Assembly: GCA_002255955.1 (NCBI GenBank)
Contig: NKIM01000009.1
Coordinates: 1 to 64,000 of the forward strand
Direction of reading: 5' to 3'
Origin: Burkholderiales bacterium PBB2
Lineage (GTDB): Bacteria; Pseudomonadota; Gammaproteobacteria; Burkholderiales; Burkholderiaceae_C
DNA length: 64,000 nt
Shown here: positions 1 to 64,000 of the stretch, piece by piece
Position numbering within the stretch: position 1 is the stretch's first letter
Layout: each line of letters opens with the position of its first letter
The notes under the pieces: model-generated
Seen by the model: the letters and a program-made list of their open reading frames with translations, nothing else
Database searches by the model: none
Told to the model about the DNA's origin: nothing
Position numbers and translations under genes: made by a program

Positions 1-110
1 GGGAGCGAAGTGAGTTATGCGCCAGCCCCGAGGCGCGAGCAGCACAGGGAAGTCGGCCCGGCAGGGCCGACCCCGGAACCATGAGCCTGGCAGCGGCACG
101 GGCTGCAGGG
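1..110 (+). promoter_or_regulatory. Possible 3' part of a cobalamin-type riboswitch, cut by the window edge
   Basis: The stretch contains, in order, a GCACAGGGAAGTCGG block, a strong GGCCC/GGGCC hairpin, and CCCCGGAACCATGAGCCTGGC. This order resembles the 3' half of cobalamin riboswitches (CACTG..GGGAAG, then CCCG..AGCCAGGAGACCTGCC), but the last box is degenerate and the 5' half lies outside or is not recognisable. The next gene on this strand is an AmpG-like permease, not an obvious B12 gene. A covariance-model search would decide it. Confidence 0.3.
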
Positions 111-311
111 CCTCACGAAAAAACCCAAGGGCTGTTTCGTGCCAAAAACCGAATCCACCTCCCGCCCGCGAGGGTTTGTCTGCGCCCACCGCACCCAGCG
201 GCGGTGGCCGGCGGCCAAGATAATGTGCGGCGCGCATTGAACTCGCTGGCCTGGGCCCGAGCTCAGCGCGCCCGTCCCAGCTCCGCTGCCCCTGGATTGC
301 CTGCCGCCCGC
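111..311. other. Leader/intergenic region before the AmpG-like gene
   Basis: No gene is supported here. The only structure seen is a 7-bp inverted repeat, CACGAAA at 114-120 and TTTCGTG at 135-141, with a 14-base loop. It has no T-tract, so it is not a convincing terminator. The long frames over this region are shadows. Confidence 0.4.
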
Positions 312-1613
312 ATGACCGCCCCTCGTCCGCCTGATCTGCCCCGCTCCCGCCAGCCTTGGCTGTGGATCCCCTCGCTGTACTTCGCCCAGGGCCTGCCCTA
401 TGTGGTGGTGATGACGCTGTCCGTGGTCATGTACAAAAACCTGGGCTTCAGCAACACCGACATTGCGCTCTACACCAGCTGGCTCTACCTGCCCTGGGTG
501 ATCAAGCCGCTGTGGTCGCCGCTGGTGGAGCTGCTGGGCACCAAACGGCGCTGGATCGGTGCCATGCAGTTCCTGATCGGCGCGGCCCTGGCCGGTGTGG
601 CCCTGACGATTCCGGGCGAGCGGGCGCTGCAGATGACGCTGGCCCTGTTCTGGCTGATGGCCTTTGCCTCCGCCTCGCACGACATCGCCGCCGATGGCTT
701 TTACATGCTGGCCCTGCCGCAGCGCAGCCAGGCGGCCTTTGTCGGCGTGCGTTCCACGTTTTACCGCCTGGCCAATATCGGCGGCCAGGGCGGCCTGGTC
801 TATCTGGCCGGTGAGCTGCAGGAGCGCACGGGCAGCATGGTCACGGCCTGGTCCTGGGTGTTCGGGGTGATCACCGCCTTGTTCGGCCTGCTGGCCCTGT
901 GGCACAGCCTGTTCAGCCTGCCCCGACCGGCCAGCGACCGGCCCTCGGGTGTGCAGCCCGCCCAGCTGCTGCCCGAGTTTGTGCGCGTGTTTGCGCTGTT
1001 CTTCCAGAAGCCCGGCATCGCCGTCATCCTGGGCTTCCTGCTGCTCTACCGCTTCCCCGAGGCCCAGCTGCTCAAGCTGGCCACGCCCTTTCTGCTGGAC
1101 CCACCCACAGCCGGCGGCCTGGGCCTGAGCACCAAGCAGGTCGGCATCGCCTACGGCACCGTGGGCCTGACGGCCCTGACCCTGGGCGGACTGGTCGGTG
1201 GCTGGGTGATCTCGCGCGTGGGCCTGAAGCGCGCGCTCTGGCCGCTGGTGCTGGCCATGCATGTGCCCAATATCGCCTTCCTGGCCATGGCGCTGTGGAT
1301 GCCCGCCAATCTGTGGCTGATCAGCGGTGCCCTGGCCGTGGAACAGTTTGGTTATGGCCTGGGCTTCACCGCCTACCTGATGTACATGATTCTGGTGGCC
1401 GAGGGCGAGCACAAGACCGCGCACTACGCCATCTGCACCGGCTTCATGGCCCTGGGCATGATGCTGCCCGGCATGTGGAGCGGCTGGCTGCAGGATCAGC
1501 TCGGCTACACCGCCTTCTTTGTCTGGGTGCTGGTCGCCACCCTGCCCTCTTTTGCCATGGCCGCCCTGCTCAAGATACCGGCTGATTTCGGCCGCAAGGC
1601 GGAGGCCCCGTGA
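312..1613 (+). CDS. AmpG-like MFS permease (muropeptide-type transporter)
   Basis: A 433-residue inner-membrane MFS protein with about 12 hydrophobic segments. It starts with WLWIPSLYFAQGLPY and continues with a YTSWLYLPWVIKPLWSPLVE stretch and SHDIAADGFYML, typical of the AmpG/acetyl-CoA-transporter-like branch that imports anhydro-muropeptides for wall recycling. The frame is open further upstream, but ATG 312 gives the usual N-terminus, directly before the first membrane segment. Its stop overlaps the start of the next gene (GTGA), and that gene is a GHL10 glycosidase, which supports a recycling role. The substrate is inferred, not proven. Confidence 0.8.
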   Translation: MTAPRPPDLPRSRQPWLWIPSLYFAQGLPYVVVMTLSVVMYKNLGFSNTDIALYTSWLYLPWVIKPLWSPLVELLGTKRRWIGAMQFLIGAALAGVALTIPGERALQMTLALFWLMAFASASHDIAADGFYMLALPQRSQAAFVGVRSTFYRLANIGGQGGLVYLAGELQERTGSMVTAWSWVFGVITALFGLLALWHSLFSLPRPASDRPSGVQPAQLLPEFVRVFALFFQKPGIAVILGFLLLYRFPEAQLLKLATPFLLDPPTAGGLGLSTKQVGIAYGTVGLTALTLGGLVGGWVISRVGLKRALWPLVLAMHVPNIAFLAMALWMPANLWLISGALAVEQFGYGLGFTAYLMYMILVAEGEHKTAHYAICTGFMALGMMLPGMWSGWLQDQLGYTAFFVWVLVATLPSFAMAALLKIPADFGRKAEAP

Positions 1614-3214
1614 AGCGCCGCCAGCTTCTGGCCTGCGGGCTGTCTCCCGTGATCGGCACGGGCCTGGGCTTGGCCGGCTGCGCCGAGGCCCCGCTGCGCC
1701 TGCCGCCCCTGCCCGGTGAGCTGCGCCTGGAGCCCGCGCCCGAGTTGCTGGCGCAGGCGCCGCTGCCGCTGCGCGAGTTCCGCGCCGTTTGGGTGGCCAC
1801 GGTGGCCAATATCGACTGGCCCAGCCGCAAGGGCTTGAGCAGCGCCCAGCAGCAGGCGGAAGCCATCGCCCTGCTGGACCTGGCCGTGCAGCTGCAGCTC
1901 AATGCCGTCATCCTGCAGGTGCGGCCCAGCGCCGATGCCTTGTTCGATTCGCCCCTGGAGCCCTGGAGCGAGTACCTCAGCGGCAGCCAGGGCCAAGCGC
2001 CCGAGCCCTTCTACGACCCGCTGGCTTTCTGGATCGATCAGGCCCACCAGCGCGGCCTGGAGCTGCACGCCTGGCTCAACCCCTTCCGCGCCCGCCAGAG
2101 CCAGGCCAGCAGCGCCGCCGCCGCCCAACACCTGAGCCGCAGCCAGCCGCAATGGGTGCGGCGCTATGGCGACCAGCTCTGGATCGACCCCGGTGAGCCC
2201 GCCGCCGCCGACCACACCCTGGCCGTGGTCGAGGACCTGCTGCGCCGCTACGAGATCGACGGCCTGCACCTGGACGATTACTTCTACCCCTACCCGGTCA
2301 ACGACACGGCCGGGCGCGAGCTCGATTTCCCAGACGAACCCAGCTGGACCCGCTACCGCGAGGCCGGCGGCACGCTGAACCGGGCCGACTGGCGGCGCCA
2401 GAACGTGGACCAGCTGGTGCAGCGCCTACAGCAGGCGGTGCGTCGGGTTCGCCCCGAGGCGCGCTTCGGCATCAGCCCCTTCGGCATCGGCAAGCCGGCG
2501 CTGCGCCCTGAGGGCATTGCCGGTTTCAGCCAGTACGACAAGCTGTATGCCGATGTGGAACGCTGGCTGGCCGAGGGCTGGGTGGACTATCTGGTGCCCC
2601 AGCTCTACTGGCCGATCGCGCAAAAGGCCCAGGCTTTCGGCCCCTTGCTGGACTACTGGCATGGCCAGAACCCGCTGGGCCGCCACATCTGGCCGGGCCT
2701 GTTCAGCAGCAAGGTGACCGACAAGGCCGACAGCTGGCCGGTGGACGAGCTGCTGCAGCAGATCGCCCTGCTGCGCGAGCGCCGGCCCGGCAGCGGCCAC
2801 GCCCACTTCAGCATGGTGGCCCTGGCGCAGAACCGGCGCGGCCTGGCCGATGCGCTGCGCCAGCAGGCCTACAGCCAACCCGCCCTGGTGCCGGCCACGC
2901 CCTGGCTGGCCGGGGCTGCAGCGCCCGACTTTCACGCCCCGGACTGGCGCTGCCATCGCGACGTCCAAAACAACGGTGAGGCACAGCTGATCCTGCGCCT
3001 GCAGCCCGGCACCAGGCATGCCGGCAGCTGGCGCTACTGGGTGCAGATCCGCCATGCCCGCGAGGGCTGGCGCAGCCGCCTGATGGGCAGCCAGGCCGAT
3101 GGCAGCGCCGAGCTGCGCCTGCCGGCCACCGGCGTCGAGGGCCTGGTGCTGCGCGCCGTCAACCGGCTCGGGCAGCTGGGCCCTGCTCAGGCCTTGCGCG
3201 TGCCCGGCGGCTGA
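1610..3214 (+). CDS. GHL10-family glycoside hydrolase lipoprotein (DigH/YngK-like)
   Basis: A 534-residue protein with a lipoprotein signal (lipobox LAGC near residue 24) followed by a GHL10 (former DUF187) TIM barrel. Typical family landmarks are FRAVWVATVANIDWP, AVILQVRPSADALF, HAWLNPFRAR, DGLHLDDYFYPYP and RFGISPFGIGK. Members such as E. coli DigH hydrolyse peptide-free (denuded) peptidoglycan glycans. It would act in the outer membrane or periplasm. The GTG start overlaps the stop of the AmpG-like permease, so the two are probably translationally coupled: glycan is trimmed here and imported by the permease. A C-terminal extension after the barrel (about residues 430-534) looks like a small beta domain. 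Confidence 0.8.
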   Translation: MKRRQLLACGLSPVIGTGLGLAGCAEAPLRLPPLPGELRLEPAPELLAQAPLPLREFRAVWVATVANIDWPSRKGLSSAQQQAEAIALLDLAVQLQLNAVILQVRPSADALFDSPLEPWSEYLSGSQGQAPEPFYDPLAFWIDQAHQRGLELHAWLNPFRARQSQASSAAAAQHLSRSQPQWVRRYGDQLWIDPGEPAAADHTLAVVEDLLRRYEIDGLHLDDYFYPYPVNDTAGRELDFPDEPSWTRYREAGGTLNRADWRRQNVDQLVQRLQQAVRRVRPEARFGISPFGIGKPALRPEGIAGFSQYDKLYADVERWLAEGWVDYLVPQLYWPIAQKAQAFGPLLDYWHGQNPLGRHIWPGLFSSKVTDKADSWPVDELLQQIALLRERRPGSGHAHFSMVALAQNRRGLADALRQQAYSQPALVPATPWLAGAAAPDFHAPDWRCHRDVQNNGEAQLILRLQPGTRHAGSWRYWVQIRHAREGWRSRLMGSQADGSAELRLPATGVEGLVLRAVNRLGQLGPAQALRVPGG

Positions 3215-5514
3215 TCGAGGGCACCGCGGGCGCCGCCGGGGCCGTCCATCTCGGCCAGGCTGGCAAACTGGCTCAGCGGCAGCGGCAAGGTCTCGGCCTC
3301 GGCGTGGTTGGGTGCCACGCGCGGCAGCAGCAGCTCGAAACAGCTGCCCGTGCCGGCCTCGCTGTGCAGATGGATCTCGCCACACAGCACATTGCTGACC
3401 AGGTTGTGGCTGATGTTCAGGCCCAGGCCGCTGCCGCCACGGCCCATGCGGGTGGTGAAGAAGGGGTCGAAGACGCGCGGCTGGATCTCGGCCGCGATGC
3501 CGCAGCCGTCGTCACGGATGCGCAGGCGCACATGCTCGGCGTCGGGGCAGTCCGCCTGGATCTCCAGCCGCCCCTGCTCGCGCCCCTCGAAGCCATGGAT
3601 GGCTGCGTTCTGGATCAGATTGCTCAGCACCTGGCCCAGCGCACCGGGATAACTGTCCATCTCCAGGCCCGCCGGGATGTCGACCTGGATGTCCAGCGGC
3701 AGGCGCTTGAGCGTAGGTTGCAACGTCATCAGGATGTCGCGCACCAGCTGATCGAGCGCAAACACGCGGCGCTGGGCGCTGCTGCCATCGACCGCCACCT
3801 GCTTGAAGTTCTGCAGCAGCTCGCTGGCCCGCTCCAGATTGCCTTGCAGGATCTGGCTGCCGCTGCCCAGGCGCTGCAAGAACTTGCTCAGCTGCGAACG
3901 GCGCAAGCCTTGCTCGACATCGCGGGCCATCTGCTCGGCATCGGCGGCCAGGGTGCTGGCGGCCAGGCGGGCATTGCCGATGGGCGTGCCCAGCTCGTGG
4001 GCCACGCCGGCGACCATGCGGCCCAGGCTGGCCAGGCGCTCGGCGCGCAGCAGGCTGCTCTGGGTCTTGCCCAAATCGTCCAGCGCCAGCACCAGCTCGG
4101 CATTGCTGGCGTGCAGCTCGGCGGTGCGCTCCTGCACCCGGCTCTCCAGCTGATCGCGGGCCTCTTGCAAGGCCTGGGCGTCGCGCTTGAGCCGCGCCTC
4201 GCGCTGCGCCAGCTCCGCGCCCATCTGCGCGAAGCTGCGGCCGAGGTCACCGAGCTCGTCCTCGCGCAGCTCCGCCTCGCCGTGCGCGATCTCAAACCGC
4301 CCCTCGCTGACCCCCTGCACGGCGCTGCGCAGCTCGGCAATCGGCCGGCTGATCTGGCGCCGCACGATCCAGCCCAGCAGGCTCATCAGCACCAGCAAGG
4401 CCACGGCCCCGACCAGCAGGATGTTCTCGCTGCTGCGCGCCACGCCCGCATCGAGATGGGCGCGGGGATAGACGCTGACGAACAGCCAGTCGGGCCCGGC
4501 AATGCGGGCCACGCCCAGCAGATGGCGGCCATCGGCGCTGAGGCTGACAGCAGCCTGGCCTTCGGCCGGCGGCGCCAGGGCAGCGATTTCATCGAGCAGG
4601 GGATCGCGGATCTGGTCGAGCTTGAGCTTGCCCTGGGCCGCCTCGATGCGCTCGGCAAAACCGGGGTGGGCAATCAGGTGGCCATCGCGGCTGAGGATCA
4701 GGCTGTAGGTGCCAGGCAGGCTGTCGCTGACGGTGCGTTTGAGCAGACTGGCGACCGACACATCCTGCGAGACGCAAGCGATCCAGCGCCCCTCGAAATC
4801 AATCGGCAGTACGGTCGACACCATGTAGATGCGCGCCTTGTCGTCGTAGTAGACCGGGGTCCAGCGATTGCTGCGGCTGGGGTTGCGTTCAGGCGAGGCG
4901 CCGGCCACCGGCGGGTAGTCGAAGTTGTTGGTCTCCGGCGTGGCCTCGGCGCCCCAGTTGACCGAGGGCGAGAACATGATCAGGCCCTGGCCCGGCAGGT
5001 CGAAATAGGCCGAGTAGTAGCGCGCCGTCAGCGGCGGGCCCCATTCGCGCAGCAGATCGAAGGCCACCTGGGTCTGCCACATCAGGCTGTCGTTCAGCTC
5101 GGCCTGCGCGCGCAGGTAGACGCTGGGCAGGCGGCGGTGGTCATCGAGCTCGGGGCGCAGGCGCAGCAGCTGGTCGGGCGAACGGGCAAACCAGCGCCGG
5201 AACTCGCCCTGCCAGCCCAGCGGCCGGGCAGCCGCCAGGCGGCGCAGATACTCGGTGCGCAGCAGCTCGACATTGCGTTCGGCGAGGGCAAAGTCTTCGC
5301 CACTGGCGCGCGCCCGCTCCATGACGGTGCTGCGCAACTCCTCCATGGCCTGGGCCTCGACATCGCGCTGGCTGACATGCTGGACCAGCCAGGTCAGGCC
5401 CAGCATGCTCACGATCAGGGCCAGGCTGAGCCGCCACAGCAAGCCACGGGCCAGGGTCGCATCGACATGCGCCCACGCTTTCGCCCGCTGCCACCCGCCC
5501 GTCCATCGCCCCAT
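3187..5514 (-). CDS. Sensor histidine kinase with periplasmic Cache-like domain
   Basis: A 775-residue membrane kinase. A transmembrane helix near residues 28-46 is followed by a large periplasmic region of Cache type (contains GTYSLILSRDGHLIAHP), a second helix near 363-381, HAMP, a coiled-coil linker, a histidine phospho-acceptor in GVAHELGTPIG near residue 501, and a HATPase_c domain with NLIQNAAIHGF, DDGCGI and GSGLGLNISHNLV. The layout matches NtrB/DctB-like kinases that sense small ligands. No response regulator is adjacent, so it is an orphan here. Its 3' end overlaps the convergent GHL10 gene by 28 bases. Confidence 0.88.
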   Translation of the reverse strand: MGRWTGGWQRAKAWAHVDATLARGLLWRLSLALIVSMLGLTWLVQHVSQRDVEAQAMEELRSTVMERARASGEDFALAERNVELLRTEYLRRLAAARPLGWQGEFRRWFARSPDQLLRLRPELDDHRRLPSVYLRAQAELNDSLMWQTQVAFDLLREWGPPLTARYYSAYFDLPGQGLIMFSPSVNWGAEATPETNNFDYPPVAGASPERNPSRSNRWTPVYYDDKARIYMVSTVLPIDFEGRWIACVSQDVSVASLLKRTVSDSLPGTYSLILSRDGHLIAHPGFAERIEAAQGKLKLDQIRDPLLDEIAALAPPAEGQAAVSLSADGRHLLGVARIAGPDWLFVSVYPRAHLDAGVARSSENILLVGAVALLVLMSLLGWIVRRQISRPIAELRSAVQGVSEGRFEIAHGEAELREDELGDLGRSFAQMGAELAQREARLKRDAQALQEARDQLESRVQERTAELHASNAELVLALDDLGKTQSSLLRAERLASLGRMVAGVAHELGTPIGNARLAASTLAADAEQMARDVEQGLRRSQLSKFLQRLGSGSQILQGNLERASELLQNFKQVAVDGSSAQRRVFALDQLVRDILMTLQPTLKRLPLDIQVDIPAGLEMDSYPGALGQVLSNLIQNAAIHGFEGREQGRLEIQADCPDAEHVRLRIRDDGCGIAAEIQPRVFDPFFTTRMGRGGSGLGLNISHNLVSNVLCGEIHLHSEAGTGSCFELLLPRVAPNHAEAETLPLPLSQFASLAEMDGPGGARGALDQPPGTRKA

Positions 5515-5594
5515 CCGCCATCACCTGCTTCAAGTGGAGGAGGCTGGATCATGCCGCAAGCGCGGCGCCCTGGCGGTGGCGAAATCCCTCGCTT

Positions 5595-6707
5595 TCAGCC
5601 CAGCCAGTGCAGCCAATGGCCGTGGGCGTGGGACCATGCCAGGGCGCGCTGTGCCCGCCGGCCGTCAGCGGCCATGGCTTGCAGGGTCCAGAGCGTGGCG
5701 CTCTCGGCCGATTCGCCATCGGGCGCCGGCGGCAGATCGAGGCCGGCGGGGCGCAGATCGGCGGTTTCGGCACTGAGCCAGAGCAGGCCGTGCCGGCGCA
5801 TCAAGCCTTCCACCTCAGCCCGGTGGGCGGCCAGGCTGGGTGTATCGAAATAGGCCAGCACCCAGCTGTTGAACAGCACTGGCTGCACGCCGGCCGGCAG
5901 CGCCTCCAGCCAAACGGCCAGGCTCCGCAGGCCCTGCTCGACCCGCTGCACCGGGTGGCGGGCAGCTTGCGCCTGCGCCAGAGCCTGGTCCAGACGGCGC
6001 GCCCGGGCGCGGTCGTGCGGCCAGAGGCAGGCACGCAGCCAGCGCACCGCGTCCTCGTCCTGCACATCGACCGGCGCCAGATCCACCCCCAGCCGGGCCT
6101 GCAAGCGCCAGGGCGTGCGCGGCGGCTCGGCAGCGCTGCGCCACTGGCAGGCCACGGTGGGCCGCTCCGGCCCCGCCGGGGCGCCCAGCTGGAACTGGCC
6201 GTAGTCATAACGGTAAGCATCAACGCCCAGATTGAGCCCGGCGCTGCAGCCGAAATCGAACAGGGCCAGATCCTGCCGGCCGGTCTGGGCGGCGATGGCG
6301 CTGAGCGCCGGCCAGAGCACGGCGCAGCGGCCGATCTCGTTGGTCTGGGTGCTGCGCAGGCGCAGGTGCTCGAGCAGGCGCGGCCGCTCGGCGCGCACAA
6401 AGCGGTGCAGGCTGTCCGCCAGCGCCGCATCGGGCGCGCGCTCGCCGCCCACGCTGGGGTAGTAAGCCGCCAAGTCATGCGGCACGCCGGCCAGCACCCG
6501 CTCGTGCAAGGCCGCCAACAGCAAATTGGGCCGGGCCTGCTTCGGAACCCGCACATGGGCCATCAAGGCTAGCAGCTCGGGCGAATCAGCCACGATCTGG
6601 CACAGGGCTACGTAGAGCGGCTCGTTCGGGCATTCCTGCACCGCGAACTGGCGGTACTGCCGGGCCCAGCGCTGCAGATCGGTGGAAGGGGTCAGGTCGT
6701 CATCCAT
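5595..6707 (-). CDS. DUF2332 family protein
   Basis: A 370-residue soluble protein of the DUF2332 family (function unknown). It has the family's N-terminal part (RQYRQFAVQECPNEPLYVAL), a central IGRCAVLWPALS segment, then FDFGCSAGLNLGVDAYRYDYG, which resembles a Rossmann-like SAM-binding loop. A methyltransferase-like fold is therefore possible but unproven. It is divergently transcribed from a Crp/Fnr regulator, with a perfect palindrome in between that may regulate it. Confidence 0.75.
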   Translation of the reverse strand: MDDDLTPSTDLQRWARQYRQFAVQECPNEPLYVALCQIVADSPELLALMAHVRVPKQARPNLLLAALHERVLAGVPHDLAAYYPSVGGERAPDAALADSLHRFVRAERPRLLEHLRLRSTQTNEIGRCAVLWPALSAIAAQTGRQDLALFDFGCSAGLNLGVDAYRYDYGQFQLGAPAGPERPTVACQWRSAAEPPRTPWRLQARLGVDLAPVDVQDEDAVRWLRACLWPHDRARARRLDQALAQAQAARHPVQRVEQGLRSLAVWLEALPAGVQPVLFNSWVLAYFDTPSLAAHRAEVEGLMRRHGLLWLSAETADLRPAGLDLPPAPDGESAESATLWTLQAMAADGRRAQRALAWSHAHGHWLHWLG

Positions 6708-6739
6708 GCGCCCAGCTTACGAGGCCGAGGCCCGGCACA

Positions 6740-6757
6740 ATGTCGGGCACCCGACAT
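6740..6757. promoter_or_regulatory. Perfect palindrome, likely Crp/Fnr operator
   Basis: ATGTCGGG-CA-CCCGACAT is an inverted repeat with 8-bp arms, in the short region between the divergent DUF2332 and Crp/Fnr genes. Position and symmetry fit an autoregulatory operator. If so, the Crp/Fnr gene starts downstream at 6788 rather than at the ATG inside the palindrome. The regulatory role is inferred. Confidence 0.5.
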
Positions 6758-6787
6758 TCGAGCAAGCACGCGTCTTTTGCCTTCACC

Positions 6788-7492
6788 ATGGACCGTCCGC
6801 CCCCAGCCACCAGCGCCAACGCCAACGCCGCCTTGCGCGCCCTGATGTGCGCCAACTTCCCCGAGCTGGACGGCGCACAAATGCCGGCCGAGGCCCTGCT
6901 GCAAGGCAGCGTCAGCCTGCGCCGCCTGGCCCGCGGCCGCACCTTGTTCGCTCAAGGGCAGCCGGCCTTGGCCTTCTACGGCCTGGTGACGGGCGAGATC
7001 GAGGCGCGCTTCACCGGCCTGGACGGCACGGTCTCGGTGCTGGAGCATGTGCAGGCGCCGCGCTTGTTCGGCCTGGCGGCCTTTGCGGCCGGCCAGGCTG
7101 CCAGCTATGAAACCCTGGCGACGCAGAGCAGCCAGGTGCTGGTGATCGGCTCGGCGGCTTACACCTTGCTGATGGACCGCTGGCCCGGCTTTGCGCGCGC
7201 CCTGATGGCCGAGTTTGCGCGCCGCTACGACGGCACGCTGCGCCTGCTCGAGGCCTCACGCCACCGCAGCGCGCCCGAGCGCTTTGCCCTGGCCCTGGCC
7301 CAGCTGCGCCGCGACCGCGCCGCCGGCCCGCCCGATGCCCAGGGCTGGCAGACCTTGCGCGCCACCCAGGCCGAGCTGGCCGCCGTGGCCAACCTCTCGC
7401 GCCAGACCATCAACCAACTGCTGCAGCAAGCACAAGCCGAAGGCCGGCTGCGCTGCAGCTATGGCCAGCTGCATCTCCGCATCGTGAGCTAG
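6788..7492 (+). CDS. Crp/Fnr family transcriptional regulator
   Basis: A 234-residue regulator. The cNMP-binding beta barrel (ARGRTLFAQGQPALAFYGLV, then EHVQAPRLFGLAAF) precedes a dimer helix and a C-terminal winged helix (TQAELAAVANLSRQTINQLL recognition region). No Fnr-type N-terminal cysteine cluster is seen, so it probably does not bind an Fe-S cluster. An in-frame ATG at 6740 lies within an 18-bp palindrome, which makes it more likely operator than coding; ATG 6788 is therefore preferred. Its 3' end overlaps the convergent hydroxylase gene by 4 bases. Confidence 0.85.
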   Translation: MDRPPPATSANANAALRALMCANFPELDGAQMPAEALLQGSVSLRRLARGRTLFAQGQPALAFYGLVTGEIEARFTGLDGTVSVLEHVQAPRLFGLAAFAAGQAASYETLATQSSQVLVIGSAAYTLLMDRWPGFARALMAEFARRYDGTLRLLEASRHRSAPERFALALAQLRRDRAAGPPDAQGWQTLRATQAELAAVANLSRQTINQLLQQAQAEGRLRCSYGQLHLRIVS

Positions 7493-8343
7493 CTTCGACA
7501 GCAGGCCGGCAGCCAGGTCGGCGGCGCCGTGCCGGCAAACAGACCCAGGCGCGCCGGCGCTTGGCCCGGCCGGTGTACAAAGCTGCCCAAAAGCTGGTCC
7601 CACAAGGGAATGGCCGTGCCGTAGTTGTGCGCCTCGGCCTCGACCACGCTGTGGTGCCAGCGGTGCAGCTCGGCGCTGCCGATCAGCCAGTTCAGCGGCC
7701 CCAGGCTGCCGCGCAGATTGGCATGCACGGCCAGGCCCTGAACCTGCAAAAACAGCGCCGCCCACAGCATCACCTCGGCGCTGAAGCCCAGCAGCAGCCA
7801 GGGCAGCAGGCGCGCCGCCTGGTTCCACGCCACATTGAGCGGATGGGCCAGCACGGCATTGGCCGCATTGAGCTTGGTCGGCTGGTGGTGCAAGGCATGA
7901 AAGCGCCACAGCCAGGGGCTGTGATGTGCCCAGCGATGCAGGGCGAAGAGGCCCAGCTCCCCCAGGACAACGGCCAGGGGCAGGGCCAGGCCGGGGTGGA
8001 GATCCGCCGCCAGCCCATGCCCACCCAGGACTGAGCGCAAGGCCAGGCCGCTCAGCAGCAGGCCGGTGAGGCTGTCCACCAGGGCATTGAGGCCGAGAAA
8101 GCCGCCATCACGTGCCAGCTCCGGGCCGCGGGCCTGCCAGTCCTTGCGCAGCGGCCACAGCCGCTCAGCCAGCATCAAAAAAGCCAGGGAAGCCAGCCCC
8201 AGCAGGGCCAGCACCTGCTCCGGCGGCCAGGCGCGCAAGGCCCAGGCCGCTGGCGGCAGGGCGGCCAGCAAGAGCAGATGCGGCCAGTTCACGGTGTGCA
8301 AGCGGCGCGGCACGCTGGTGCCTGTTTTCAGATCGGTGTTCAT
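7489..8343 (-). CDS. Sterol desaturase / fatty acid hydroxylase family protein
   Basis: A 284-residue integral membrane di-iron enzyme. The histidine clusters HRWAHH, HALHH and LHRWHHSVVEAEAHN are the metal ligands of the fatty acid hydroxylase superfamily. Four to five hydrophobic segments surround them. Members hydroxylate or desaturate lipids; the substrate here is unknown. An alternative start at 8376 has a GAGG seven bases upstream and would add 11 residues (MGRRAAPACTP). The shorter start was chosen because the extension is not typical and would leave only 16 bases to the divergent regulator gene. Confidence 0.82.
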   Translation of the reverse strand: MNTDLKTGTSVPRRLHTVNWPHLLLLAALPPAAWALRAWPPEQVLALLGLASLAFLMLAERLWPLRKDWQARGPELARDGGFLGLNALVDSLTGLLLSGLALRSVLGGHGLAADLHPGLALPLAVVLGELGLFALHRWAHHSPWLWRFHALHHQPTKLNAANAVLAHPLNVAWNQAARLLPWLLLGFSAEVMLWAALFLQVQGLAVHANLRGSLGPLNWLIGSAELHRWHHSVVEAEAHNYGTAIPLWDQLLGSFVHRPGQAPARLGLFAGTAPPTWLPACCRS

Positions 8344-8392
8344 GGGAGTGCATGCTGGGGCCGCCCGGCGCCCCATGCATTAACCTCGGTTC

Positions 8393-9010
8393 ATGTCACG
8401 CTCCGAGATCGCCGAAAGCCCCGCCCCCTGCCCGATTTGCGGCGAGGCCTTGCTGGCCCAGCTGCAGCAATCGCCCGCACGCCTGGCTCGCTGGGCGGCG
8501 CTGCCGCGGCTGCCGCTGAAGCGGGGTCAGGTCTTGCTGCGTGCCGGCGACACACCGGCGGCACTCTGGTGGGTGGAGCTGGGTCTGCTGCGCGCCAGCC
8601 TGCTGGACGCGAGCGGCCGCGAGCGCAATCTGGCGTTTTACCCGGAGCAGCAATGGCTGGGGCTGCCGGGCGCGCCACAAGCCAGCGCAGTCACCCTGGA
8701 GGCGCTGGAGCCCAGCCGGGTCTGCGTCCTGCCCTATGCCGAGCTGCAGCGCTGGCAGGCCGAGGAGCCGACCCTGGCCGAGCTGCTCTGGCAGGGTTTG
8801 AACGCCCAGCTGCAAGGCCAGCTGCGGCGGGAACAGCAATGGCTGATGCTGGACGCAGGCCAGCGCTATCTGCGCTTTCTGGCCGAGCAGCCCGCGCTGG
8901 CCCGGCGCCTCAAGCAGCGCCAGCTGGCCAGCCATCTGGGCATCACCGATGTGGCCTTGTCACGCATCCGGCGGCGCCTGCGCGAGCAGGCCGAGGGGCT
9001 CAAGCCTTGA
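8393..9010 (+). CDS. Crp/Fnr family transcriptional regulator, second copy
   Basis: A 205-residue regulator with a cyclic-nucleotide-binding-like barrel (LKRGQVLLRAGDTPAALWWV) and a C-terminal helix-turn-helix (RQLASHLGITDVALSRIRRR). The N-terminus carries a CPIC motif but no four-cysteine cluster. It is only distantly similar to the first Crp/Fnr protein. It is divergent from the hydroxylase gene with almost no intergenic space, so it may control that gene. The last 11 bases overlap the convergent glutathione peroxidase gene. Confidence 0.85.
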   Translation: MSRSEIAESPAPCPICGEALLAQLQQSPARLARWAALPRLPLKRGQVLLRAGDTPAALWWVELGLLRASLLDASGRERNLAFYPEQQWLGLPGAPQASAVTLEALEPSRVCVLPYAELQRWQAEEPTLAELLWQGLNAQLQGQLRREQQWLMLDAGQRYLRFLAEQPALARRLKQRQLASHLGITDVALSRIRRRLREQAEGLKP

Positions 9011-9488
9011 GCGCAGCCTCGATATCGGCGCTGATCTTCTCGGGTGCGTCATTGGGCGCATAGCGCTTGATGACCTGGCCATCGCGGCCGACCAGGAACT
9101 TGGTGAAGTTCCATTTGATGCCCTCGGTGCCCAGCAGACCGGGCTTCTCAGACTTGAGCCACTGCCACAGAGGGTGGGCTTCGGCGCCATTGACCTTGAC
9201 CTTGGCCATCATGGGAAAGCTGACGCCGTAGTTCAGCTGGCAGAAGGAGGCAATCTCGCTGTTCTCGCCGGGGTCCTGGCCGCCGAATTCATTGCTGGGA
9301 AAGCCCACCACCACCAGGCCCTGGTCGCGATAGCGCTGCCACAAGGCCTCCAGGCCACCGAACTGGGGCGTGAAACCGCAGGCGCTGGCGGTGTTGACGA
9401 TCAAGAGCACCTTGCCGCGCTGGCTGGCCAGGTCGGCGGGTTTGCCGTCGATGGAGAGGGCCTGAAAGTCGTAGACGCTGGCGGCCAT
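9000..9488 (-). CDS. Glutathione peroxidase family thiol peroxidase
   Basis: A 162-residue thioredoxin-fold peroxidase that reduces hydroperoxides. The catalytic cysteine sits in NTASACGFT (Cys37), and the partners are the Gln in the FGG region and Trp/Asn in KWNFTKFLV. VGFPSNEFGGQDPG is the family signature. It is the cysteine, not the selenocysteine, type, so thioredoxin is the likely reductant. AAGGA precedes ATG 9488 at good spacing. Confidence 0.93.
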   Translation of the reverse strand: MAASVYDFQALSIDGKPADLASQRGKVLLIVNTASACGFTPQFGGLEALWQRYRDQGLVVVGFPSNEFGGQDPGENSEIASFCQLNYGVSFPMMAKVKVNGAEAHPLWQWLKSEKPGLLGTEGIKWNFTKFLVGRDGQVIKRYAPNDAPEKISADIEAALKA

Positions 9489-9528
9489 GGCGAGGTTCCT
9501 TGTGATTCTTGGGAGGCGGAAATTCGCC

Positions 9529-10431
9529 TCAAGCCTGCATGGTAGCCGGGCTGGCCGGCGCTTGCTGAGCCGGCTTTTGCGAGCGCTCCAGGGCCGAAAG
9601 CAGGGCAGCCGCCAGGATGCAGGCGCCGCCCACCGCGGTCTTGAAATCCAGCTGCCCGCCGCCCAGCCACAGCGCCGACAAGGCCGCCACCGGCACCTCG
9701 ATCAGCATGACGATGGCGGTGACATTGGCCGGCAGACGCCCGGCGCCGTACTGCAGCGAGAGGTTGGACAGACAGAACAGCACGGCCATGCCCGCCAGCG
9801 GCAACAACCAGCCGGCATGCGGCAAAGCCGGCCAGGCCACCAGGCCCGCGCCCGCCATGGCCGCCGCCGCGCCGCCGGCCACAAACACCCCGCCACTGAA
9901 CATGGCCAGGGCCCGGGCATGGGCGCCGCGGGCCGCCTCGCGGCGCAGCATCACATTGTTCAAGGCAAAGCAAAAGCCACCGAACAGGCCCAGGCCATCG
10001 GCCAGGCTGCGCGGCCAGGGCAGGCCGCCGCCCTCGGGCGCCAGCACAAAAGCCGCGCCGCCCAGGGCCAGGGCCATGCGCAGGCCGGCCAGCAGGGTCA
10101 GGCGCTCACCCAGGATCAGGCGCGCCAGCAGCACCGCCCACAGCGGCATCAGATAGAACAGCAGCACCACACGCAACACATCGCCCAGGGCCACACCCCA
10201 GTTGAAGGCGGTGTTGGTCAGGCCGGCCGCCAGCATCACCACCCAGAGCGAGGGCGTGCCCAGGAACTCACGCCAGGCCTGGCGCTGGCTGAAGGACACG
10301 GCCAGCAAGGACAGCAGGTAGAGGCAGACCGTGGTCCACAAAGGGTGCAGGCCGGCCGCCTGGAACTGGCGAAAGGGCCACCAGGACAGGCCCCAGACCA
10401 GGGCGTTGAACATCAGAGCAAGAACGGGCAT
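9529..10431 (-). CDS. EamA/DMT family transporter
   Basis: A 300-residue inner-membrane protein with ten hydrophobic segments arranged as two EamA repeats (NALVWGLSWWPFRQFQ at the N-terminus; SLQYGAGRLPANVTAIVMLIEVPVAA in the second half). This is the drug/metabolite exporter superfamily. The substrate cannot be told from sequence. A second in-frame ATG lies six codons in and no clear ribosome-binding site marks either. Confidence 0.85.
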   Translation of the reverse strand: MPVLALMFNALVWGLSWWPFRQFQAAGLHPLWTTVCLYLLSLLAVSFSQRQAWREFLGTPSLWVVMLAAGLTNTAFNWGVALGDVLRVVLLFYLMPLWAVLLARLILGERLTLLAGLRMALALGGAAFVLAPEGGGLPWPRSLADGLGLFGGFCFALNNVMLRREAARGAHARALAMFSGGVFVAGGAAAAMAGAGLVAWPALPHAGWLLPLAGMAVLFCLSNLSLQYGAGRLPANVTAIVMLIEVPVAALSALWLGGGQLDFKTAVGGACILAAALLSALERSQKPAQQAPASPATMQA

Positions 10432-10802
10432 GGCAAGGAGAGCGGGCCGCGGTCAGGGCGGCCGAGACGGGTCGGAATGAGGGAGAGGGAGGCGGCCGCG
10501 GGCGCAGCTTTCATGACAAGCCGGCGACGCACCGCGGCAGGAGGGCCAGGCGAACACAGGCTCGGTTGGGCGGCCGCAACATGCCGGGAAAAAAGGACTG
10601 GAAAGCACCGAAAACAACTGGCAAGAAGACCGCTCGCCAGCCAACAATGCCCAGGGTTTATAGCATGGCGAAACAAGGCCGCCTGGCTTTCAATCGCAAG
10701 CAATCTGCAGGGGGCGCTTCACCCACTTGAAGCCACCGTCTGCCCGTCCGCAACGCTGAGTTTTTCTTGTTGTTGTTGTTCGCTACAAAGGGAGAGTCTT
10801 CC
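10432..10802. other. Intergenic region between DMT transporter and SGNH hydrolase genes
   Basis: No gene is supported. The right end holds a TTG/TTGTTG-rich tract (about 10761-10780) and a GGGAGAG ribosome-binding site at 10790-10796 serving a TTG start at 10803. No terminator or clear promoter was recognised. Confidence 0.4.
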
Positions 10803-11738
10803 TTGGATCATCTGGCCTGCTTCAAGCCGGGGGACCTGTCGTCCACCTCGGCGCCCGACCTGACAAGCTACCGCTGGCGCCTGCTGGCCCAGGGCGACTC
10901 CTGGTTCTCCACCTCAGCCGCCAAGCTGAACGCCCATGCCAATCTGCTCCAGGAGATGGTCTTCAAGGCCCCGGCCTGCGCGATCAATTGCGCCGGCTCG
11001 GGCGAGGCGCTCAGCCATATGGTGGACCTGGAATCGGCTGCCGATTTCGTCAGCCTGCTCAGCGACGATGGCGCGCCGGTCTGGGACGGTGTGCTGCTTT
11101 CGGTCGGCGGCAATGACCTGATCGCCGCCGCCCAGACCCCCGCCCATGCGGCCGACGGCAGCGATGTGCCCCTGCACCTGCGCCTGATCCGCCACCAGAC
11201 CGAGTGGGGCGCCCCATCCGCCGGGGTGGCCCGTTATTTTTCCGAGCCCGGCTGGCAGACCTACAGCGACTACCTGCGCACCAACGTCCGCCACCTACTG
11301 ACCCTTCGCGACCAGGGCCCCTCGGCCGGCAAGCCGGTCTTCATGCACTGCTATGCCGTGCCCATGCCGCGCCCGGCCGGCGCTGACGACAGCGGACTGG
11401 GTGCCTCCGGCCCCTGGCTCTACCCCGCCCTCAAGGCCTATGCCCTGCCCAGCGCCGACTGGGCCGCGGTCAGCCGCCTGATGGTCTTCCACCTGGCCCA
11501 GCTGCTCAAGAGCATGGCGGCGGACAAGGAGCAGTTCCCAGGCCTGCATGTGTTTGACTCGACCACCGTGCCCCTGGCTCCGGCGACACCCGGCACCAGC
11601 GGCAGCAGCGGCGACTGGCACAACGAGATCCACCTGAACCACAGCGGCTGCTTCAAGATCGCCCGCGCGTGGTCGGAGCACATCGAGGCCGTGCTCAGCG
11701 GCGTCAAGACCGTGGAGCCGGTGCGCAAGCGGACTTGA
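10803..11738 (+). CDS. SGNH/GDSL-like hydrolase domain protein
   Basis: A 311-residue protein with SGNH blocks in order: block I AQGDSWF with Ser33, block III VGGNDL, and block V DWHNEIHLNH supplying the catalytic Asp and His. SGNH enzymes hydrolyse esters of lipids or sugars. No export signal is seen. The start is a TTG (10803) six bases after GGGAGAG; an upstream TTG would only add an odd leucine-rich stretch. The substrate is unknown. Confidence 0.75.
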   Translation: MDHLACFKPGDLSSTSAPDLTSYRWRLLAQGDSWFSTSAAKLNAHANLLQEMVFKAPACAINCAGSGEALSHMVDLESAADFVSLLSDDGAPVWDGVLLSVGGNDLIAAAQTPAHAADGSDVPLHLRLIRHQTEWGAPSAGVARYFSEPGWQTYSDYLRTNVRHLLTLRDQGPSAGKPVFMHCYAVPMPRPAGADDSGLGASGPWLYPALKAYALPSADWAAVSRLMVFHLAQLLKSMAADKEQFPGLHVFDSTTVPLAPATPGTSGSSGDWHNEIHLNHSGCFKIARAWSEHIEAVLSGVKTVEPVRKRT

Positions 11739-11769
11739 TCCAGGCTCCCCGGCGGGGCCAAAAAAACAA

Positions 11770-11802
11770 ATCCCGCGGCAGGCGAAGTGCTTGCCGCGGG
11801 AT
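11770..11802. terminator. Bidirectional rho-independent terminator
   Basis: Perfect 11-bp stem ATCCCGCGGCA / TGCCGCGGGAT with an 11-base loop, an A-run on the left and a T-rich run on the right. It lies between the convergent SGNH and LplT genes and can serve both. Confidence 0.88.
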
Positions 11803-11838
11803 TGTTCTTTTGCAGCTCAGCGTCGTTTCAGCGTGGGC

Positions 11839-13119
11839 TCAGTGGCACTCGTCGCAACGTGCCAGCACCAGCAGGCGCTCCACCTCTTCGCGGTGCTCGA
11901 CGCAGTTGCGCTCATGCCAGCGCTTCACCAGCCACATGGTCACGGCCACGATCAAGCCGAGGATGGAGATGGCGATATAGGCCGACAAGCCGATGCGGGT
12001 CATGCCGGTGTAGAGCGCGCCCAGGCCGAGGATGCAGGCCTGCTCGTTGAAGTTCTGCACCGCGATGGAGCGGCCGGCTCCCATCAGGTTGTGCCCGCGG
12101 TGCTGCAGCAGCGCGTTCATGGGCACGACCAGGTAGCCGCCGATCATGCCCAGCACGATCAGGAAAGGAATTGCCGCCCACAGATGCGTGATGCCGTTCA
12201 GCACGATGATGAGCACGCCCATCAAAATACCCAGCGGGATGACCTTGGTCGCACGGTCCAGGCGCATGTAGATGGAGGCCACCACGGCGCCCACCGCCGT
12301 ACCCACCGCCACCACGCCGCCCAGATTGGAAGCCTGCGTGGTGCTGTAACCCAGGGCCAGCGCCGCCCACGAGAACACGATGATGCGCAGATTGGCCGAC
12401 ACGCCCCAGAACAAGGTCGTGGTGGCCAGGGAGATCTGGCCCAGCTTGTCCTGCCAGAGGCGGGAGTTGCAGGAGGCGAAATCACGCACCAGCTCCACCG
12501 GGCTGTGCGCCAGCGGCTGCAGCGGCGCCTGGGTGCGCGGGATGCTCAAATTGAACACCGCGGCGATCACATAAAGAATCACCAGGCTGCTGATGGCGGC
12601 CTCGGGCGCGGTGTCGATGCCGGTGGTGATGAAGGGCATGTCCAGGCCCAGCAAGATGGGCGACAGATGCGGCCCCACCAGCTGTCCGCCGAGCAAAATG
12701 CCCAGGATGATGGACGCGATGGTCAGGCCTTCAATCCAGCCATTGGCCTTGACCAGCTGCGAAGGCGGCAGAAGCTCGGTCAGGATGCCGTACTTGGCCG
12801 GCGAATACGCCGCCGCCCCCAAGCCCACCACGGCATAGGCCAGCAGCGGGTGGGCGCCGAACAGCATCATCAAGCAGCCGAAGATCTTGATCAGGTTCGA
12901 ATAGAACATGACCTTGCCCTTGGGCACCGCGTCGGCAAACGCCCCCACAAACGGCGCCAGCACCACATAGAACAGCGCAAACATCGGGCCCAGGGCCGGA
13001 ATCTGCCAAGCCGGCGCTGCCGTGCTCTTCAACAACTCAATGGCGCCGACCAACAAGGCCTGGTCCGCCAGCGAGCTGAAGAACTGCGCCGACATGATGG
13101 AAAAGAAGCCTTTTTTCAT
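11839..13119 (-). CDS. lplT: Lysophospholipid transporter LplT
   Basis: A 426-residue MFS protein that flips lysophospholipids across the inner membrane for re-acylation. The N-terminus MKKGFFSIMSAQFFSSLADQ and segments such as AAYSPAKYGILTELLP and ANGWIEGLTI are typical of LplT. About 12 hydrophobic segments are visible and the length is normal. The acyltransferase/acyl-ACP synthetase (aas) that is often linked is not in the window. It is divergent from alr. Confidence 0.88.
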   Translation of the reverse strand: MKKGFFSIMSAQFFSSLADQALLVGAIELLKSTAAPAWQIPALGPMFALFYVVLAPFVGAFADAVPKGKVMFYSNLIKIFGCLMMLFGAHPLLAYAVVGLGAAAYSPAKYGILTELLPPSQLVKANGWIEGLTIASIILGILLGGQLVGPHLSPILLGLDMPFITTGIDTAPEAAISSLVILYVIAAVFNLSIPRTQAPLQPLAHSPVELVRDFASCNSRLWQDKLGQISLATTTLFWGVSANLRIIVFSWAALALGYSTTQASNLGGVVAVGTAVGAVVASIYMRLDRATKVIPLGILMGVLIIVLNGITHLWAAIPFLIVLGMIGGYLVVPMNALLQHRGHNLMGAGRSIAVQNFNEQACILGLGALYTGMTRIGLSAYIAISILGLIVAVTMWLVKRWHERNCVEHREEVERLLVLARCDECH

Positions 13120-13321
13120 GAACCCAATCGGTACTGCGGGGAAATGTCGAGCAATGAGCGAGACGACGGATGCACGCCGGCGGTCAAGCTGGGACGGTTG
13201 ATTCCGGGTTTTCCCCAGGCTGCGGCCACGCCCGTGGCCGCGCCCGGTTTATAGCACGCAGCACTTTCACCGAACTTTTGCCATCCCGAGAAGCACAGGC
13301 GCGGGTGCCACAATATCGGGC

Positions 13322-14437
13322 ATGCCACGTCCGATCGAAGCCCTCATCCACCTCCCCCACCTGGCCCACAACCTGGCCCGCGCCCGCGCCTGCGCGCCAG
13401 ACGCGCAGGTCTGGGCCGTTGTCAAAGCCAATGCCTACGGCCACGGCATCGAAAACGTCTTCGAGGCCTTCCGGGCCGCCGACGGCATTGCGCTGCTGGA
13501 CCTGGACGAAGCCCAGCGCGTGCGCGCCCTCGGCTGGCGCGGGCCCATCCTGCTGCTGGAGGGTTGCTTTGAAACACGCGATCTGGAGCTGTGCTCTCGC
13601 CTCAAGCTCTGGCACGCCGTGCACTGCGAGCAACAGATCGACTGGCTGGCCATGCACAAGACGCACGAGCCGCACCGCGTGTTCCTGAAAATGAACAGCG
13701 GCATGAACCGCCTGGGCTTCACCCCGCAAGCCTTCCGCGCCGCCTGGACCCGGCTCAACGCCCTGCCCCAGGTGGACGAGATCTCGCTAATGACCCACTT
13801 CTCCGACGCCGATGCCCAGCGCTTCGGCCAGGACGGCATCGCCCACCAGGTGGCCGCCTTCCAAACGGCTACCGCTGACCTGCCCGGTGAGCGCTCACTC
13901 TCCAACAGTGCCGCCACGCTGCGTTACAACCAGCTGGGCCATGTGCGGGCTGACTGGGTGCGCGCCGGCATCATGAGCTACGGCGGCGTGCCCGATTACC
14001 CCGAGCATGACGCCGCACACTGGGATCTGAAACCGGGCATGAGCTTGCGCGCCAAGGTCATTGGCGTCCAGCAATTGCAGCCCGGCGACACGGTCGGCTA
14101 CGGCAGCAGCTTCACCGCCGACAAGGCCATGCGCATCGGCACCGTGGCCTGCGGCTATGCCGACGGCTACCCTCGCCATGCCGGCACCGGAACGCCGGTG
14201 CTGGTCGATGGCCAGCGCAGCCGCACGGTCGGCCGGGTCTCCATGGACATGCTGGCGGTGGACCTCAGCGATCTGCCCCAGGCCGGCTTCGGCAGCGAGG
14301 TCACGCTCTGGGGCCAGAGCAGCCGTGGCGCCGTGCTGGGCATCGACGAGGTGGCCAAGGCCGCCGGCACCATCGGCTATGAGCTGATGTGCGCGGTGAC
14401 CAAACGCGTGCCCGTCACCGTGGTGCACGGTGACTGA
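13322..14437 (+). CDS. alr: Alanine racemase
   Basis: A 371-residue PLP enzyme converting L- to D-alanine for peptidoglycan. The PLP lysine lies in [10 protein letters not shown] (Lys35). The C-terminal beta domain contains CGYADGYPR with the second catalytic Tyr, and [13 protein letters not shown] is the conserved substrate-site segment. The length is standard. The start follows the divergent region shared with lplT, and arfB follows 21 bases downstream on the same strand. Confidence 0.95.
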
Positions 14438-14458
14438 GGCCCACCAGGCGGGGCAGCG

Positions 14459-14866
14459 ATGAACCTCGCCTGGACACCCGCCGACTGGGAGCTGGATTTC
14501 AGCTTCATCCGCGCCAGCGGCCCGGGTGGGCAGAACGTCAACAAGGTGTCCAGCGCCGTGCATCTGCGCTTTGACATCCAGCGCTCGAGCCTGCCACCGC
14601 TGATCAAGCAGCGCTTGCTGGCTCTGTCGGACCAGCGCATCAACAGCGAGGGTGTGGTGGTCATCAAGGCCCAGGACTCGCGCAGCCAGGAGGCCAACCG
14701 CGCCGAGGCCGTGGCCCGCCTGCAGGAGCTGGTGCAAAGCGTGGCCCACACGCCCAAAGCCCGCAGGGCCACCAAGCCCACCTGGGGCTCGCAGCAGCGC
14801 CGCCTGGCCGGCAAGGCCTTGCGCAGCGGCGTCAAGGCGGGGCGGGGGCGGGTCCAGGGCGACTGA
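14459..14866 (+). CDS. arfB: Alternative ribosome-rescue factor ArfB (peptidyl-tRNA hydrolase, GGQ)
   Basis: A 135-residue protein that frees ribosomes stalled on mRNAs lacking a stop codon by hydrolysing peptidyl-tRNA. The catalytic GGQ motif is in ASGPGGQNVNKV (residues 23-25), followed by the usual SSAVHLRFDI. The C-terminal tail is rich in Lys and Arg (KARRATKPT..RRLAGKALRSG) and would enter the empty mRNA channel. It lies 21 bases behind alr and is probably co-transcribed. Confidence 0.95.
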   Translation: MNLAWTPADWELDFSFIRASGPGGQNVNKVSSAVHLRFDIQRSSLPPLIKQRLLALSDQRINSEGVVVIKAQDSRSQEANRAEAVARLQELVQSVAHTPKARRATKPTWGSQQRRLAGKALRSGVKAGRGRVQGD

Positions 14867-15007
14867 AACCTAGGGTTCACCCTCGGTGCGTGCAGCTGGG
14901 TCGGCGCAGTTTGCAGTTCGTCGCAGCCCTCTGGCCCGGGGCGGGCTGCTTGCGCACACTGGCTTCCATGGCAGCTCGCCATGCAAGCAAGACCGGAGCC
15001 CACCATC

Positions 15008-15424
15008 ATGTCCCTCAGCAACGAACTCGAACGCCTGGCCGAACTCCATCAACGCGGCCAACTGTCCGACGAAGAGTTTCAGCGCGCCAAGGAGCGGCTG
15101 TTGCAGGGTCAGGCGGCCAGCCCCGAAGCCGGTGCCCAGAACCGCAGCTCGTCCGCGGCCGACGCCGGCCTGGGCTCTGCCATCAACCGCCTGCAACGCA
15201 GCCGCGAGGAGCGCTGGCTGGGCGGCGTCTGCGGTGGCCTGATGGCCGTCAGCGGCACGGCCGCCTGGATCTGGCGCCTGCTCTTCCTGGCCTTGCTGTT
15301 CTGCCACGGCGCCGGCCTGATCACCTACCTGGTGCTCTGGCTGCTGGTGCCCGAAGCACCCAAGCCCGTCCCGGGCCTGGGCTGGCACAACGACGAGGGC
15401 ACTCGCAAAGCGCCCTCGCTCTGA
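15008..15424 (+). CDS. SHOCT plus PspC domain membrane protein
   Basis: A 138-residue protein. Residues about 5-35 form a short SHOCT-like helix pair (LAELHQRGQLSDEEFQRAKERLL). A PspC domain follows (RWLGGVCGGLMA), with hydrophobic segments AAWIWRLLFLALLFC and GLITYLVLWLLVP. PspC-type proteins relate to envelope stress; no psp partner genes are adjacent. ATG 15008, with GGAG upstream, was chosen over the longer frame beginning at 14981. Confidence 0.8.
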   Translation: MSLSNELERLAELHQRGQLSDEEFQRAKERLLQGQAASPEAGAQNRSSSAADAGLGSAINRLQRSREERWLGGVCGGLMAVSGTAAWIWRLLFLALLFCHGAGLITYLVLWLLVPEAPKPVPGLGWHNDEGTRKAPSL

Positions 15425-15432
15425 GCCCCGAC

Positions 15433-16149
15433 TCAATCGACGCGGAAGGCGAACTCCTGCTCGAAACGATGGTTGCCCGGGCAGACGTAATGCTCACGCA
15501 GCGTGCCATCCACCGCCGCCAAAAGCAGGCGGCGGGTCTTGGCATCCATCGCACCGCGCGCGACCAGCACTTCGATGGCCACCACCCGGCCCTCGCGCAC
15601 GGTGGCCAGGATCTTGAACACCGCCTCACCCGTCCAACTGACGGCAGGCAGCTCGGGCCGGGCCATCTGGGTGCAGACCATGCCTGCCTGGCGGATCGCT
15701 GGCTCGGCCACCGGCGGGTTCATGACCGGCTCGACCACGGCCGGCCGTGGGCTGAAGTCCACCACCGGCGGTCCGTCGTAGCGGGTCACGATGTCGTTGG
15801 GGCTGGGATCGCGCTGGATCACGAAGTCGGGTACGGGCACCTGGGGCGGCAAAGGGATGTCGCGCAGCTGCTGAGGCAGATTCACCGGCACCGGCTGCTG
15901 CACGGGGTCGGGTGGCTTGGGCGTGTCGATCAGCACCTGCACATCGGTCTTGGCCGGCGGCTTGGGCAGGCCGGGCCGGGCAAAGCCCTGGATCAGACCC
16001 ACCACCAGGGCCACGTGCACCAGGGCTGCAAAGCCCAAGCCGGTGTAGCGGGCCAGACCGGGCTGAGGCTTCAGCCCCGCGTCGAACACCGTAAAGGTGG
16101 TAGAGGACATAGAAGAGGAATCGAACTGCGGGGCATGCTGCGGAGTCAT
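15433..16149 (-). CDS. TonB family energy-transducer-like protein
   Basis: A 238-residue protein with one N-terminal membrane helix (YTGLGFAALVHVALVVGLI), a proline-rich periplasmic spacer (DTPKPPDPVQQPVPVN and following), and a C-terminal TonB-type domain ending in FEQEFAFRVD. TonB proteins couple the proton gradient to outer-membrane transport. No exbB/exbD lie beside it. ATG 16149 has AAGGA eight bases upstream; the frame continues further upstream without a better start. Confidence 0.78.
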   Translation of the reverse strand: MTPQHAPQFDSSSMSSTTFTVFDAGLKPQPGLARYTGLGFAALVHVALVVGLIQGFARPGLPKPPAKTDVQVLIDTPKPPDPVQQPVPVNLPQQLRDIPLPPQVPVPDFVIQRDPSPNDIVTRYDGPPVVDFSPRPAVVEPVMNPPVAEPAIRQAGMVCTQMARPELPAVSWTGEAVFKILATVREGRVVAIEVLVARGAMDAKTRRLLLAAVDGTLREHYVCPGNHRFEQEFAFRVD

Positions 16150-16411
16150 GAGAGCCATCCTTTCGATCAAAGCAAACGCGTCTTCAAGCCAGGGCCGCGG
16201 ATCCTCGGAACCGCCGGCCTGAACCCAGGCTAAAGACCCGCCCGCCCCGGCGTCAACGGCGAAAGCGGCCGTGCGCTGCGTCTGTGGCCGCACACAAACA
16301 AGCGTGGCCATGACCTCCGGGACCCTGGCGCCTCTGTGCCAAGCTCAGGGGTGCGCCGCCCCCGCTTTCGCTGCCGCAAAGCCCGTGGCGCCCATTTCTG
16401 GAGCGCCCACC

Positions 16412-17815
16412 ATGCCCGACACCCACACCGCAGCCCAGCGGCTTGAGCACGACAGCTTTGGCGACATCGCCGTGCCGGCCGATCACCTCTGGGGCGCGCA
16501 GACGCAGCGCTCGCTGCAGTTCTTCGCCATCTCCACCGAACGCCAGGCCCCCGAGTTGATCCATGCCCTGGTGCTGGTGAAGAAAATCAGCGCCCGCGTC
16601 AATGGGGAGTTAGGTCTGCTGAGCGCCGACAAGGCCGCGGCCATCGTCGCGGCCGCCGATGAAGTGCTGGCCGGGCGCTGGGCCGAGGAGTTTCCGCTCT
16701 CAGTCTGGCAGACCGGCTCGGGCACGCAGACGAATATGAACGTCAACGAGGTGCTGGCCAACCGCGCCAGCGAGCTGCTCGGCGGCGTGCGCGGACCGGC
16801 GCGGCGGGTGCACCCGAACGACGAGGTCAACCTCGGCCAGTCCTCCAACGATGTCTTTCCCACGGCCATGCACATCGCTGCCGCGCTGGCCATCGAACAT
16901 CAGCTGATGCCGGCCCTGGACGAGTTGCGCAGCCAGCTCGACCTCAAGGCCCAGGCCTTTGCCGACATCATCAAGATCGGCCGCACCCATCTGCAAGACG
17001 CCACGCCGCTGACCCTGGGCCAGGAGTTCTCGGGCTATGTCACCCAGCTGGCGCAAGGCCGCTTGCACCTGCAGGCCGCCCTGCCCCACCTCTACCAGCT
17101 GGCCCTGGGGGGCACGGCGGTTGGCACCGGCCTGAACGCCCACCCGGCCTTTGCCGCACGGGCCGCGGCCGGCATCGCTGAGGCGACCGGCCTGCCCTTT
17201 GTCAGTGCGCCCAACAAGTTTGAGGTGATGGCGGCGGCCGATGCGCTGGTGCACGGCCACGGCGTGCTCAAGACGGTGGCCGCCAGCCTGATGAAAATTG
17301 CCAACGACATCCGCTGGCTGGCCAGCGGCCCGCGCTGCGGCATTGGCGAGCTGCAGATTCCGGAGAACGAGCCGGGCTCCTCCATCATGCCGGGCAAGGT
17401 CAACCCGACCCAGAGCGAAGCGCTGACCATGATCTGCTGCCAGGTCTTCGGCAATGACGTGGCGCTCAACATCGGCGGCGCCAGCGGCAATTTCGAGCTC
17501 AACGTCTTCCGGCCCATGATGGCCCACAACTTCCTGCAAAGCGCCCGCCTGCTCAGCGACGGCGCGCGCAGCTTCGCCCGCCACTGCGTGGCCGGCATCG
17601 CGCCGCGACGTGCGCGCATCGAGCAGCTGCTGAACGAATCCCTGATGCTGGTGACGGCGCTGGCGCCGCACATCGGCTACGACCGGGCCAGCGCCATCGC
17701 CAAGCACGCGCATGCGCATGGCCTGAGCCTGCGCGAGGCGGCCCTGCAACTGGGCGAACTCAGCGGCGAACAGTTCGACCAATGGGTGCGGGTCGAGGAC
17801 ATGGTGGGGCGCTGA
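16412..17815 (+). CDS. fumC: Fumarate hydratase, class II
   Basis: A 467-residue homotetrameric hydratase interconverting fumarate and malate in the TCA cycle. The active-site motifs are all present: [42 protein letters not shown], and the superfamily signature [13 protein letters not shown]. The N-terminal [22 protein letters not shown] is typical for FumC. GGAG precedes ATG 16412; the longer upstream frame is not conserved in this family. Confidence 0.96.
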
Positions 17816-17828
17816 TCTGAAGCGAAAA

Positions 17829-17860
17829 AAGGCGAGCCGCCCGTTCCGGGCGCTCGCCTT
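17829..17860. terminator. Rho-independent terminator between fumC and a convergent gene
   Basis: Stem AAGGCGAGC / GCTCGCCTT enclosing a second GCCCG/CGGGC pairing. On the minus strand it runs into TTTTTTCGC, so it ends the PEP-CTERM gene well. On the plus strand the T-tract is short. Confidence 0.8.
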
Positions 17861-17901
17861 GTGGCATTCAAGCGGCAGAAAAAGCCGCAGGCTTGTTTCG
17901 C

Positions 17902-18417
17902 TCAGGCCGCAGCACTGGCGCCGCGACGGCGGCGGCTCAACGCACCCAGCCCGGCCAGACCCAGGGCCATGTAGACGTAGGTGGCCGCTTCCGGCACCGC
18001 CGTGACGGAAAAGTTGATCGGGATCTCGATGCCCTGGCCGTCGACCACCTGCAGGTCGAAATGCTGGCCCTCAAAGAAATAGACGTTGAAGTGACCGGTA
18101 TCGCCGCCGCCCACATCGAACAGCAGGCCGGCTTCACTGAAGTAAGTGCCATCGTTGACGAACTTGTTGTCGTAGAGGAAGTTGCTGTCTTCCCCCAGCG
18201 GCACCAGGCCAAGGATGGTCTGGCCATTGCGCGTGCCGCTGATGCTGAGGATGTCCTCGGGCACCAGGGCGGCACCGCCGGTGGTCAGGGTGCCGGAAGC
18301 GGTCACGCCCGAGCCGCTGTAGGACCAGGCCCAGACCGTGTCCGCGTGGGCCAGGCTCGAGGCCAGCAACGCGGCACCACTCAGCAGCAGAGCTGCGGCT
18401 TGCTTGAACAATCTCAT
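17902..18417 (-). CDS. PEP-CTERM-like sorting protein (VPEA variant)
   Basis: A 171-residue exported protein. It has a signal peptide (ALLLSGAALLASSLAHA), a beta-rich body, and a C-terminal tripartite signal: VPEA, a hydrophobic helix (TYVYMALGLAGLGAL) and RRRR. This is the PEP-CTERM type processed by exosortase in exopolysaccharide-making bacteria. The canonical VPEP is VPEA here, yet the rest of the signal is intact. AAAGGA precedes the ATG. The function of the body is unknown. No exosortase is in the window. Confidence 0.78.
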   Translation of the reverse strand: MRLFKQAAALLLSGAALLASSLAHADTVWAWSYSGSGVTASGTLTTGGAALVPEDILSISGTRNGQTILGLVPLGEDSNFLYDNKFVNDGTYFSEAGLLFDVGGGDTGHFNVYFFEGQHFDLQVVDGQGIEIPINFSVTAVPEAATYVYMALGLAGLGALSRRRRGASAAA

Positions 18418-18470
18418 GACTTTTCCTTTGTTTCAAACGGCCTCACGGCCCGTGAGCACTCAACAAAAAA

Positions 18471-18494
18471 CCCCGGTCCCAAGGTAGGCCGGGG
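18471..18494 (-). terminator. Rho-independent terminator of the second PEP-CTERM gene
   Basis: On the minus strand CCCCGG, a 12-base loop and CCGGGG run into TTTTTTG, just past the stop codon of the gene at 18549-19205 and before the next PEP-CTERM gene. The two genes are therefore separate transcription units. Confidence 0.75.
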
Positions 18495-18548
18495 CTTGGA
18501 CATCGTCAAGCGGGCAAAGCCGGAGAGGGCTTGCCCGGGGGTCTGCGA

Positions 18549-19205
18549 TCAGCCTTCGCGGCGGCGGCGGGCCATGAAGCCGAGCACGCCCAAGCCCGAC
18601 AGCAGCAGGGCATAGGTGCCCGGTTCCGGCACTGCAGCCACGGTGGCCAGGGTCAGGTTGTCGGCCGTGGGCCACAGGAAGCTGCCGGCCGGCTGGGTGG
18701 CGGCCAAGGTGGCGGACAGCAGCGGGCCATCGGACACAAAGCCAAGGAAGCTGCTGGTGGTGGCACCGGTGATGGACTGGGTGTAGGTGCCGCTGGCATC
18801 GGTGGCGGTCAGCACCACATCGCCGGCTGCGAACAGGCCCGAAATGTTGGAGCCGAAGAAGTTGCCGCCGAAGGCGCTCACGCCGCCGGTGAAGTTGTTG
18901 AAGGTGATGACGTCGGTGGCGGTGTTGGTGGACAGCCAGGGATCGGCTGTGGTGCCAGCGCCGAAGAAGGAGGTGGTGGTGACCGAGGCGGTGTAGCCGT
19001 AGGCGCCCGCATTGCGGGTGATGGGGCTGGGCGTGGAGCCGGTGATGGACAAGCCGGTGAAGGTGTCAACGCCGGGGGCCGTCACCGCGGCCAGAAAGGC
19101 GGCCTGCGAGGTGTAGACGGTCACAGAGGCTTGCGCGGCGCCGGCAACGGCCACCAGTGCGGCCAGGGCCAGGGGCTTGATCAGGAATTTGGAGGTGAGC
19201 GACAT
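18549..19205 (-). CDS. PEP-CTERM sorting domain protein
   Basis: A 218-residue exported protein with a signal peptide (KPLALAALVAVAGAAQA), a Ser/Thr/Gly-rich beta body and a textbook PEP-CTERM end: VPEPGTYALLLSGLGVLGFMARRRRE. Exosortase recognises this signal and anchors or releases the protein at the envelope. ATG 19205 has AAGGGA seven bases upstream, so the longer frame start at 19226 was not used. It shares only the sorting signal with the neighbouring PEP-CTERM gene. Confidence 0.88.
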   Translation of the reverse strand: MSLTSKFLIKPLALAALVAVAGAAQASVTVYTSQAAFLAAVTAPGVDTFTGLSITGSTPSPITRNAGAYGYTASVTTTSFFGAGTTADPWLSTNTATDVITFNNFTGGVSAFGGNFFGSNISGLFAAGDVVLTATDASGTYTQSITGATTSSFLGFVSDGPLLSATLAATQPAGSFLWPTADNLTLATVAAVPEPGTYALLLSGLGVLGFMARRRREG

Positions 19206-19382
19206 GGACAGTTCCCTTGAAGTCATTGCGTGGTGTTCGCGATCCGAGGCGTCACAGGCAAGCGGCGCTTCGTGGCTTCAGTGTCAGCAGCGTGACAGGC
19301 GCTCACAAGACTGCGAGCTAGGGGGAACTGTCCCGGTCAACAGGCTCGGGCCAACCCTGTGTGCCAGAGTGGCACGAGCCGT

Positions 19383-20273
19383 TCAGCGCACGGGTCGGGT
19401 GGCCAGATAGATGCTGCCCAGGCACAAAGCCATGCCAGCCAGCGAGAGCAGGCTGGGCGCCCAACCCTCCAGCGCCGCCGAGATCACCAGGGCGATCACC
19501 GGAATCACTACCCCGGTCAGTGCTGCGCGCGCCGGCCCTTGCAGCTGCGCCAGCTTGAAATACAGCACAAAGGCGGTGACCGAGCCGAACACCGCCAGGT
19601 AGAGCAGGCTCAGCACATAGGGCGCATGCCAGTCGAAATGCAGGCCCTGGCCGCTGAGCAGCGACATCAGCAGCAGAAAGGCTGCGCCATAGCTCATGCT
19701 CCAGGCGAGGATGGGCACCAGGGGCAGGCCGCGGCGGGTCAAGGTCAGCGTCAGGACATTGCCGACGCAGGCGGCCAGCACCGCCAGCAAGCCCAGGCCC
19801 AAACCCAGAGCGGCTGTGGGGCGCGCGCCGGTCTCGGCGATCTCGGGCCAGAAAATCAACACCACGCCGACCACGCCACCGCTGGCGCAGAGCAAGAAGC
19901 GCCGCGTCACCGTCTGACCGAAGAAAAAGCGGCCGCTCAGCGCATTGCCAAACACCATCAGGCAGAACAGCACCGCCACCAGGCCGCTGGGGATGTGGCG
20001 CTCGGCCTCGTAGACCGAGTAGTAGTTGCCGCTGTACTGCACGATGCCGGTGGCCAGCATCAGCAGATGGGCCGAGCCCGGCATGGCCAAGGACTCGCGC
20101 CGCCAACGCGCCAGCGCAAACAACAAGGCCGCCGCGATGGCAAAGCGCCAACCGACGGAGTTGAGCACTGGCACGCCGCTCTCCAGCTGATAGAGGATCA
20201 CATGCCAGGTGCTGGCCCAGATCAACGTGGGGCCCCAGAACAGCCAGCGGGTGGAAATCGCAGAAGTCGACAT
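19383..20273 (-). CDS. EamA/DMT family transporter, second
   Basis: A 296-residue inner-membrane exporter-type protein with about ten hydrophobic segments and two EamA repeats (LFWGPTLIWASTWHVILYQL; the later SLLYLAVFGSVTAFVLYFKLAQ is the conserved C-terminal repeat). The substrate is unknown. It lies downstream of a LysE-type exporter gene but a terminator separates them. Confidence 0.85.
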   Translation of the reverse strand: MSTSAISTRWLFWGPTLIWASTWHVILYQLESGVPVLNSVGWRFAIAAALLFALARWRRESLAMPGSAHLLMLATGIVQYSGNYYSVYEAERHIPSGLVAVLFCLMVFGNALSGRFFFGQTVTRRFLLCASGGVVGVVLIFWPEIAETGARPTAALGLGLGLLAVLAACVGNVLTLTLTRRGLPLVPILAWSMSYGAAFLLLMSLLSGQGLHFDWHAPYVLSLLYLAVFGSVTAFVLYFKLAQLQGPARAALTGVVIPVIALVISAALEGWAPSLLSLAGMALCLGSIYLATRPVR

Positions 20274-20295
20274 GACAGGTCGCCCAGAAAAGCAA

Positions 20296-20318
20296 AGGCC
20301 GCCCGGAACAGGCGGCCT
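20296..20318 (-). terminator. Rho-independent terminator after the LysE-type gene
   Basis: Perfect 8-bp stem AGGCCGCC / GGCGGCCT with a 7-base loop. On the minus strand it is followed by TTTGCTTTT. It ends transcription of the upstream LysE-family gene. Confidence 0.75.
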
Positions 20319-20369
20319 GGGGAAGATAGAGAAATCGAAGGAGGCGCAGCTCAGGGCAGGCGCAGCGCC

Positions 20370-20999
20370 TCAGGCGCTGCGCTTGAAGCTGGCCAGCAAG
20401 GCGCCCGCCACCACAAACAGGCTGCCGAAGGTGCGGTTCATGGCCTTGATGTGGGCCGGCGTGCGCAGGGCCGAGAGCACCCTTGCGGCCAGCACCGTGT
20501 AGCCGGCCATCACCACCAGATCGGTGAAGCCCAGGGTGGCGGCAATCACCAGGTATTGATGCAGCAGGCTGGCCTTGAGATCCAGGAACTGCGGCACCAC
20601 GGCGAGCAGAAAGACCGTGCCCTTGGGGTTGACGGCGTTGATGGCCCATCCGCGCAGCACCAGTTGGCGGCGCGTCACCTGGGCTGCATCGCTATCGGCC
20701 GCCACCATGGGCGTGGCCGGCGCGCGCCATTGCTGGATGCCGAGGTAGACGAGGTAGGCCACGCCCAGCCATTTGACGATGGCAAAGCCGACGCTGGAGG
20801 TGGCGATCAGGGCGCCCAGGCCCGCACCCACCAGCAGGATCTGGGTCAGGATGCCGAGGATCAGGCCGAAGGTGGTGAAGTAGCCGCGCCGGAAGCCGTG
20901 GTTGAGGCCCGAGCTCATGGCCGCGATCGCGCCGGCACCCGGCGACAGGCTGATGGCCCAGGAGGCGGCAAAAAATGCCAACCAGGTCGAAAACTCCAT
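20370..20999 (-). CDS. LysE/RhtB family amino-acid exporter
   Basis: A 209-residue protein with six hydrophobic segments. The family signature SLSPGAGAIAAMSSGLNHG is near the N-terminus and GWAINAVNPKGTVFLLAVVPQF lies in the middle. Such proteins export amino acids or homoserine lactone. ATG 20999 follows AAGGAG at ideal spacing, so the longer frame beginning at 21152 is rejected. It is divergent from radA. Confidence 0.9.
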   Translation of the reverse strand: MEFSTWLAFFAASWAISLSPGAGAIAAMSSGLNHGFRRGYFTTFGLILGILTQILLVGAGLGALIATSSVGFAIVKWLGVAYLVYLGIQQWRAPATPMVAADSDAAQVTRRQLVLRGWAINAVNPKGTVFLLAVVPQFLDLKASLLHQYLVIAATLGFTDLVVMAGYTVLAARVLSALRTPAHIKAMNRTFGSLFVVAGALLASFKRSA

Positions 21000-21132
21000 T
21001 GACTGCTCCTTCGGGCCTGCACACGACGTCGGCCAGTCCGACATTCTGGCACCACGGGCCAGCGCCTGCTCGGGGCGAGCATCGCCCGCGCGCGCCACCA
21101 GCACGGCGACGGTGAACGAGGACAATCGCCCC

Positions 21133-22500
21133 ATGGCCAAAGAAAAATCCATCTACACCTGCTCGGACTGCGGCGGCATCAGCCCCAAATGGCTGGGCAA
21201 ATGCCCGAGCTGCGGCTCCTGGAACACCTTGATCGAAGGCGTGGCCGAGGCACCCGGCGCGGGCGGCAAGAACAACCGCTACCAGGCCCTGGCCAAGAGC
21301 CAGCCGGTGGCGACGCTGAGCGAGATCGAGGCCACCGATTTCGAGCGCACCCCCACCGGCCAGGACGAGCTGGACCGCGTGCTCGGCGGCGGCATCGTCG
21401 CCGGCGGCGTGGTGTTGATCGGCGGCGACCCGGGCATCGGCAAATCCACCCTGCTGCTGCAGGCGGTGGAAGACCTGTCGCAGAAGCTGCCCGTGCTCTA
21501 CGTCACCGGCGAAGAGTCGGGCGCGCAGATCGCCATGCGCTCGCGCCGCCTGGGCCTGTCAGGCAACAAGGTGCGCGTGCTGGCCGAAATCAGCCTGGAA
21601 AAAATCCTGGCCACGCTGGAGGCCGAAACGCCGGCCTTTTGCGTCATCGACTCGATCCAGACCCTGTACTCCGAACACCTGAGCTCGGCCCCCGGCTCGG
21701 TGGCGCAAGTGCGTGAATGCGCGGCCCAGCTGACCCGCACGGCCAAGGCCAGCGGCTGCGCCATGGTGCTGGTCGGCCATGTCACCAAGGAAGGCTCGCT
21801 GGCCGGGCCGCGCGTGCTGGAGCACATCGTCGACACGGTGCTGTACTTCGAGGGCGACACCCACAGCAGCTTCCGCCTGGTGCGGGCGATCAAGAACCGC
21901 TTCGGTGCCGTCAACGAGATCGGCGTCTTCGCCATGACGGAAAAAGGCCTCAAGGGCGTGGCCAACCCCAGCGCCATCTTCCTGAGCACCCACGGCGAGC
22001 CGGTGCCCGGCAGCTGTGTGCTGGTGACGCTGGAAGGCACGAGGCCCCTGCTGGTCGAGCTGCAAGCCCTGGTCGATGGCGGCGGGCCCAGCCCGCGCCG
22101 GCTCTCGGTCGGCCTGGACCGCGACCGCCTGGCCATGCTGCTGGCCGTGCTGCACCGCCATGCCGGCGTGGCCACCCAGGATCAGGATGTGTTCATCAAC
22201 GCCGTCGGCGGCGTGCGCATCAACGAGCCGGCGGCCGACCTGGCCGTGCTGCTGGCCATCCAGAGCTCGCTGCGCGGCCGGCCCCTGCCCAAGGGCTTCA
22301 TCGCCTTCGGCGAAATCGGCTTGGCCGGCGAGGTGCGGCCGGCACCGCGCGGCCAGGAGCGGCGCAAGGAAGCGGCCAAGCTGGGCTTCAGCGTCGCCGT
22401 CGTACCCAAGGCCAATGCGCCGAAGAAGCCCATCGACGGCCTGACCGTGCATGCGGTCGAGCGCATCGAGGAAGCGATGGACTGCGTCAGGGGGCTGTGA
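21133..22500 (+). CDS. radA: DNA repair ATPase RadA
   Basis: A 455-residue recombination/branch-migration protein. Domains in order are the N-terminal C4 zinc finger (YTCSDCGG..GKCPSCGSW), a RecA-like core with Walker A GGDPGIGKST, the RadA-specific KNRFG motif, and a C-terminal Lon-protease-like domain (PLPKGFIAFGEIGLAGEVRP). The length is standard. ATG 21133 gives the canonical MAKEKSIYTCSDCG start. The last 14 bases overlap the convergent diguanylate cyclase gene. Confidence 0.96.
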   Translation: MAKEKSIYTCSDCGGISPKWLGKCPSCGSWNTLIEGVAEAPGAGGKNNRYQALAKSQPVATLSEIEATDFERTPTGQDELDRVLGGGIVAGGVVLIGGDPGIGKSTLLLQAVEDLSQKLPVLYVTGEESGAQIAMRSRRLGLSGNKVRVLAEISLEKILATLEAETPAFCVIDSIQTLYSEHLSSAPGSVAQVRECAAQLTRTAKASGCAMVLVGHVTKEGSLAGPRVLEHIVDTVLYFEGDTHSSFRLVRAIKNRFGAVNEIGVFAMTEKGLKGVANPSAIFLSTHGEPVPGSCVLVTLEGTRPLLVELQALVDGGGPSPRRLSVGLDRDRLAMLLAVLHRHAGVATQDQDVFINAVGGVRINEPAADLAVLLAIQSSLRGRPLPKGFIAFGEIGLAGEVRPAPRGQERRKEAAKLGFSVAVVPKANAPKKPIDGLTVHAVERIEEAMDCVRGL

Positions 22501-24511
22501 CGCCGTCTCCGCCCGGGCCCTTGCTGCCCTTGGGGTCGGTGCGGCCGTCGCGTTCGGGCTCCGATGACGGCGCCGCCGCCGCGTAGCGCCCGTCGCCCAG
22601 CCAGGGACGGCCCGCCCGCTTGTTGCGGTACATGGCGTCGTCGGCGCTCTTGGCCAGGCTCAGCTCGTCCTGGCCGTCCTCGGGGAACAGGGCCAGGCCC
22701 AGCGAGCAGGTGATCTCCAGGCGCATGCCGCCCAGCTCCATAGGCTGGGCCACCTGGGTGTAAATCTTGTCGGCGACGCCCTGGGCCGATTCACGGCTCA
22801 AGGGCCCACTCAGCAGCACCACAAACTCATCGCCGCCGATGCGGCCCACGGTGTCGGTCTCGCGCACCGCGGTCTTGATGCGCCGCGCCACGGTCTGCAG
22901 CAGCTGGTCGCCCACGGCATGGCCGAACTGGTCGTTGATGGGCTTGAAGCGATCCAGGTCCAGCAGGATCAGGCCCACCGGCTCGTGGTAGCGCCGCGCA
23001 TGGGCCAGGGCAAAGCGCAAGCGCTCGTCGAAATGCGCGCGGTTGGCCAGTTCGGTCAGCGGGTCGTGCAAGGCCATGAAGCGCACCCGCTCCTCGGACT
23101 GGCGGCGGGCGTTGATGTCCGACAGCGTGCCAATCATGCGCAGGGGCTGCTGCTGCAGATTGCGCTCGACCACGGTGCCGCGGGCCAGCACCCAGTTCCA
23201 GCGACCGGCGCTGCCGGCCACCCGGTACTCGGCGGAGAACTGCGCCTGGCTGCCATCGAGGCAGGCCTGGGCCTCGCTGCGCACACGCGCCAGATCCTCG
23301 GGGTGGATCAGGGCCCAGAACTGCTCCATGGGCAGCTCGGCCGGCAGCGGCGGCAAGCCCATCAGCTGCTTCCAGCGCACCGAGCTGCTGAGCAGGGCGC
23401 GCGGCAGGTGCCAGTCCCAGACCCCGTCTCCGGCGCCCTCCACCGCAAACGCCCAGCGCTGCTCGCTTTCGCGCAGAGCCCGAGTCATCTGCTCGGCCAA
23501 AGCCTGGGCGCGCTCGCGGGCATTGCCCAACATCCAGGCCAGCAGGCTCAGCAGCACGCTGAGCAGCACGCCCATGCGCAGGACATTGGGCGCGTAATCG
23601 GCGCCATGGCGGGCGGCAAAGGCCGGGCCGGCTGCCAGCTGCAAGGTCCAGGTGCGGCCACCCAGCACCAGGTATTCACGTGCCTGGCGGTCGGTGGCCG
23701 GCGGCGCCTGCAGGCCGGCTTGGGCGCTGCGCTGCCAGCTGGCATCGGCGCGCCGGTAGAGCAGGTGGCGCTCGGCCAAGTCCTGGCCGTCGTACAGCGC
23801 CAGAGAGAGCGCGGCCGGCAGCTCACCGTACAGGCTGGCCATCAGCTCGCCCGCGGCCACCGGCGCCAGCACCCAGGCCTGGAGCGCCTCACGACGCGCG
23901 GCGGGGGTGTCGGGCAGGGCCGCGCCGCGGTAGACCGGCAAGGCCAGCACAAAGCCGGGCTGGGCAGGCAGCCCCAGCTCGGCCAGATTGAGGCGGGCCG
24001 ACAAGGCCAGATGGCCGGACTCCTGCGCCTGCTGCAGCAGCTCTCGCAGCGCCGGCTGGGCCGCCAGATCCAGCTGCAAGAGGGCCTGGTTGCGCGCGAC
24101 GCCGGGCTCCATCTGCATCACCCGGTAGGCCATGTCCCGCGGGCCCGCCTGCGGCCGAACCCAGGCCAGGCCCTGCACCCCGGCAAAGTCAGCGCCCAGC
24201 GGCAAGGCCTCGACATAACGGCGAAAAGCCTGTGCATCCACCTGGGCGCTGGCCGACAGAAAACCCTGCACCCCTTGCAGCACATGGGCATGGGCGGCCA
24301 TGCGCTGCTCGATGCGCTCGCTGACATCGCGCAGGCTGGCGTCAAAAGCCTGGCGCTGCACGGCCTGCTCGCGCTGTTGCTCGGAGTGCCAGAAGCTCAG
24401 CGTCAGCCCCAGGCTGATGCTGAGCACGGCCAGCGGCAACCCGCGCCAGCGCAGCCAGCGCGCTTGAGCGCTCAGGCCGAGCAGTTGCCACAGGCGCGGG
24501 AGCTGGCTCAT
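22487..24511 (-). CDS. CHASE-PAS-GGDEF diguanylate cyclase
   Basis: A 674-residue membrane protein. A TM helix near residues 24-42 is followed by a CHASE periplasmic sensor (contains FAGVQGLAWVRPQAG), a second TM near 304-325, a PAS domain, and a GGDEF domain with RIGGDEFVVLL near residue 560. The intact GGDEF suggests synthesis of c-di-GMP. An RxxD product-inhibition site was not clearly seen. Its ATG overlaps by 4 bases the stop of the substrate-binding-protein gene, so the soluble periplasmic protein may feed the CHASE sensor. Confidence 0.9.
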   Translation of the reverse strand: MSQLPRLWQLLGLSAQARWLRWRGLPLAVLSISLGLTLSFWHSEQQREQAVQRQAFDASLRDVSERIEQRMAAHAHVLQGVQGFLSASAQVDAQAFRRYVEALPLGADFAGVQGLAWVRPQAGPRDMAYRVMQMEPGVARNQALLQLDLAAQPALRELLQQAQESGHLALSARLNLAELGLPAQPGFVLALPVYRGAALPDTPAARREALQAWVLAPVAAGELMASLYGELPAALSLALYDGQDLAERHLLYRRADASWQRSAQAGLQAPPATDRQAREYLVLGGRTWTLQLAAGPAFAARHGADYAPNVLRMGVLLSVLLSLLAWMLGNARERAQALAEQMTRALRESEQRWAFAVEGAGDGVWDWHLPRALLSSSVRWKQLMGLPPLPAELPMEQFWALIHPEDLARVRSEAQACLDGSQAQFSAEYRVAGSAGRWNWVLARGTVVERNLQQQPLRMIGTLSDINARRQSEERVRFMALHDPLTELANRAHFDERLRFALAHARRYHEPVGLILLDLDRFKPINDQFGHAVGDQLLQTVARRIKTAVRETDTVGRIGGDEFVVLLSGPLSRESAQGVADKIYTQVAQPMELGGMRLEITCSLGLALFPEDGQDELSLAKSADDAMYRNKRAGRPWLGDGRYAAAAPSSEPERDGRTDPKGSKGPGGDGVTAP

Positions 24512-25350
24512 GGCCGCTCCACCAGAGCCCGGGCCAACTCGGGCTTGAAATACTTTTCGAAGATACGCAGCAGGGTGCCATCGGCCTGCATCTCTTGAAT
24601 CAGGGCGCGCCAGCGGCTCTGCTCGGTGTCGCTCAGGCTGGCGCGCGACATGATCAAGCCATGCGGCACCGGCGCATCGCCAAAGTCCAGCACCTGGGTC
24701 TGCGCGCGGATCTGGGCCGATTCCAGCGTGGGCAGGTCGAAGGGCTCGATGATCATGGCCTGGATCTGGCCGGCCGTGAGGGCCGCAAACAGGGCGCTGA
24801 GGCCGCTGGCGTGCACCAGGCGCTGCTGCTCGGCCAGGCGGTCGACCAGGCGGTTTGCGCTCTCGCTGTAGCGAAAGCTGCGGATCACGCCCAGCTGCAA
24901 GCCGCGCTGGCGCTCGAAGTCCTCGATCTTCTGCACCTGGGCATCGCGCCGCACCAGCAGCTGGTAGCGGTTGCGAAAGCACCAGGCGAAGCTGGCGAAC
25001 TTGTCGCGCTGCGGGTTGCTGATGCCGGAGAGGCTGAAATCGAGCGCGCCGCTCTCGATCAGCTGCCAGATGCGCGCACGCGGCATCAGCGAGACGAAGA
25101 ATTTGCAGCCGCTGCGCCGCGCCATCTCGTCGGCAATGTCCTTGTCAATGCCGCCACCGGTGGCGGCCGAGTAGAGCAGGCCGTGGTCGTGCAGGGCCAG
25201 GCTGAAGGGGCGCGAGCAATCGGGGCCTGGCGTGGCCAACGCGGGACCGGACGCGCCGGCGAGCCAAGCCAGGGCCGCAACCACGGCCACGCTGCCAGCG
25301 CCACCCCAGCGCCGCTGCTCCGCCCTTGCCTGACCTAAGTGCCACCTCAC
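24508..25350 (-). CDS. Periplasmic substrate-binding protein, family 3
   Basis: A 280-residue exported protein of the type that binds polar amino acids. The signal sequence (SVAVVAALAWLAGASGPALA) is followed by a two-lobe SBP fold (GGGIDKDIADEMARRSGC; LDFSLSGISNPQRDKFASF). No ABC permease or ATPase gene is near; it is co-transcribed with the diguanylate cyclase, which points to sensing rather than uptake. The GTG at 25350 has GGGAG eight bases upstream and is preferred over a TTG at 25377. Confidence 0.78.
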   Translation of the reverse strand: MRWHLGQARAEQRRWGGAGSVAVVAALAWLAGASGPALATPGPDCSRPFSLALHDHGLLYSAATGGGIDKDIADEMARRSGCKFFVSLMPRARIWQLIESGALDFSLSGISNPQRDKFASFAWCFRNRYQLLVRRDAQVQKIEDFERQRGLQLGVIRSFRYSESANRLVDRLAEQQRLVHASGLSALFAALTAGQIQAMIIEPFDLPTLESAQIRAQTQVLDFGDAPVPHGLIMSRASLSDTEQSRWRALIQEMQADGTLLRIFEKYFKPELARALVERP

Positions 25351-25529
25351 CGTGCGGACTCCCTCATGCTGCAACAAAGTCCCTGCGCGTTCTTTTTGTG
25401 AGGTTCATGCCGACGCGTGGATTCGGGATTTCCCCTAGGGAGGCTGAGGATACGTCAAAGCCGTGACGCCCCCAAGCCCGATGTGCGAAATCACGGCCCC
25501 TCGTTCCGCGTGCACTACCATGCCGGCCC

Positions 25530-25931
25530 ATGAATACATGGATTGGAAGCGCCCTGGCGCTGGCGGCCCTGGTGGGCGGTGGTGTGTTGTACGGCTGGCA
25601 AGGCGTGATGCTGAGCCTGACGGTGGTGGTGTTCTGGCTGCTGCTGCAGTTCTCGCGCCTGATGCGGGTGATGCGCGCCGCCTCGGAAGGGCCGGTCGGC
25701 AGGGTCGAGAGCGCCGTCATGCTCAATGCCAAGCTGCGCGCCGGCATGAAGCTCGTCGACGTGCTGCCGCTCACGCGCAGCCTGGGCCAGAAAATCAGCG
25801 CTCAGCCCGAGGTCTATGGCTGGACCGACGCCGGCGGCGTGCGGGTCGAGCTGCACATGGAAGGCGGCACGGTGCGCAGCTGGAGCTTGCTGCGCCCGGA
25901 GGACGCTCCGAAAGCGCAACAAGCCTCGTAA
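25530..25931 (+). CDS. Small membrane protein of unknown function
   Basis: A 133-residue protein. Two hydrophobic helices (IGSALALAALVGGGVLYGW and VMLSLTVVVFWLLLQF) are followed by a soluble tail of about 85 residues with MLNAKLRAGMKLVDVLPLTRSLG. Similar small proteins occur beside the CHCC zinc-finger gene in other Burkholderiales, but no function is known to me. It probably faces the cytoplasm with its tail. Confidence 0.7.
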   Translation: MNTWIGSALALAALVGGGVLYGWQGVMLSLTVVVFWLLLQFSRLMRVMRAASEGPVGRVESAVMLNAKLRAGMKLVDVLPLTRSLGQKISAQPEVYGWTDAGGVRVELHMEGGTVRSWSLLRPEDAPKAQQAS

Positions 25932-26016
25932 AATCAGGGTCTTTGCCGCCGGCGCCCGGGTGCGCTGGCCCGGCCCTCACCTCCCGCCCCTGTTGTTGAC
26001 ACGAAAGAACCCTCCC

Positions 26017-26223
26017 ATGAGCGAAGCCAAATCCATCGTCGAAGTCACGGCTCAGGATGTGCAGGGCCCGGGCGTTGTGGCCTGCCCCAACCCCAAGATG
26101 ACGCAGTGGAGCAGCCACCCCAAGGTCTTCATCGACCTGAGCCATGAAGGCCAGGGCAAGTGCCCCTACTGCGGCACCGTCTACAAGCTGAAAGCCGGCG
26201 AAACCCTGCACAGCCACCACTGA
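26017..26223 (+). CDS. CHCC-type zinc-finger protein
   Basis: A 68-residue protein with a zf-CHCC pattern: ACPNPKMTQW, then HPKVFIDL, then GKCPYCGTVYKL. The family is related to the mitochondrial complex I subunit NDUFS6; bacterial copies are small and of unclear role. It sits 5 bases before the next gene, so the pair is likely co-transcribed. ATG 26017 is the canonical start. Confidence 0.85.
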   Translation: MSEAKSIVEVTAQDVQGPGVVACPNPKMTQWSSHPKVFIDLSHEGQGKCPYCGTVYKLKAGETLHSHH

Positions 26224-26228
26224 GCCGC

Positions 26229-26681
26229 ATGCAGTCGCGCAGCAAAGCTCAGGCCGCCGCCCTGCTGGCCTCGCCCGAGGACACCGAACAGCAGTTCTAC
26301 GAAGCCCTGCAGCAGGCCGATCTGGACCGGCTGATGGAGGTCTGGGCCGACGAGGAGGAAATCTCCTGCGTCCACCCCGGCGGCCCGCGCGTCGTCGGTC
26401 TGGGCGCGATCCGCGCCGCCTTCGAGACCGTCTTTCTGCAAGGCGCCATCCCGGCCCACCCCGAGCGCGTGCGGCGCCTGCACACCGGCGACACCGCCAT
26501 CCACCAGGTGCTGGAGCGCGTGCAGGTGGACGGCCCGGACGGCCAGCAAAGCGCCTGGGTGATCGCCACCAATGTCTACCTCAAGACCGCCTTCGGCTGG
26601 CGCATGGTGCTGCACCACGCCAGCCCGGGCAGCGCGCATGACATCCAGGAAGTGATCGAAGAGCCTTCGGTGCTGCACTGA
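26229..26681 (+). CDS. SnoaL-like / NTF2-fold protein
   Basis: A 150-residue soluble protein with the DUF4440/SnoaL-like pattern: helix-rich N-terminus (EDTEQQFYEALQQADLDRLMEVWAD), EISCVHPGGPRVVG, and a C-terminal sheet ending in WRMVLHHAS. NTF2-fold proteins bind small ligands or protect others; no catalytic claim can be made. It follows the zinc-finger gene at 5 bases. Confidence 0.75.
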   Translation: MQSRSKAQAAALLASPEDTEQQFYEALQQADLDRLMEVWADEEEISCVHPGGPRVVGLGAIRAAFETVFLQGAIPAHPERVRRLHTGDTAIHQVLERVQVDGPDGQQSAWVIATNVYLKTAFGWRMVLHHASPGSAHDIQEVIEEPSVLH

Positions 26682-26707
26682 AGGCCGACACCCCGAACCG
26701 TTCCGCG

Positions 26708-27733
26708 ATGCAGTACTCCGCGCCGCGCTGGCTGCCCGGCGGCCACGCCCAGACCATCTGGTCCGCCCTCTGGGCCCGCCACCACGGCGGCCCGGCCCTG
26801 CGCTTCCAGCGCCAGCGCTGGGACACGCCGGACGGCGATTTCATCGACGTCGACTGGCTCAACTACGCCCCGCCCGAAGCCGGCGGCGACGCCTTCTGGC
26901 CCCTGCCCGCCATCCCGCCCGAGGGCGCGCCACGGCCGCCGCTGCTGGTGCTCTTTCATGGCCTGGAGGGCAGCTCGCAAAGCCAGTACGCCCAAGCCTT
27001 TGCCACCGTCGCGCGCTCGCGCGGCTGGGCCTGCGCCCTGCCGCATTTCCGCGGCTGCTCGGGCGAGCTGAACCATGCGCCGCGCGCCTACCACTCGGGT
27101 GATTTTGAAGAGATCGCCTGGATCCTGGCCCGTTGCAAGCAGCAGCATGGCGGCCCGGTGCTGGCCGTGGGCATCTCGCTGGGCGGCAATGCCTTGCTGC
27201 GCTGGGCCGAAGAGCATGGCCAGAGCGCTGCCCTGACCGCCCGCGCCGTGGCCGCCGTCTGCTCGCCCATCGACCTGGCCGCCTCGGGCCGGGCCATCGG
27301 CCGCGGCTTCAGCCGCCTGGTCTACACCCGCATGTTCCTCAAGACCATGGTGCCCAAGGCCTTGCGCAAGTTGGAGCAGCACCCGGGCCTGTTCGATGGC
27401 GAACGCCTGCGCCGCGCCCGCGATCTCTACGAGTTCGACAACATCTTCACCGCCCCGCTGCACGGCTTCCGCGACACCGAGGACTACTGGGCGCGCGCCT
27501 CGGCCAAGCCGCATCTGCGCCGCATCGGCATCCCGGCCCTGGTGCTCAATGCCCGCAACGACCCCTTTGTGCCGGCGCACAGCCTGCCGCAGACGCGCGA
27601 TGTCGGCGCCTTCGTCACGCTCTGGCAGCCGGCCCACGGCGGCCATGTCGGATTCACCCACGGCAAGCCGCCGGGCGAGGTCTTCACCATGCCCGAGCAG
27701 GTCTGCGACTGGCTGAGCCGGGCACTGGGCTGA
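26708..27733 (+). CDS. YheT-family alpha/beta hydrolase
   Basis: A 341-residue hydrolase. The signature region PGGHAQTIW at the N-terminus, VLFHGLEGSS (oxyanion loop), HFRGCSGE, nucleophile elbow GISLGGN (Ser157), acid in NARNDPFVP and His in HGGHVGF give a complete triad. The family (COG0429) acts on unknown ester substrates. It follows the SnoaL-like gene on the same strand by 26 bases. Confidence 0.9.
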   Translation: MQYSAPRWLPGGHAQTIWSALWARHHGGPALRFQRQRWDTPDGDFIDVDWLNYAPPEAGGDAFWPLPAIPPEGAPRPPLLVLFHGLEGSSQSQYAQAFATVARSRGWACALPHFRGCSGELNHAPRAYHSGDFEEIAWILARCKQQHGGPVLAVGISLGGNALLRWAEEHGQSAALTARAVAAVCSPIDLAASGRAIGRGFSRLVYTRMFLKTMVPKALRKLEQHPGLFDGERLRRARDLYEFDNIFTAPLHGFRDTEDYWARASAKPHLRRIGIPALVLNARNDPFVPAHSLPQTRDVGAFVTLWQPAHGGHVGFTHGKPPGEVFTMPEQVCDWLSRALG

Positions 27734-27869
27734 ATCACCGCGGCAGCCATTCATCCCGGACTTCCAGCCATTCAACGGCGAAGCGGCCTATTCGCCGGGC
27801 CGGGGCTGACACCGTGCAGATCTGCCCTTACGCTGCCGCCGCTCCCATCGAGGGCAGGAGGACCAGGGC

Positions 27870-28871
27870 ATGGACCCAGAACGGTTGACGAGCACCACAA
27901 GGGCTGGCCCCTTGCTGCAGCTCCAGCAGGCCAGCAAGCACTACCGCCGCGGCGGCAGCGCGGTGCAAGCGCTGCAAGACTTTGAACTGACGCTGCAGCG
28001 CGGCGAGGTGATCGGCCTGCTGGGGCCAAACGGCTCGGGCAAGACCACCCTGGTCAAGATCCTGACGGGGCTCTGCGGCGCCGACCAGGGTGAGCTGCGC
28101 TGGCGCACAGGCCCCGCTCAGGCCGCCGGTCAGCCCGGCCCCCATCTGCGCGAGATCGGCGTGCTGCTGGAGGGCCGCGGTGCCGCCTACGAGCGCCTGA
28201 CCACCCTGGAGAACGCGCGTTATTTCTGCGAGCTGCGCGAGCAACGCTTCAGCCTCGATCGCTGCCGGAAGATGGCCGATCTGCTGGGCCTGGCCGATCT
28301 GGACACCCCGATCCGCCAGCTTTCCACCGGCAACAAGCTGCGTGCCGCCCTGATCGGAGCCCTGATCCACCGGCCGGCCCTGGTGCTGCTGGACGAGCCA
28401 ACCCTGGGCCTGGACCTGGAGGGCGTGGAGCGCCTGCACGCCCTGGTGCATCAGGGCGCGGCCGAGGGCCAGACCTTTCTGATCGGCTCGCACGATCTGC
28501 ATTTCATCGAGCGCCTGTGCCCGCGCATCGTCTGCATCCACCGCGGGCGCAAGCGCTTTGACGGCGCCCGCAAGGCCTTTGTCCACCAGGACTACCGCTA
28601 CCGCCTGGTGGTGCGCAGCGAGCAGCCCTGCCCGCCGCCGCCCGAGTGGCTGGGCCCGCGGGACTGGCAGGCAGCGCCGGGCGAGGCCGGCGGCTGGAGC
28701 CTGCCCTTGCGCGACCCCGCCGAGGCGGCCCGGCTGATGGCCGAATGGGCCGGCTGGCTGGGCCGCTGCAGCGCGCTGCAGCTGCGCGCGATCGAGCTGC
28801 GCGAGCACTACCTGGAACACCTCGGCCTGTCCGCCACTGAAACCTCCATCGAGGGAGCACCCGCCCCATGA
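27870..28871 (+). CDS. ABC transporter ATP-binding protein
   Basis: A 333-residue ATPase with Walker A GPNGSGKTT, signature LSTGNKLRAAL (a variant of LSGGQ), Walker B LVLLDEPTLGLDLEG and H-loop GSHDLHF. About 90 residues beyond the core form a DrrA-like C-terminal extension. AGGAGG precedes the ATG. It overlaps the permease gene by 4 bases, so the two form an export-type ABC system; the cargo is unknown. Confidence 0.88.
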   Translation: MDPERLTSTTRAGPLLQLQQASKHYRRGGSAVQALQDFELTLQRGEVIGLLGPNGSGKTTLVKILTGLCGADQGELRWRTGPAQAAGQPGPHLREIGVLLEGRGAAYERLTTLENARYFCELREQRFSLDRCRKMADLLGLADLDTPIRQLSTGNKLRAALIGALIHRPALVLLDEPTLGLDLEGVERLHALVHQGAAEGQTFLIGSHDLHFIERLCPRIVCIHRGRKRFDGARKAFVHQDYRYRLVVRSEQPCPPPPEWLGPRDWQAAPGEAGGWSLPLRDPAEAARLMAEWAGWLGRCSALQLRAIELREHYLEHLGLSATETSIEGAPAP

Positions 28872-29638
28872 GCCGCCGCCGCCCCTGGATTCGCCACGGC
28901 CTCAACGAGGCCCGCCGCAGCCTGGCCCTGGCGCGGCGCTACTGGGTCGAGGCCGTGCTGGGCCTGGGCTTCATCACCAGCCTGTTCGGCGGCCTGGTGT
29001 TCGCCGTGCTCAAGGCCAGCGGGCAGTCGCTCGATTCGGGCCAGGCCGACGGTCTGATCATCGGCTTCGCCCTGTGGATGTTTGCCAGCGGCCTGGCCCA
29101 CGGCAGCGCCAAGGAAATCGTCGAGGAGACGCAGCAGCGCACGCTGGAGCAGCTGCAGCTGGCACCGCTGAGCCTGGGCCAGCTGCTGACCGTGCGCCTG
29201 CTGCTAGAAAGCGCGGTGGGCCTGATCCTGCTGGTGCTGACGCTCGGTGTGATCGCCGGGCTGAGCGACGGCCGCGTGGCGCTGAGCCTGCCCGCCCTGG
29301 GCCTGGCCGTGCTGGGCGCGCCGGCCATGGCCGGCCTGGGCTTTGCGCTGGCCGGCCTGAGCCTGCTGGTCAAACGCGGTGAGCTGCTGATGGTGGCGGC
29401 CTATCCTCTGGTGATCGGTCTGGTGTCCCTGCCGGCGCTGCCGCTCTCGGGCTGGTCGGCCCTGCCCTATGCCCTGGCCGCCGCCGCGGCACGCGCGGCC
29501 GCGGGCGGCCAGACCTTTCCGGTCGAGGTCTGGGCCTGGGTGGCGCTGAACAGCGCCGTGTTCCTGTGCGCAGGTCTGGCGATCTTTCGGGCCTGCCTGC
29601 GACAGGCGCGCCATCTGGGCGTGCTGGGCCACCTCTGA
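28868..29638 (+). CDS. ABC-2 type transporter permease
   Basis: A 256-residue membrane protein with six hydrophobic segments (for example LGLGFITSLFGGLVFAVL, LLLESAVGLILLVLTLGVIAGL). It has the N-terminal amphipathic start RHGLNEARRSLALARRYW typical of ABC-2 permeases. It is translationally coupled (ATGA) to the ATPase gene. A homodimer of this protein with two ATPases would make an exporter. Confidence 0.82.
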   Translation: MSRRRPWIRHGLNEARRSLALARRYWVEAVLGLGFITSLFGGLVFAVLKASGQSLDSGQADGLIIGFALWMFASGLAHGSAKEIVEETQQRTLEQLQLAPLSLGQLLTVRLLLESAVGLILLVLTLGVIAGLSDGRVALSLPALGLAVLGAPAMAGLGFALAGLSLLVKRGELLMVAAYPLVIGLVSLPALPLSGWSALPYALAAAAARAAAGGQTFPVEVWAWVALNSAVFLCAGLAIFRACLRQARHLGVLGHL

Positions 29639-29676
29639 ACGAGGCACCGATCGCGCGCCGAACCTACACTGGCGGC

Positions 29677-30246
29677 ATGGATGCAATCGTCGAAGCGGCC
29701 CTGAAAAAGTGGCCCAATGTGCCGCACTGCTATGGCTGGCTGGCCCTGGATGCCCGGGGCGATTGGTATATGCGCGACGAGCGCTGCCAAGCGGCCGGCC
29801 CGTTTCCGCAGGTCAAGGGCAGCCGCGTCACGCACGAAAAACTGCGCGAGTTCATCGCCCGCAATTACGCGGCCGACGCGCGCGGCGCCTGGTTCTTTCA
29901 GAACGGCCCGCAGCGCGTGTACCTGCAACTGGAGGCTGCGCCCTGGGTCTGGCGCGTCGATGCCGCGGCCCTGCAGCCGGGCGGCACGGTGCAGAGCCAC
30001 ACCGGCTTGAGCACATCGGTGGACGCCAGTTGGCTGGATGAGCAGGACCGCCTGTTCCTCAGCACGCCGCTGGGCCTGGGCCTGGTGCACAGCCTGGACA
30101 TGGACTGGGCCGCCCAGGCCGTGGAGCAGGGCCTGTGGGCGCCCGAGTTCTGCCGCCATGCCGATTTGCTGCAGCGTTTTGGCGTGTGCCTGGCGCCCGA
30201 GGTGAATGTGGCCGCAGGGGCCGCAGGGGCCGCAGCGGCCGGCTGA
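29677..30246 (+). CDS. DUF2946/DUF2944-type conserved protein
   Basis: A 189-residue soluble protein. WPNVPHCYGWLALDARGDWYMRDE at the N-terminus and EFCRHADLLQRFGVCLAPE near the end match a betaproteobacterial family of unknown function; I recall the family label only approximately. It has no signal peptide or motif pointing to catalysis. The C-terminus is a low-complexity AAGAAGAAAAG tail. Confidence 0.65.
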   Translation: MDAIVEAALKKWPNVPHCYGWLALDARGDWYMRDERCQAAGPFPQVKGSRVTHEKLREFIARNYAADARGAWFFQNGPQRVYLQLEAAPWVWRVDAAALQPGGTVQSHTGLSTSVDASWLDEQDRLFLSTPLGLGLVHSLDMDWAAQAVEQGLWAPEFCRHADLLQRFGVCLAPEVNVAAGAAGAAAAG

Positions 30247-30377
30247 CCGTTCGGCCCGGCTTTGCTGCCGCTGGCCCTGAAAGCAGGCGACAGGCGCGAC
30301 GGTGACCGGCACAGTGCGGCCGGCTGACACCCACACAGCGCCCCGTTCGGCCCCTTTCAACGCCCGATTCACCGCCC

Positions 30378-31277
30378 ATGAAACCGCTCCGCCTCGCCAT
30401 CGCCTGCCTGCTGCCCCTGCTCACCGCCTTCACGGCGCCGAGCCAGGGCAGCCCGGCCGCCCCCGACACACCGCCTGCCGCGCAGGCCGATTACCGACCC
30501 GCCCTGTGGTCGGTGGAGCACCAGGGCCGGCGCTCCTGGCTGTTCGGCGCCCTGCCCTGGAGCGAAGCCGGCGTGACGGCGCTGCCCGGCCCGGTCCAGC
30601 AGGCGCTGACCGAGAGCGATCAGCTGGCCAGCGAGCTGCGCATGCCGGTGGCACCCAGCGAAGCTGCCCCCTTGCTGGCTGCACTGCGCCAACCCGATGC
30701 TTCCTTCCGCGCCACCCTGCCGGCCGATCTGCTCGGCGACTTTGATCAGCTGTGCAAGCAGCAAGGCCTGCCCTGCAGCGCCCTGGACAGCCTGCCGCCC
30801 TTCTTCGTGGTGGCCGCCTTGCACAAGCTGATGGCCCAAAAGGCCGGCCTGCAAAGCCAGGAACAGCACAGCAGCATGAACCTGGTGCACCGGGCCATGA
30901 AAGACAAGCCCTTGCTGGAGCTGGAAGGGCTGCAGGCGGGTTTCCAACTGCTGCAATCCATCCCAGAGGCCGACCAGCAGGCCCTGCTGCGACGGCTGCT
31001 GATCAGCCAGGGCCAGGACAGCGTGCAGAGCTATGCCGCCTGGCGCCGCGGCGATGTGGCGGCCTTGCAAGCCAGCTTCGAGAGCTCGGCCTTCACTGCG
31101 GCCACGCGCGAGCGCATCCAGCGCGAACGCGACCAGGCCTGGAGCCTCAAGATCGCCCAGCGCCTGCGAGAAGGCCAACGCCTGTTCGTGGTCGTGGCGC
31201 CCGCCCATCTGGGCAGCGAGGGCCTGCCGTCCCTGCTGCAGGCCCAGGGTTTCAAGGTGACGCGTGTCGCGTACTGA
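30378..31277 (+). CDS. TraB/GumN family protein with altered first motif
   Basis: A 299-residue exported protein (signal near residues 5-20) of the TraB/GumN family, whose members are metal-dependent peptidase-like. Family proteins carry two GxxH motifs. The C-terminal one is kept (VVAPAHLGSEGLPSLL), but the N-terminal one reads LFGALPW (residues 55-61), with Pro60 where His is expected. It may therefore be inactive as a hydrolase. It starts an apparent operon with the following LytS/LytTR pair, overlapping it by 14 bases. Confidence 0.75.
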   Translation: MKPLRLAIACLLPLLTAFTAPSQGSPAAPDTPPAAQADYRPALWSVEHQGRRSWLFGALPWSEAGVTALPGPVQQALTESDQLASELRMPVAPSEAAPLLAALRQPDASFRATLPADLLGDFDQLCKQQGLPCSALDSLPPFFVVAALHKLMAQKAGLQSQEQHSSMNLVHRAMKDKPLLELEGLQAGFQLLQSIPEADQQALLRRLLISQGQDSVQSYAAWRRGDVAALQASFESSAFTAATRERIQRERDQAWSLKIAQRLREGQRLFVVVAPAHLGSEGLPSLLQAQGFKVTRVAY

Positions 31278-32352
31278 GGCCCTCACTCGCGACACCGCCT
31301 CCACGGCCGGCCCCCTCTGGCGCCAGGCCGGTTTGCTGCTGTCCTTGTGCGGGCTGCAGGCGCTGCTGATCCTGCTGATCCAGTTCGCCCTCTTCGGCGA
31401 CCCCGGCCTGCGCCCGGGCACGGTGCAGCGCGTCGGCCTGATGGCCTTGCTACGCTGGGGCCTGCTGGGCCTCCTGGTCTGGCAGGCGCGACCGGCCCTG
31501 CCCTGGGCCCGCCGCGTGCCTGGGCTGATGGTGCTGGCCCTGATCGACACCGCCGGCATCCACGGCCTGACCCAGTGGCTGGGCAGTGGTGTGCCGCTGG
31601 ATCCTCAGGCCTTGAACCTGAGCCCCGAACAGCTGCGCGGGATCAGCCTCGGCGGCAGCTGGGTGGTGGCCCTGGCTCAGTACCTGCTGTTCAGCCTGGC
31701 CTGGCAGAGCCATCTGGACCGCCGCCAGCGCGCCGCGCTGGAGCAGCAGGCGCGCGCGGCCCAGCTGCAAGCCTTGCAAAACCAGCTCAAACCGCATTTT
31801 CTGTTCAATGCCATGAACAGCGTGCGCGGCCTGATCTTCGAGAACCCCGAGCGCGCCGCCCATTTGCTGACCGAGCTGTCCACCCTCTTGCGCGCCAGCT
31901 TGGAGCAAAGCGGCGGCCTCTGCCGCCTCGACGAGGAGTGGCAGCTCTGCCAGCGCTACCTGGCCCTGGAAGCCAGCCGGCTCGAAGCGCGCCTGCAGCT
32001 GGACATCCGCCTGCCGGCCGAGCTGATGGCCCAGCGCCTGCCGCGCTTTGCCCTGCTGGGCCTGTGCGAGAACGCGATCAAGCACGGCATCGGCGCGCGC
32101 CGCGAGGGCGGCTGCCTGCACATCCACGCGGTGCGCGAGGGCAGCAGCCCAGTGTGGTGCTTGCGCGTCGAGAACCCCAGCGCGCCGCGCCTCGCAAGCA
32201 CCCCCGGCCTGGGCAGCGGCCTGGCCCAGCTGCGCGAAAGCCTGCGCCTGCAATTGGGCGCGGCTGCCGAGCTGCAAGCCGGCCTTGACGCCTCTGGCCG
32301 GCACCACCGGGTCGAGCTGCGCCTGCCCTGGCAGGAGGCCTCCGCCCCATGA
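31264..32352 (+). CDS. LytS/YehU-type sensor histidine kinase
   Basis: A 362-residue membrane kinase. Four hydrophobic segments in the first 150 residues are followed by a His_kinase domain with QNQLKPHFLFNAMNSV (His178) and an ATPase part with LCENAIKHGIG and GSGLAQLRESL. The GTG start overlaps the TraB-like gene; AAGG lies upstream. It is coupled by ATGA to the LytTR regulator, its obvious partner. Confidence 0.9.
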   Translation: MSRTEALTRDTASTAGPLWRQAGLLLSLCGLQALLILLIQFALFGDPGLRPGTVQRVGLMALLRWGLLGLLVWQARPALPWARRVPGLMVLALIDTAGIHGLTQWLGSGVPLDPQALNLSPEQLRGISLGGSWVVALAQYLLFSLAWQSHLDRRQRAALEQQARAAQLQALQNQLKPHFLFNAMNSVRGLIFENPERAAHLLTELSTLLRASLEQSGGLCRLDEEWQLCQRYLALEASRLEARLQLDIRLPAELMAQRLPRFALLGLCENAIKHGIGARREGGCLHIHAVREGSSPVWCLRVENPSAPRLASTPGLGSGLAQLRESLRLQLGAAAELQAGLDASGRHHRVELRLPWQEASAP

Positions 32353-33080
32353 CCCTGATGAAGCCCCCACCCCTGCGCCTGCTGCTGGTGGACGACGAAC
32401 GCCTGGCCCGCGTGGAGCTGCGCCGCCTGCTGGCGGCGCATGACGATGTCGAGGTGCTGGCCGAAGCCGGCAGTGGCGAAGAGGCCCTGGCCCTGCACGC
32501 CCAGCTGCGGCCCGATGCACTGCTGGTCGATGTGCAGATGCCCGAGCAGGATGGCCTGGCGGTGGCCCGCGCCCTCAACGCCGAGACGCGCATCATCTTC
32601 TGCACGGCCCATGCCAGCTTTGCGGTCGAAGCCTTCGACCTCAATGCCCTGGACTATCTGGTCAAGCCGGTGGCGGCCGAGCGCCTGGCGCAGGCGCTGC
32701 AACGCCTGCGCGCCGAGCTGCAACACGCCAGCGGCCCCTATCTGCCCGACGAGCACCGCGTGCTGCTGCGTCGCGGCGAACAGATGGCTCTGATCCGCCT
32801 GGGCGACATCGCCCTGATCGAAAGCCGCGACAACTACCTGGAGCTGCACACGCCGCAAGGCGTGTTCCTGCTGCCGGGCAGCCTGGCGCGCCTGCTGCCC
32901 CGACTGGACCCGCAGCGCTACCAGCAGATCAACCGCCAGGCCCTGGTGCGCCTGGATGCCATCGCCCGCTTGCAGCCTGGCGATGACAGCGGCCTGCGTC
33001 TGCAGCTGCACAGCGGACCGTGGCTGACGGTGTCACGCCGGCAAAGCCAGGCCTTGCGGCAGCGCTTCAGCCTGGCTTGA
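32349..33080 (+). CDS. LytTR-family response regulator
   Basis: A 243-residue regulator of the AlgR/YehT kind. The receiver domain has acidic pair DDE at 15-17 and phospho-acceptor Asp61 in LLVDVQMPEQDG. The LytTR DNA-binding domain follows (IALIESRDNYLELHT; QRYQQINRQALVRLDAI). It overlaps the kinase gene by 4 bases. Target genes are unknown. Confidence 0.92.
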   Translation: MTLMKPPPLRLLLVDDERLARVELRRLLAAHDDVEVLAEAGSGEEALALHAQLRPDALLVDVQMPEQDGLAVARALNAETRIIFCTAHASFAVEAFDLNALDYLVKPVAAERLAQALQRLRAELQHASGPYLPDEHRVLLRRGEQMALIRLGDIALIESRDNYLELHTPQGVFLLPGSLARLLPRLDPQRYQQINRQALVRLDAIARLQPGDDSGLRLQLHSGPWLTVSRRQSQALRQRFSLA

Positions 33081-33155
33081 GGGCCCGAGCAGGCAGCGGT
33101 CAACGCAGCGCGCTGCCCCGGCGTTGCACCACACCGCCACTCCGCAAGGCTGCCA

Positions 33156-33560
33156 ATGAAGACGTTTGCCACCCGCCGCGCGCGCCCAATCCAGCGGCTC
33201 CGCCTTCGCTGCTGGGCAGCGGCTTTCAGCCTCTGCGCCCTGTTGGCGGCCCCCTCGGCCTGGGCCTTTCGCTGCAACTCTTTTGTCATCGACGCGGGCA
33301 TGGCCAAGCCCGAAGTGCTGCGCAAATGCGGCAGGCCCAACCTGCAGGAGCAGCGCATCGATCGGCGCATCCTCCGCGTGCGGGTGCCCGCCGCGCCCAG
33401 CAGCGGCCTGCCGCCCGGCAGCACAGTGGAGCTGGAGCGCGAACGCCAGGTGCTGATCGAGGAATGGGTCTACAACTTCGGGCCGCAGCAATTCATGCAG
33501 CAGCTGGTGTTCGAAGATGGGCGGCTGGTATCCGTCAAGGACCTGGGTTACGGCAGCTGA
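33156..33560 (+). CDS. DUF2845 domain exported protein
   Basis: A 134-residue protein with a twin-basic N-terminus and signal sequence (CWAAAFSLCALLAAPSAWA). The mature part FRCNSFVIDAGMAKPEVLRKCGRP is the DUF2845 signature with two cysteines that may form a disulfide. It ends with the strand-rich FGPQQFMQQLVFEDGRLVSVKDLGYG. It is periplasmic; function unknown. Confidence 0.8.
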   Translation: MKTFATRRARPIQRLRLRCWAAAFSLCALLAAPSAWAFRCNSFVIDAGMAKPEVLRKCGRPNLQEQRIDRRILRVRVPAAPSSGLPPGSTVELERERQVLIEEWVYNFGPQQFMQQLVFEDGRLVSVKDLGYGS

Positions 33561-33579
33561 GCGCGCGCGGGCGGGCAGG

Positions 33580-34368
33580 TCAAGGCTGCAAGCGGGCTGC
33601 GTCCATGTCACGCCGCTGCGCGATGGCCGACCACCAGGCTTCCATCAAGGCCAAACGCTCGGTCGACACGTCCTGGCGCTGCACCAGGTAGATGTCCATC
33701 TGCAGCAAGGGCTTGTTCAGCACCGCCAGGCCCTGAAGGCTCTGGGCATCGGGCGCCAGATTGAGCTCGGGTGCAGTGACCAAGGCCAGATCGATGCGCC
33801 CGGCGCGCAGCTTGGCCAGCAGCTGGGCCATGCTGTGGGCCGAATCCTCGACCCGAAAGCCCAACTGGCGCAGCGGCTCGGCGGTGATGCGAACACCGGC
33901 CCGCACGCCCACCAGGGGCTCGCCCACGCTGCCCGCATGGCCGCGCATGACCTGGCCGTCCCATTCCAGAGTGGAATCAGCCCGCTTGAGCCAGACCAGA
34001 TGGAGCGGCAACAGGCTGCGCGAGGCATCGAGCTGGCCTGCACGCAAAGGGAACTGCAGCTCCCGCAGGTTGACCGGAGTCGGGCCCGCCAGGGCCGCCT
34101 CGATCAGCCCCTGATCCAGCATCAGGCGGCAGCGGCGCGGGGGCAGACGCAACAACTCCAGCTCCAAGCCCAGCTGGCGCGCAGTTTCCAGCAAGGTGCG
34201 CTCGACCGAGCCCGGATGCTCGGCCTGGTTGTTCAAATAAGGCGGGGCATGAAGGTCGGTGACGCAAACCCGCCAGCGCTTGGGCCAGTCCGCAGGTTCT
34301 GCCGACCAACCCGCTGCCGGCCCGACGCACCAGGCCAGGATCAGCGCGAGCGGTGCCCGTCGGTTCAT
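33580..34368 (-). CDS. Periplasmic substrate-binding-like protein
   Basis: A 262-residue exported protein. The signal peptide (APLALILAWCVGPAAGWSA) precedes a family-3-like binding fold (RVCVTDLHAPPYLNNQAEHPG; VGVRAGVRITAEPLRQLGFRV). No transporter genes are near, so it may be a sensor or an orphan. ATG 34368 puts the signal peptide at the N-terminus; the frame start at 34401 would precede it with 11 extra residues. Confidence 0.7.
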   Translation of the reverse strand: MNRRAPLALILAWCVGPAAGWSAEPADWPKRWRVCVTDLHAPPYLNNQAEHPGSVERTLLETARQLGLELELLRLPPRRCRLMLDQGLIEAALAGPTPVNLRELQFPLRAGQLDASRSLLPLHLVWLKRADSTLEWDGQVMRGHAGSVGEPLVGVRAGVRITAEPLRQLGFRVEDSAHSMAQLLAKLRAGRIDLALVTAPELNLAPDAQSLQGLAVLNKPLLQMDIYLVQRQDVSTERLALMEAWWSAIAQRRDMDAARLQP

Positions 34369-34481
34369 GCCGACAAGCTTACTGCAGGCCGGCAGCGCCA
34401 CGCCAGGCCTGCCTCGCCTGTCATCCGAGAGACAAGACCTGACCCCCAGGCAGAAACGTTGAAAACAGGAGGCGAAAAAAA

Positions 34482-34501
34482 AGCCGACCCGAGGGTCGGC
34501 T
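34482..34501 (-). terminator. Rho-independent terminator of the cytochrome c gene
   Basis: 8-bp stem AGCCGACC / GGTCGGCT with a 4-base loop. On the minus strand it runs into eight T residues. It lies 50 bases past the cytochrome c stop codon. Confidence 0.9.
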
Positions 34502-34550
34502 GTTGATGCGAAGCACGCTCAGCTCAGGCCTGAGCCGGTGGCTTTGCGCC

Positions 34551-35105
34551 TCAGTTGGCGGCCGAAGCGGCAGCGGCCGGAGCCTTGGGCTCGTCGAACT
34601 TGGCGCCGCCCTTGTTGGCCATATAGACCACGGCACGGGAGATTTCGAAATCGCTGAAATCGCCACCACCTTGCGCGCCCATGGCGCCCTTGCCCTTCAG
34701 GGCCGAGGTCAGCAGGACGTCGTAACCGGTCTTCACACGCGGGCCCCAGGCGGCTTCGTCGCCCAGCTTGGGAGCGCCGGCAGCGCCGGTGGCATGGCAG
34801 GCCGCGCACTGGGCCTGGAAGACTTGCTCGCCGGTCTTCAGCGCGGCGACGTTGTTCAGATCCTTCAGCTCGATCGCGCCGATGGGCTGGATGCGGGCCG
34901 CCACGGCCTGGGCTTCCAGCGCCTCGGTGCCGGCGGAGGGCTTGGAGTCGCTGGTCACATAGTTGGCCAGCAGGATGATGGCGATGATGGGCACGACGAA
35001 GGCAAAGAACACGGCCCAAGCCAGTTGCTTGGGGGTCTTGATCGGGCCTTCATGGGCTTCGTCAGCATGATCGTGCTCGTGTGCGTGATTCTGGTTTCCG
35101 CTCAT
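34551..35105 (-). CDS. Membrane-anchored c-type cytochrome (cytochrome c5 family)
   Basis: A 184-residue protein. An unusual His/Asp/Glu-rich cytoplasmic start (NHAHEHDHADEAHEG) is followed by one TM anchor (AWAVFFAFVVPIIAIILLA) and a periplasmic cytochrome c domain with heme motif CAACH and a distal Met in the GAMGAQGG region. Cytochromes of this type pass electrons to terminal oxidases. GAGG precedes ATG 35105; the frame start at 35150 is less likely. The tail is Ala-rich. Confidence 0.88.
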   Translation of the reverse strand: MSGNQNHAHEHDHADEAHEGPIKTPKQLAWAVFFAFVVPIIAIILLANYVTSDSKPSAGTEALEAQAVAARIQPIGAIELKDLNNVAALKTGEQVFQAQCAACHATGAAGAPKLGDEAAWGPRVKTGYDVLLTSALKGKGAMGAQGGGDFSDFEISRAVVYMANKGGAKFDEPKAPAAAASAAN

Positions 35106-35261
35106 GAAATCCTCGTTGGCGTCGGCAAGGGAAGATGCAATGCCCGGCAATTCACCGGACGCAAAACCGGCAGATTATATCTGCCAGCACCCGGGGAGAG
35201 CAGCAAGGCTTGAGCCATGTCACAGCAGGAACGGCCGCTGAGGTTAGAATGCGCGCTCCCG

Positions 35262-35336
35262 GCGACCGTGGTGAAGTGGATATCATTGGGCCCTCCGAAG
35301 GCTTAGGCGCAAGTTCGATTCTTGCCGGTCGCACCA
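35262..35336 (+). tRNA. tRNA-Arg (CCG)
   Basis: A full cloverleaf: acceptor GCGACCG/CGGTCGC, D-stem GTGA/TCAT, anticodon loop CTCCGAA with anticodon CCG, T-arm GCAAG TTCGATT CTTGC, discriminator A and encoded CCA. It stands just outside the accessory island that follows, the usual position of an integration site. Confidence 0.92.
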
Positions 35337-35573
35337 CCGGGCTCCCCAGGCTTCATCGCCACCTCTGACAAGTCGGGCATAAGTTGGCGTTATTGACGCC
35401 ATATGCCTTACAACAAGCTCAGCCACCATTTGGCTTAGCCTGGGGCTGATTGGCCTCTGCCCCTCCATGTTCAGGCGGCCTTACGCTCTGCCAACGCTGG
35501 CCGACTTGGTCTGCCTGCCAATAGCAGACCTCCAGCTTCATCGGTTGACCACACAACCTTCGTCGGACTTGGC

Positions 35574-36407
35574 TCAGTCAATTTCATACAGAGTCAGCCT
35601 GCCCTGACGATCGCCAGCTGCTTTCTTGATCCGCTGTACGGCCTCGTCAATGCCGTTCAAGAAGTCCGTTCCCATTCGACGGGCCATGGCTCGATACCGC
35701 GTGGTTCGATCCCCCAACCCGATACGCATGAGCGCGAGCACCGCAGCGGTAGTTTCAGGCTGGACAGCATGGGAGAGCTGCAGGCTGACGCCCGACCTTA
35801 CAAACGAAGCATTCCTGCGCGTCAAGCGCTTGTTGCTGCCGATCAGGCGCATGGCAACCGATTCAGCCTCCTCGATGATCTTCCGGTGGCGCTGGGCATC
35901 CTCCGCGGCCTTTCGCTCCCTCGTAGCCCGTCGGACCTGATCGTAGAGATCTCTGTGCCGCGCGAGCGTCGAAACATCAACTCTCAGGCGCTGCGCCACT
36001 TGAGTCACTGACTCGTTGTTCTCCGGTGCATCGCGCAGTGCCTGTCGAACCGCGACGTGGTCCACCGGAACGTTGCTTCTCTTCTGCCGAGGCGGCAACG
36101 CATGTGCTGCTGGGGTGACGCATCGCTCCACTCGTCCGGCAAGAAGGGCCGCCAACTGCAGGCCTTCGGAGAAACACAAGTCGAGCAGCTGATCGAAGGC
36201 CAGCCGGGCTTCTGTTTCGTTGAGCCATCGAGACAGTGTCGACGGTGCCAAGCCAGACCGCAGGGCCAGGCTTGTCTGGCTTCCTGGCTGCGCGCAATAC
36301 TCCTTGACCGCTCTTGCTGCAGCTCGCGTAACTAACCATAACTGTGCTCTCGTACAGGTTGACGGGCAAAGCCTGGCGCGAACACAGCACCAGTTGCCGG
36401 GCGTCAA
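35574..36407 (-). CDS. Helix-turn-helix protein of unknown family
   Basis: A 277-residue protein with two apparent HTH segments: TSLALRSGLAPSTLSRWL and VTQVAQRLRVDVSTLARHRDLY. The second half (MRLIGSNKRLTRRNASFV; RRMGTDFLNGIDEAVQRIKKAA) is unfamiliar. The frame stays open for about 37 codons upstream of 36407 without an obvious start, so the true N-terminus is uncertain and the first 20 residues may be noncoding. It is the first gene of the island and could regulate it or belong to its mobility functions. Confidence 0.55.
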   Translation of the reverse strand: MTPGNWCCVRARLCPSTCTRAQLWLVTRAAARAVKEYCAQPGSQTSLALRSGLAPSTLSRWLNETEARLAFDQLLDLCFSEGLQLAALLAGRVERCVTPAAHALPPRQKRSNVPVDHVAVRQALRDAPENNESVTQVAQRLRVDVSTLARHRDLYDQVRRATRERKAAEDAQRHRKIIEEAESVAMRLIGSNKRLTRRNASFVRSGVSLQLSHAVQPETTAAVLALMRIGLGDRTTRYRAMARRMGTDFLNGIDEAVQRIKKAAGDRQGRLTLYEID

Positions 36408-36581
36408 GCCCCCGCGGACCTTTTCCGGCTTGCACCGTGCGGACCGGGCGTCCAGACGGCATCCCCCGCTTGGCTCATAGGCTGAGCGATCAAATGCGGG
36501 CTCTGAGTTCGGCGATTTGAAGTTCTACAGCCTCAGCATTCCAGCCCGTCGTAGCGCCCTGTATCTTGCTCGGACAGCGGC

Positions 36582-36947
36582 CTACTGTTGGAATGTTTTC
36601 AGCACCTTCTTCAAGCGCTTTCGCCCATCGCTGTTTGTTTCGCGATAGACCTTGAGGGCAAGCGCCAGGAACTGCTGCTCTCCAGGTGACAGTCCAGTTG
36701 GTTCACGCTCTACATCAAGCCAACCTGACTCCTTGCCGCAATGCTGTTCAATCTGCCGCGCCAGTTTGTCACCGATGGGGCGTACGCCACTTTTGGCCAT
36801 CGACCATGTTGCGCCACTCATCTCGACTTGTTTAGCCCAGGTGGATTCAAGCCCCTTGGGCGGATCGCCTGCGGCGATGCGTTCTTCCGCAAAAGTCTGG
36901 AAGAGCGCGATGGCGTTGAGTCGGCGGAATGTGGTGATGCTGGACAC
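36582..36947 (-). CDS. Phage-repressor-like HTH protein
   Basis: A 121-residue protein. The segment STWAKQVEMSGATWSMAKSG then IGDKLARQIEQHCGKESGWLD is typical of small XRE-like proteins in betaproteobacterial prophages and islands. The C-terminal half (LSPGEQQFLALALKVYRE) is helical. A symmetric site lies 22 bases upstream of its start, fitting autoregulation. It may be the master switch of the island. Confidence 0.6.
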   Translation of the reverse strand: MSSITTFRRLNAIALFQTFAEERIAAGDPPKGLESTWAKQVEMSGATWSMAKSGVRPIGDKLARQIEQHCGKESGWLDVEREPTGLSPGEQQFLALALKVYRETNSDGRKRLKKVLKTFQQ

Positions 36948-36968
36948 GGCTGGTGTTGTTAAAACACT

Positions 36969-36987
36969 TCACATGCATTCTATGTGA
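36969..36987. promoter_or_regulatory. Inverted-repeat operator upstream of the HTH gene
   Basis: TCACAT-N7-ATGTGA, followed after four bases by another ATGTG half-site. It sits between the HTH gene (minus strand) and a plus-strand promoter toward the tRNA array. Binding by the adjacent repressor-like protein is inferred. Confidence 0.5.
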
Positions 36988-36996
36988 TCGAATGTG

Positions 36997-37025
36997 TTGA
37001 CGGACTCGTGAACACTCTTCACAAT
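36997..37025 (+). promoter_or_regulatory. Sigma70-type promoter facing the tRNA array
   Basis: TTGACG (-35), 17-base spacer, CACAAT (-10), 10 bases right of the operator. It points toward the tRNA array. It is predicted by eye only. Confidence 0.45.
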
Positions 37026-37220
37026 TCTTCTATTCGTTGATTCACCCCAACCCGCCAGATCTCATCATGCTCCGCACCGTCTCCATCGCCAACGCAACAC
37101 GACCCATGTCGGTCGAGATGGCTTTGTGCGTCGCTGCGGGTCGCCATGAGTTCGCGATGCCGCTCGCATTGAGCCTGCCGCGGCATGATCGATTTGAGGG
37201 TGACTCGCCGTTACCGGGAG

Positions 37221-37242
37221 GAACTTCAGCCTGCTGAAGTTC
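37221..37242. repeat. Perfect hairpin GAACTTCAG / CTGAAGTTC
   Basis: 9-bp arms with a 4-base CCTG loop, preceded by GGGAG. It lies 33 bases before a rho-independent terminator. The pair could form the body of a small RNA. Confidence 0.6.
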
Positions 37243-37274
37243 TTACATTCCAGGGATCCATCTCCGATCCCCTG

Positions 37275-37303
37275 AAGCCCGGTCTCCTGCAGGAACCGGG
37301 CTT
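37275..37303 (+). terminator. Rho-independent terminator before the tRNA array
   Basis: 9-bp stem AAGCCCGGT / ACCGGGCTT, 11-base loop, then TTTTTGTTT. It would end transcription from the promoter at 36997 unless antitermination occurs, so tRNA genes may have their own promoter. Confidence 0.85.
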
Positions 37304-37472
37304 TTTGTTTGGCTCTTGCGAATCGGATCGATGCCCTCTCGGGTGTGCCCGTGCACAAGCACCGGCCAGCTAGGTGTGCATGTGTGCCAAGCACGTTCTG
37401 CAGACGGAGCCGGCATGCAGCGATCTCGGCAACCATGTCGAGATCGCGTGCGGACACAGCCGAGAGTGCATG

Positions 37473-37549
37473 GCCTCGTTAGCTCAGCGGAGCAGAGCGC
37501 CGGTCTACGAAACCGGAGGCCGGAGGTTCGAATCCTCCACGAGGCGCCA
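37473..37549 (+). tRNA. tRNA-Arg (ACG), first gene of the array
   Basis: Acceptor GCCTCGT/ACGAGGC, anticodon stem CCGGT/ACCGG with loop CTACGAA (anticodon ACG), T-arm GGAGG TTCGAAT CCTCC, discriminator G and encoded CCA. All arms pair well. ACG tRNA-Arg is the species cut by colicin D in E. coli. Confidence 0.93.
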
Positions 37550-37561
37550 GTTTTCATTTCT

Positions 37562-37636
37562 GTCCCGTTGGACTTCCGGTGAGGTCCTCGGCCCTTCAAG
37601 CCGAAGAGGCGGGTTCAACTCCCGCACGGGATGCCA
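37562..37636 (+). tRNA. tRNA-Glu (UUC) with C33
   Basis: Acceptor GTCCCGT/ACGGGAT, D-stem GACT/GGTC, anticodon stem TCGGC/GCCGA, T-stem GCGGG/CCCGC, discriminator G and encoded CCA. The anticodon loop reads CCTTCAA, giving anticodon TTC but a C at position 33, where U is nearly invariant. The cloverleaf is otherwise sound. Confidence 0.75.
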
Positions 37637-37737
37637 AACCCAAGCCTGTCGTCGAGCTCTCGTTTCGATAGGCGCAAACCGGCCGCAAAGATTGGGCGGC
37701 GTCGGAACCCGTCACCGACAACCCTTGGGAGCACGAC

Positions 37738-37814
37738 CCGTGTGTGGCGCAAGTGGAAAGCGCAACTGCTTTGGGAGCAGAGGGTTGCAGGTTCGAGTCC
37801 TGCTGCACGGACCA
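37738..37814 (+). tRNA. tRNA-Pro (UGG)
   Basis: Acceptor CCGTGTG/TGCACGG (two wobble pairs), D-stem GCGC/GCGC, anticodon loop TTTGGGA (anticodon TGG with G37 as usual for Pro), T-arm GCAGG TTCGAGT CCTGC, discriminator A, encoded CCA. The outermost anticodon-stem pair is A-A. Confidence 0.88.
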
Positions 37815-37823
37815 GGAATACAT

Positions 37824-37899
37824 GTCGCCATAGCTCATCTGGAAGAGCGCCGGTCTGTCGAACCGGAGGTCGCGGGGTCAGGACCCGCTGGCGGCGCCA
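37824..37899 (+). tRNA. tRNA-Asp (GUC) with abnormal T-loop
   Basis: Acceptor GTCGCCA/TGGCGGC, D-stem GCTC/GAGC, anticodon stem CCGGT/ACCGG with loop CTGTCGA (anticodon GTC), T-stem GCGGG/CCCGC, discriminator G (normal for Asp), encoded CCA. The T-loop is GTCAGGA, so both T54 and A58, which normally form the T-loop reverse-Hoogsteen pair, are G. Confidence 0.8.
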
Positions 37900-37938
37900 A
37901 GTGAAACAAACGCAATGTGCCGAAACGTGTGTTTGGGT

Positions 37939-38011
37939 GTGGCCGTCGCCTAGCGGCCAAAGGCTCAAGGTTGTGACCCTTGCATCGCCGGTTCGAATCC
38001 GGCCGGTCACC
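37939..38011 (+). tRNA. tRNA-His (GUG) lacking an encoded G-1
   Basis: Acceptor GTGGCCG/CGGTCAC, D-stem GCCT/AGGC, anticodon stem CAAGG/CCTTG with loop TTGTGAC (anticodon GTG), T-arm GCCGG TTCGAAT CCGGC, discriminator C as in tRNA-His. The base before position 1 is T, not the G-1 that bacterial HisRS normally needs. The 3' end continues CCCCA, so CCA is offset by one base. Confidence 0.8.
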
Positions 38012-38057
38012 CCCAAGCACATGCCCTGTCGGAAGCTAAGTCAGAAGGAGAACTACT

Positions 38058-38263
38058 GTGAAGAAGATCAAGAGCGAAGCCAGCTTTTGAGGTCATGAGC
38101 AAGCGCCGCAAGGGCTTCCCCTCTGAGACTCAAGTCAAGCGAGGAGATCGCGTTGTTCGCGGCAACAAGGAGCTTCTCGAAAAGCTCGGTCGCAATGACC
38201 CGTGCCCTTGCGGATCAGGGAGGACGTTTCAAGCGCTGCTGCATGCATAGCGGCTGGTTTTGA
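38058..38263 (+). pseudogene. Frameshifted SEC-C motif protein
   Basis: Three frames together encode one small protein. A GTG at 38058 with AAGGAG upstream opens [10 protein letters not shown] and stops at 38088-38090. An ATG at 38095 opens [18 protein letters not shown] and runs to [12 protein letters not shown], the start of a zinc-binding SEC-C motif. The rest of the motif, [11 protein letters not shown], follows in the +1 frame to a stop at 38261-38263. Removing one base near 38085 and one near 38224 gives an intact protein of about 68 residues. It lies inside the tRNA array. Confidence 0.65.
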
Positions 38264-38320
38264 CGGCGTGAACCGCCATCACTACCAGCGTTGAGCAGCG
38301 CTGCCGCCCATTGGTCAGTC

Positions 38321-38388
38321 GTGGCGTAGTTCTGCTGGAAGAGCACTAAGCCTTGAATCCGCAGGGCGCAGCTTGGAGCCTCGCCGCC
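38321..38388 (+). other. Degenerate tRNA-like sequence
   Basis: GTGGCG can pair with CGCCGC across 68 bases, and a normal D-arm follows (GTTC/GAGC around TGCTGGAA). A CCTTGAA stretch lies where the anticodon loop should be, but anticodon and T-stems do not pair. It is probably a decayed array member. Confidence 0.3.
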
Positions 38389-38435
38389 TTCGCCGTTGAA
38401 TTTCAGTCGTGCCCAGTCGCAGAAAGGAGGACGCC

Positions 38436-38996
38436 ATGCACGATGTATTGCAGTTGGACATCACCGGCCAGCCCCAGGCCTGGATCTCGGTCGAGCAGGC
38501 GGCCGTCCATGTGGCCTCCCGCTCCGTGGCCTGGTCGCTCGGTGATACGCCGCTGGCCGTCCTGCGCGGCGGCATGAACGTCCACTCCGGCCTTCAGTCG
38601 AGGCTTGAAGTTCCAGCCATCCTGGCGTTGAGCGGCAGTTCGCGCTTGAACCTCTTCGAGCAAGAGCCGGGCTTCAACAAGCTCAAGCTGATCCGGCGCG
38701 ACCGACAGACCTGTGCCTACTGTGGCGAAGCGCATGACCTGCGCGAGCTCACGGTCGACCACATCCTGCCGGCCTCGCGTGGCGGCCCTCTCAGCTGGAT
38801 GAACACGGTCGCCGCCTGCCGCGCCTGCAATTCGCGCAAGGCCGACCGCACGCCGGAGGAGGCCAGGATGCCGCTGCTGTTCACGCCCTACGTGCCCAGC
38901 CGCTTCGAGGACTTCCTGCTCAAGGGCAGGCGGATTCGTGCGGACGTGCATGAGTGGCTGGCCGCACGGCTGCCAAAAGAATCGCGCCTGAGTTGA
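38436..38996 (+). CDS. HNH endonuclease
   Basis: A 186-residue protein. The C-terminal half is an HNH domain with zinc pairs CAYC (Cys93, Cys96) and CRAC (Cys128, Cys131), catalytic Asp108-His109 in LTVDHILPASRGG, and Asn123. An N-terminal domain of about 75 residues (LQLDITGQPQAWISVEQAA) has no known role. AAAGGAGG gives a very strong ribosome-binding site before ATG 38436. It sits between tRNA-like genes, so it may act on nucleic acid within this module or be a homing-type nuclease. Confidence 0.88.
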   Translation: MHDVLQLDITGQPQAWISVEQAAVHVASRSVAWSLGDTPLAVLRGGMNVHSGLQSRLEVPAILALSGSSRLNLFEQEPGFNKLKLIRRDRQTCAYCGEAHDLRELTVDHILPASRGGPLSWMNTVAACRACNSRKADRTPEEARMPLLFTPYVPSRFEDFLLKGRRIRADVHEWLAARLPKESRLS

Positions 38997-39104
38997 TCCA
39001 CGGGGTCGGCCCAGGTGCCAACAGATCTGCCTTGGAAGGCAGGGCTCACAGGTCGGGGGTACCACCCCACCGGTGCGCTGTGGCCGGGCCCGTCCCGTCG
39101 CTGC
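38997..39104 (+). other. Stretch with tRNA-like fragments
   Basis: Contains a perfect CTGCC / GGCAG stem around TTGGAA, like a shortened anticodon arm, and GGGG-TACCA-CCCC, like a decayed T-arm. No acceptor or D-arm pairing was found. Confidence 0.25.
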
Positions 39105-39137
39105 GGCGCATGCCGCTCTGCTGAAAGAGGCCGATAC

Positions 39138-39192
39138 GGTGAAGCACGGTTGTCCCGCAAGGGTCCGGGTTCGACTCCCGGTTTCGCCACCA
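39138..39192 (+). other. Mini tRNA-like element (acceptor plus T-arm)
   Basis: GGTGAAG pairs fully with TTTCGCC (one G-U and one G-T wobble), enclosing a perfect T-arm CCGGG TTCGACT CCCGG, discriminator A and encoded CCA, but only 18 bases replace the D and anticodon arms. An alternative 88-base class II fold from 39105 pairs worse. Confidence 0.4.
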
Positions 39193-39264
39193 CTGGATAG
39201 CTCAGTCGGGTAGAGCAACGGATTTGGAATCCGTGTGTCGTGGGTTCGACTCCCACTCCACAAA
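39191..39264 (+). tRNA. tRNA-like gene, anticodon UGG, decayed acceptor
   Basis: D-arm GCTC/GAGC, perfect anticodon stem ACGGA/TCCGT with loop TTTGGAA (anticodon TGG by position), and T-arm GTGGG TTCGACT CCCAC are intact. Only four acceptor pairs form (TGGA/TCCA), CCA is not encoded, and the 5' end overlaps the CCA of the preceding element. A37 is unusual for tRNA-Pro; it may derive from tRNA-Gln. Confidence 0.5.
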
Positions 39265-39519
39265 TGGCCTGTCACGCCAGTGAAAAACGGTCGAAAGACC
39301 ACCCAGCCGAACGTGCCGGTCTGCCTTCGGGTTTGAACGGCACCAGCGCGGCCACCTGTGCTTCGGGCACGCGGGGTCTGCGTCCACGGCCAGTCCGAGG
39401 TATGTCCAGGGAGGGCATGTCGACGACGCACCGTGGTACCCAGCCCCTGGCATCCGAGGTCCGTGTCCGCGTTGTAACGGCATCCTATTTGAAACACACG
39501 CTGCAACAAGGAGAACACC

Positions 39520-40656
39520 ATGACGATCAAGCGTGTCAATGTGAAGAAGAACGAGCGCGGCCTGCTGCTGCGCAATGGCGACTTCGAGCGTGTGCTGCAA
39601 CCCGGCACACACTGGCTCCTGTCTGGACTGGATCGGCTTCAGGTCGAACTGGTCGCCATCGGAGCTCCGGCTTTCGTGCACCCGCTGACTGACTACTTGC
39701 TGGCCAAGGAGCCGGCGGTGGTCGAGACCGAGTTCGTTCGTGTCGAGTTGAATGCGACGCAGGTCGGCCTGCGCAGCGAAAACGGTGTGCTGGTCGAGCT
39801 GCTGCCGCCTGAAACCCGCCGGCTGTACTGGAAGGGCTTGGTGGATGTGCAGGTTGAGGTGATCGACCTGGCCAGCACCACAGAACTGTCGCCTGCGCTC
39901 ACTGCCCGCCTGCTGCAGACTCAGCTGCGTCCGCGCAGCATCATCGGCTTGGCTGGTGTGTTGCAGGTGGTCGTGCCGGAACACGGCGCGGGCATTCTGT
40001 GGGTCGACGGCAAGATCGAGCGCTTGCTCGGTGCGGGTTCGTTCGCCTTCTGGAAGTTCAACCGCAGTGTGAACGTGGAGCTGGTGGACCTGCGCTTGCA
40101 GTCCGTTGAAGTCACGGGCCAGGAAATCCTGACCCGAGACAAAGTGGCGCTGCGACTCAATCTCTCGGCCACCTGGCGCTATTCGGACGTGCTCAGCGCC
40201 TACAAGGCGCTGGCCAAGCCGGCCGAGCACCTGTACCGCGAACTGCAACTCGGCCTACGCGCCGCGGTGGGTACGCGCTCGCTCGATGAGCTGCTCGAGA
40301 ACAAGAGCGTCATCGACGAAGTCGTGACCGCGCAGGTGAAGGACAAGCTCGCCGCTCTCGGGCTCGAGCTGACCAGCGTTGGCGTCAAGGACATCGTGCT
40401 GCCGGGCGAGATGAAGACCATCCTCGCTCAGGTGGTGGAGGCCGGGAAAGCGGCCGAAGCCAACGTGATCCGCCGCCGCGAGGAAACCGCTGCAACGCGC
40501 TCGCTGCTGAACACCGCCAAGGTGATGGAGGACAACCCCGTCGCTCTGCGCCTCAAGGAACTGGAAACCCTGGAGCGTGTGGCGGAACGCATTGACAAGA
40601 TCTCCGTCTTCGGAGGTCTGGATCAGGTGCTCAACGGGCTCGTGAAGCTGCGCTGA
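39520..40656 (+). CDS. SPFH/Band-7 (slipin) family protein
   Basis: A 378-residue protein. Its core is an SPFH domain (VNVELVDLRLQSVEVTGQEILTRDKVALRLNLSATWRY), followed by DVLSAYKALAKPAEHLYREL and the helical GLELTSVGVKDIVLPGEMK region. The C-terminus is a long helix (EAGKAAEANVIRRREETAATRS). An extra N-terminal part repeats an SPFH-like strand pattern (NERGLLLRNGDFERVLQPG). No transmembrane helix is visible, unlike classical slipins. AAGGAG precedes the ATG. It lies 66 bases before rtcB; SPFH proteins with RtcB are a known association in RNA-repair operons. Confidence 0.85.
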   Translation: MTIKRVNVKKNERGLLLRNGDFERVLQPGTHWLLSGLDRLQVELVAIGAPAFVHPLTDYLLAKEPAVVETEFVRVELNATQVGLRSENGVLVELLPPETRRLYWKGLVDVQVEVIDLASTTELSPALTARLLQTQLRPRSIIGLAGVLQVVVPEHGAGILWVDGKIERLLGAGSFAFWKFNRSVNVELVDLRLQSVEVTGQEILTRDKVALRLNLSATWRYSDVLSAYKALAKPAEHLYRELQLGLRAAVGTRSLDELLENKSVIDEVVTAQVKDKLAALGLELTSVGVKDIVLPGEMKTILAQVVEAGKAAEANVIRRREETAATRSLLNTAKVMEDNPVALRLKELETLERVAERIDKISVFGGLDQVLNGLVKLR

Positions 40657-40722
40657 TCGCCAGCCCCGGCTGGACGTAACTTGAATCTCCTCCGGCCGGG
40701 GCTCTACATTGGAAACAAGATC

Positions 40723-41949
40723 ATGGAACAAGAACAAACTCAACATATCCACGAGGACGTCCCCGGCGGCGTTCCGCTGAAGATGTGGACGCGTGGCGTG
40801 CCTATCGAGCCCGAAGCGAAGCGCCAACTCACCAACGCGGCACGCCTGCCCATCGTTTTCAAGCACGTGGCTGCGATGCCGGACGTGCACTTCGGCATCG
40901 GGGCCACCGTAGGCTCGGTCATCCCGACCATCAAGGCAATCATCCCGGCGGCTGTGGGCGTGGACATCGGCTGCGGCATGATGGCCTGCAAGACCACGTT
41001 GCGCGCTGAGGACCTGCCAGACAACCTCGCCCCACTGCGCGCGGCGATTGAACGTGCGGTGCCGCATGGACGCGCGCCAGGCAACCGTGACCCGGGAGCC
41101 TGGCAGAAGCCGCCAGGTTCAGTGGACACGGCCTGGTCGCAGCTGGAGCCCGAGTTCAAGGAACTCTGCCGCAGCTATCCCAAGCTGGAGAAAACCAACC
41201 ACCACAAGCATCTGGGCACGCTCGGAAGCGGCAATCACTTCATCGAGGTCTGCCTCGACGAAGAAGGCGCGGTCTGGTTCATGCTGCACTCGGGCTCGCG
41301 AGGCGTAGGCAATGCCATCGGCACCATGTTCATCGAACTGGCCAAGAAGGACGCGATGCGCCACCAGGCCAATCTGCCGGATCGCGACCTGGCCTACTTT
41401 GAGGAAGGCAGCCGCTACTTCGGCGACTACGTGCGCGCCGTGAGCTGGGCACAGAAGTACGCCGCGATGAACCGCGAGGTCATGATGCGCCGCGTGATCG
41501 AAGCAGCGAAGACCGTGCTGCACAAGAACTTCCAGAGCCACATCGAGGCGGTGAACTGCCACCACAACTATGTGCAACGCGAGCAGCACTTTGGCGAGGA
41601 CGTATTCGTCACCCGCAAGGGCGCCGTGAGTGCCAAGGCCGGCCAACTGGGGATCATCCCAGGCAGCATGGGCGCACGCAGCTTCATCGTGCGTGGCAAG
41701 GGCAATCCGGAGTCTTTCGAATCCTGCTCACATGGCGCCGGCCGTGTCATGAGCCGTGGAGATGCCAAACGCAGCTTCACCTTGGCCGACCATCGTGCCG
41801 CCACTGAAGGTGTGGAATGCCGCAAGGACAAGGACGTGCTTGACGAGACGCCTGCGGCCTACAAGGACATCGACGCGGTCATGGCCGCACAGGCAGACCT
41901 GGTCGACGTGGTGCACACGCTGAAGCAGGTGGTTTGTGTGAAGGGCTGA
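40723..41949 (+). CDS. rtcB: RtcB RNA ligase
   Basis: A 408-residue RNA ligase that joins 2',3'-cyclic phosphate (or 3'-phosphate) ends to 5'-OH ends using GTP and Mn2+, repairing or splicing tRNA. Key residues are present: Asp81 and Cys84 in VGVDIGCG (metal), GTLGSGNHFIEV, LHSGSRG, and the guanylylated His337 in SCSHGAGR. The length equals that of E. coli RtcB. ATG 40723 gives the usual start; the TTG at 40681 would add 14 unlikely residues. No rtcA or rtcR is in the window. Its place behind a tRNA array and SPFH gene suggests repair of cleaved tRNA. Confidence 0.96.
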   Translation: MEQEQTQHIHEDVPGGVPLKMWTRGVPIEPEAKRQLTNAARLPIVFKHVAAMPDVHFGIGATVGSVIPTIKAIIPAAVGVDIGCGMMACKTTLRAEDLPDNLAPLRAAIERAVPHGRAPGNRDPGAWQKPPGSVDTAWSQLEPEFKELCRSYPKLEKTNHHKHLGTLGSGNHFIEVCLDEEGAVWFMLHSGSRGVGNAIGTMFIELAKKDAMRHQANLPDRDLAYFEEGSRYFGDYVRAVSWAQKYAAMNREVMMRRVIEAAKTVLHKNFQSHIEAVNCHHNYVQREQHFGEDVFVTRKGAVSAKAGQLGIIPGSMGARSFIVRGKGNPESFESCSHGAGRVMSRGDAKRSFTLADHRAATEGVECRKDKDVLDETPAAYKDIDAVMAAQADLVDVVHTLKQVVCVKG

Positions 41950-42058
41950 GCTTCTTGGGTTGATCGATACCACCATGCTGACGTAAAGGGCGGTCTACCC
42001 GAGCTAGGCCGAAGTCGGGCATGCGTCAAGGAATCGGTGCAGGCCGGAAGTCGGCTTT

Positions 42059-42114
42059 AGGCTGGTTGCTGCCGCTCACGGTAGACATGTGGGGGGCAGC
42101 ACTGTGCCCAAAGC
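42059..42114 (+). repeat. Imperfect inverted repeat, left copy
   Basis: AGGCTGGTTGCTGCCGCTC, a 25-base gap, then TGTGCCCAAAGC. The reverse complement of 45719-45774 shows the same two blocks (one mismatch in the first, none in the second) with the same 25-base gap. The copies bracket a five-gene block of different composition. Confidence 0.75.
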
Positions 42115-42192
42115 GGAAAGTCGCTGAACCTCAGCAACAGGCTGGCCAGAGTCATTCGCGCTTGGCGAACTGAGCGGCAGGTTCGATCGACA

Positions 42193-42209
42193 CCGGCCGT
42201 TCGACCGAC
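42193..42209 (+). repeat. 17-bp direct repeat, left copy
   Basis: CCGGCCGTTCGACCGAC; the right copy at 45587-45603 differs at one base. The repeats have the same orientation. Confidence 0.5.
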
Positions 42210-42561
42210 GGCTGCCTGTATGTCTGCTGCACCTCTGAGACCGGGTATTCGATCAACCGCGGGCCCCGTCAGATCTTGAACGACCGGTCCGGCCGTCGGC
42301 GACTAGGCAGTGCCGCCCCACTGCCATCAGTCATTTGGGGATGATGGGCAGCAGCAGTGCAGCGTTGTCAGTCACTCATTCCGGCAGGCCTCACTGACGG
42401 TCTTAGTCCCAAAGCGTTCTTCAGCTAGACATCAGCATTTACCCCACCAACAGAATTAAGGATGCCCACTCTCCAGGCCTCTGGCACGCTGCGAAGCCAA
42501 TTGGTTCGAATCAGCATTTTGTACGTTCGGAGTTTGGTATGAATACTCTACTGCGACAAGG

Positions 42562-42990
42562 ATGCAAAGAGTTCTTTTCCGTTTGAGGGCATGGATGGTT
42601 CATTGGAATTCATGCGGCTGCCGTGCCTTCCCCGTTCTGCGCATTGCTTTGCTGGTGCTTGGCTCAAGCTGGTTAGCAGCGTGCACATCGATCCATGTAG
42701 AAGGTGCCGGTGCAGTCACCAATCGATGGGCCTTTGCACCTATTGCGATCCATCCTGCAGAAGGAAGCTCCGTCACAGTTATTAGGTCAAAGGGGTTTGG
42801 ATGGGTGCCTCATGGAGACGGCGTCACGCTTGGCTACCACAAAGAGCTACGCGTCATGGTGTCAAACCCAGATGCCTGTCAAGTGTTCATTCTGGAGCCT
42901 GATTCGAGCACGAAAGACTTTGAGCGGCTCATTGAAGTTCTGAAGGCGGCGGGCATGAGCCTCTGCAGCATTACAAAGGAGGCGAAATGA
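42562..42990 (+). CDS. Small lipoprotein of unknown function
   Basis: A 142-residue protein with a lipoprotein signal (RIALLVLGSSWLAACTS, lipobox LAAC near residue 41). The mature part begins IHVEGAGAVTNRWAFAPI and is otherwise unfamiliar. The long N-terminus suggests the true start may be the ATG at 42595, which has GAGG upstream. It overlaps the next lipoprotein gene by 4 bases. Codon use is visibly less GC-rich than in the chromosome around it. Confidence 0.6.
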   Translation: MQRVLFRLRAWMVHWNSCGCRAFPVLRIALLVLGSSWLAACTSIHVEGAGAVTNRWAFAPIAIHPAEGSSVTVIRSKGFGWVPHGDGVTLGYHKELRVMVSNPDACQVFILEPDSSTKDFERLIEVLKAAGMSLCSITKEAK

Positions 42991-43877
42991 AAAACACTTT
43001 GCGCGTGATGATGCTCGGCTCAAGCATCTGTCTTTCCGGATGTGGGGCTCTACAGCAAGCTCCGCTCGTATACGCATCGAAGGTGTCTGTGGGCATCGAC
43101 GCCGCCGCGACGTCTACCGAAAGCCCTGGCTTCAGCATAAACGTGGGCTACAAGCAGGTGGACACGGCGTATGTTCCTGTTGCCGTAGCCAGGGATTGCA
43201 AGCCAGGCGCAGATCAACCCTGCAAGGATAAAGTTTTTGAAATTGTTCCCCTCAGTGGCAACAACGACATCATCGGCAAGACAAAGGTGTCGGAACAGGC
43301 GCTCGCAGATGCCAAGGCGACGATTGACCTTGCCTCAAAGGATGTCGAGCGCAGTCGCTCGAAGCTAGAGGAGGCGCAAGTTGATGCCACCGCGAAAAAC
43401 AAGGCACGTGACGTGGCCAAGAGTACCGCAGACACTGCGGCCGAAGCGGACAAGCCTGCGACTGCTGAATTAGCGAAGAAGGCTCAGAGCGCTGCCGAGA
43501 TTGCGCAAACAACTCTGGTGGGCGCACAGCGTGCGTTTGAAGCGGCGCAAACAAAGCTTGGAGAAGCCGGAACCGCCTATTCGAAACTGACATCGCCTCC
43601 TTCGCTAGACAGCACGAATCAGAGAAAAGATGCATTTTCTGTCTATGGAAGTTTTGATGGAAAGACCAAGAACACTGCTGGCAAGGAGAGTGTGTCCGTG
43701 GGGTTGGACCTTGGTCGGACTTTCTCAACAGGCGTTGCATCCCAGAATTTAACGGAGGGGGTTCGTAGTGCAGCATGTCTTGATTCGGCCGCACGAATTC
43801 TTGATAAGGCCGCAGACAAGGCGGATGCGGCGCTCCTCAAGTCCCTCGTAGCACTTTGCGAAGCCCGCGCTCGGTGA
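42987..43877 (+). CDS. Coiled-coil lipoprotein of unknown function
   Basis: A 296-residue protein with lipobox LSGC near residue 18. A strand-rich segment (KVSVGIDAAATSTESPGFSINVGYKQVDTAYVPVAVAR) is followed by an Ala/Lys/Glu-rich coiled coil (about residues 95-205) and a second strand-rich part (DAFSVYGSFDGKTK; ESVSVGLDLGRTFSTG). The two strand-rich halves could form one beta domain split by the coil. No family is recognised. It is translationally coupled to the preceding lipoprotein gene. Confidence 0.65.
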   Translation: MKNTLRVMMLGSSICLSGCGALQQAPLVYASKVSVGIDAAATSTESPGFSINVGYKQVDTAYVPVAVARDCKPGADQPCKDKVFEIVPLSGNNDIIGKTKVSEQALADAKATIDLASKDVERSRSKLEEAQVDATAKNKARDVAKSTADTAAEADKPATAELAKKAQSAAEIAQTTLVGAQRAFEAAQTKLGEAGTAYSKLTSPPSLDSTNQRKDAFSVYGSFDGKTKNTAGKESVSVGLDLGRTFSTGVASQNLTEGVRSAACLDSAARILDKAADKADAALLKSLVALCEARAR

Positions 43878-43901
43878 TCCTTGTCCCAAGGGGAGGTATA
43901 G

Positions 43902-44360
43902 ATGGCACGTATGTTGACTCAAAACTTCTCGCTGGACGAGTTCGTATTTAGTCAAACGGCTGCGCGCCTTGGCCTCGATAACACAGCTGACGTGACGGTG
44001 CTACGAAATCTGCAGCGTCTGGCTGGTACGCTTGAGGAGGTTCGCTCAAGACTTGGTGATGTCGCTATCCTTGTGAGCAGCGGCTACCGCTCGCCGGCGC
44101 TAAACAAGGCTGTTAAGGGTGCAAAGAATAGTGCTCATTTGAGCGGACTAGCAGTTGACTTCACTGCACCCCGTTTTGGCACAGTTCTTCAGACTGCTAA
44201 AGCTGTTGCGGCCAGCGATATCGCGTACGACCAAGTGATCTACGAGTTCGGTCGTTGGGTACACCTTGGCTTGGCGCCAGAAGGCGAAATTGTGCGACGT
44301 GAAAACTTGTCAATCATGGTCGCCGGACAGTATTTTAATGGCCTCAGGAATGTGGCTTGA
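43902..44360 (+). CDS. M15 family (phage-type) peptidoglycan peptidase
   Basis: A 152-residue protein. The M15 motifs are SSGYRSPALNKAVKG, then SAHLSGLAVDF with zinc ligands His79 and Asp86, then WVHLGL with His121. These match Peptidase_M15 endolysins and D-Ala-D-Ala carboxypeptidases of phage and islands. No signal peptide is seen, as for endolysins. GGGAGG precedes the ATG. It lies 24 bases after the coiled-coil lipoprotein gene. Confidence 0.85.
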   Translation: MARMLTQNFSLDEFVFSQTAARLGLDNTADVTVLRNLQRLAGTLEEVRSRLGDVAILVSSGYRSPALNKAVKGAKNSAHLSGLAVDFTAPRFGTVLQTAKAVAASDIAYDQVIYEFGRWVHLGLAPEGEIVRRENLSIMVAGQYFNGLRNVA

Positions 44361-44646
44361 AAGTTGTAACCGTGCCGTTTTGTCGGAATTTCTAGTGCCC
44401 TGGTGAGGTCGGCAATTGGGGGAAATCGCCAATAAATCGAAGGCTTGAGAGAACTTGCAACGATGTTTTTATGCACGCGGCGCCAATGAAGCGCGGTAGC
44501 CTCTGTCTCCCTGCAGCGTGTTAGCCTTTGTTATTGAAGTTCTATTGAAGATGGCGTTTCGTCGCGGAATATCATCGGCTGATGAGGACGCCACTGGCAC
44601 TGATACGGATCCGTTCTCCCTCTGACAGCGCCTTGAGAGAGGAAAT
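44361..44646. other. Intergenic region inside the five-gene block
   Basis: No gene or clear signal was found. It separates the lipoprotein/peptidase group from the two small genes to the right. Confidence 0.3.
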
Positions 44647-45015
44647 ATGTTCATGTCGACTGAATCATTTTTGTATTGTCGCAATGTCGCGGTTGTATTT
44701 CTTGTACTTGCTGTTGCGCCCGCAGCAGTGCTGAGCGCTGGCGAGGAATTGCCGAGTCTAATAGCAAAAAGGGATCTCTCAGTCCTCCAATCACCACGCA
44801 GAGGCCTCTTTTGCCAACACGGGGACGAGTTAGGAAAATTGGCCCGCGGCACCGATGTATCGCAGTACGAATCCATCACGAGCTATTGCGGCCTCGGGTA
44901 CAAAATTGAATATCTGAAATTCGAATTCAAAACAACTGATGGACGTGTATTAACAGCGTATGTTCGTCGCAAGGAGAACAACGGCTCAGACAGATTTGAC
45001 GTAAAGTCCAAGTAG
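44647..45015 (+). CDS. Small secreted protein of unknown function
   Basis: A 122-residue protein with a signal peptide (VAVVFLVLAVAPAAVLSAG). The mature part of about 88 residues has two cysteines (LFCQHG, SYCGLG) that could pair, and strand-rich YKIEYLKFEFKTTDGRVLTAYVRR. AGAGAGGAA precedes the ATG. It lies 8 bases before the next gene. No family is recognised. Confidence 0.6.
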   Translation: MFMSTESFLYCRNVAVVFLVLAVAPAAVLSAGEELPSLIAKRDLSVLQSPRRGLFCQHGDELGKLARGTDVSQYESITSYCGLGYKIEYLKFEFKTTDGRVLTAYVRRKENNGSDRFDVKSK

Positions 45016-45023
45016 GAGCTGGT

Positions 45024-45464
45024 ATGCATAGGCTTCAAGAACTTGTGGCCATATTTGCGTGCATGATTCCATTTATTGGGTGTTACTTTGTAGGCGTAGC
45101 AGTTAGATTGGGGCGGGAAAATCGGCAGGCGCCTGAGTCCGCGAGAATAGGATTCGGAATTCGAATAATTGGTGAAGCTTTTCCCGGCATGCTGGAGTCA
45201 GTAATCACGTTGGCTACTGTGTTCGGTGTCGTGTTTCAGCAGGCCTCATCTGAAGGCCCGCTGTTTCCGCTAATTGGGGCAGTGGCTTCAGCCGCGTTTC
45301 TTGCCTTTCGCGGCGGGTATACATATCTTGAGTCGCTGCTCACCCTTCCCAAAACTAATCCGCCGCCTGAGGAAAGGAGTGGGGCGCGTGGAGCCTGTCC
45401 GGCGGACCGCCTACGGCAGCCGCTGAATATCAGCGTTGACCGCGCTCTTTCGGGGCGCTGTTGA
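45024..45464 (+). CDS. Small membrane protein, possible holin-like
   Basis: A 146-residue protein with three hydrophobic segments (LVAIFACMIPFIGCYFVGVAV, ESVITLATVFGVVFQQ, LFPLIGAVASAAFLAFRGG) and a polar tail. AGGAG precedes the ATG. Size, topology and proximity to an M15 peptidase would fit a holin, but nothing more specific supports it. The last 35 residues (ERSGARGACPADRL) look unlike the rest and may be read-through into repeat sequence. Confidence 0.5.
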   Translation: MHRLQELVAIFACMIPFIGCYFVGVAVRLGRENRQAPESARIGFGIRIIGEAFPGMLESVITLATVFGVVFQQASSEGPLFPLIGAVASAAFLAFRGGYTYLESLLTLPKTNPPPEERSGARGACPADRLRQPLNISVDRALSGRC

Positions 45465-45586
45465 GGTCAAACGGAAGGCTGCAACGGGTCGGAAGCGTGA
45501 GACCGGCATCGACTGGATGGTTATCTGTGGCCGGAATTCATCACCGATGGGTCTGAACGGTGCGGATGACAGCAGCGTTCTTTAGA

Positions 45587-45603
45587 CCGGCCGTTCGCCC
45601 GAC
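45587..45603 (+). repeat. 17-bp direct repeat, right copy
   Basis: CCGGCCGTTCGCCCGAC, one mismatch to 42193-42209. Confidence 0.5.
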
Positions 45604-45718
45604 CGAAGTGCCGAGCAAGTCAATGGCCGTTGAGTAAATCACTGCGCGAGTTCGACTTCGGCGGACGAAGGGCCGGACACGCTGCGGCGCTGTCCATCGC
45701 CGTGTATCTGGAACTTCG

Positions 45719-45774
45719 GCTTTGGGCACATAGCAGACTTATGGGTCCCAAGACCGAGCGGCAGCAATCAGCCT
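45719..45774 (-). repeat. Imperfect inverted repeat, right copy
   Basis: Read on the minus strand it gives AGGCTGATTGCTGCCGCTC, 25 bases, TGTGCCCAAAGC, matching 42059-42114. Such sequences may be dispersed intergenic repeats or remnants of transposon ends. Confidence 0.75.
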
Positions 45775-46169
45775 GTTGCGGTCATTGCCGCGCGTGAAGT
45801 CACCGAAACCCAAATCCGGATCCGGATCCGACGCCGAAATTCATATAGCAAATGTTGTCTCAGCTTTCCCGGCCACCTATATCGCGGCCAGGTTTCGCGT
45901 GATCAAGCGAATATCTATCTGAGGAAGTCGTTCCCGGTCAGTCACTTAGCGCCATCGCCAAACGCCGCCAAGTATTGCGAGCACGCCGGAAAGCTGCGCA
46001 GGCATTTGATTGATTCCAACCACTTTTGGCATGTCGGCACTGCGTTGTAGGGCAAGCTATTGCTTTATTTGCGGCCGCCATTCGGCCGACTTGTCAACCT
46101 CATGCGCTGACCCGCACGCCGCGCTCGCTGCGGCCTCACGCGCCTCCTCTCCCCGCAGATTGCTTTCGA

Positions 46170-46841
46170 TCAGCCTTGCCGCCAAGCGGCCAGTGCGCTG
46201 AGTCCGTGGCTTGTCGGTTGTGCCGCTTGCAGCACCTGTTGGCACAACACATCGGGCGGCTGGCCTTGTGACCAGGCCTCGGCCACATCCGCCAGCAACT
46301 GGCGGGCGCTGCGCGACAGACCGCCCTCGACCGGATCGGCGGCCAGGGCCTGCAGGCGCTGGATGTAGAGTTGGCGCGCGGCCTCGCTGCTGTTGATCAG
46401 GCGCAGCAAGGCCTGACCCTGGCGCTGGAACTCCCGTTCTCCAAGGCCGCCACCAGCCGCCGCGCGCTCATCAAGCCCCAGGCAGAGCAAGTACTCCAGA
46501 GGCCCGAGCGTGCGCCAGGCTCCGAACTGCTGGGCGGGCGACAGCACGGGCGGGCCCGAGCGCGTCGCAGCGCCCCAAGCCTGGCGACGGCCGCTGGGCA
46601 GGCGGCCCGTCTGCAGGCCGGCCAACAAGGTCTGGGCCAGCACAGCGCAGGCCTGCGCATCGCCGCGCTCCCCCACCACGGCCAGCAGGTTCAAAAAGTC
46701 GGGGTAAAGCGCGTCACCGAGGCTGCGGCAGACCTGCTCCAACATGGCCAGACGCGGCTCCTCGCCGGGCAGATCCACACATCCGGACAGCAAGGCCTGG
46801 GCCGCGGCCGTCCAATCGGGCTCGCGGCGCGCATCGGCCAT
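46170..46841 (-). CDS. Hypothetical protein at the edge of the type III secretion locus
   Basis: A 223-residue helical soluble protein without signal or membrane segment. Recognisable only are low-level repeats of leucine-rich helices (LAMLEQVCRSLGDALYPDFLNLLAVVG; QLYIQRLQALAADPVEGGLSRSARQLLADVAEAW). It lies 6 bases after a small gene on the same strand. Position and helical character would fit a secretion-associated chaperone or regulator, but no motif proves this. Confidence 0.6.
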   Translation of the reverse strand: MADARREPDWTAAAQALLSGCVDLPGEEPRLAMLEQVCRSLGDALYPDFLNLLAVVGERGDAQACAVLAQTLLAGLQTGRLPSGRRQAWGAATRSGPPVLSPAQQFGAWRTLGPLEYLLCLGLDERAAAGGGLGEREFQRQGQALLRLINSSEAARQLYIQRLQALAADPVEGGLSRSARQLLADVAEAWSQGQPPDVLCQQVLQAAQPTSHGLSALAAWRQG

Positions 46842-46847
46842 GTCGGC

Positions 46848-47069
46848 TCAGCCCTGAGACCGCATGGCCGCCAGCACCCGCTCAGCATGGGCTTGCACCG
46901 AGAGCCCGCGCGCCTGCGGCTCGACCTCGGCGCGCAGCAGCGGCGCACCGTCCGCCACAGCCCTGGCCGAAACCGGCACCAACGCCGCCAAACCCGCCGC
47001 GGGCGCGGACCCAGCCGCCACCCCATGGGGGAGGCTGAAGGCAAATGCGGAGCTGGCAAGCGTGTTCAT
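46848..47069 (-). CDS. Small hypothetical protein
   Basis: A 73-residue Ala-rich protein (FAFSLPHGVAAGSAPAAGLAALVPVSA) ending in SVQAHAERVLAAMRSQG. It lies 6 bases before the 223-residue gene and appears co-transcribed. ATG 47069 was preferred over 47123, but neither has a good ribosome-binding site. It could be a small secreted component; no family is recognised. Confidence 0.45.
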   Translation of the reverse strand: MNTLASSAFAFSLPHGVAAGSAPAAGLAALVPVSARAVADGAPLLRAEVEPQARGLSVQAHAERVLAAMRSQG

Positions 47070-47180
47070 GAATGAAGAGGGGCTGGGTGCATCGTTCGAG
47101 GCCTGAAGCCTAAGCCGCGGCATGGGGTTTGGGAATTGCGGCCATTCCTAATCCCGCGCCGCTGCGGCAGCGCTTCGGCC

Positions 47181-47205
47181 CGATTGCGGACAGCCCTAGT
47201 TGCGG
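47181..47205 (+). promoter_or_regulatory. Candidate type III regulon element, copy A
   Basis: The 25-bp sequence matches 22 of 25 positions with the minus strand of 55755-55779; the core is TGCGGACA-N-CCCTAGTTG. In both places ACTTACG follows 24-26 bases later (47230-47236 here) and a secretion-linked gene starts about 210-240 bases downstream. It may be an activator site with promoter. Confidence 0.5.
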
Positions 47206-47417
47206 TCATCCGCATTGCGAACGCCCCCAACTTACGCGCCGGCTTGCAAATCGTTTCAATGGCCAGGCAGTTGATCGCGGGCGGCCCCTGGTGTCACCGC
47301 GACGCCCAAACCTCGCATCCCGACGGATGCGAAACGGGCGAAGTTCTAACACCCATGAGTCTTTTCACACTCATTCATTCATCCACCCACTGAATCTTTG
47401 GCAAGGAGAGCCCGACC

Positions 47418-48293
47418 ATGTTCACCAACAACGTTTCCTCGACCAGCGCCGGCATCGCCATCGGTGGCTGCGGCCCCGTCGACCGCAGCAACCCCAGCCA
47501 CGCCAGCACTTCGATGCAAGGCGGCCAGGCCGTGTTCGAGAACGACAACTACCGCATCACCGCGGCCGATGCCAACCGCGTGGAGATCACCAACAAGAAG
47601 ACCGGTGAGAACTATGTGGTCTGGGGTGACCCGCATGTCAATGTCGATGGCCAGCATGCCTTTGACTTCTGGGGCACCACCACCTTCAAGCTCGATGACG
47701 GCACCAAGCTGACCTTCGAAACCGTGCCGGCCGGCAACGACATGACCCTGCCCAGCAAGCTGACCATCACCAATGGCGACTACGGCGTGCGCATCAGCGG
47801 CATCGACACCAACCAGCGCGGCGACCTCAAGATCGACGAAGCCAAGGGCTGGGGCCAGACCCTGGACGGCGTCACCGACGACGGCAATGTGCTGCTCGAG
47901 AACGCCAACGGCAAGGGCTTTGTCGCCGTGGACGGCAATGGCAAGCTGGTGCAGGTGAACCAGAGCTACATCAACGGCACCGACCTGCAAAAAGGCGGTG
48001 CCGCCGCCGCAGCTGCGGCCCAGCAACAGCAGCAATTGCAGCAGCTGGCCCAGATCTTCCAGGGCGCCTTCCAGGCCATGAGCAGCATCCTCAGCATCAG
48101 CCTCAGCGGTGCCCTGCTGCGCAATCTGCTGGGCCAGGACAGCGAAGGCTCGCGCACCAACACCGGCGTGGCCGGCGGCGGCCGCGCCTGGACTGGTGGC
48201 ACGGTCAACTTCAACGAAGCCGCCAACCCGCAGGGCTGGGCCCTGAGCGCCCAGCTGAGCTTGAACCTGACGCTGACCCGCTGGCAGGCCTGA
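47418..48293 (+). CDS. DUF1521 (NopE-like, self-cleaving) protein, candidate type III effector
   Basis: A 291-residue protein. Residues about 45-190 are a DUF1521 domain, whose members (for example NopE of Bradyrhizobium) cut themselves in the presence of calcium at a GD|PH site. The site is here as WGDPHVNVDG, Asp71-Pro72. Acidic metal-binding stretches follow. The C-terminal third has a poly-Ala/Gln stretch, an amphipathic helix region (LAQIFQGAFQAMSSILSISL) and a beta-like end. No Sec signal is present, fitting type III export. AAGGAG precedes the ATG. It is a single gene preceded by the shared element at 47181. Confidence 0.85.
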   Translation: MFTNNVSSTSAGIAIGGCGPVDRSNPSHASTSMQGGQAVFENDNYRITAADANRVEITNKKTGENYVVWGDPHVNVDGQHAFDFWGTTTFKLDDGTKLTFETVPAGNDMTLPSKLTITNGDYGVRISGIDTNQRGDLKIDEAKGWGQTLDGVTDDGNVLLENANGKGFVAVDGNGKLVQVNQSYINGTDLQKGGAAAAAAAQQQQQLQQLAQIFQGAFQAMSSILSISLSGALLRNLLGQDSEGSRTNTGVAGGGRAWTGGTVNFNEAANPQGWALSAQLSLNLTLTRWQA

Positions 48294-48362
48294 GCCGCCA
48301 CACCGGCCCCGCGGCCGCCGGCCTTCGTCGGCGGCCTTCATCGGCGGTATTCACGGGGCTCG

Positions 48363-48393
48363 CAGCCCGCTCACCGCGATGGGGAGCGGGCTG
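48363..48393. terminator. Hairpin between convergent genes
   Basis: Perfect 10-bp stem CAGCCCGCTC / GAGCGGGCTG with an 11-base loop, between the DUF1521 gene and the convergent gene. There is no T-tract, so termination is only presumed. Confidence 0.45.
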
Positions 48394-48445
48394 TGGCGTT
48401 TGGAGGGGCGCTCCCGCAAGACTTGGCGGCAGGCAGCCCGTTCAC

Positions 48446-49153
48446 TTAGAACACGCGCTCGTAGGCCCCGCTGCGCGCCTCATGGACGAGTTGGGCCCAG
48501 CCATTCATCCACTGCAGGCAGGGGCTGTCGGGCTCGCGGTAGCGCTGGACGACGAGGGCCTCGATATCCAGTTGCACCGGGGGCATCGAGGCATCACCGG
48601 CAGCGGTCGGGGTCGGCAGGAACTGCAGCACCGGCCGGCGCACGCTGTCCATGCCGTCCAGCAGATTGCCCTCGTCCAGATCCAGCGCCCACTGAAACGC
48701 CGGGCGGCAGATCAGGATCAGCTCGCCCAGCAGCAGCGCCAGGTCCATCAGCAGGGAATACACGATCTCCGGGCCGCGCCGATCGCTGGCCAGCCAGACC
48801 TCGTCGCGCGCCAGCTGGGGCGCGGCTTTCTGGAGCGCGGGAAACACACGCAAGCTCCAGCGGTGCAGGCCATCCAGCAGCGCCGCGGGTTCAGCGCCAG
48901 CCAGAGCTGCCGCCAAATCGACCCCGGCCTCGGTGCGCAGGAAGTCGCTGATGATGCGCAGCCGCAATGGGCGCTGAGTCCGCAGATATTCGAGGTTCTC
49001 CTGAGCCTGAGCCAGGCTCAGCAACTGCCCATCTCGACGGTAGGCATGGGGTGCCGCATAGACGGGGTAGCACTCACGCAGGCGCTGCAAAAGCGCCTGG
49101 CCTTCGTAACGCTCGGTTTTTCGTGTGAGCCAGGACCACATGGAAGGCATCAT
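48446..49153 (-). CDS. Hypothetical protein downstream of the glycine-zipper protein
   Basis: A 235-residue protein without signal peptide. It begins MMPSMWSWLTRKTERYEGQA, with mixed helices afterwards and one hydrophobic stretch (YSLLMDLALLLGELILI). No family is recognised. It starts 52 bases after the candidate toxin gene on the same strand; a role as its immunity protein or chaperone is possible. The start is uncertain (49153, 49150 or 49141). Confidence 0.6.
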   Translation of the reverse strand: MMPSMWSWLTRKTERYEGQALLQRLRECYPVYAAPHAYRRDGQLLSLAQAQENLEYLRTQRPLRLRIISDFLRTEAGVDLAAALAGAEPAALLDGLHRWSLRVFPALQKAAPQLARDEVWLASDRRGPEIVYSLLMDLALLLGELILICRPAFQWALDLDEGNLLDGMDSVRRPVLQFLPTPTAAGDASMPPVQLDIEALVVQRYREPDSPCLQWMNGWAQLVHEARSGAYERVF

Positions 49154-49205
49154 GCCATGGGGTGCACGGCGCTGGAGCCGGCTCCGATGCAAGCGCGTCG
49201 CGGCA

Positions 49206-50306
49206 TCAGAACCAGGACTTGAGCGTGTCGAAAAGCCCGCGGCCGGCTTGGTCGCCGACCACGGCGCCGGCGATGCCGCCGACAAGGCCGCCGATCACCG
49301 TGCCCACGCCGGGGAAGATGGCGGTGCCCAGGGCTGCGCCGCCGACGGCTCCGCCCCAGCCGCCAGCGGCCCCGCCAGCCAGGCCGGAAGCGGCTCGGCC
49401 GGTGTGGAGCCCGACGCGGTCGCCGTCCTTGCGGAAGGCGCTGCCGACCTCGACGGCGTCCATCACCAGGCCAAGCGGTCGCGCCACCTTGCCAACGCCC
49501 TCAAGCAAGCGCCCTGCTCCGCGCAGCATGCGGTTCTCGCGCAGGGCTTGGCCGTCCAGCGCGGCCTGGCGGGCCAGGTCGGAGTCCATGCTGTTGCGGC
49601 CGACCTTGGATTCGATCTCCAGACGCTGGCTCTGGCGCGGATCCGCTGCCGGGCGATCCACCACCACATCGACCACCCGTGCACCGCCCTGGCGCGGCTG
49701 CTCGATCCCGACCTGCAAGCCCTGGGCACGCCAGCGGTCCGCAATCGCGTCGCGTGCCAGGTCGCCGTTGCGGTTGTTGGCAAGGGCGGCTGGGACCCCG
49801 GAGCTCTTGCCGAGCGAGCCCGGCGGTACAGGATTGGCCAGGCGTTCCACGGTGATGCCATGACCCTCGAGCATGGCGCGCAGGCCATCGGTGAAGCCGC
49901 TCTTGCCCGTCCAGGCACTGGTGGTGGACACCCACTGCTTGACGAGGATGGGGTTGTCGACCAACAAGCGTCGGCCCTCGCTGGCCCAGGCCTGGCCTGC
50001 GGCCGCCAGACCGTTCGGCGTGGCCTCAGCCAGGCCCGCCACCGCGGCCACCACGTCCTGGTTGAAGCGCGCGAGCTCGCCGGCATCGCGGCCGGCCAGT
50101 TCGTTCTCGATCGCGGCATGGGCGGCCGAGGCCTTGCCAAAGTCCTGCTGGCTGGCCTGCGCCACCCAGCCGGCCAGGCGCCGCGTGTCCAGCTGACCGC
50201 TGGCAGGGTCGCGGGCCAGGCTCAGCAGTTCACCGGCGGAGCCGGTTGCCGACGCGGCGCTGCCGGACCTGCCAGCGCTGCGGGCGGTGTCGATGGTGGT
50301 GCTCAT
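49206..50306 (-). CDS. Candidate nuclease effector: PD-(D/E)XK-like motif plus glycine zipper
   Basis: A 366-residue protein. Residues 1-150 are helical and Ser/Ala-rich, with no Sec signal. Residues about 180-260 show a pattern typical of restriction-endonuclease-fold enzymes: a helix (GDLARDAIADRWRAQGL), a strand with Asp213/Asp217 (VVDVVVD), then Glu232-Ser-Lys234 in RLEIESKVG, and a following Gln-containing helix. Residues about 300-352 form a glycine zipper (GLAGGAAGGWGGAVGGA) of the kind found in membrane-inserting toxins. AGAAGGG precedes the ATG. The nuclease assignment rests on motif reading only. Confidence 0.6.
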   Translation of the reverse strand: MSTTIDTARSAGRSGSAASATGSAGELLSLARDPASGQLDTRRLAGWVAQASQQDFGKASAAHAAIENELAGRDAGELARFNQDVVAAVAGLAEATPNGLAAAGQAWASEGRRLLVDNPILVKQWVSTTSAWTGKSGFTDGLRAMLEGHGITVERLANPVPPGSLGKSSGVPAALANNRNGDLARDAIADRWRAQGLQVGIEQPRQGGARVVDVVVDRPAADPRQSQRLEIESKVGRNSMDSDLARQAALDGQALRENRMLRGAGRLLEGVGKVARPLGLVMDAVEVGSAFRKDGDRVGLHTGRAASGLAGGAAGGWGGAVGGAALGTAIFPGVGTVIGGLVGGIAGAVVGDQAGRGLFDTLKSWF

Positions 50307-50461
50307 GGTGATGGGCCCTTCTTGCGTGTGCGTGTGTGTTGGCGTGTCACTGACCGAAGTCAGCTCGCATGGCCGCGATTGCAGCCCGTCTCGCTGACTC
50401 GCGATAGCCGGGGCCGCTCCCAGCTAGTAACGCCCCTAATCGGCGGCAACAGTTCCGTGCA

Positions 50462-50480
50462 CGATTGCGGACGGTCCCGT
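50462..50480 (+). promoter_or_regulatory. Partial match to the type III regulon element, copy C
   Basis: CGATTGCGGAC is identical to the left part of copy A; the CCCTAG half is not kept. It lies 80 bases before the LysM-lysozyme gene. Confidence 0.3.
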
Positions 50481-50559
50481 CTTTCGCCGGCAGCGTGCTT
50501 CTTCTCCAATGCATGGCATCGGGGCACCGCCCCAAGAGCCAAGGCCAAGGAGCCCAGAC

Positions 50560-51648
50560 ATGAACCTCACGAACTCGAGCTACCGCGTACACAGCGGCGA
50601 CACCCTCAGCCGCATTGCCAAAAACCATGGCATCAGTGCCGAGGCTTTGATGCAAGCCAACGGCATGGACCCGAAGCTGGCCGACGGCCGTGTGGGCAGC
50701 AGCCCCCGCGACCCGGACCGCCTGCGCGTCGGCCAGGTCTTGCGCATCCCGGTGGCCACGCCGGGGCTGGAGCGTGAGCACCGCGTGGTGCCCGGAGAAA
50801 CCTTGCCCGGCATTGCCGAGCACTGGGGTGTGGATCTCAAGAAGCTGCTGCTGGCCAACCCCTTGGTCGAAGCCGTCAAGTCCCTGCTGGCACGGCTGGA
50901 GGCCCCGGCTGCCTCGGCACCGGCAGCAGCAGCGCCGTCTGCCGAACGACCCGCGGCAAACAACAACAGCGGCGGCCTCAACGCCGATACCGAGCTGGGC
51001 AAACTCAGCGCTCGCTACGAATCGGGTCGCCGTGGCAGCGCCGCCATTGGCTACGACAACACGGGCGGCTGGTCCTACGGCAAGTACCAGATCGAAACCC
51101 AGCGCGGCACCATGGCCAAGTTCCTCGACCACGCCGCCACGCACGCGCCCGAGATGCATCAGGCGCTGACAGCGGCAGGCGGCCTGGAGGCCGCTCGTGC
51201 GGGCACGGCAGAGTTCAAGAAGGCCTGGGTGACCTTGGCCGCGGACCCGCGCTTCGCAGCCCTGCAGCACAGCTTCATTGCCAGCCGGCACTACGAGCCA
51301 CTGGCGGCCCGGCTCAAGGCAGAGCAAGGCTTGGACCTGTCGCAGCGCTCAGCAGCGCTGCGCGATGTGGTCTGGTCGGTGGCGGTGCAGCATGGTTCGG
51401 GCTCCTCGGTCATCGCCAAGGCGCTGGCGGGACGTGATGTCAGCCAGCTCAAAGATGCCGACATCATCAATGCCATTTACGATGAGCGTGGCGCCGAGAA
51501 ACTGGACAAGTCCGGCAAGACGGTGCTGAAGTACTTCTCCAAATCCACGGATGATGTGCAGGCCGGCGTGCGCCATCGCTTCGAGCAGGAGCGCAAGCAG
51601 GCCTTGCAGATGCTGTCGCCTTTCCCGGCGGCGCCGCATCGTCCTTGA
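50560..51648 (+). CDS. LysM-domain peptidoglycan hydrolase
   Basis: A 362-residue protein. Two LysM-type repeats (YRVHSGDTLSRIAKNHGIS; HRVVPGETLPGIAEHWGVD) lie in the first 110 residues. After an Ala-rich linker comes a lysozyme-like catalytic domain (residues about 155-340) with LSARYESGRRGSAAIGYD, where the Glu is the likely catalyst, then GGWSYGKYQI. No Sec signal is visible, so export by the type III system is possible. AAGGAG precedes ATG 50560. The next gene encodes a lysozyme-inhibitor-type domain. Confidence 0.8.
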   Translation: MNLTNSSYRVHSGDTLSRIAKNHGISAEALMQANGMDPKLADGRVGSSPRDPDRLRVGQVLRIPVATPGLEREHRVVPGETLPGIAEHWGVDLKKLLLANPLVEAVKSLLARLEAPAASAPAAAAPSAERPAANNNSGGLNADTELGKLSARYESGRRGSAAIGYDNTGGWSYGKYQIETQRGTMAKFLDHAATHAPEMHQALTAAGGLEAARAGTAEFKKAWVTLAADPRFAALQHSFIASRHYEPLAARLKAEQGLDLSQRSAALRDVVWSVAVQHGSGSSVIAKALAGRDVSQLKDADIINAIYDERGAEKLDKSGKTVLKYFSKSTDDVQAGVRHRFEQERKQALQMLSPFPAAPHRP

Positions 51649-51673
51649 CCCCGGCGATCGCCGCTTCCCACCC

Positions 51674-52474
51674 ATGCCTCTCGCTGCCGCCCGTCCTTCT
51701 GCCTCCACCTCGGCCCGATCGTGTCGCTGGGGATCACCGCTCAGCCGGGGCTGGCGCCAAAAGCCACTGAGTTTGCTGCTGCTCGCGCATGCCGCCGCCT
51801 TCTCGGCTTCGGCCGTGGGGGCTGCTGCAGAGTCAAGCGTGAGCTCAGGCCCGGCCTTCGACTGCCGCAAAGCCAGCAGCGCGACCGAAAAAGCCATCTG
51901 CGCCAGCGCCGATCTGAGTCAGCTGGACCGGCAGCAGCAGAAGGCCTGGAAGGCCATGAACAGCGCCCTGCAGGAGCATCCGCAGCATGGCACGCTCAAA
52001 CAGGACCAGCTGGCATGGCTGAAGGCGCGTGATCGCTGCGCGGCCGATGCGGCCTGCATCACCGAGGCCTACCAGGGACGCCTGAGCCAGCTGCGGGGCG
52101 GCGGCCCGCTGCCCTGGGCGGGGGTGTTCGAGCTGCCCGGCACGGGCAGCCTGGCCCTCTACCCGGTGCTGGCCACGCCAACCGGGCCTGCGGCTGCGAC
52201 GCGCTACCACGTCAGCCTACAAACGGCCGAGCCCAAGACCGCGCGCTGGACTTGCGAATGGCAGGGCGAGGCCGATCTGCTGCCTGCCAGCGCCACGCAG
52301 CCTGCCCGGCTGCAGCTGCTCATGCCCGGCGCCAAGCCGGTGGCCGCCAGCCTCCAGGCTGACGGCACGCTGGAGATCGCCAACGACGCGGCCACCCAAG
52401 CCGCGGCCGATTCGCTGTGCGGCAACGGCGGCAGCTTTGCGTTTCGCTACCGCCGCAGTTCAGCGGCTCGCTGA
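51674..52474 (+). CDS. LprI-domain (lysozyme-inhibitor type, DUF1311) exported protein
   Basis: A 266-residue protein. A signal-like segment (LSLLLLAHAAAFSASAVGAAA) is followed by an LprI N-terminal domain: FDCRKASSATEKAICASADLSQLD, then KQDQLAWLKARDRC and ACITEAYQGRL, with paired cysteines. LprI proteins inhibit lysozyme. The C-terminal half is beta-rich. It begins 25 bases after the LysM-lysozyme gene and may protect the producer's own wall. The start is uncertain, with no good ribosome-binding site at 51674. Confidence 0.75.
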   Translation: MPLAAARPSASTSARSCRWGSPLSRGWRQKPLSLLLLAHAAAFSASAVGAAAESSVSSGPAFDCRKASSATEKAICASADLSQLDRQQQKAWKAMNSALQEHPQHGTLKQDQLAWLKARDRCAADAACITEAYQGRLSQLRGGGPLPWAGVFELPGTGSLALYPVLATPTGPAAATRYHVSLQTAEPKTARWTCEWQGEADLLPASATQPARLQLLMPGAKPVAASLQADGTLEIANDAATQAAADSLCGNGGSFAFRYRRSSAAR

Positions 52475-52494
52475 CGAGCCGCCCCGCCCAACAG

Positions 52495-53139
52495 TCACTG
52501 CCACCCCATGCCATTCGGCCCCAAGCTGAGGCGCTCGGGGTCGCGGCCCAACACCCGCTGCAGATTGGCTCGGGCGGCATCGCGCAGATGTTGTTGCTGG
52601 GTGGCGGGCTGAGGTGTGGTCTTCTGGCTCAGCTGGGCCAGGGCCATGAAGGTGCCGACCATGGCGCATTGCTCGTAGAGGCCGCGCAGGGCTTGCGGCG
52701 TCTGGGCGCCCAGGCGGGCCACCATGTCCGGCTGGGCCGCCAGCTGCTCAGCCAGGGCCTGGGTGTGGGCATCGCTGACCTCGACGCCCCTCATCACCAT
52801 GTAATTGCCCACGATGAACGCCGCCATCGCCCCGGCCACATCGTTGCGCGGCCAGCCCAGGCGCTGCTCGATCTGCACGAACACATCCTTGCTCTGCAGA
52901 TAGGCTTTGCGCATGCGGTCCTGGTGGGCGGCCGGGAACATCTTGGACAGCTGCTCGGCATTGCTGTGCCACTGCTCGGCGCCATCGGCCGCCAGGCGCA
53001 GGCCCGAGGAGATCGAAAAGCCGGCGATGGGCGTGCGCGAATCCGCGCCTGCCTCGGCGGGCGGCACGGGAATCAAGACCTGGGCCTGCGCCTGCGGTGC
53101 CAGCAGCACCGGCAGCGCGAGGGCCAGGCGCCAAATCAA
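52495..53139 (-). CDS. DUF6683-like exported protein
   Basis: A 214-residue protein with a signal peptide (WRLALALPVLLAPQAQA). The mature part has QIEQRLGWPRNDVAGAMAAFIVGNYMVMRG and LRGLYEQCAMVGTFMALAQ, which I associate with a family of secreted proteins of unknown function often near secretion or pilus loci. The family label is from memory and tentative. It is convergent with the LprI gene. Confidence 0.6.
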   Translation of the reverse strand: MIWRLALALPVLLAPQAQAQVLIPVPPAEAGADSRTPIAGFSISSGLRLAADGAEQWHSNAEQLSKMFPAAHQDRMRKAYLQSKDVFVQIEQRLGWPRNDVAGAMAAFIVGNYMVMRGVEVSDAHTQALAEQLAAQPDMVARLGAQTPQALRGLYEQCAMVGTFMALAQLSQKTTPQPATQQQHLRDAARANLQRVLGRDPERLSLGPNGMGWQ

Positions 53140-53385
53140 GGCGGGGGGCTCGGAGCTGGAGACGAAGAGGCCTGACTTGCCGAGGCCTTGGACTGGCGGA
53201 AGGCTTCAGAAAACGCATGGACAACATGATGGGGCTTCCCTCTCGCGCTGGCGGGCTTGTTCAGTTCGTGGGCGTCTGCAGGGTGCCGACGCTCAGCGGT
53301 TCGCCGCGTCGACCGCAGCGCGGCTGGGCTCGGCATCCAGGCTCAAACCCTGGTACCAGAGACGCAGCCGATTCAAGCGCAAGGA

Positions 53386-54654
53386 TCAGAACCAGCTCAA
53401 CAGGCCACAGCTGTACACCGCCTCGCGCCCGCCCCCCGTGTTGGCGGCACGCAAAGCCTTGTCGCTGTCACGAACGCCATCGATCAAGGTGGGCGTGGAG
53501 GCCGTGGCAGACACGGCATAGGCCAAGGGGCATCCGCTGACGCCCAGGCCGCCGCCGTAACGGTCATCGCCCACCTGCGCGACAAAGCTCAGCCATTGAC
53601 CGTCCGCCGACCAGGACAGGTCGAGCATGGAGAGACGCACCGGGTCGTCCATCCGCTCCGGGCTGGCTTGCGCGACCACGCTCACCGCACCTCCCAACAC
53701 CGGCGCACGATAGAGCACCGGCACCTCACGGGTCTCACCCTTGCTGTTGCGCAGACCCGCCCATTTGACGATGGCCAGGGTCTTGCCGTCCGGGCTGACC
53801 GCCAGGTTCTCATTGCCGGCACGTGCCTCCGACGGGAACAGAATGGCCACAGTGGCCGACTGATTCTGAACCGGGTCGTAGATCAGAACCTGACCCTTCT
53901 CGAAGTACGCGAGACGACCGTCCGGCAACCAGTCAAAACCACCGCCGCCATCTGCCTCTTGATAGGAGCCCGTCAACAGAATCTGGCCTTGACGATTGAA
54001 GACCAACGCCCGCGTCTTGCGCGAGGAGTTGGTGGCAAATTCATAGGCCGCCAGGTATTTGCCATCGTGCGACATGCGCAGGCGCAAGAGCTTGGCTTTT
54101 TCGTCGGGGCTGGTCTGCGTCGCGAGCTTGAAACTGGCACCGAGTGTGAGCGCGGGCCAGTTGAAGATGTCCACAGTCTCGGCACCGTCTTCACGGATCA
54201 GTTCCCGTGTGGGCCGGCTGACCGCCCAGGCATCTGACACGCCGAGCGCCTGCGCCCGCGCGCTGCGTGGCAGGTCGATCTGTTGCCCCGTCGCCAGATC
54301 CAGCACCTGCGCATCGACACGCGTGTCCGCCGGGTCACGCACCAGCAGGCCCAGCGCGCTGGGCGAAGCTGGATCGGGCGCAGGCGCAGGCGCAGGCGCA
54401 GGCGCAGGCGCAGGCGCAGGTGCAGGTGCAGGTGCAGGTGCAGGTGCAGGTGCGGGTGCGGGTGCGGGTGCAGGCGCGGGAGCTGGAGCTGGAGCTGGAG
54501 CTGGGGCTGGAGCAGGGGCCTCGCCGCCACCGCCGCCTCCACAGGCGCTCAGGGCCGCGAGCAGGGCGACGACCAGCAGCCGCGAACCCGGCTTGTTGGG
54601 CATCGAGGTGCCCGGCCTGGGCGCTGGGGCTGAACCGAAGGCTTGGACTTGCAT
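53386..54654 (-). CDS. Lipoprotein with Pro-Ala linker and beta-propeller-like body
   Basis: A 422-residue protein. The lipoprotein signal (LLVVALLAALSACGG) is followed by about 45 residues of pure Ala-Pro repeat. The body then shows TolB/WD40-like blades (RMSHDGKYLAAYEF; DWLPDGRLAYFEKG; AVSPDGKTLAIVKW; SWSADGQWLSFVAQ). It probably stands on the outer membrane with the propeller held away by the stiff linker. ATG 54654 has GGGAG eight bases upstream; ATG 54603 would place the signal at the very N-terminus and is a real alternative. Confidence 0.75.
   Translation of the reverse strand: MQVQAFGSAPAPRPGTSMPNKPGSRLLVVALLAALSACGGGGGGEAPAPAPAPAPAPAPAPAPAPAPAPAPAPAPAPAPAPAPAPAPAPAPAPDPASPSALGLLVRDPADTRVDAQVLDLATGQQIDLPRSARAQALGVSDAWAVSRPTRELIREDGAETVDIFNWPALTLGASFKLATQTSPDEKAKLLRLRMSHDGKYLAAYEFATNSSRKTRALVFNRQGQILLTGSYQEADGGGGFDWLPDGRLAYFEKGQVLIYDPVQNQSATVAILFPSEARAGNENLAVSPDGKTLAIVKWAGLRNSKGETREVPVLYRAPVLGGAVSVVAQASPERMDDPVRLSMLDLSWSADGQWLSFVAQVGDDRYGGGLGVSGCPLAYAVSATASTPTLIDGVRDSDKALRAANTGGGREAVYSCGLLSWF
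54377..54513. repeat. Hexanucleotide tandem repeats coding the Ala-Pro linker
   Basis: Blocks of GGCGCA (about seven), GGTGCA (about five), GGTGCG (three) and, after a short break, GGAGCT (about five). All units are six bases, so copy-number change keeps the frame and only changes linker length. Confidence 0.85.
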
Positions 54655-54825
54655 GACAAAACTCCCTCACTCTGGATTGAAACTGAACCACAGCACACAC
54701 ATGAAACCGCGGCCACACGCGCACCACAAACACCAACGGCGAAGAGAGCCAAAGCTCCCTCCGCCGCAGGGCCCCCTCGCGGGCGCCCACACCCGGGGCC
54801 AAGAGCCCCGGGCTTGCTCGCAGAC

Positions 54826-55518
54826 TTACTGCTTGCGAGCCATCGAAGACAGGGCTTCGCCCAGCGACTTGATCGCGGTCGAGAACACGCTGTTCAACAT
54901 GCTGTATTCCTGGCCGGTGGCCTGGAACTCGGTCATGGTCTTGTTGAACTCTTGGGCGTTCTTGCCGTCTTCTTCCTGCTTGACCTTGGGGTCGGTGGCC
55001 GTGGACTTGGCTTGCTGCAGATCGGTCATCTTGGACGACAGCTCCACCAAGTGCTTGGCCTTGTCGCCCAGGGCCTGGCCCATGGCCTTGGCAATGGCTT
55101 GCAGCCAGCCGCCAGCGCCGTCGGACTCTTCGCCACTGCCTTGGGCCTTGCGGTTGCCCAGCACGGACTGCACGAAGTCTTGCTGGAAGTCGGTCTTGAA
55201 TTTGGCGATGGCGCCGCCGAACTGCTGCTGAGCCAGGCTCTGCACATCGGCCGGCACGGCGTTGTTGCGCAGGCCGCCGAGGACGTTGTCGGCACGGTCC
55301 TTGATCAGGTCGCCCAGGAACTTGGGCATGCCATGCTGCTGTTGCAGCTGGTTGATGCCGTCCTTGATGGCATCGCCGATGGCCGACTGGACCAGGTTGC
55401 CCACGGCTTGGCCGATCATGGCGCCCAGCGGGCCGCCAAACGCACCACCGATGACGCTGCCGATGCTGCTCAGCAGACCACCACCGCCACCCACCACGCT
55501 GTTCAAAGCTCCAGACAT
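54826..55518 (-). CDS. Type III secreted filament/harpin-like protein
   Basis: A 230-residue protein without Sec signal. The N-terminal half is Gly-rich and hydrophobic (VVGGGGGLLSSIGSVIGGAFGG). The C-terminal 95 residues are helical and align with the needle-like protein encoded at 63467 (GWLQAIAKAMGQAL.. versus SWFEAMADAWGKVL..), both ending in MARKQ. This suggests a filament, translocator or harpin-like secreted component. CAGGAG precedes ATG 55518. Element copy B lies about 235 bases upstream. Confidence 0.65.
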   Translation of the reverse strand: MSGALNSVVGGGGGLLSSIGSVIGGAFGGPLGAMIGQAVGNLVQSAIGDAIKDGINQLQQQHGMPKFLGDLIKDRADNVLGGLRNNAVPADVQSLAQQQFGGAIAKFKTDFQQDFVQSVLGNRKAQGSGEESDGAGGWLQAIAKAMGQALGDKAKHLVELSSKMTDLQQAKSTATDPKVKQEEDGKNAQEFNKTMTEFQATGQEYSMLNSVFSTAIKSLGEALSSMARKQ

Positions 55519-55744
55519 TGCAATTCTCCTGAGGGGGCCTTGGCCGGTCGTTTGCTTAAGAAGACCTGGTGGCAAGGCCGGGTTTGAAAACAAAGGTTCA
55601 CTTCCTGTCGGAAGCGAGCTGCTTGAGGGCCGCTGCCTTGAGTCCGTGGATCACGGGTTGGTGATTCGCGGGCTTGGCTTGCAGTGCCGACGGAATGAAT
55701 TTCACGCCTTTCAACTCGCTTTCGTAAGTCAGGACCATCGGCAG

Positions 55745-57007
55745 TCAGGAACGGCCCCAACTAGGGTTGTCCGCATTCGAAGCAGCGGCAACAGGCTCGG
55801 GGCGATAACGGCCACGCAGTGCGGCATAGGGCGTCAGGTCTTCACCAGGGGCCGGGCTGCGCCTCGCGGTGGCGTCGGCCTCGGCGCCCGGCCCGGTCTG
55901 TGCGCCTGCGGCCGGCTCCGAAGCCCGCGCCAGGTCCTCTCGCACCTCGGCGGCCCAGAGGATCACCTCGGCGATGATGTCGAACAGATCGGGCGGGATG
56001 GCTTCGCCCACTTCGGCGCGGGCCAGCAGATCGCGGGCCAGGGGCACATTGCGCACGATGGGCACCCCCGCCTGCTCGGCCGCGGCGCGCATGCCCGCCG
56101 CCACATCGCCCTCGCCCTTGGCGCTGATCAGGGGCACGGGACAGCGCTCGCGCTCATAGTCGATGGCGATGGCCACATGGGTGGGGTTGACGATCAGCGC
56201 ATTGGCCGTGCGGGCGGCCTGGTTCGAGTTCTGCTGCGCCCACTCGGCATGGGCCTGGCGCCGCTGGGCCTTGATCATGGGATCGCCCTCGTTGTCCTTG
56301 TACTCCTGCTTGATGTCGCGCAGGCTCATGCGCATCTTCTTGGTGAAGGAGTGGCGCTGCCACAGCAGGTCCAGCAAGGCCACGATCAAAAAGGCGCACA
56401 AGGCCCAGGCGCACAGCTGCCAGCTGGCATCCCAGAGCAGGGCCGCCAGGGGCCGCGGGTCTTCGCCGCCCTGGCGTGCCAGGCCCAGCCACTGCGGCAG
56501 GCGTGAGCGCACCAGCAGCCAGGCGAGAAACAGCAACAGGCTGGCCTTGATGATGTTCTTGAGCAGCTCGATCAGGCTGTCCATCGAGAACATGCGCTTG
56601 ATGCCGGCCGCCGGGTTCAGGTGCTCCATCTTGGGCGTGACCTTGTCCATGGCCCAGATCGCCCCCACCTGCAGAAACTCGCTGAGCAGGCCCACCGCCA
56701 CCACGGGCAGCAGCAGGAGCAGGCAGATCCAGAGCAGGCTCTCCAGCGCCGCCCCGCCCAGGGAGCGCGCCACCAGGATGAAGCCACCGGCATCCCAGCC
56801 CTGAGCGAGGGCGTGGAAGAGCTGCTCGTTGAGCGCCTGCAGGCGTTGAGCTGCTGGGCGCAACAGAGCAGCAAACAAACCCAGCCACACCAGCAGGGTC
56901 AGCGTCGTGCCCATGTCGCGGCTCTTGGGCACATCGCCTTTTTTGCGCGCGTCCTGCAGTCGCTTGGGTGTGGGCTTTTCGGTCTTGTCGCCGCCGCTCT
57001 CGGCCAT
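55745..57007 (-). CDS. sctU: Type III secretion export switch protein SctU
   Basis: A 420-residue inner-membrane protein (FlhB/YscU family) that switches substrate specificity after self-cleavage. Four hydrophobic segments lie in the first 215 residues. The autocleavage motif NPTH is at residues 274-277 (ANALIVNPTHVAIAI), followed by the typical C-terminal subdomain (PLISAKGEGDVA; NVPLARDLLARAEVGEAIPPDLF). It starts KTEKPTPKRLQDARKKGDVPKS, as usual for the family. An additional Ala/Pro/Glu-rich tail of about 60 residues follows. ATG 57007 matches the family start. Confidence 0.95.
   Translation of the reverse strand: MAESGGDKTEKPTPKRLQDARKKGDVPKSRDMGTTLTLLVWLGLFAALLRPAAQRLQALNEQLFHALAQGWDAGGFILVARSLGGAALESLLWICLLLLLPVVAVGLLSEFLQVGAIWAMDKVTPKMEHLNPAAGIKRMFSMDSLIELLKNIIKASLLLFLAWLLVRSRLPQWLGLARQGGEDPRPLAALLWDASWQLCAWALCAFLIVALLDLLWQRHSFTKKMRMSLRDIKQEYKDNEGDPMIKAQRRQAHAEWAQQNSNQAARTANALIVNPTHVAIAIDYERERCPVPLISAKGEGDVAAGMRAAAEQAGVPIVRNVPLARDLLARAEVGEAIPPDLFDIIAEVILWAAEVREDLARASEPAAGAQTGPGAEADATARRSPAPGEDLTPYAALRGRYRPEPVAAASNADNPSWGRS
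55755..55779 (-). promoter_or_regulatory. Candidate type III regulon element, copy B
   Basis: Minus-strand sequence matches copy A (47181-47205) at 22 of 25 positions. ACTTACG follows 26 bases downstream. It overlaps the last codons of sctU and lies upstream of the filament-like gene on the same strand. Confidence 0.5.
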
Positions 57008-57164
57008 CTCATGCTTTCTGTGCGCTTGCCACGGGCTGCTGTCGCAGCTGAAGCGACGCAGAGCCATGACCGACCACGCGCAAAAGCGCGTGAACAAACG
57101 CACACTTTGAAGCAGGGCCGACAGGCTGCCGATGACAGATCCGTATCTTTTGTAAGCAACTATG

Positions 57165-57181
57165 TCCTAGGGGGGATGTCC
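57165..57181. promoter_or_regulatory. CCTAGGGG-containing symmetric site, element-like copy D
   Basis: TCCTAGGGGGGATGTCC; on the minus strand GGACATCCCCCCTAGG, resembling the GGACA-N-CCCTAG core of copies A and B. It sits in the divergent region between sctU and the lytic transglycosylase gene. Confidence 0.35.
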
Positions 57182-57324
57182 AGCTAACCCGCTATTTACA
57201 CACCTGCAGGTGCAGTTTCGACCCACCCGCTGACGCTCACACTTGATTACAAACTCCGCTTCCGGGTCTTGAAGCCAGCACATCGCGCCGGGATAGTGCG
57301 AAGCATTCAGGGAGTGGTCAAAAA

Positions 57325-58263
57325 ATGCAGTACCCACAAGACAGCGGTCACCCGGTGGACCGCGCGCATGGTCGCCTGGCCATGCCGGAAAGGCCTTCAG
57401 TCTCCAGCGCACGACGCTGCGGTCTGCAGCCATTGCGAGCTCTGCTCGCCGTGTGTCTGGGTGTCACCCCGCTGGCCCTCCAAGCCATGAGCTGCAGCCT
57501 GCCTTCGACGGCCGACGCCATCGCCGCGCCCAGCCCTCGCCAGTTCCACGCCGGCAGCAAATTCCGCCTGATCGAACAAAGCTGTGCCGAACTGGCACAG
57601 ACCGAGCTCACACCCGCATCGGCCGCTGCGGCCAACCGTTCGGCCCAGCTGGCCCTGTATGAGGGCGGCCCGGTCTCCGGCACCTTGCAGCTGGGTTCCT
57701 TGCAGACGAGCACCCAGCCACTGAACGAGGCCCCCGTCGCCGCGACCACACACCAGACCCACCGCGCGTCCATCACCGCCAAGAACGGCCAGGCCGGCCA
57801 GACACAGCGCATCGTCGGTGTGGCCGCCACCCTGAGTGCCGCGGCCGAGCGGCACGACATCGACCCCCTGCTGCTGCACGCGATTGCCCATGTGGAGTCG
57901 CGCCACAACACGCAAGCCGTGTCGCCTGCCGGGGCGCGCGGCCTGATGCAGGTGATGCCGGCCACGGCCAAGCGTTTCGGCCTGAAAGACCCGGTGCGCG
58001 AGCTGATGCAGGCACCGCTGAATGTCGAGGCCAGCGCCGCCTATCTGAAAACCCTGCAGGCTCGTTTTGGCAATGACCTGCGCCTGGTGCTGGCGGCCTA
58101 CAACGCCGGCGAGGGCGCGGTGGAGCGCCATGGCCGAACGGTGCCGCCCTACGCCGAGACCCGGGCCTATGTGCAGCAGGTGCTGGGCGCCTACCAGGGC
58201 CTGCGCGACTGGGTGGCCGCAGCGCCGAGCGGTGCGCCCGCAACGAATACCGCCACGCGATGA
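57325..58263 (+). CDS. Type III-associated lytic transglycosylase
   Basis: A 312-residue exported SLT-type muramidase that opens peptidoglycan for the secretion apparatus (IagB/VirB1-like role). A signal-like hydrophobic segment (LRALLAVCLGVTPLALQAM) sits near residues 35-55. The SLT domain starts near residue 170 with catalytic Glu in HVESRHN, then GARGLMQVMPATAKRFG and LAAYNAGEGAVERHG. GGGAG precedes ATG 57325. It overlaps sctV by 4 bases. Confidence 0.88.
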   Translation: MQYPQDSGHPVDRAHGRLAMPERPSVSSARRCGLQPLRALLAVCLGVTPLALQAMSCSLPSTADAIAAPSPRQFHAGSKFRLIEQSCAELAQTELTPASAAAANRSAQLALYEGGPVSGTLQLGSLQTSTQPLNEAPVAATTHQTHRASITAKNGQAGQTQRIVGVAATLSAAAERHDIDPLLLHAIAHVESRHNTQAVSPAGARGLMQVMPATAKRFGLKDPVRELMQAPLNVEASAAYLKTLQARFGNDLRLVLAAYNAGEGAVERHGRTVPPYAETRAYVQQVLGAYQGLRDWVAAAPSGAPATNTATR

Positions 58264-60290
58264 GCGCCCTGCAAGCCTATTTCCGCCAAGGCGGCGGCGC
58301 CGCGAGCCTGGGCGAAGACAGCCTGCTGGCGCGCTACGTCGACCTGCTGCTGGTGGCGGGCGTAATCGCCATCATCGCCCTGATGGTGCTACCCCTGCCG
58401 CTGTGGCTGCTCGATCTGCTGGTGGCGGCCAATATCGCCATGGGCGTGGTGCTGCTGCTGGTGGCCATCTACATCAGCAGCCCGCTGGAGTTCGCGGTAT
58501 TTCCCAGCGTGCTGCTGATCACCACCTTGTTCCGGCTCTCGCTGTCCATCGCCACCACGCGCCAGATCCTGCTGCACGCCAACGGCGGCCACATCATCGA
58601 CACCTTCGGCAAGCTGGTGGCCGGCGGCAACCTGGTGGTGGGCCTGGTGGTGTTCCTGATCATCACCGTGGTGCAGTTCATCGTCATCGCCAAGGGCGCC
58701 GAGCGCGTGGCCGAAGTGGCGGCGCGTTTCTCGCTGGACGCCATGCCTGGCAAGCAGATGTCCATCGACTCCGACCTGCGCTCGGGCCTGATCGACAAGG
58801 ACGAGGCCAAACGCAAGCGCCGCACGCTGGAGATGGAATCCAAGCTGCACGGCAGCCTCGACGGCGCCATGAAGTTCGTCAAGGGCGATGCCATCGCCGG
58901 CATCATCATCATCGCCATCAACTTGCTGGGCGGGCTCTCGGTGGGCGTGCTGCAGCAGGACATGAGCCTGAGCCAGGCCATGCACAGCTACTCCATCCTG
59001 TCCATCGGCGAGGGCATGGTGGCGCAGATCCCGGCCCTGCTGGGCGCCATGGCCGCCGGCCTGATCGTCACCCGCACCGCCGACGAAGACGAGCGCCACC
59101 TGGGCGACGCCATCCGCCGCCAGCTCAGCGCCAAGCCGCGCGTGCTGGTGGTGGCGGCCGGGGTGTGCATGCTGTTCGCCACCGTGCCCGGCTTTCCAGC
59201 CGCCGTGTTTCTGCTGCTGGGCGCGGTGCTGATGGCCGCAGGCCTGCTGCTGATGCCCGAATGGGCGGCCCGCTGGCAGCGTGCCAGCGGCCGCGCCCTG
59301 CCGCAGCTGCAGGCCGCCCGCGCCCAGGCGGCCAAGCCGGTGGCGGCCGCCCCGCAAGCCCAGCTGCCGCCGGCCCTGCCCCTGCTGCTGCTGTTGCCAC
59401 CAGCGGCCTTGCAGGGCGAGGCCGGCCAGCGCCTGGCCCAGGAGCTGGGCGAGATGACCGAGCAGTTCCAGCTGGCCGCCGGCCTGCAGCTGCCACGCAT
59501 CGCCCTGCATGGCCGCACGCCCCGCATCGCAAGCGCCGATGCGAACGGGCAAGCGAACGCCGGCCAGGCCGAGCCCGGCTGGCAGCTGCTGGCCTACGAA
59601 GTGCCCATCGCCCAGGGCCCGCTGCAGGAAGGCATGGACCGCCAGGCCCTGCTGGCCCAGCTGCAGCAGGTGCTGCGCCGCCATGCCCAGCTCTTCCTGG
59701 GCATCCAGGAGACCACGGCCTTGCTGACCCGCGCCTCCACCGAGCTGCCCGATGTGGTCAAGGAGGTGCTGCGCAGCCTGCCCATCCAGCGCGTGGCCGA
59801 GGTGCTGCGCCGGCTGGTGGCCGAGGAGGTGTCGATCCGCAATCTGCGCGATGTGCTGGAGTCGCTGGCCGAAACCGGTCAGCGTGAAAAAGACGTGCAG
59901 ACCTTGACCGAGTTCGCCCGCATTGCGCTGAAGCGCCAGACCAGCCACCGCCTGGCGCCCGAGGGCCGCCTGCCCTGCCTGATGCTGAGCCCCGCGCTGG
60001 AGGACCTGCTGCGCCAGGCCATCCGCGTCAACGGCGGCGTGGCCCAGCTGGCCCTGGACCCGCAGCTGGCCCAGCAGATCAGCGCCGCGCTGCAGGCCAG
60101 CCTGGCGCGCAGCGGCGCGCGCGCCATCGTCACCGCCGTCGATGTGCGCTGGCATGTGCGCCGGCTGATCGAGGCCGAGTGCTTCGACCACCCGGTGCTG
60201 TCCTTCCATGAATTGAGCCCCAACCTGCAGCTCGATGTGGCGGAGCGGGTGGACCTGCCCCAGGCGCCGCTGCTGCAAGAGGCGGCCTGA
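58260..60290 (+). CDS. sctV: Type III secretion export gate protein SctV
   Basis: A 676-residue protein of the FlhA/InvA/YscV family that forms the nonameric export gate ring. Seven to eight membrane segments lie in the first 330 residues, with hallmark LFRLSLSIATTRQILL and the cytoplasmic-loop region RFSLDAMPGKQMSIDSDLRSG. The C-terminal cytoplasmic domain includes LPDVVKEVLRSLPIQRVAEVLRRLV and RLPCLMLSPALEDLL. It is coupled to the transglycosylase gene (ATGA) and lies 3 bases before sctC. Confidence 0.96.
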   Translation: MSALQAYFRQGGGAASLGEDSLLARYVDLLLVAGVIAIIALMVLPLPLWLLDLLVAANIAMGVVLLLVAIYISSPLEFAVFPSVLLITTLFRLSLSIATTRQILLHANGGHIIDTFGKLVAGGNLVVGLVVFLIITVVQFIVIAKGAERVAEVAARFSLDAMPGKQMSIDSDLRSGLIDKDEAKRKRRTLEMESKLHGSLDGAMKFVKGDAIAGIIIIAINLLGGLSVGVLQQDMSLSQAMHSYSILSIGEGMVAQIPALLGAMAAGLIVTRTADEDERHLGDAIRRQLSAKPRVLVVAAGVCMLFATVPGFPAAVFLLLGAVLMAAGLLLMPEWAARWQRASGRALPQLQAARAQAAKPVAAAPQAQLPPALPLLLLLPPAALQGEAGQRLAQELGEMTEQFQLAAGLQLPRIALHGRTPRIASADANGQANAGQAEPGWQLLAYEVPIAQGPLQEGMDRQALLAQLQQVLRRHAQLFLGIQETTALLTRASTELPDVVKEVLRSLPIQRVAEVLRRLVAEEVSIRNLRDVLESLAETGQREKDVQTLTEFARIALKRQTSHRLAPEGRLPCLMLSPALEDLLRQAIRVNGGVAQLALDPQLAQQISAALQASLARSGARAIVTAVDVRWHVRRLIEAECFDHPVLSFHELSPNLQLDVAERVDLPQAPLLQEAA

Positions 60291-60293
60291 GCG

Positions 60294-62144
60294 ATGAAAC
60301 CCTCCATGTTCCCCTTTGCCCTGCCCCCTCTCTGCGCATCGGCCTCGACCGGGCGCGCCCTGCTGCTGGGCCTGCTCGTGCTGGCCAGCCCGGCCCAGGC
60401 CGTGCCCTGGCCGGTGGGTGAGCGCCTGGTGACCCTCTCGGCCCGCGAGCAGGGCCTGGACGCCTTTCTTGAAGACCTGTTCGCCCAGGTGGAAGCGCCG
60501 GTGGCGCTGAGCGCCGGCGTGCGCGGCCAGGTCAACGGCCGCTTCAGCCAGATGCCGGCGCAGCAGCTGCTGCGCGAGATCGCGCGCGCCTACAAGCTGC
60601 TGGTCTTCCACGACGGCAACACCACCCACATCGCCAACGCCCGCGAGGCGCAGCAGCGCAGCTTCAGCCTCAACGCCCTGGCCGCGCAGAAGCTGCTGCG
60701 CAGCGCCGAGGAGCTGCAGCTCGTCGACGCCCAGAACAGCCTGCGCCGCAGCGCCGATGGCGCCATCCAGGCGCGCGGACATGCCGCCTTCATCGAGATG
60801 GTGGCCGAGCTGGCGCGCGCCCTGGACCCGGCCCAGGCCCCCGCCAAGCCCAGCGTCGGGCGCGAGGACTTCCGCGTCTACTACCTGCGCTACGCCTGGG
60901 CCCAGGATGTGAACATGGCCATGGCCGGCCGGAGCCTGACCGTGCCCGGCGTGGCCAGCATCCTGCGCGCCCTGGTCGGCGCAGCACCCAGCGGCGTCAA
61001 CCACAGCAGCAACACCAGCCGCGAGCGTCCCAGCAACCAGGCCGGCCTGCGCGGCCAGGGCCTGGCGGCCCAAGGCCTGCAAGCCGGCAGCGGCACCCTG
61101 GGCCTGCCGCCCGCGGGCGCCAGCAACGCCGCAGCCAGTGGCCGCGATGCCGATGCACTGAAGACCGCCTTGGCACCACGCAGCGCGGCGGCCGAGCCCA
61201 GCGCGGAAAGCGCCGGCCCCGGCCCGCGCATCGAGGCCGACCCACGCCTGAACGCCATCATCGTGCGCGACCAGCCCGAGAAGCTGGAGCGTTATGCCGC
61301 CCTGATCCAGGCCCTCGATGTGGAGCCGCAGGCGCTGGAGATCGAGGCCACCGTCATCGACATCAACACCGACCGCCTGCGCGAGCTGGGCATCAACTGG
61401 CGTTGGTCGGGCGGTGGCGGCAGCGAGCTGCTGTTCGGCCGCGGCACGGCCAGCGACCTGGCCCTGCGCGGCGACCGTGATGTCACGCCCAGCGGCCGGG
61501 GGGGGTTTGTCTCGGCCGTGCTGGGCAACCGCAACCAGTTCGTCGCCCGCATCAATGCCCTGCAGGGCAGCGGGGCGGCCAAGGTGGTGTCCAGCCCGCA
61601 GGTGCTGACCCTGTCCAATGTCGAGGCGGTGTTCGATCACAGCTCCACCTTTTACGTACGGGTGGCCGGGCGCGAGCAGGTGGACCTGTTCAACATCACG
61701 GCCGGCACCTCGCTGCGGGTGATGCCGCATGTCTTCGTGGACAAGGAGCGCACCCGCATCAAGCTGCTGGTGCAGGTGGAGGACGGCAACGTCACGCCCA
61801 ACCAGGTGGACCAGATCCCCGTGGTCGAGCGCGCCACCATCCAGACCCAGGCCCTGATCGGTGAGGGCGAGAGCCTGCTGATCGGCGGCATGGTGCGCGA
61901 CAGCAGCTCCAGCGGCCAGGACAAGGTGCCGGTGCTGGGCGATCTGCCCCTGCTGGGCTCGCTGTTCCGCAGCCAGAGCGAGAAAGGCTCGCGGGTCGAG
62001 CGCATGTTCCTGATCACGCCGCGCCTGGCCTCGGCCGGCCGCCTGGCGGCCGCAGAGAGCGCACTGGGCCGGGCCGCCGAGCCCAGCCCGGCGCCGGCCG
62101 CCAGCGACAGCACCGCGCCCCCCGCCGGAGGCAGCCAGCCATGA
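60294..62144 (+). CDS. sctC: Type III secretion outer-membrane secretin SctC
   Basis: A 616-residue secretin forming the outer-membrane ring. After a signal peptide (LLLGLLVLASPAQA) come N0/N1-like domains (LSAREQGLDAFLEDLFAQVEAPV), an N3-like part (EADPRLNAIIVRDQPEKLERY) and the secretin core (AKVVSSPQVLTLSNVEAVF; VERATIQTQALIGEGESLLIGG; PVLGDLPLLGSLFRS). A Gly/Ala-rich insertion of about 70 residues sits before the core. The Ser/Pro-rich tail may bind a pilotin. It overlaps sctD by 4 bases. Confidence 0.95.
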   Translation: MKPSMFPFALPPLCASASTGRALLLGLLVLASPAQAVPWPVGERLVTLSAREQGLDAFLEDLFAQVEAPVALSAGVRGQVNGRFSQMPAQQLLREIARAYKLLVFHDGNTTHIANAREAQQRSFSLNALAAQKLLRSAEELQLVDAQNSLRRSADGAIQARGHAAFIEMVAELARALDPAQAPAKPSVGREDFRVYYLRYAWAQDVNMAMAGRSLTVPGVASILRALVGAAPSGVNHSSNTSRERPSNQAGLRGQGLAAQGLQAGSGTLGLPPAGASNAAASGRDADALKTALAPRSAAAEPSAESAGPGPRIEADPRLNAIIVRDQPEKLERYAALIQALDVEPQALEIEATVIDINTDRLRELGINWRWSGGGGSELLFGRGTASDLALRGDRDVTPSGRGGFVSAVLGNRNQFVARINALQGSGAAKVVSSPQVLTLSNVEAVFDHSSTFYVRVAGREQVDLFNITAGTSLRVMPHVFVDKERTRIKLLVQVEDGNVTPNQVDQIPVVERATIQTQALIGEGESLLIGGMVRDSSSSGQDKVPVLGDLPLLGSLFRSQSEKGSRVERMFLITPRLASAGRLAAAESALGRAAEPSPAPAASDSTAPPAGGSQP

Positions 62145-63415
62145 GCCGCCCCGCGCAGCCCCACGCCCAGGAACCCAGCTTCGCCGCCCTGCCGGCGCTG
62201 GAGCTGCGCGTGCTCAGCGGCGCGCAGGCGGGCGCGCGGGCTGATCTGCGGCCCAGCCAGGCCCTGAGTCTGGCGGCCGGCCCGGCCCTGCACTGGCCCG
62301 AGGCCGAATCGGCCGATCTGCTGCTGCAGGCGCGCGAACCCGCCCTGCTGCGCCTGCAGCTCGAAGGCCCGATGTGCCGCGCCGAGCTGCTGCAAGGCCA
62401 GGCCCTGCTCGGTGAACAGCGTTTGCAGGCCGGCGACGCCTTCGACTGGCCGGCCCACTGCGCCCTGCAGCTGGGGCCGGATCTGGTGCTGGCTTTTGGC
62501 GAGCGCACGGCGGCCATCTGGTCGCTGCACCCGGCCAGCGCTCGGACCACCTCGACGGACGAGACCCTGGCCATGCCGGAGCTGAGTGCCGATGGAGTCC
62601 AGGCAGCGGGCCAAACAGCGGGCTCGACAGGCCCGGCGCGTCGCCACGAGCTCTGGCTGGCCGCGGCCGGCGCCGGCCTGGCCCTGGCTGGCCTGGCCTG
62701 GGCCTGGCAGGGGCGGCCCGCCGCGCCCGCGCCGGCGCGCGACCCCATGCCCGTATTGCAAGCCCTGATCAGCCAGCTGCAGCGTGAGCCCGAGTTCGCG
62801 GCCCTGCAGCTGAGCCGCGATGCCCAGGGCCAGCCGGTGTTGAGCGGCCGTGTGGTCGGCCAGAGCCAGCAGGCGCAGCTGCAACAGCGCCTGCTGGCTC
62901 TGGGCCTGCGGCCGCCCCTGCCCTCGATGCAGGCGCTGCAGGTCGACAGCCAGCTGGCCGCGGCCGTGGAAGAACTGCTGCAGATGCAAGGCTTCCAAGC
63001 GCGTGCAAACGTTTTCGGCCTCGGCCAGGTGCAGCTGGAGCCGGCTGCGCCCGCGGCCTCCGGCGCCCAGCCCGGCCCCTCTCCCGAGGCCTGGCAGCAG
63101 GCCCTGGCCCAGCTGCGCAGCGCCCTGCCACAGCTGCGCAGCCTGGAGCTGAACGCGCCACCCGCCCCGGTGCGGGCAGATGCCACCGCCCTCGCCGCCA
63201 GCGAAGGCCGCCTGCCCACCCTGCCCTCGGCCGGCGCCGAGCCGGGCAAGCGCATCGTCGCCCTGGTCAGCCAGGGCCTGCCGCATCTGATCACCGCCGA
63301 CGGTGCGCGTTACTTCGTCGGCGCCGTCCTGCCCAGCGGCCATCGCCTGGTGGCTGTGCAGCCCCAGGCCTTGTTGCTGGAGCGCGAAGGCCGCACCAGC
63401 CGCATCGACTTCTGA
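62141..63415 (+). CDS. sctD: Type III secretion inner-membrane ring protein SctD
   Basis: A 424-residue bitopic protein. The cytoplasmic N-terminal part is FHA-like (LELRVLSGAQAGARADLRPSQALSLAAG). One membrane helix (LAAAGAGLALAGLAWAW) lies near residues 170-188, and the periplasmic part shows ring-building repeats (LQREPEFAALQLSRDAQGQPVLSGRVVGQ). It ends with an extra domain carrying RYFVGAVLPSGHRLVAV. Identification rests on layout and position after sctC. Confidence 0.85.
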   Translation: MSRPAQPHAQEPSFAALPALELRVLSGAQAGARADLRPSQALSLAAGPALHWPEAESADLLLQAREPALLRLQLEGPMCRAELLQGQALLGEQRLQAGDAFDWPAHCALQLGPDLVLAFGERTAAIWSLHPASARTTSTDETLAMPELSADGVQAAGQTAGSTGPARRHELWLAAAGAGLALAGLAWAWQGRPAAPAPARDPMPVLQALISQLQREPEFAALQLSRDAQGQPVLSGRVVGQSQQAQLQQRLLALGLRPPLPSMQALQVDSQLAAAVEELLQMQGFQARANVFGLGQVQLEPAAPAASGAQPGPSPEAWQQALAQLRSALPQLRSLELNAPPAPVRADATALAASEGRLPTLPSAGAEPGKRIVALVSQGLPHLITADGARYFVGAVLPSGHRLVAVQPQALLLEREGRTSRIDF

Positions 63416-63466
63416 ACCGCCTTCACCCCACCCCCAGAACCACAGCCCTTCACGAGGACCACGATC

Positions 63467-63757
63467 ATGAGCAACAACATCCAACGCAGCAGCATCAACA
63501 ACACCTCTTCCATCTCCGGCGGCAGCGGCAACGGCAGCTGGTTCGAAGCCATGGCCGACGCCTGGGGCAAGGTGCTGGACGCCAAGGCCGATGCCATCAG
63601 CACCAAGTCTGCCGCCATGGACCAGGGCCAGGACAAGCCGGCCGATGTGACCCAGCTGACCGCCATGTCCATGGAGATGGGCTACCTCAGCAATGCCTCG
63701 CACACCGCCCTGGCGGCCGTGGGCTCGGCGCTGGAAACCATGGCGCGCAAGCAATGA
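63467..63757 (+). CDS. Type III needle-like protein (SctF candidate)
   Basis: A 96-residue protein without signal. A Ser/Asn-rich N-terminus is followed by two helices joined by a DKPAD turn, the layout of needle subunits (compare the DKPSD/DKPDN turns of PrgI and YscF), with the end YLSNASHTALAAVGSALETMARKQ. Its C-terminal part is similar to the filament-like protein at 54826-55518. It lies behind sctD and overlaps the next gene by 4 bases, as expected for a needle gene before a rod gene. Confidence 0.65.
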   Translation: MSNNIQRSSINNTSSISGGSGNGSWFEAMADAWGKVLDAKADAISTKSAAMDQGQDKPADVTQLTAMSMEMGYLSNASHTALAAVGSALETMARKQ

Positions 63758-64000
63758 GCAGCCTGGCCATCGCCTCCTCGTCCGCGGCACTGGCGGCGCC
63801 GCTGGGCGCCGGCCCCACCCTGGGGCTGGGCGCACCCAACTCGGGCCTGTCTACCGGCCTGTCCGCCGGCTATGGCCTGTCGCTGGCCGACCTGGGCGGC
63901 TTCGAGCAGGCGCTGCAGCGCGCCCAGCTGAAGAGCCAGGGCTCGGCCCTGGGCCCCGAGCCGGTGACCGCCCCGTCCACAGCCGTGGCCCAGGTCTTCA
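63754..64000 (+). CDS. Partial gene, possible inner-rod protein SctI
   Basis: The reading frame starts at ATG 63754, coupled to the needle-like gene, and is cut by the window end after 82 codons. It is Ala/Gly/Ser/Leu-rich at first and then has LADLGGFEQALQRAQLKSQG, reminiscent of rod proteins, but the conserved C-terminus lies outside. The assignment is by position. Confidence 0.5.
   Translation, partial: MSSLAIASSSAALAAPLGAGPTLGLGAPNSGLSTGLSAGYGLSLADLGGFEQALQRAQLKSQGSALGPEPVTAPSTAVAQVF

Follow-up and report, generated by a model that had tools for sequence, protein, structure and literature searches.

The window, a 64,000-nt stretch of contig NKIM01000009.1 of Burkholderiales bacterium PBB2 (GCA_002255955.1), carries a tRNA array together with genes for an HNH endonuclease, an SPFH protein and an RtcB RNA ligase, which raises the question of what such an island does and how it is switched on.

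Composition of the island

The tRNA gene calls and Pfam matches bore out the composition given by a sequence-only reading of this DNA, as five tRNAs, HNH, SPFH and an intact RtcB were found on one strand (Table 1). The RtcB residues Cys84 and His337 are present, given the start ATG at 40723 (hand count in the translation), and the protein is the sole PF01139 match of the genome. The HNH gene matched PF14279 and PF01844. The five tRNAs span 37473-38013, and all their anticodons are also found elsewhere in the genome, in copies with 65-79% identity to those of the island. The dense, redundant tRNAs on the same strand and the embedded HNH gene are those of a tRNA array unit, with only five clear tRNAs here. 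The island is a small member of its kind. In larger relatives a leader of this type is followed by as many as 29 tRNAs covering most isotypes, and because of this the five species appear to be a portion of a general set. The window leader lacks Lys, Gln, Trp and Tyr, and the window array is small. The sequence-only reading did not take in the segment 36582-37464, with its regulator, leader and terminator, and it also overlooked both structured RNAs and what kind of gene SEC-C is.

Table 1. Features of the island and its left flank (positions in the window)
Feature	Position	Strand	Basis
HTH-type regulator gene (called XRE here), 121 aa, divergent from array	36582..36947	-	PHROG 'transcriptional repressor', E=1.3e-7
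Promoter-like TTGACG and palindrome GTGAACACTCTTCAC (37008-37022) overlapping putative -10	36997..37025	+	relatives
Predicted leader ORF, 56 codons, 16 amino-acid types (without K, Q, W, Y)	37067..37237	+	relatives' leaders, composition, tRNA association
CCGGG segment in leader, complementary to terminator 5' arm (candidate antiterminator)	37214..37218	+	register in relatives
Intrinsic terminator (hairpin 37274-37304), T-rich tail	37274..37312	+	hairpin -19.9 kcal/mol; same place in relatives
Structured RNA, no Rfam match there	37339..37464	+	24-sequence alignment
tRNA-Arg(ACG)	37473..37549	+	tRNA gene call
tRNA-Glu(TTC)	37562..37636	+	tRNA gene call
Conserved non-coding motif (CAAACCGGCCGCAA..GGAACCCGTCACCG)	37675..37724	+	relatives, by eye only
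tRNA-Pro(TGG)	37738..37814	+	tRNA gene call
tRNA-Asp(GTC), unusual T-loop	37824..37899	+	tRNA gene call
tRNA-His(GTG)	37939..38013	+	tRNA gene call
SEC-C gene with two +1 frameshift sites	38095..38294	+	20 sequences
HNH endonuclease	38436..38996	+	HNH_5, E=9e-15; start codon picked by eye
Tandem tRNA-like RNA ahead of SPFH	39138..39300	+	alignment A2
SPFH (Band 7) gene	39520..40656	+	PF01145, E=1.8e-30
RtcB RNA ligase	40723..41949	+	PF01139, E=2.6e-129, 432.6 bits; start codon picked by eye

The leader ORF and terminator as a candidate attenuator

The layout to the left of the array resembles a ribosome-mediated attenuator, with a divergent HTH gene, a palindromic promoter, a leader ORF and a terminator. 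The regulator gave no Pfam match at E<=1; of the 17 array loci, that of the window included, 15 carry its gene, and alignment A1 of 12 regulator sequences contained 29 invariant columns. The palindrome, or a close variant, lies 6-7 nt past TTGAC in 30/30 XRE loci, and the pattern was unmatched in 7/76 of a larger set. Operator and terminator were both found in all 30 loci, and the automatic leader pick succeeded in 28 of these. The leader set comprised 74 leaders, that of the window included, from 87 XRE stretches, of which 11 were without a terminator (four being low-scoring paralogues) and two more without a usable leader; four start codons were set by hand. In the 74 leaders the stop lies 17-44 nt ahead of the terminator, a distance that is partly by construction as the picker favoured ~31 nt. 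A short predicted leader ORF thus ends close before a predicted intrinsic terminator, as in attenuators.

The composition of the leaders was compared with the arrays behind them. Since the set includes near-copies, the tests used 44 non-redundant leaders (<60% identity, a filter on redundancy and not on phylogeny). All 20 amino acids were encoded by 12 of the 22 leaders ahead of at least five tRNAs, against 0.94 expected, by 3/7 of those with 2-4 tRNAs and by 1/15 of those with at most one. The other frames of the same leader DNA gave 1, 1, 0, 3 and 0 of 22. The amino acid of a tRNA type present in the array occurred in the leader in 278 of 279 cases, a match by amino acid and not by codon between what the leader reads and what the operon supplies; permuted leaders gave 12.5 conflicts against the one observed (length-binned p=0.00015), and the match also held when incomplete leaders alone were used (p=0.005). 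The window leader covers the amino acids of all five tRNAs present. Amino-acid richness as a mere effect of length or composition was unsupported by the expected counts and by the other-frame and permutation controls.

The candidate antiterminator, CCGGG, was found near the end of 67/74 leaders (0.05 expected per 42 nt) and was missing from seven. In 53 of the 67 it lies at precisely -18 relative to the stop, and the window copy is at -21. The preceding base pairs with the terminator arm in 49/67, and this covarying position is mismatched in the other 18 loci. By duplex energy, the best leader segment paired with the terminator arm no better than did shuffled leaders (mean z 0.06).

As judged from these comparisons of sequence, the island is probably an inducible tRNA-replacement and RNA-repair module that is switched on by ribosome stalling. 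The HTH repressor would hold the promoter, and the leader ORF, ending just ahead of the terminator, would lie on the path of transcripts once started. With all tRNAs charged, the ribosome would reach the stop and cover CCGGG, and the terminator would form. Were some tRNA cleaved or uncharged, the ribosome would stall earlier, CCGGG would be free to bind the terminator arm, and the polymerase would continue past the terminator into the tRNA array, HNH, SPFH and RtcB. The new tRNAs would restore decoding, and RtcB, going by its known chemistry, would reseal broken ones. Attenuators are generally known as sensors of a single amino acid or a few, each serving one biosynthetic operon; if all 20 were sampled, the leader would raise the alarm at the loss of tRNAs in general.

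Distribution of the island and rival readings

The proposal of the sequence-only reading depended on linkage of array and rtcB in other genomes, and such linkage was found: array, HNH, SPFH and RtcB recur together in relatives, and of 60 stretches with RtcB retrieved from the family, 16 have 3-23 tRNAs upstream of it on the same strand. Because the array is also found in some stretches that lack RtcB, for instance on plasmids, the ligase is a frequent partner and not a fixed part of it. It is possible, though on the unlikely side, that the array is cargo for counter-defence or of a mobile element (phage or plasmid type), spread with the HNH gene, with RtcB as an occasional neighbour. HNH homologues adjoin many tRNAs in 9/10 fetched plasmid or phage stretches, RtcB lies within ~10 kb in ~37/66 XRE places (manual tally), and of four genomes of the same genus three were without an RtcB match and one had a remote match only. 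This explanation leaves the match between leader and array unaccounted for, although it is compatible with it, and so competes over the origin of the island more than over its function. As for integration at tRNA-Arg(CCG) 35262, a search of the window that allowed as many as 3 mismatches gave no second copy of its 3' end. Across 7 genomes the left flank gene was present in all and the right flank gene in the window genome only, so that no empty site could be defined from flank-gene synteny.

The T-loop of tRNA-Asp deviates from the usual sequence, and part of the array may therefore be decaying. That the island as a whole is decaying and no longer has a function in this genome is nevertheless unlikely: RtcB, SPFH, HNH, the regulator and the terminator are all intact, as are both frameshift sites, and the leader still covers every tRNA present, against which stand the short array with its unusual T-loop, the incomplete leader and the lack of any boxA-like match in the window.

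More doubtful still is a leader that encodes a real small protein, with the terminator ending its mRNA and the array having its own downstream promoter. Between close leaders there was no third-position bias (149/161/165), as would be the case if it is the composition that counts and not the peptide, and leader peptides <60% identical keep their composition but not their sequence. A terminator directly after an ORF is common and would suit a small protein, as would the PGEGSA-like ending of many leaders, but that ending is also accounted for by the CCGGG register, and this register and the agreement of tRNA types with leader amino acids argue against this explanation too.

The sequence-only reading had cast the island as a defence against tRNA-cleaving enzymes. 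The leader and array data agree with a role in countering the loss of tRNAs, whereas a set of spare tRNAs and a ligase directed against nucleases of the colicin D and E5 types, for which the Arg-ACG, Asp-GTC and His-GTG tRNAs speak, is very improbable given relatives with up to 29 tRNAs behind the same kind of leader.

Related systems, the SEC-C gene and structured RNAs

Several known systems share parts of the island. In Pseudomonas aeruginosa, the available parts of two papers describe armZ (PA5471), an RtcB-like gene behind a leader ORF (PA5471.1) and terminator as in the island, whose expression rises when ribosomes stall or the tRNA CCA-adding enzyme is lost; ArmZ differs in acting on the repressor MexZ, and a tRNA array is unmentioned in those parts (PMC12057347, PMC13041342). 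This leader-peptide attenuation, which reacts to a defect in tRNA, is a precedent for the candidate attenuator of the island. The rtcR / rsr-yrlBA-rtcBA operon of Salmonella, as described in the accessible text, likewise expresses RtcB on tRNA damage and holds a tRNA-like RNA, but its sensor is RtcR, which binds tRNA halves (PMC7790460). Of the components of such an RtcR-type RNA repair operon, RtcB is present here, whereas the window genome gave no match for RtcR (PF06956), RtcA (PF01137) or TROVE / Rsr (Ro60; PF05731). A sensor other than RtcR is plausible because this genome has no match for these three.

In Anabaena PCC 7120, the trn operon and TrcR regulon comprise a tRNA array, rtcB, HNH and slipin genes repressed through TrcR, and the array is induced by antibiotics targeting translation; this system differs in its scattered genes and ribbon-helix-helix regulator, and a leader attenuator is unmentioned in the portion available (PMC10272220). 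The Mycobacterium tRNA array units also have redundant divergent tRNAs and an embedded HNH gene, with an XRE gene accompanying the majority of arrays in one of the groups and a proposed antidefence role, according to the accessible portions; a word search of these texts returned neither RtcB nor slipin (PMC5966550, PMC12803027). The SPFH gene of P. aeruginosa PA14 (PaFlo8) adjoins rtcA, rtcB and rtcR, an RtcR-type locus in that respect different, and the word tRNA is absent from the available text (PMC13086221). The role of tRNA arrays is called unknown in the accessible part of an M. avium paper; the stalling-induced module would give them a testable trigger and a purpose. Among the literature matches listed, with most subscription papers and all preprints outside reach, there was no all-20 leader, leader-controlled tRNA array or frameshifted SEC-C gene.

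The SEC-C gene, previously read as a remnant, is conserved. Its relatives were collected by tblastn. Of its two +1 frameshift sites, the first, TTT-CAA at 38227-38232, is found as TTT-CA[AG] in 20/20 sequences and the second, TTT-TGA-C at 38258-38264, in 18/20. Third-position bias in three successive frames (20 sequences) suggests that all three parts are coding. A pseudogene is unsupported, as the same two frame changes occur in relatives with bias in each frame, although most of the 20 aligned sequences begin with a residue other than Met. With a conserved shift site and coding selection on both sides, the gene fits a programmed +1 frameshift gene with a predicted product. The RF2 gene prfB is translated through a +1 frameshift. 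The SEC-C gene resembles it in direction and in its CTT/TTT-TGA-C type site and differs in having two sites in one gene inside a tRNA island; with two sites in ~65 codons, it would be an unusual example of programmed +1 frameshifting in bacteria. Both sites may respond to the same stress as the leader. We lean slightly towards a global tRNA-integrity sensor, in which the all-20 leader would track the array tRNAs and switch on the replacement set and ligase, with SEC-C adding a further sensor, one for hungry codons.

In the structured RNA ahead of the array, 11 of the 26 pairs have changed at both positions. The conserved motif between tRNA-Glu and tRNA-Pro resembles one that precedes RtcB in relatives lacking array tRNAs (by eye only). 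The tandem RNA consists of a mini-tRNA-like part with a CCA end (39138-39192), a D-anticodon-T part (39194-39260) and a hairpin (39289-39300), and 6 of its 14 pairs changed on both sides (20 sequences). The D-anticodon-T part, a tRNA-like unit in addition to the five tRNAs, scored 55 bits in Rfam but was matched without its outer three acceptor positions; the two structured RNAs matched no Rfam family except tRNA. Both end motifs of the tandem RNA precede SPFH in 34/44 stretches, including RtcR-SPFH loci. An assignment of the tandem RNA to the YrlA Y RNAs was rejected, as it scored 30.5 bits against the RF02553 gathering score of 69 and two adjoining ordinary tRNAs reach 25.7; YrlA is present in two relatives, L049 and L068 (81.1 and 79.1 bits).

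Gene order and distribution of the island

All the elements named in the sequence-only reading (tRNA array, HNH, SPFH, and RtcB) were found on one strand of the window. The anticodons of the five array tRNAs are all duplicated elsewhere in the genome, and comparison with its 41 other tRNA genes showed 65–79% identity to those copies. RtcB was the only PF01139 match in the genome, which is 99.99% complete. To the right of RtcB lie a peptidase M15 endolysin-like gene (phrog_894) and small unknown genes.

Matches to RtcB, remote paralogues included, were present in 82 of 299 family genomes, and Mitsuaria sp. WAJ17 was the best named relative among the matches listed (best 80 of 586), with 93% RtcB identity. 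Linkage of array and RtcB in other genomes, which the same reading had named as a check, was borne out: at least three same-strand tRNAs preceded RtcB in 16 of 60 sampled places (up to 10 kb upstream of each, a few ending at contig ends), a count that takes in the tRNA-like unit ahead of SPFH wherever ARAGORN calls it. These arrays comprised up to 23 tRNAs in a largely common order, and all 16 stretches contained an HNH match (one partial). Two architectures were observed, namely, RtcR followed by Rsr or SPFH and then RtcB, and a divergent 121-aa HTH gene (XRE) followed by array, HNH, SPFH, and RtcB; hybrids between them also occur. XRE was located inside the stretch in 15 of 17 array loci (window counted) and elsewhere on the contig in L068, a locus from a relative. 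Some loci carry XRE and RtcB with no array tRNA. A motif within the window array was also seen by eye in loci that lack array tRNAs, where it lies upstream of RtcB. The family is conserved, and the window island is a small member of it.

A search of 399 family genomes with the XRE alignment found 58 with at least one match of ≥137 bits, giving 66 high-scoring places. RtcB lay within ∼10 kb of ∼37 of the 66, two of these being divergent (58 and 33%) and several stretches incomplete. Among 41 stretches fetched from XRE matches, HNH was present in 23, RtcB in 12, and SPFH in 6. At the class level, one of 369 genomes, the window's own, gave an XRE match at E ≤ 1e-15. Plasmid-borne arrays also occur, and RtcB was not found in the plasmid array stretches examined; the Variovorax RA8 plasmid array (L215) holds an annotated 'RNA ligase family protein'. 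In L175 and L177, an XRE-HNH cassette is placed downstream of a separate RtcR-Rsr-RtcB operon, and in L157, an AbrB-like C-terminal stretch continues the XRE reading frame (by eye). A second XRE-like paralogue within a longer frame (G000), which has matches of similar score in many family genomes, had neither array tRNA nor terminator found beside it.

Coordinates of features in the window and in other sequences
Feature	Sequence	Position	Strand
XRE	window	36582-36947	-
Leader ORF (56 codons)	window	37067-37237	+
Intrinsic terminator	window	37274-37312	
Structured RNA	window	37339-37464	
Motif within array	window	37675-37724	
SEC-C gene	window	38095-38294	
Endolysin-like and small genes	window	42562-45464	
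Annotated 'RNA ligase family protein'	L215	7659-8720	
XRE-like paralogue	G000:C12	20777-21040	

Leader, terminator, and array tRNAs

A GTRAA-N5-TTYAC-type palindrome 6–7 nt after TTGAC, with an intrinsic terminator farther on, was present in all 30 non-duplicate XRE loci, and automatic picking gave a leader ORF for 28 of them. A larger set of 87 XRE stretches yielded 74 leaders, near-copies included; the terminator was not found in 11 (four being low-scoring paralogues), two more had no usable leader, and, of the 76 with a terminator, 7 did not match the palindrome pattern.

Of the 74 leaders, 67 had CCGGG, complementary to CCCGG of the terminator arm, inside their last 42 nt (expectation, 0.05 per 42 nt), 53 of these exactly at −18 from the stop. 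The base preceding CCGGG could pair with that following CCCGG in 49 of the 67 and was mismatched in 18; L053 has an altered arm, CCCAGG, and a leader with ACCTGG. The strongest leader segment gave a duplex energy no better than in shuffled leaders, which counts against antiterminator pairing. By a loose pattern, 17 of 44 representatives had a boxA-like sequence after the terminator; the window had none. Between terminator and first tRNA, rRNA-operon-like boxA sequences were seen in L212 and L248 (TGCTCTTTAACAA), L034 and L043 (CGCTCTTTAACAA), and L289 (TGCTCTTTAAAAA).

The amino acid content of the leaders was compared with the arrays after reducing the 74 leaders to 44 at <60% identity, keeping the member with most tRNAs per group. 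All 20 amino acids were used by 12 of 22 leaders with at least five array tRNAs, against 0.94 expected from lengths and pooled composition (shared descent ignored), by 3 of 7 with two to four, and by 1 of 15 with one or none; the DNA of the 22 leaders, read in its other frames, gave 1, 1, 0, 3, and 0 of 22. With at least 13 tRNAs, 9 of 11 leaders used all 20 and the remaining two used 19. Across the 25 leaders with at least three array tRNAs (Met excluded), the arrays encode 279 tRNA types in total, and the leader contained the amino acid of 278, the sole exception being Asp in L212. The arrays lack 196 types, 27 of which are missing from the leader as well (Fisher p = 2.4e-10; Mantel-Haenszel z = 5.0; shared descent again ignored). 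Permutation of leaders, likewise ignoring shared descent, gave a mean of 12.5 conflicts vs. 1 observed (p = 0.00015 inside length bins; p = 0.005 with incomplete leaders only). The clearest case was Trp, present in 10 of 10 leaders with tRNA-Trp and 4 of 15 without. Among all leaders that precede at least one tRNA (n = 56, redundant ones kept), the amino acid was missing for 4 of the 468 types present and for 73 of the 596 absent ones. Sixteen amino acid types occur in the window leader, and the missing K, Q, W, and Y are decoded by none of its five array tRNAs. Differences between close leaders (26 pairs) showed no codon-position bias (149/161/165).

Proposed switch and known systems

With gene order, conservation, composition, and leader–array match observed, we propose a tRNA-replacement and RNA-repair island in which XRE would repress the promoter, ribosome stalling in the leader would allow read-through of the terminator, the array tRNAs would be put to use, and RtcB would reseal RNA. 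This regulatory logic was not found among the literature matches listed. The nearest published regulation among them is that of armZ, an RtcB-like gene attenuated through a leader peptide in response to loss of the CCA-adding enzyme (PMC12057347, PMC13041342), and the nearest gene set is the Anabaena TrcR regulon (PMC10272220). In a Salmonella operon, tRNA halves are sensed through RtcR (PMC7790460); RtcR had no match at E ≤ 0.001 in the window genome, nor had RtcA or TROVE.

Structured RNAs and the SEC-C gene

The structured RNA was found in many XRE loci, with 74 distinct matches to a hand-made pattern, some being reverse-strand echoes. Its 24-sequence alignment contained 26 consensus pairs, 11 with changes on both sides, and the window copy had no Rfam match. 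Similar sequences were also noticed in L064 and L071, stretches with RtcR. A tandem tRNA-like RNA lies ahead of SPFH in the window and also in RtcR-SPFH loci, 34 of 44 SPFH stretches carrying both of its end motifs; identification of the window copy as YrlA was rejected as it fails the Rfam cut-off.

The SEC-C gene, whose zero frame stops early, has two conserved sites of +1 frameshifting. All 20 distinct sequences show the SEC-C motif continuing, shifted to the +1 frame, past TTT-CA[AG]. A second +1 shift, after TTT or CTT then TGA-C or CGA-C, a site that resembles that of prfB, was found in 18 of the 20 and is not needed in L144. Counted by codon position (1/2/3), differences were 1137/875/3140 upstream of the first site, 327/343/641 in the +1 stretch that separates the two, and 304/167/565 downstream of the second; owing to this distribution, all three parts look coding.
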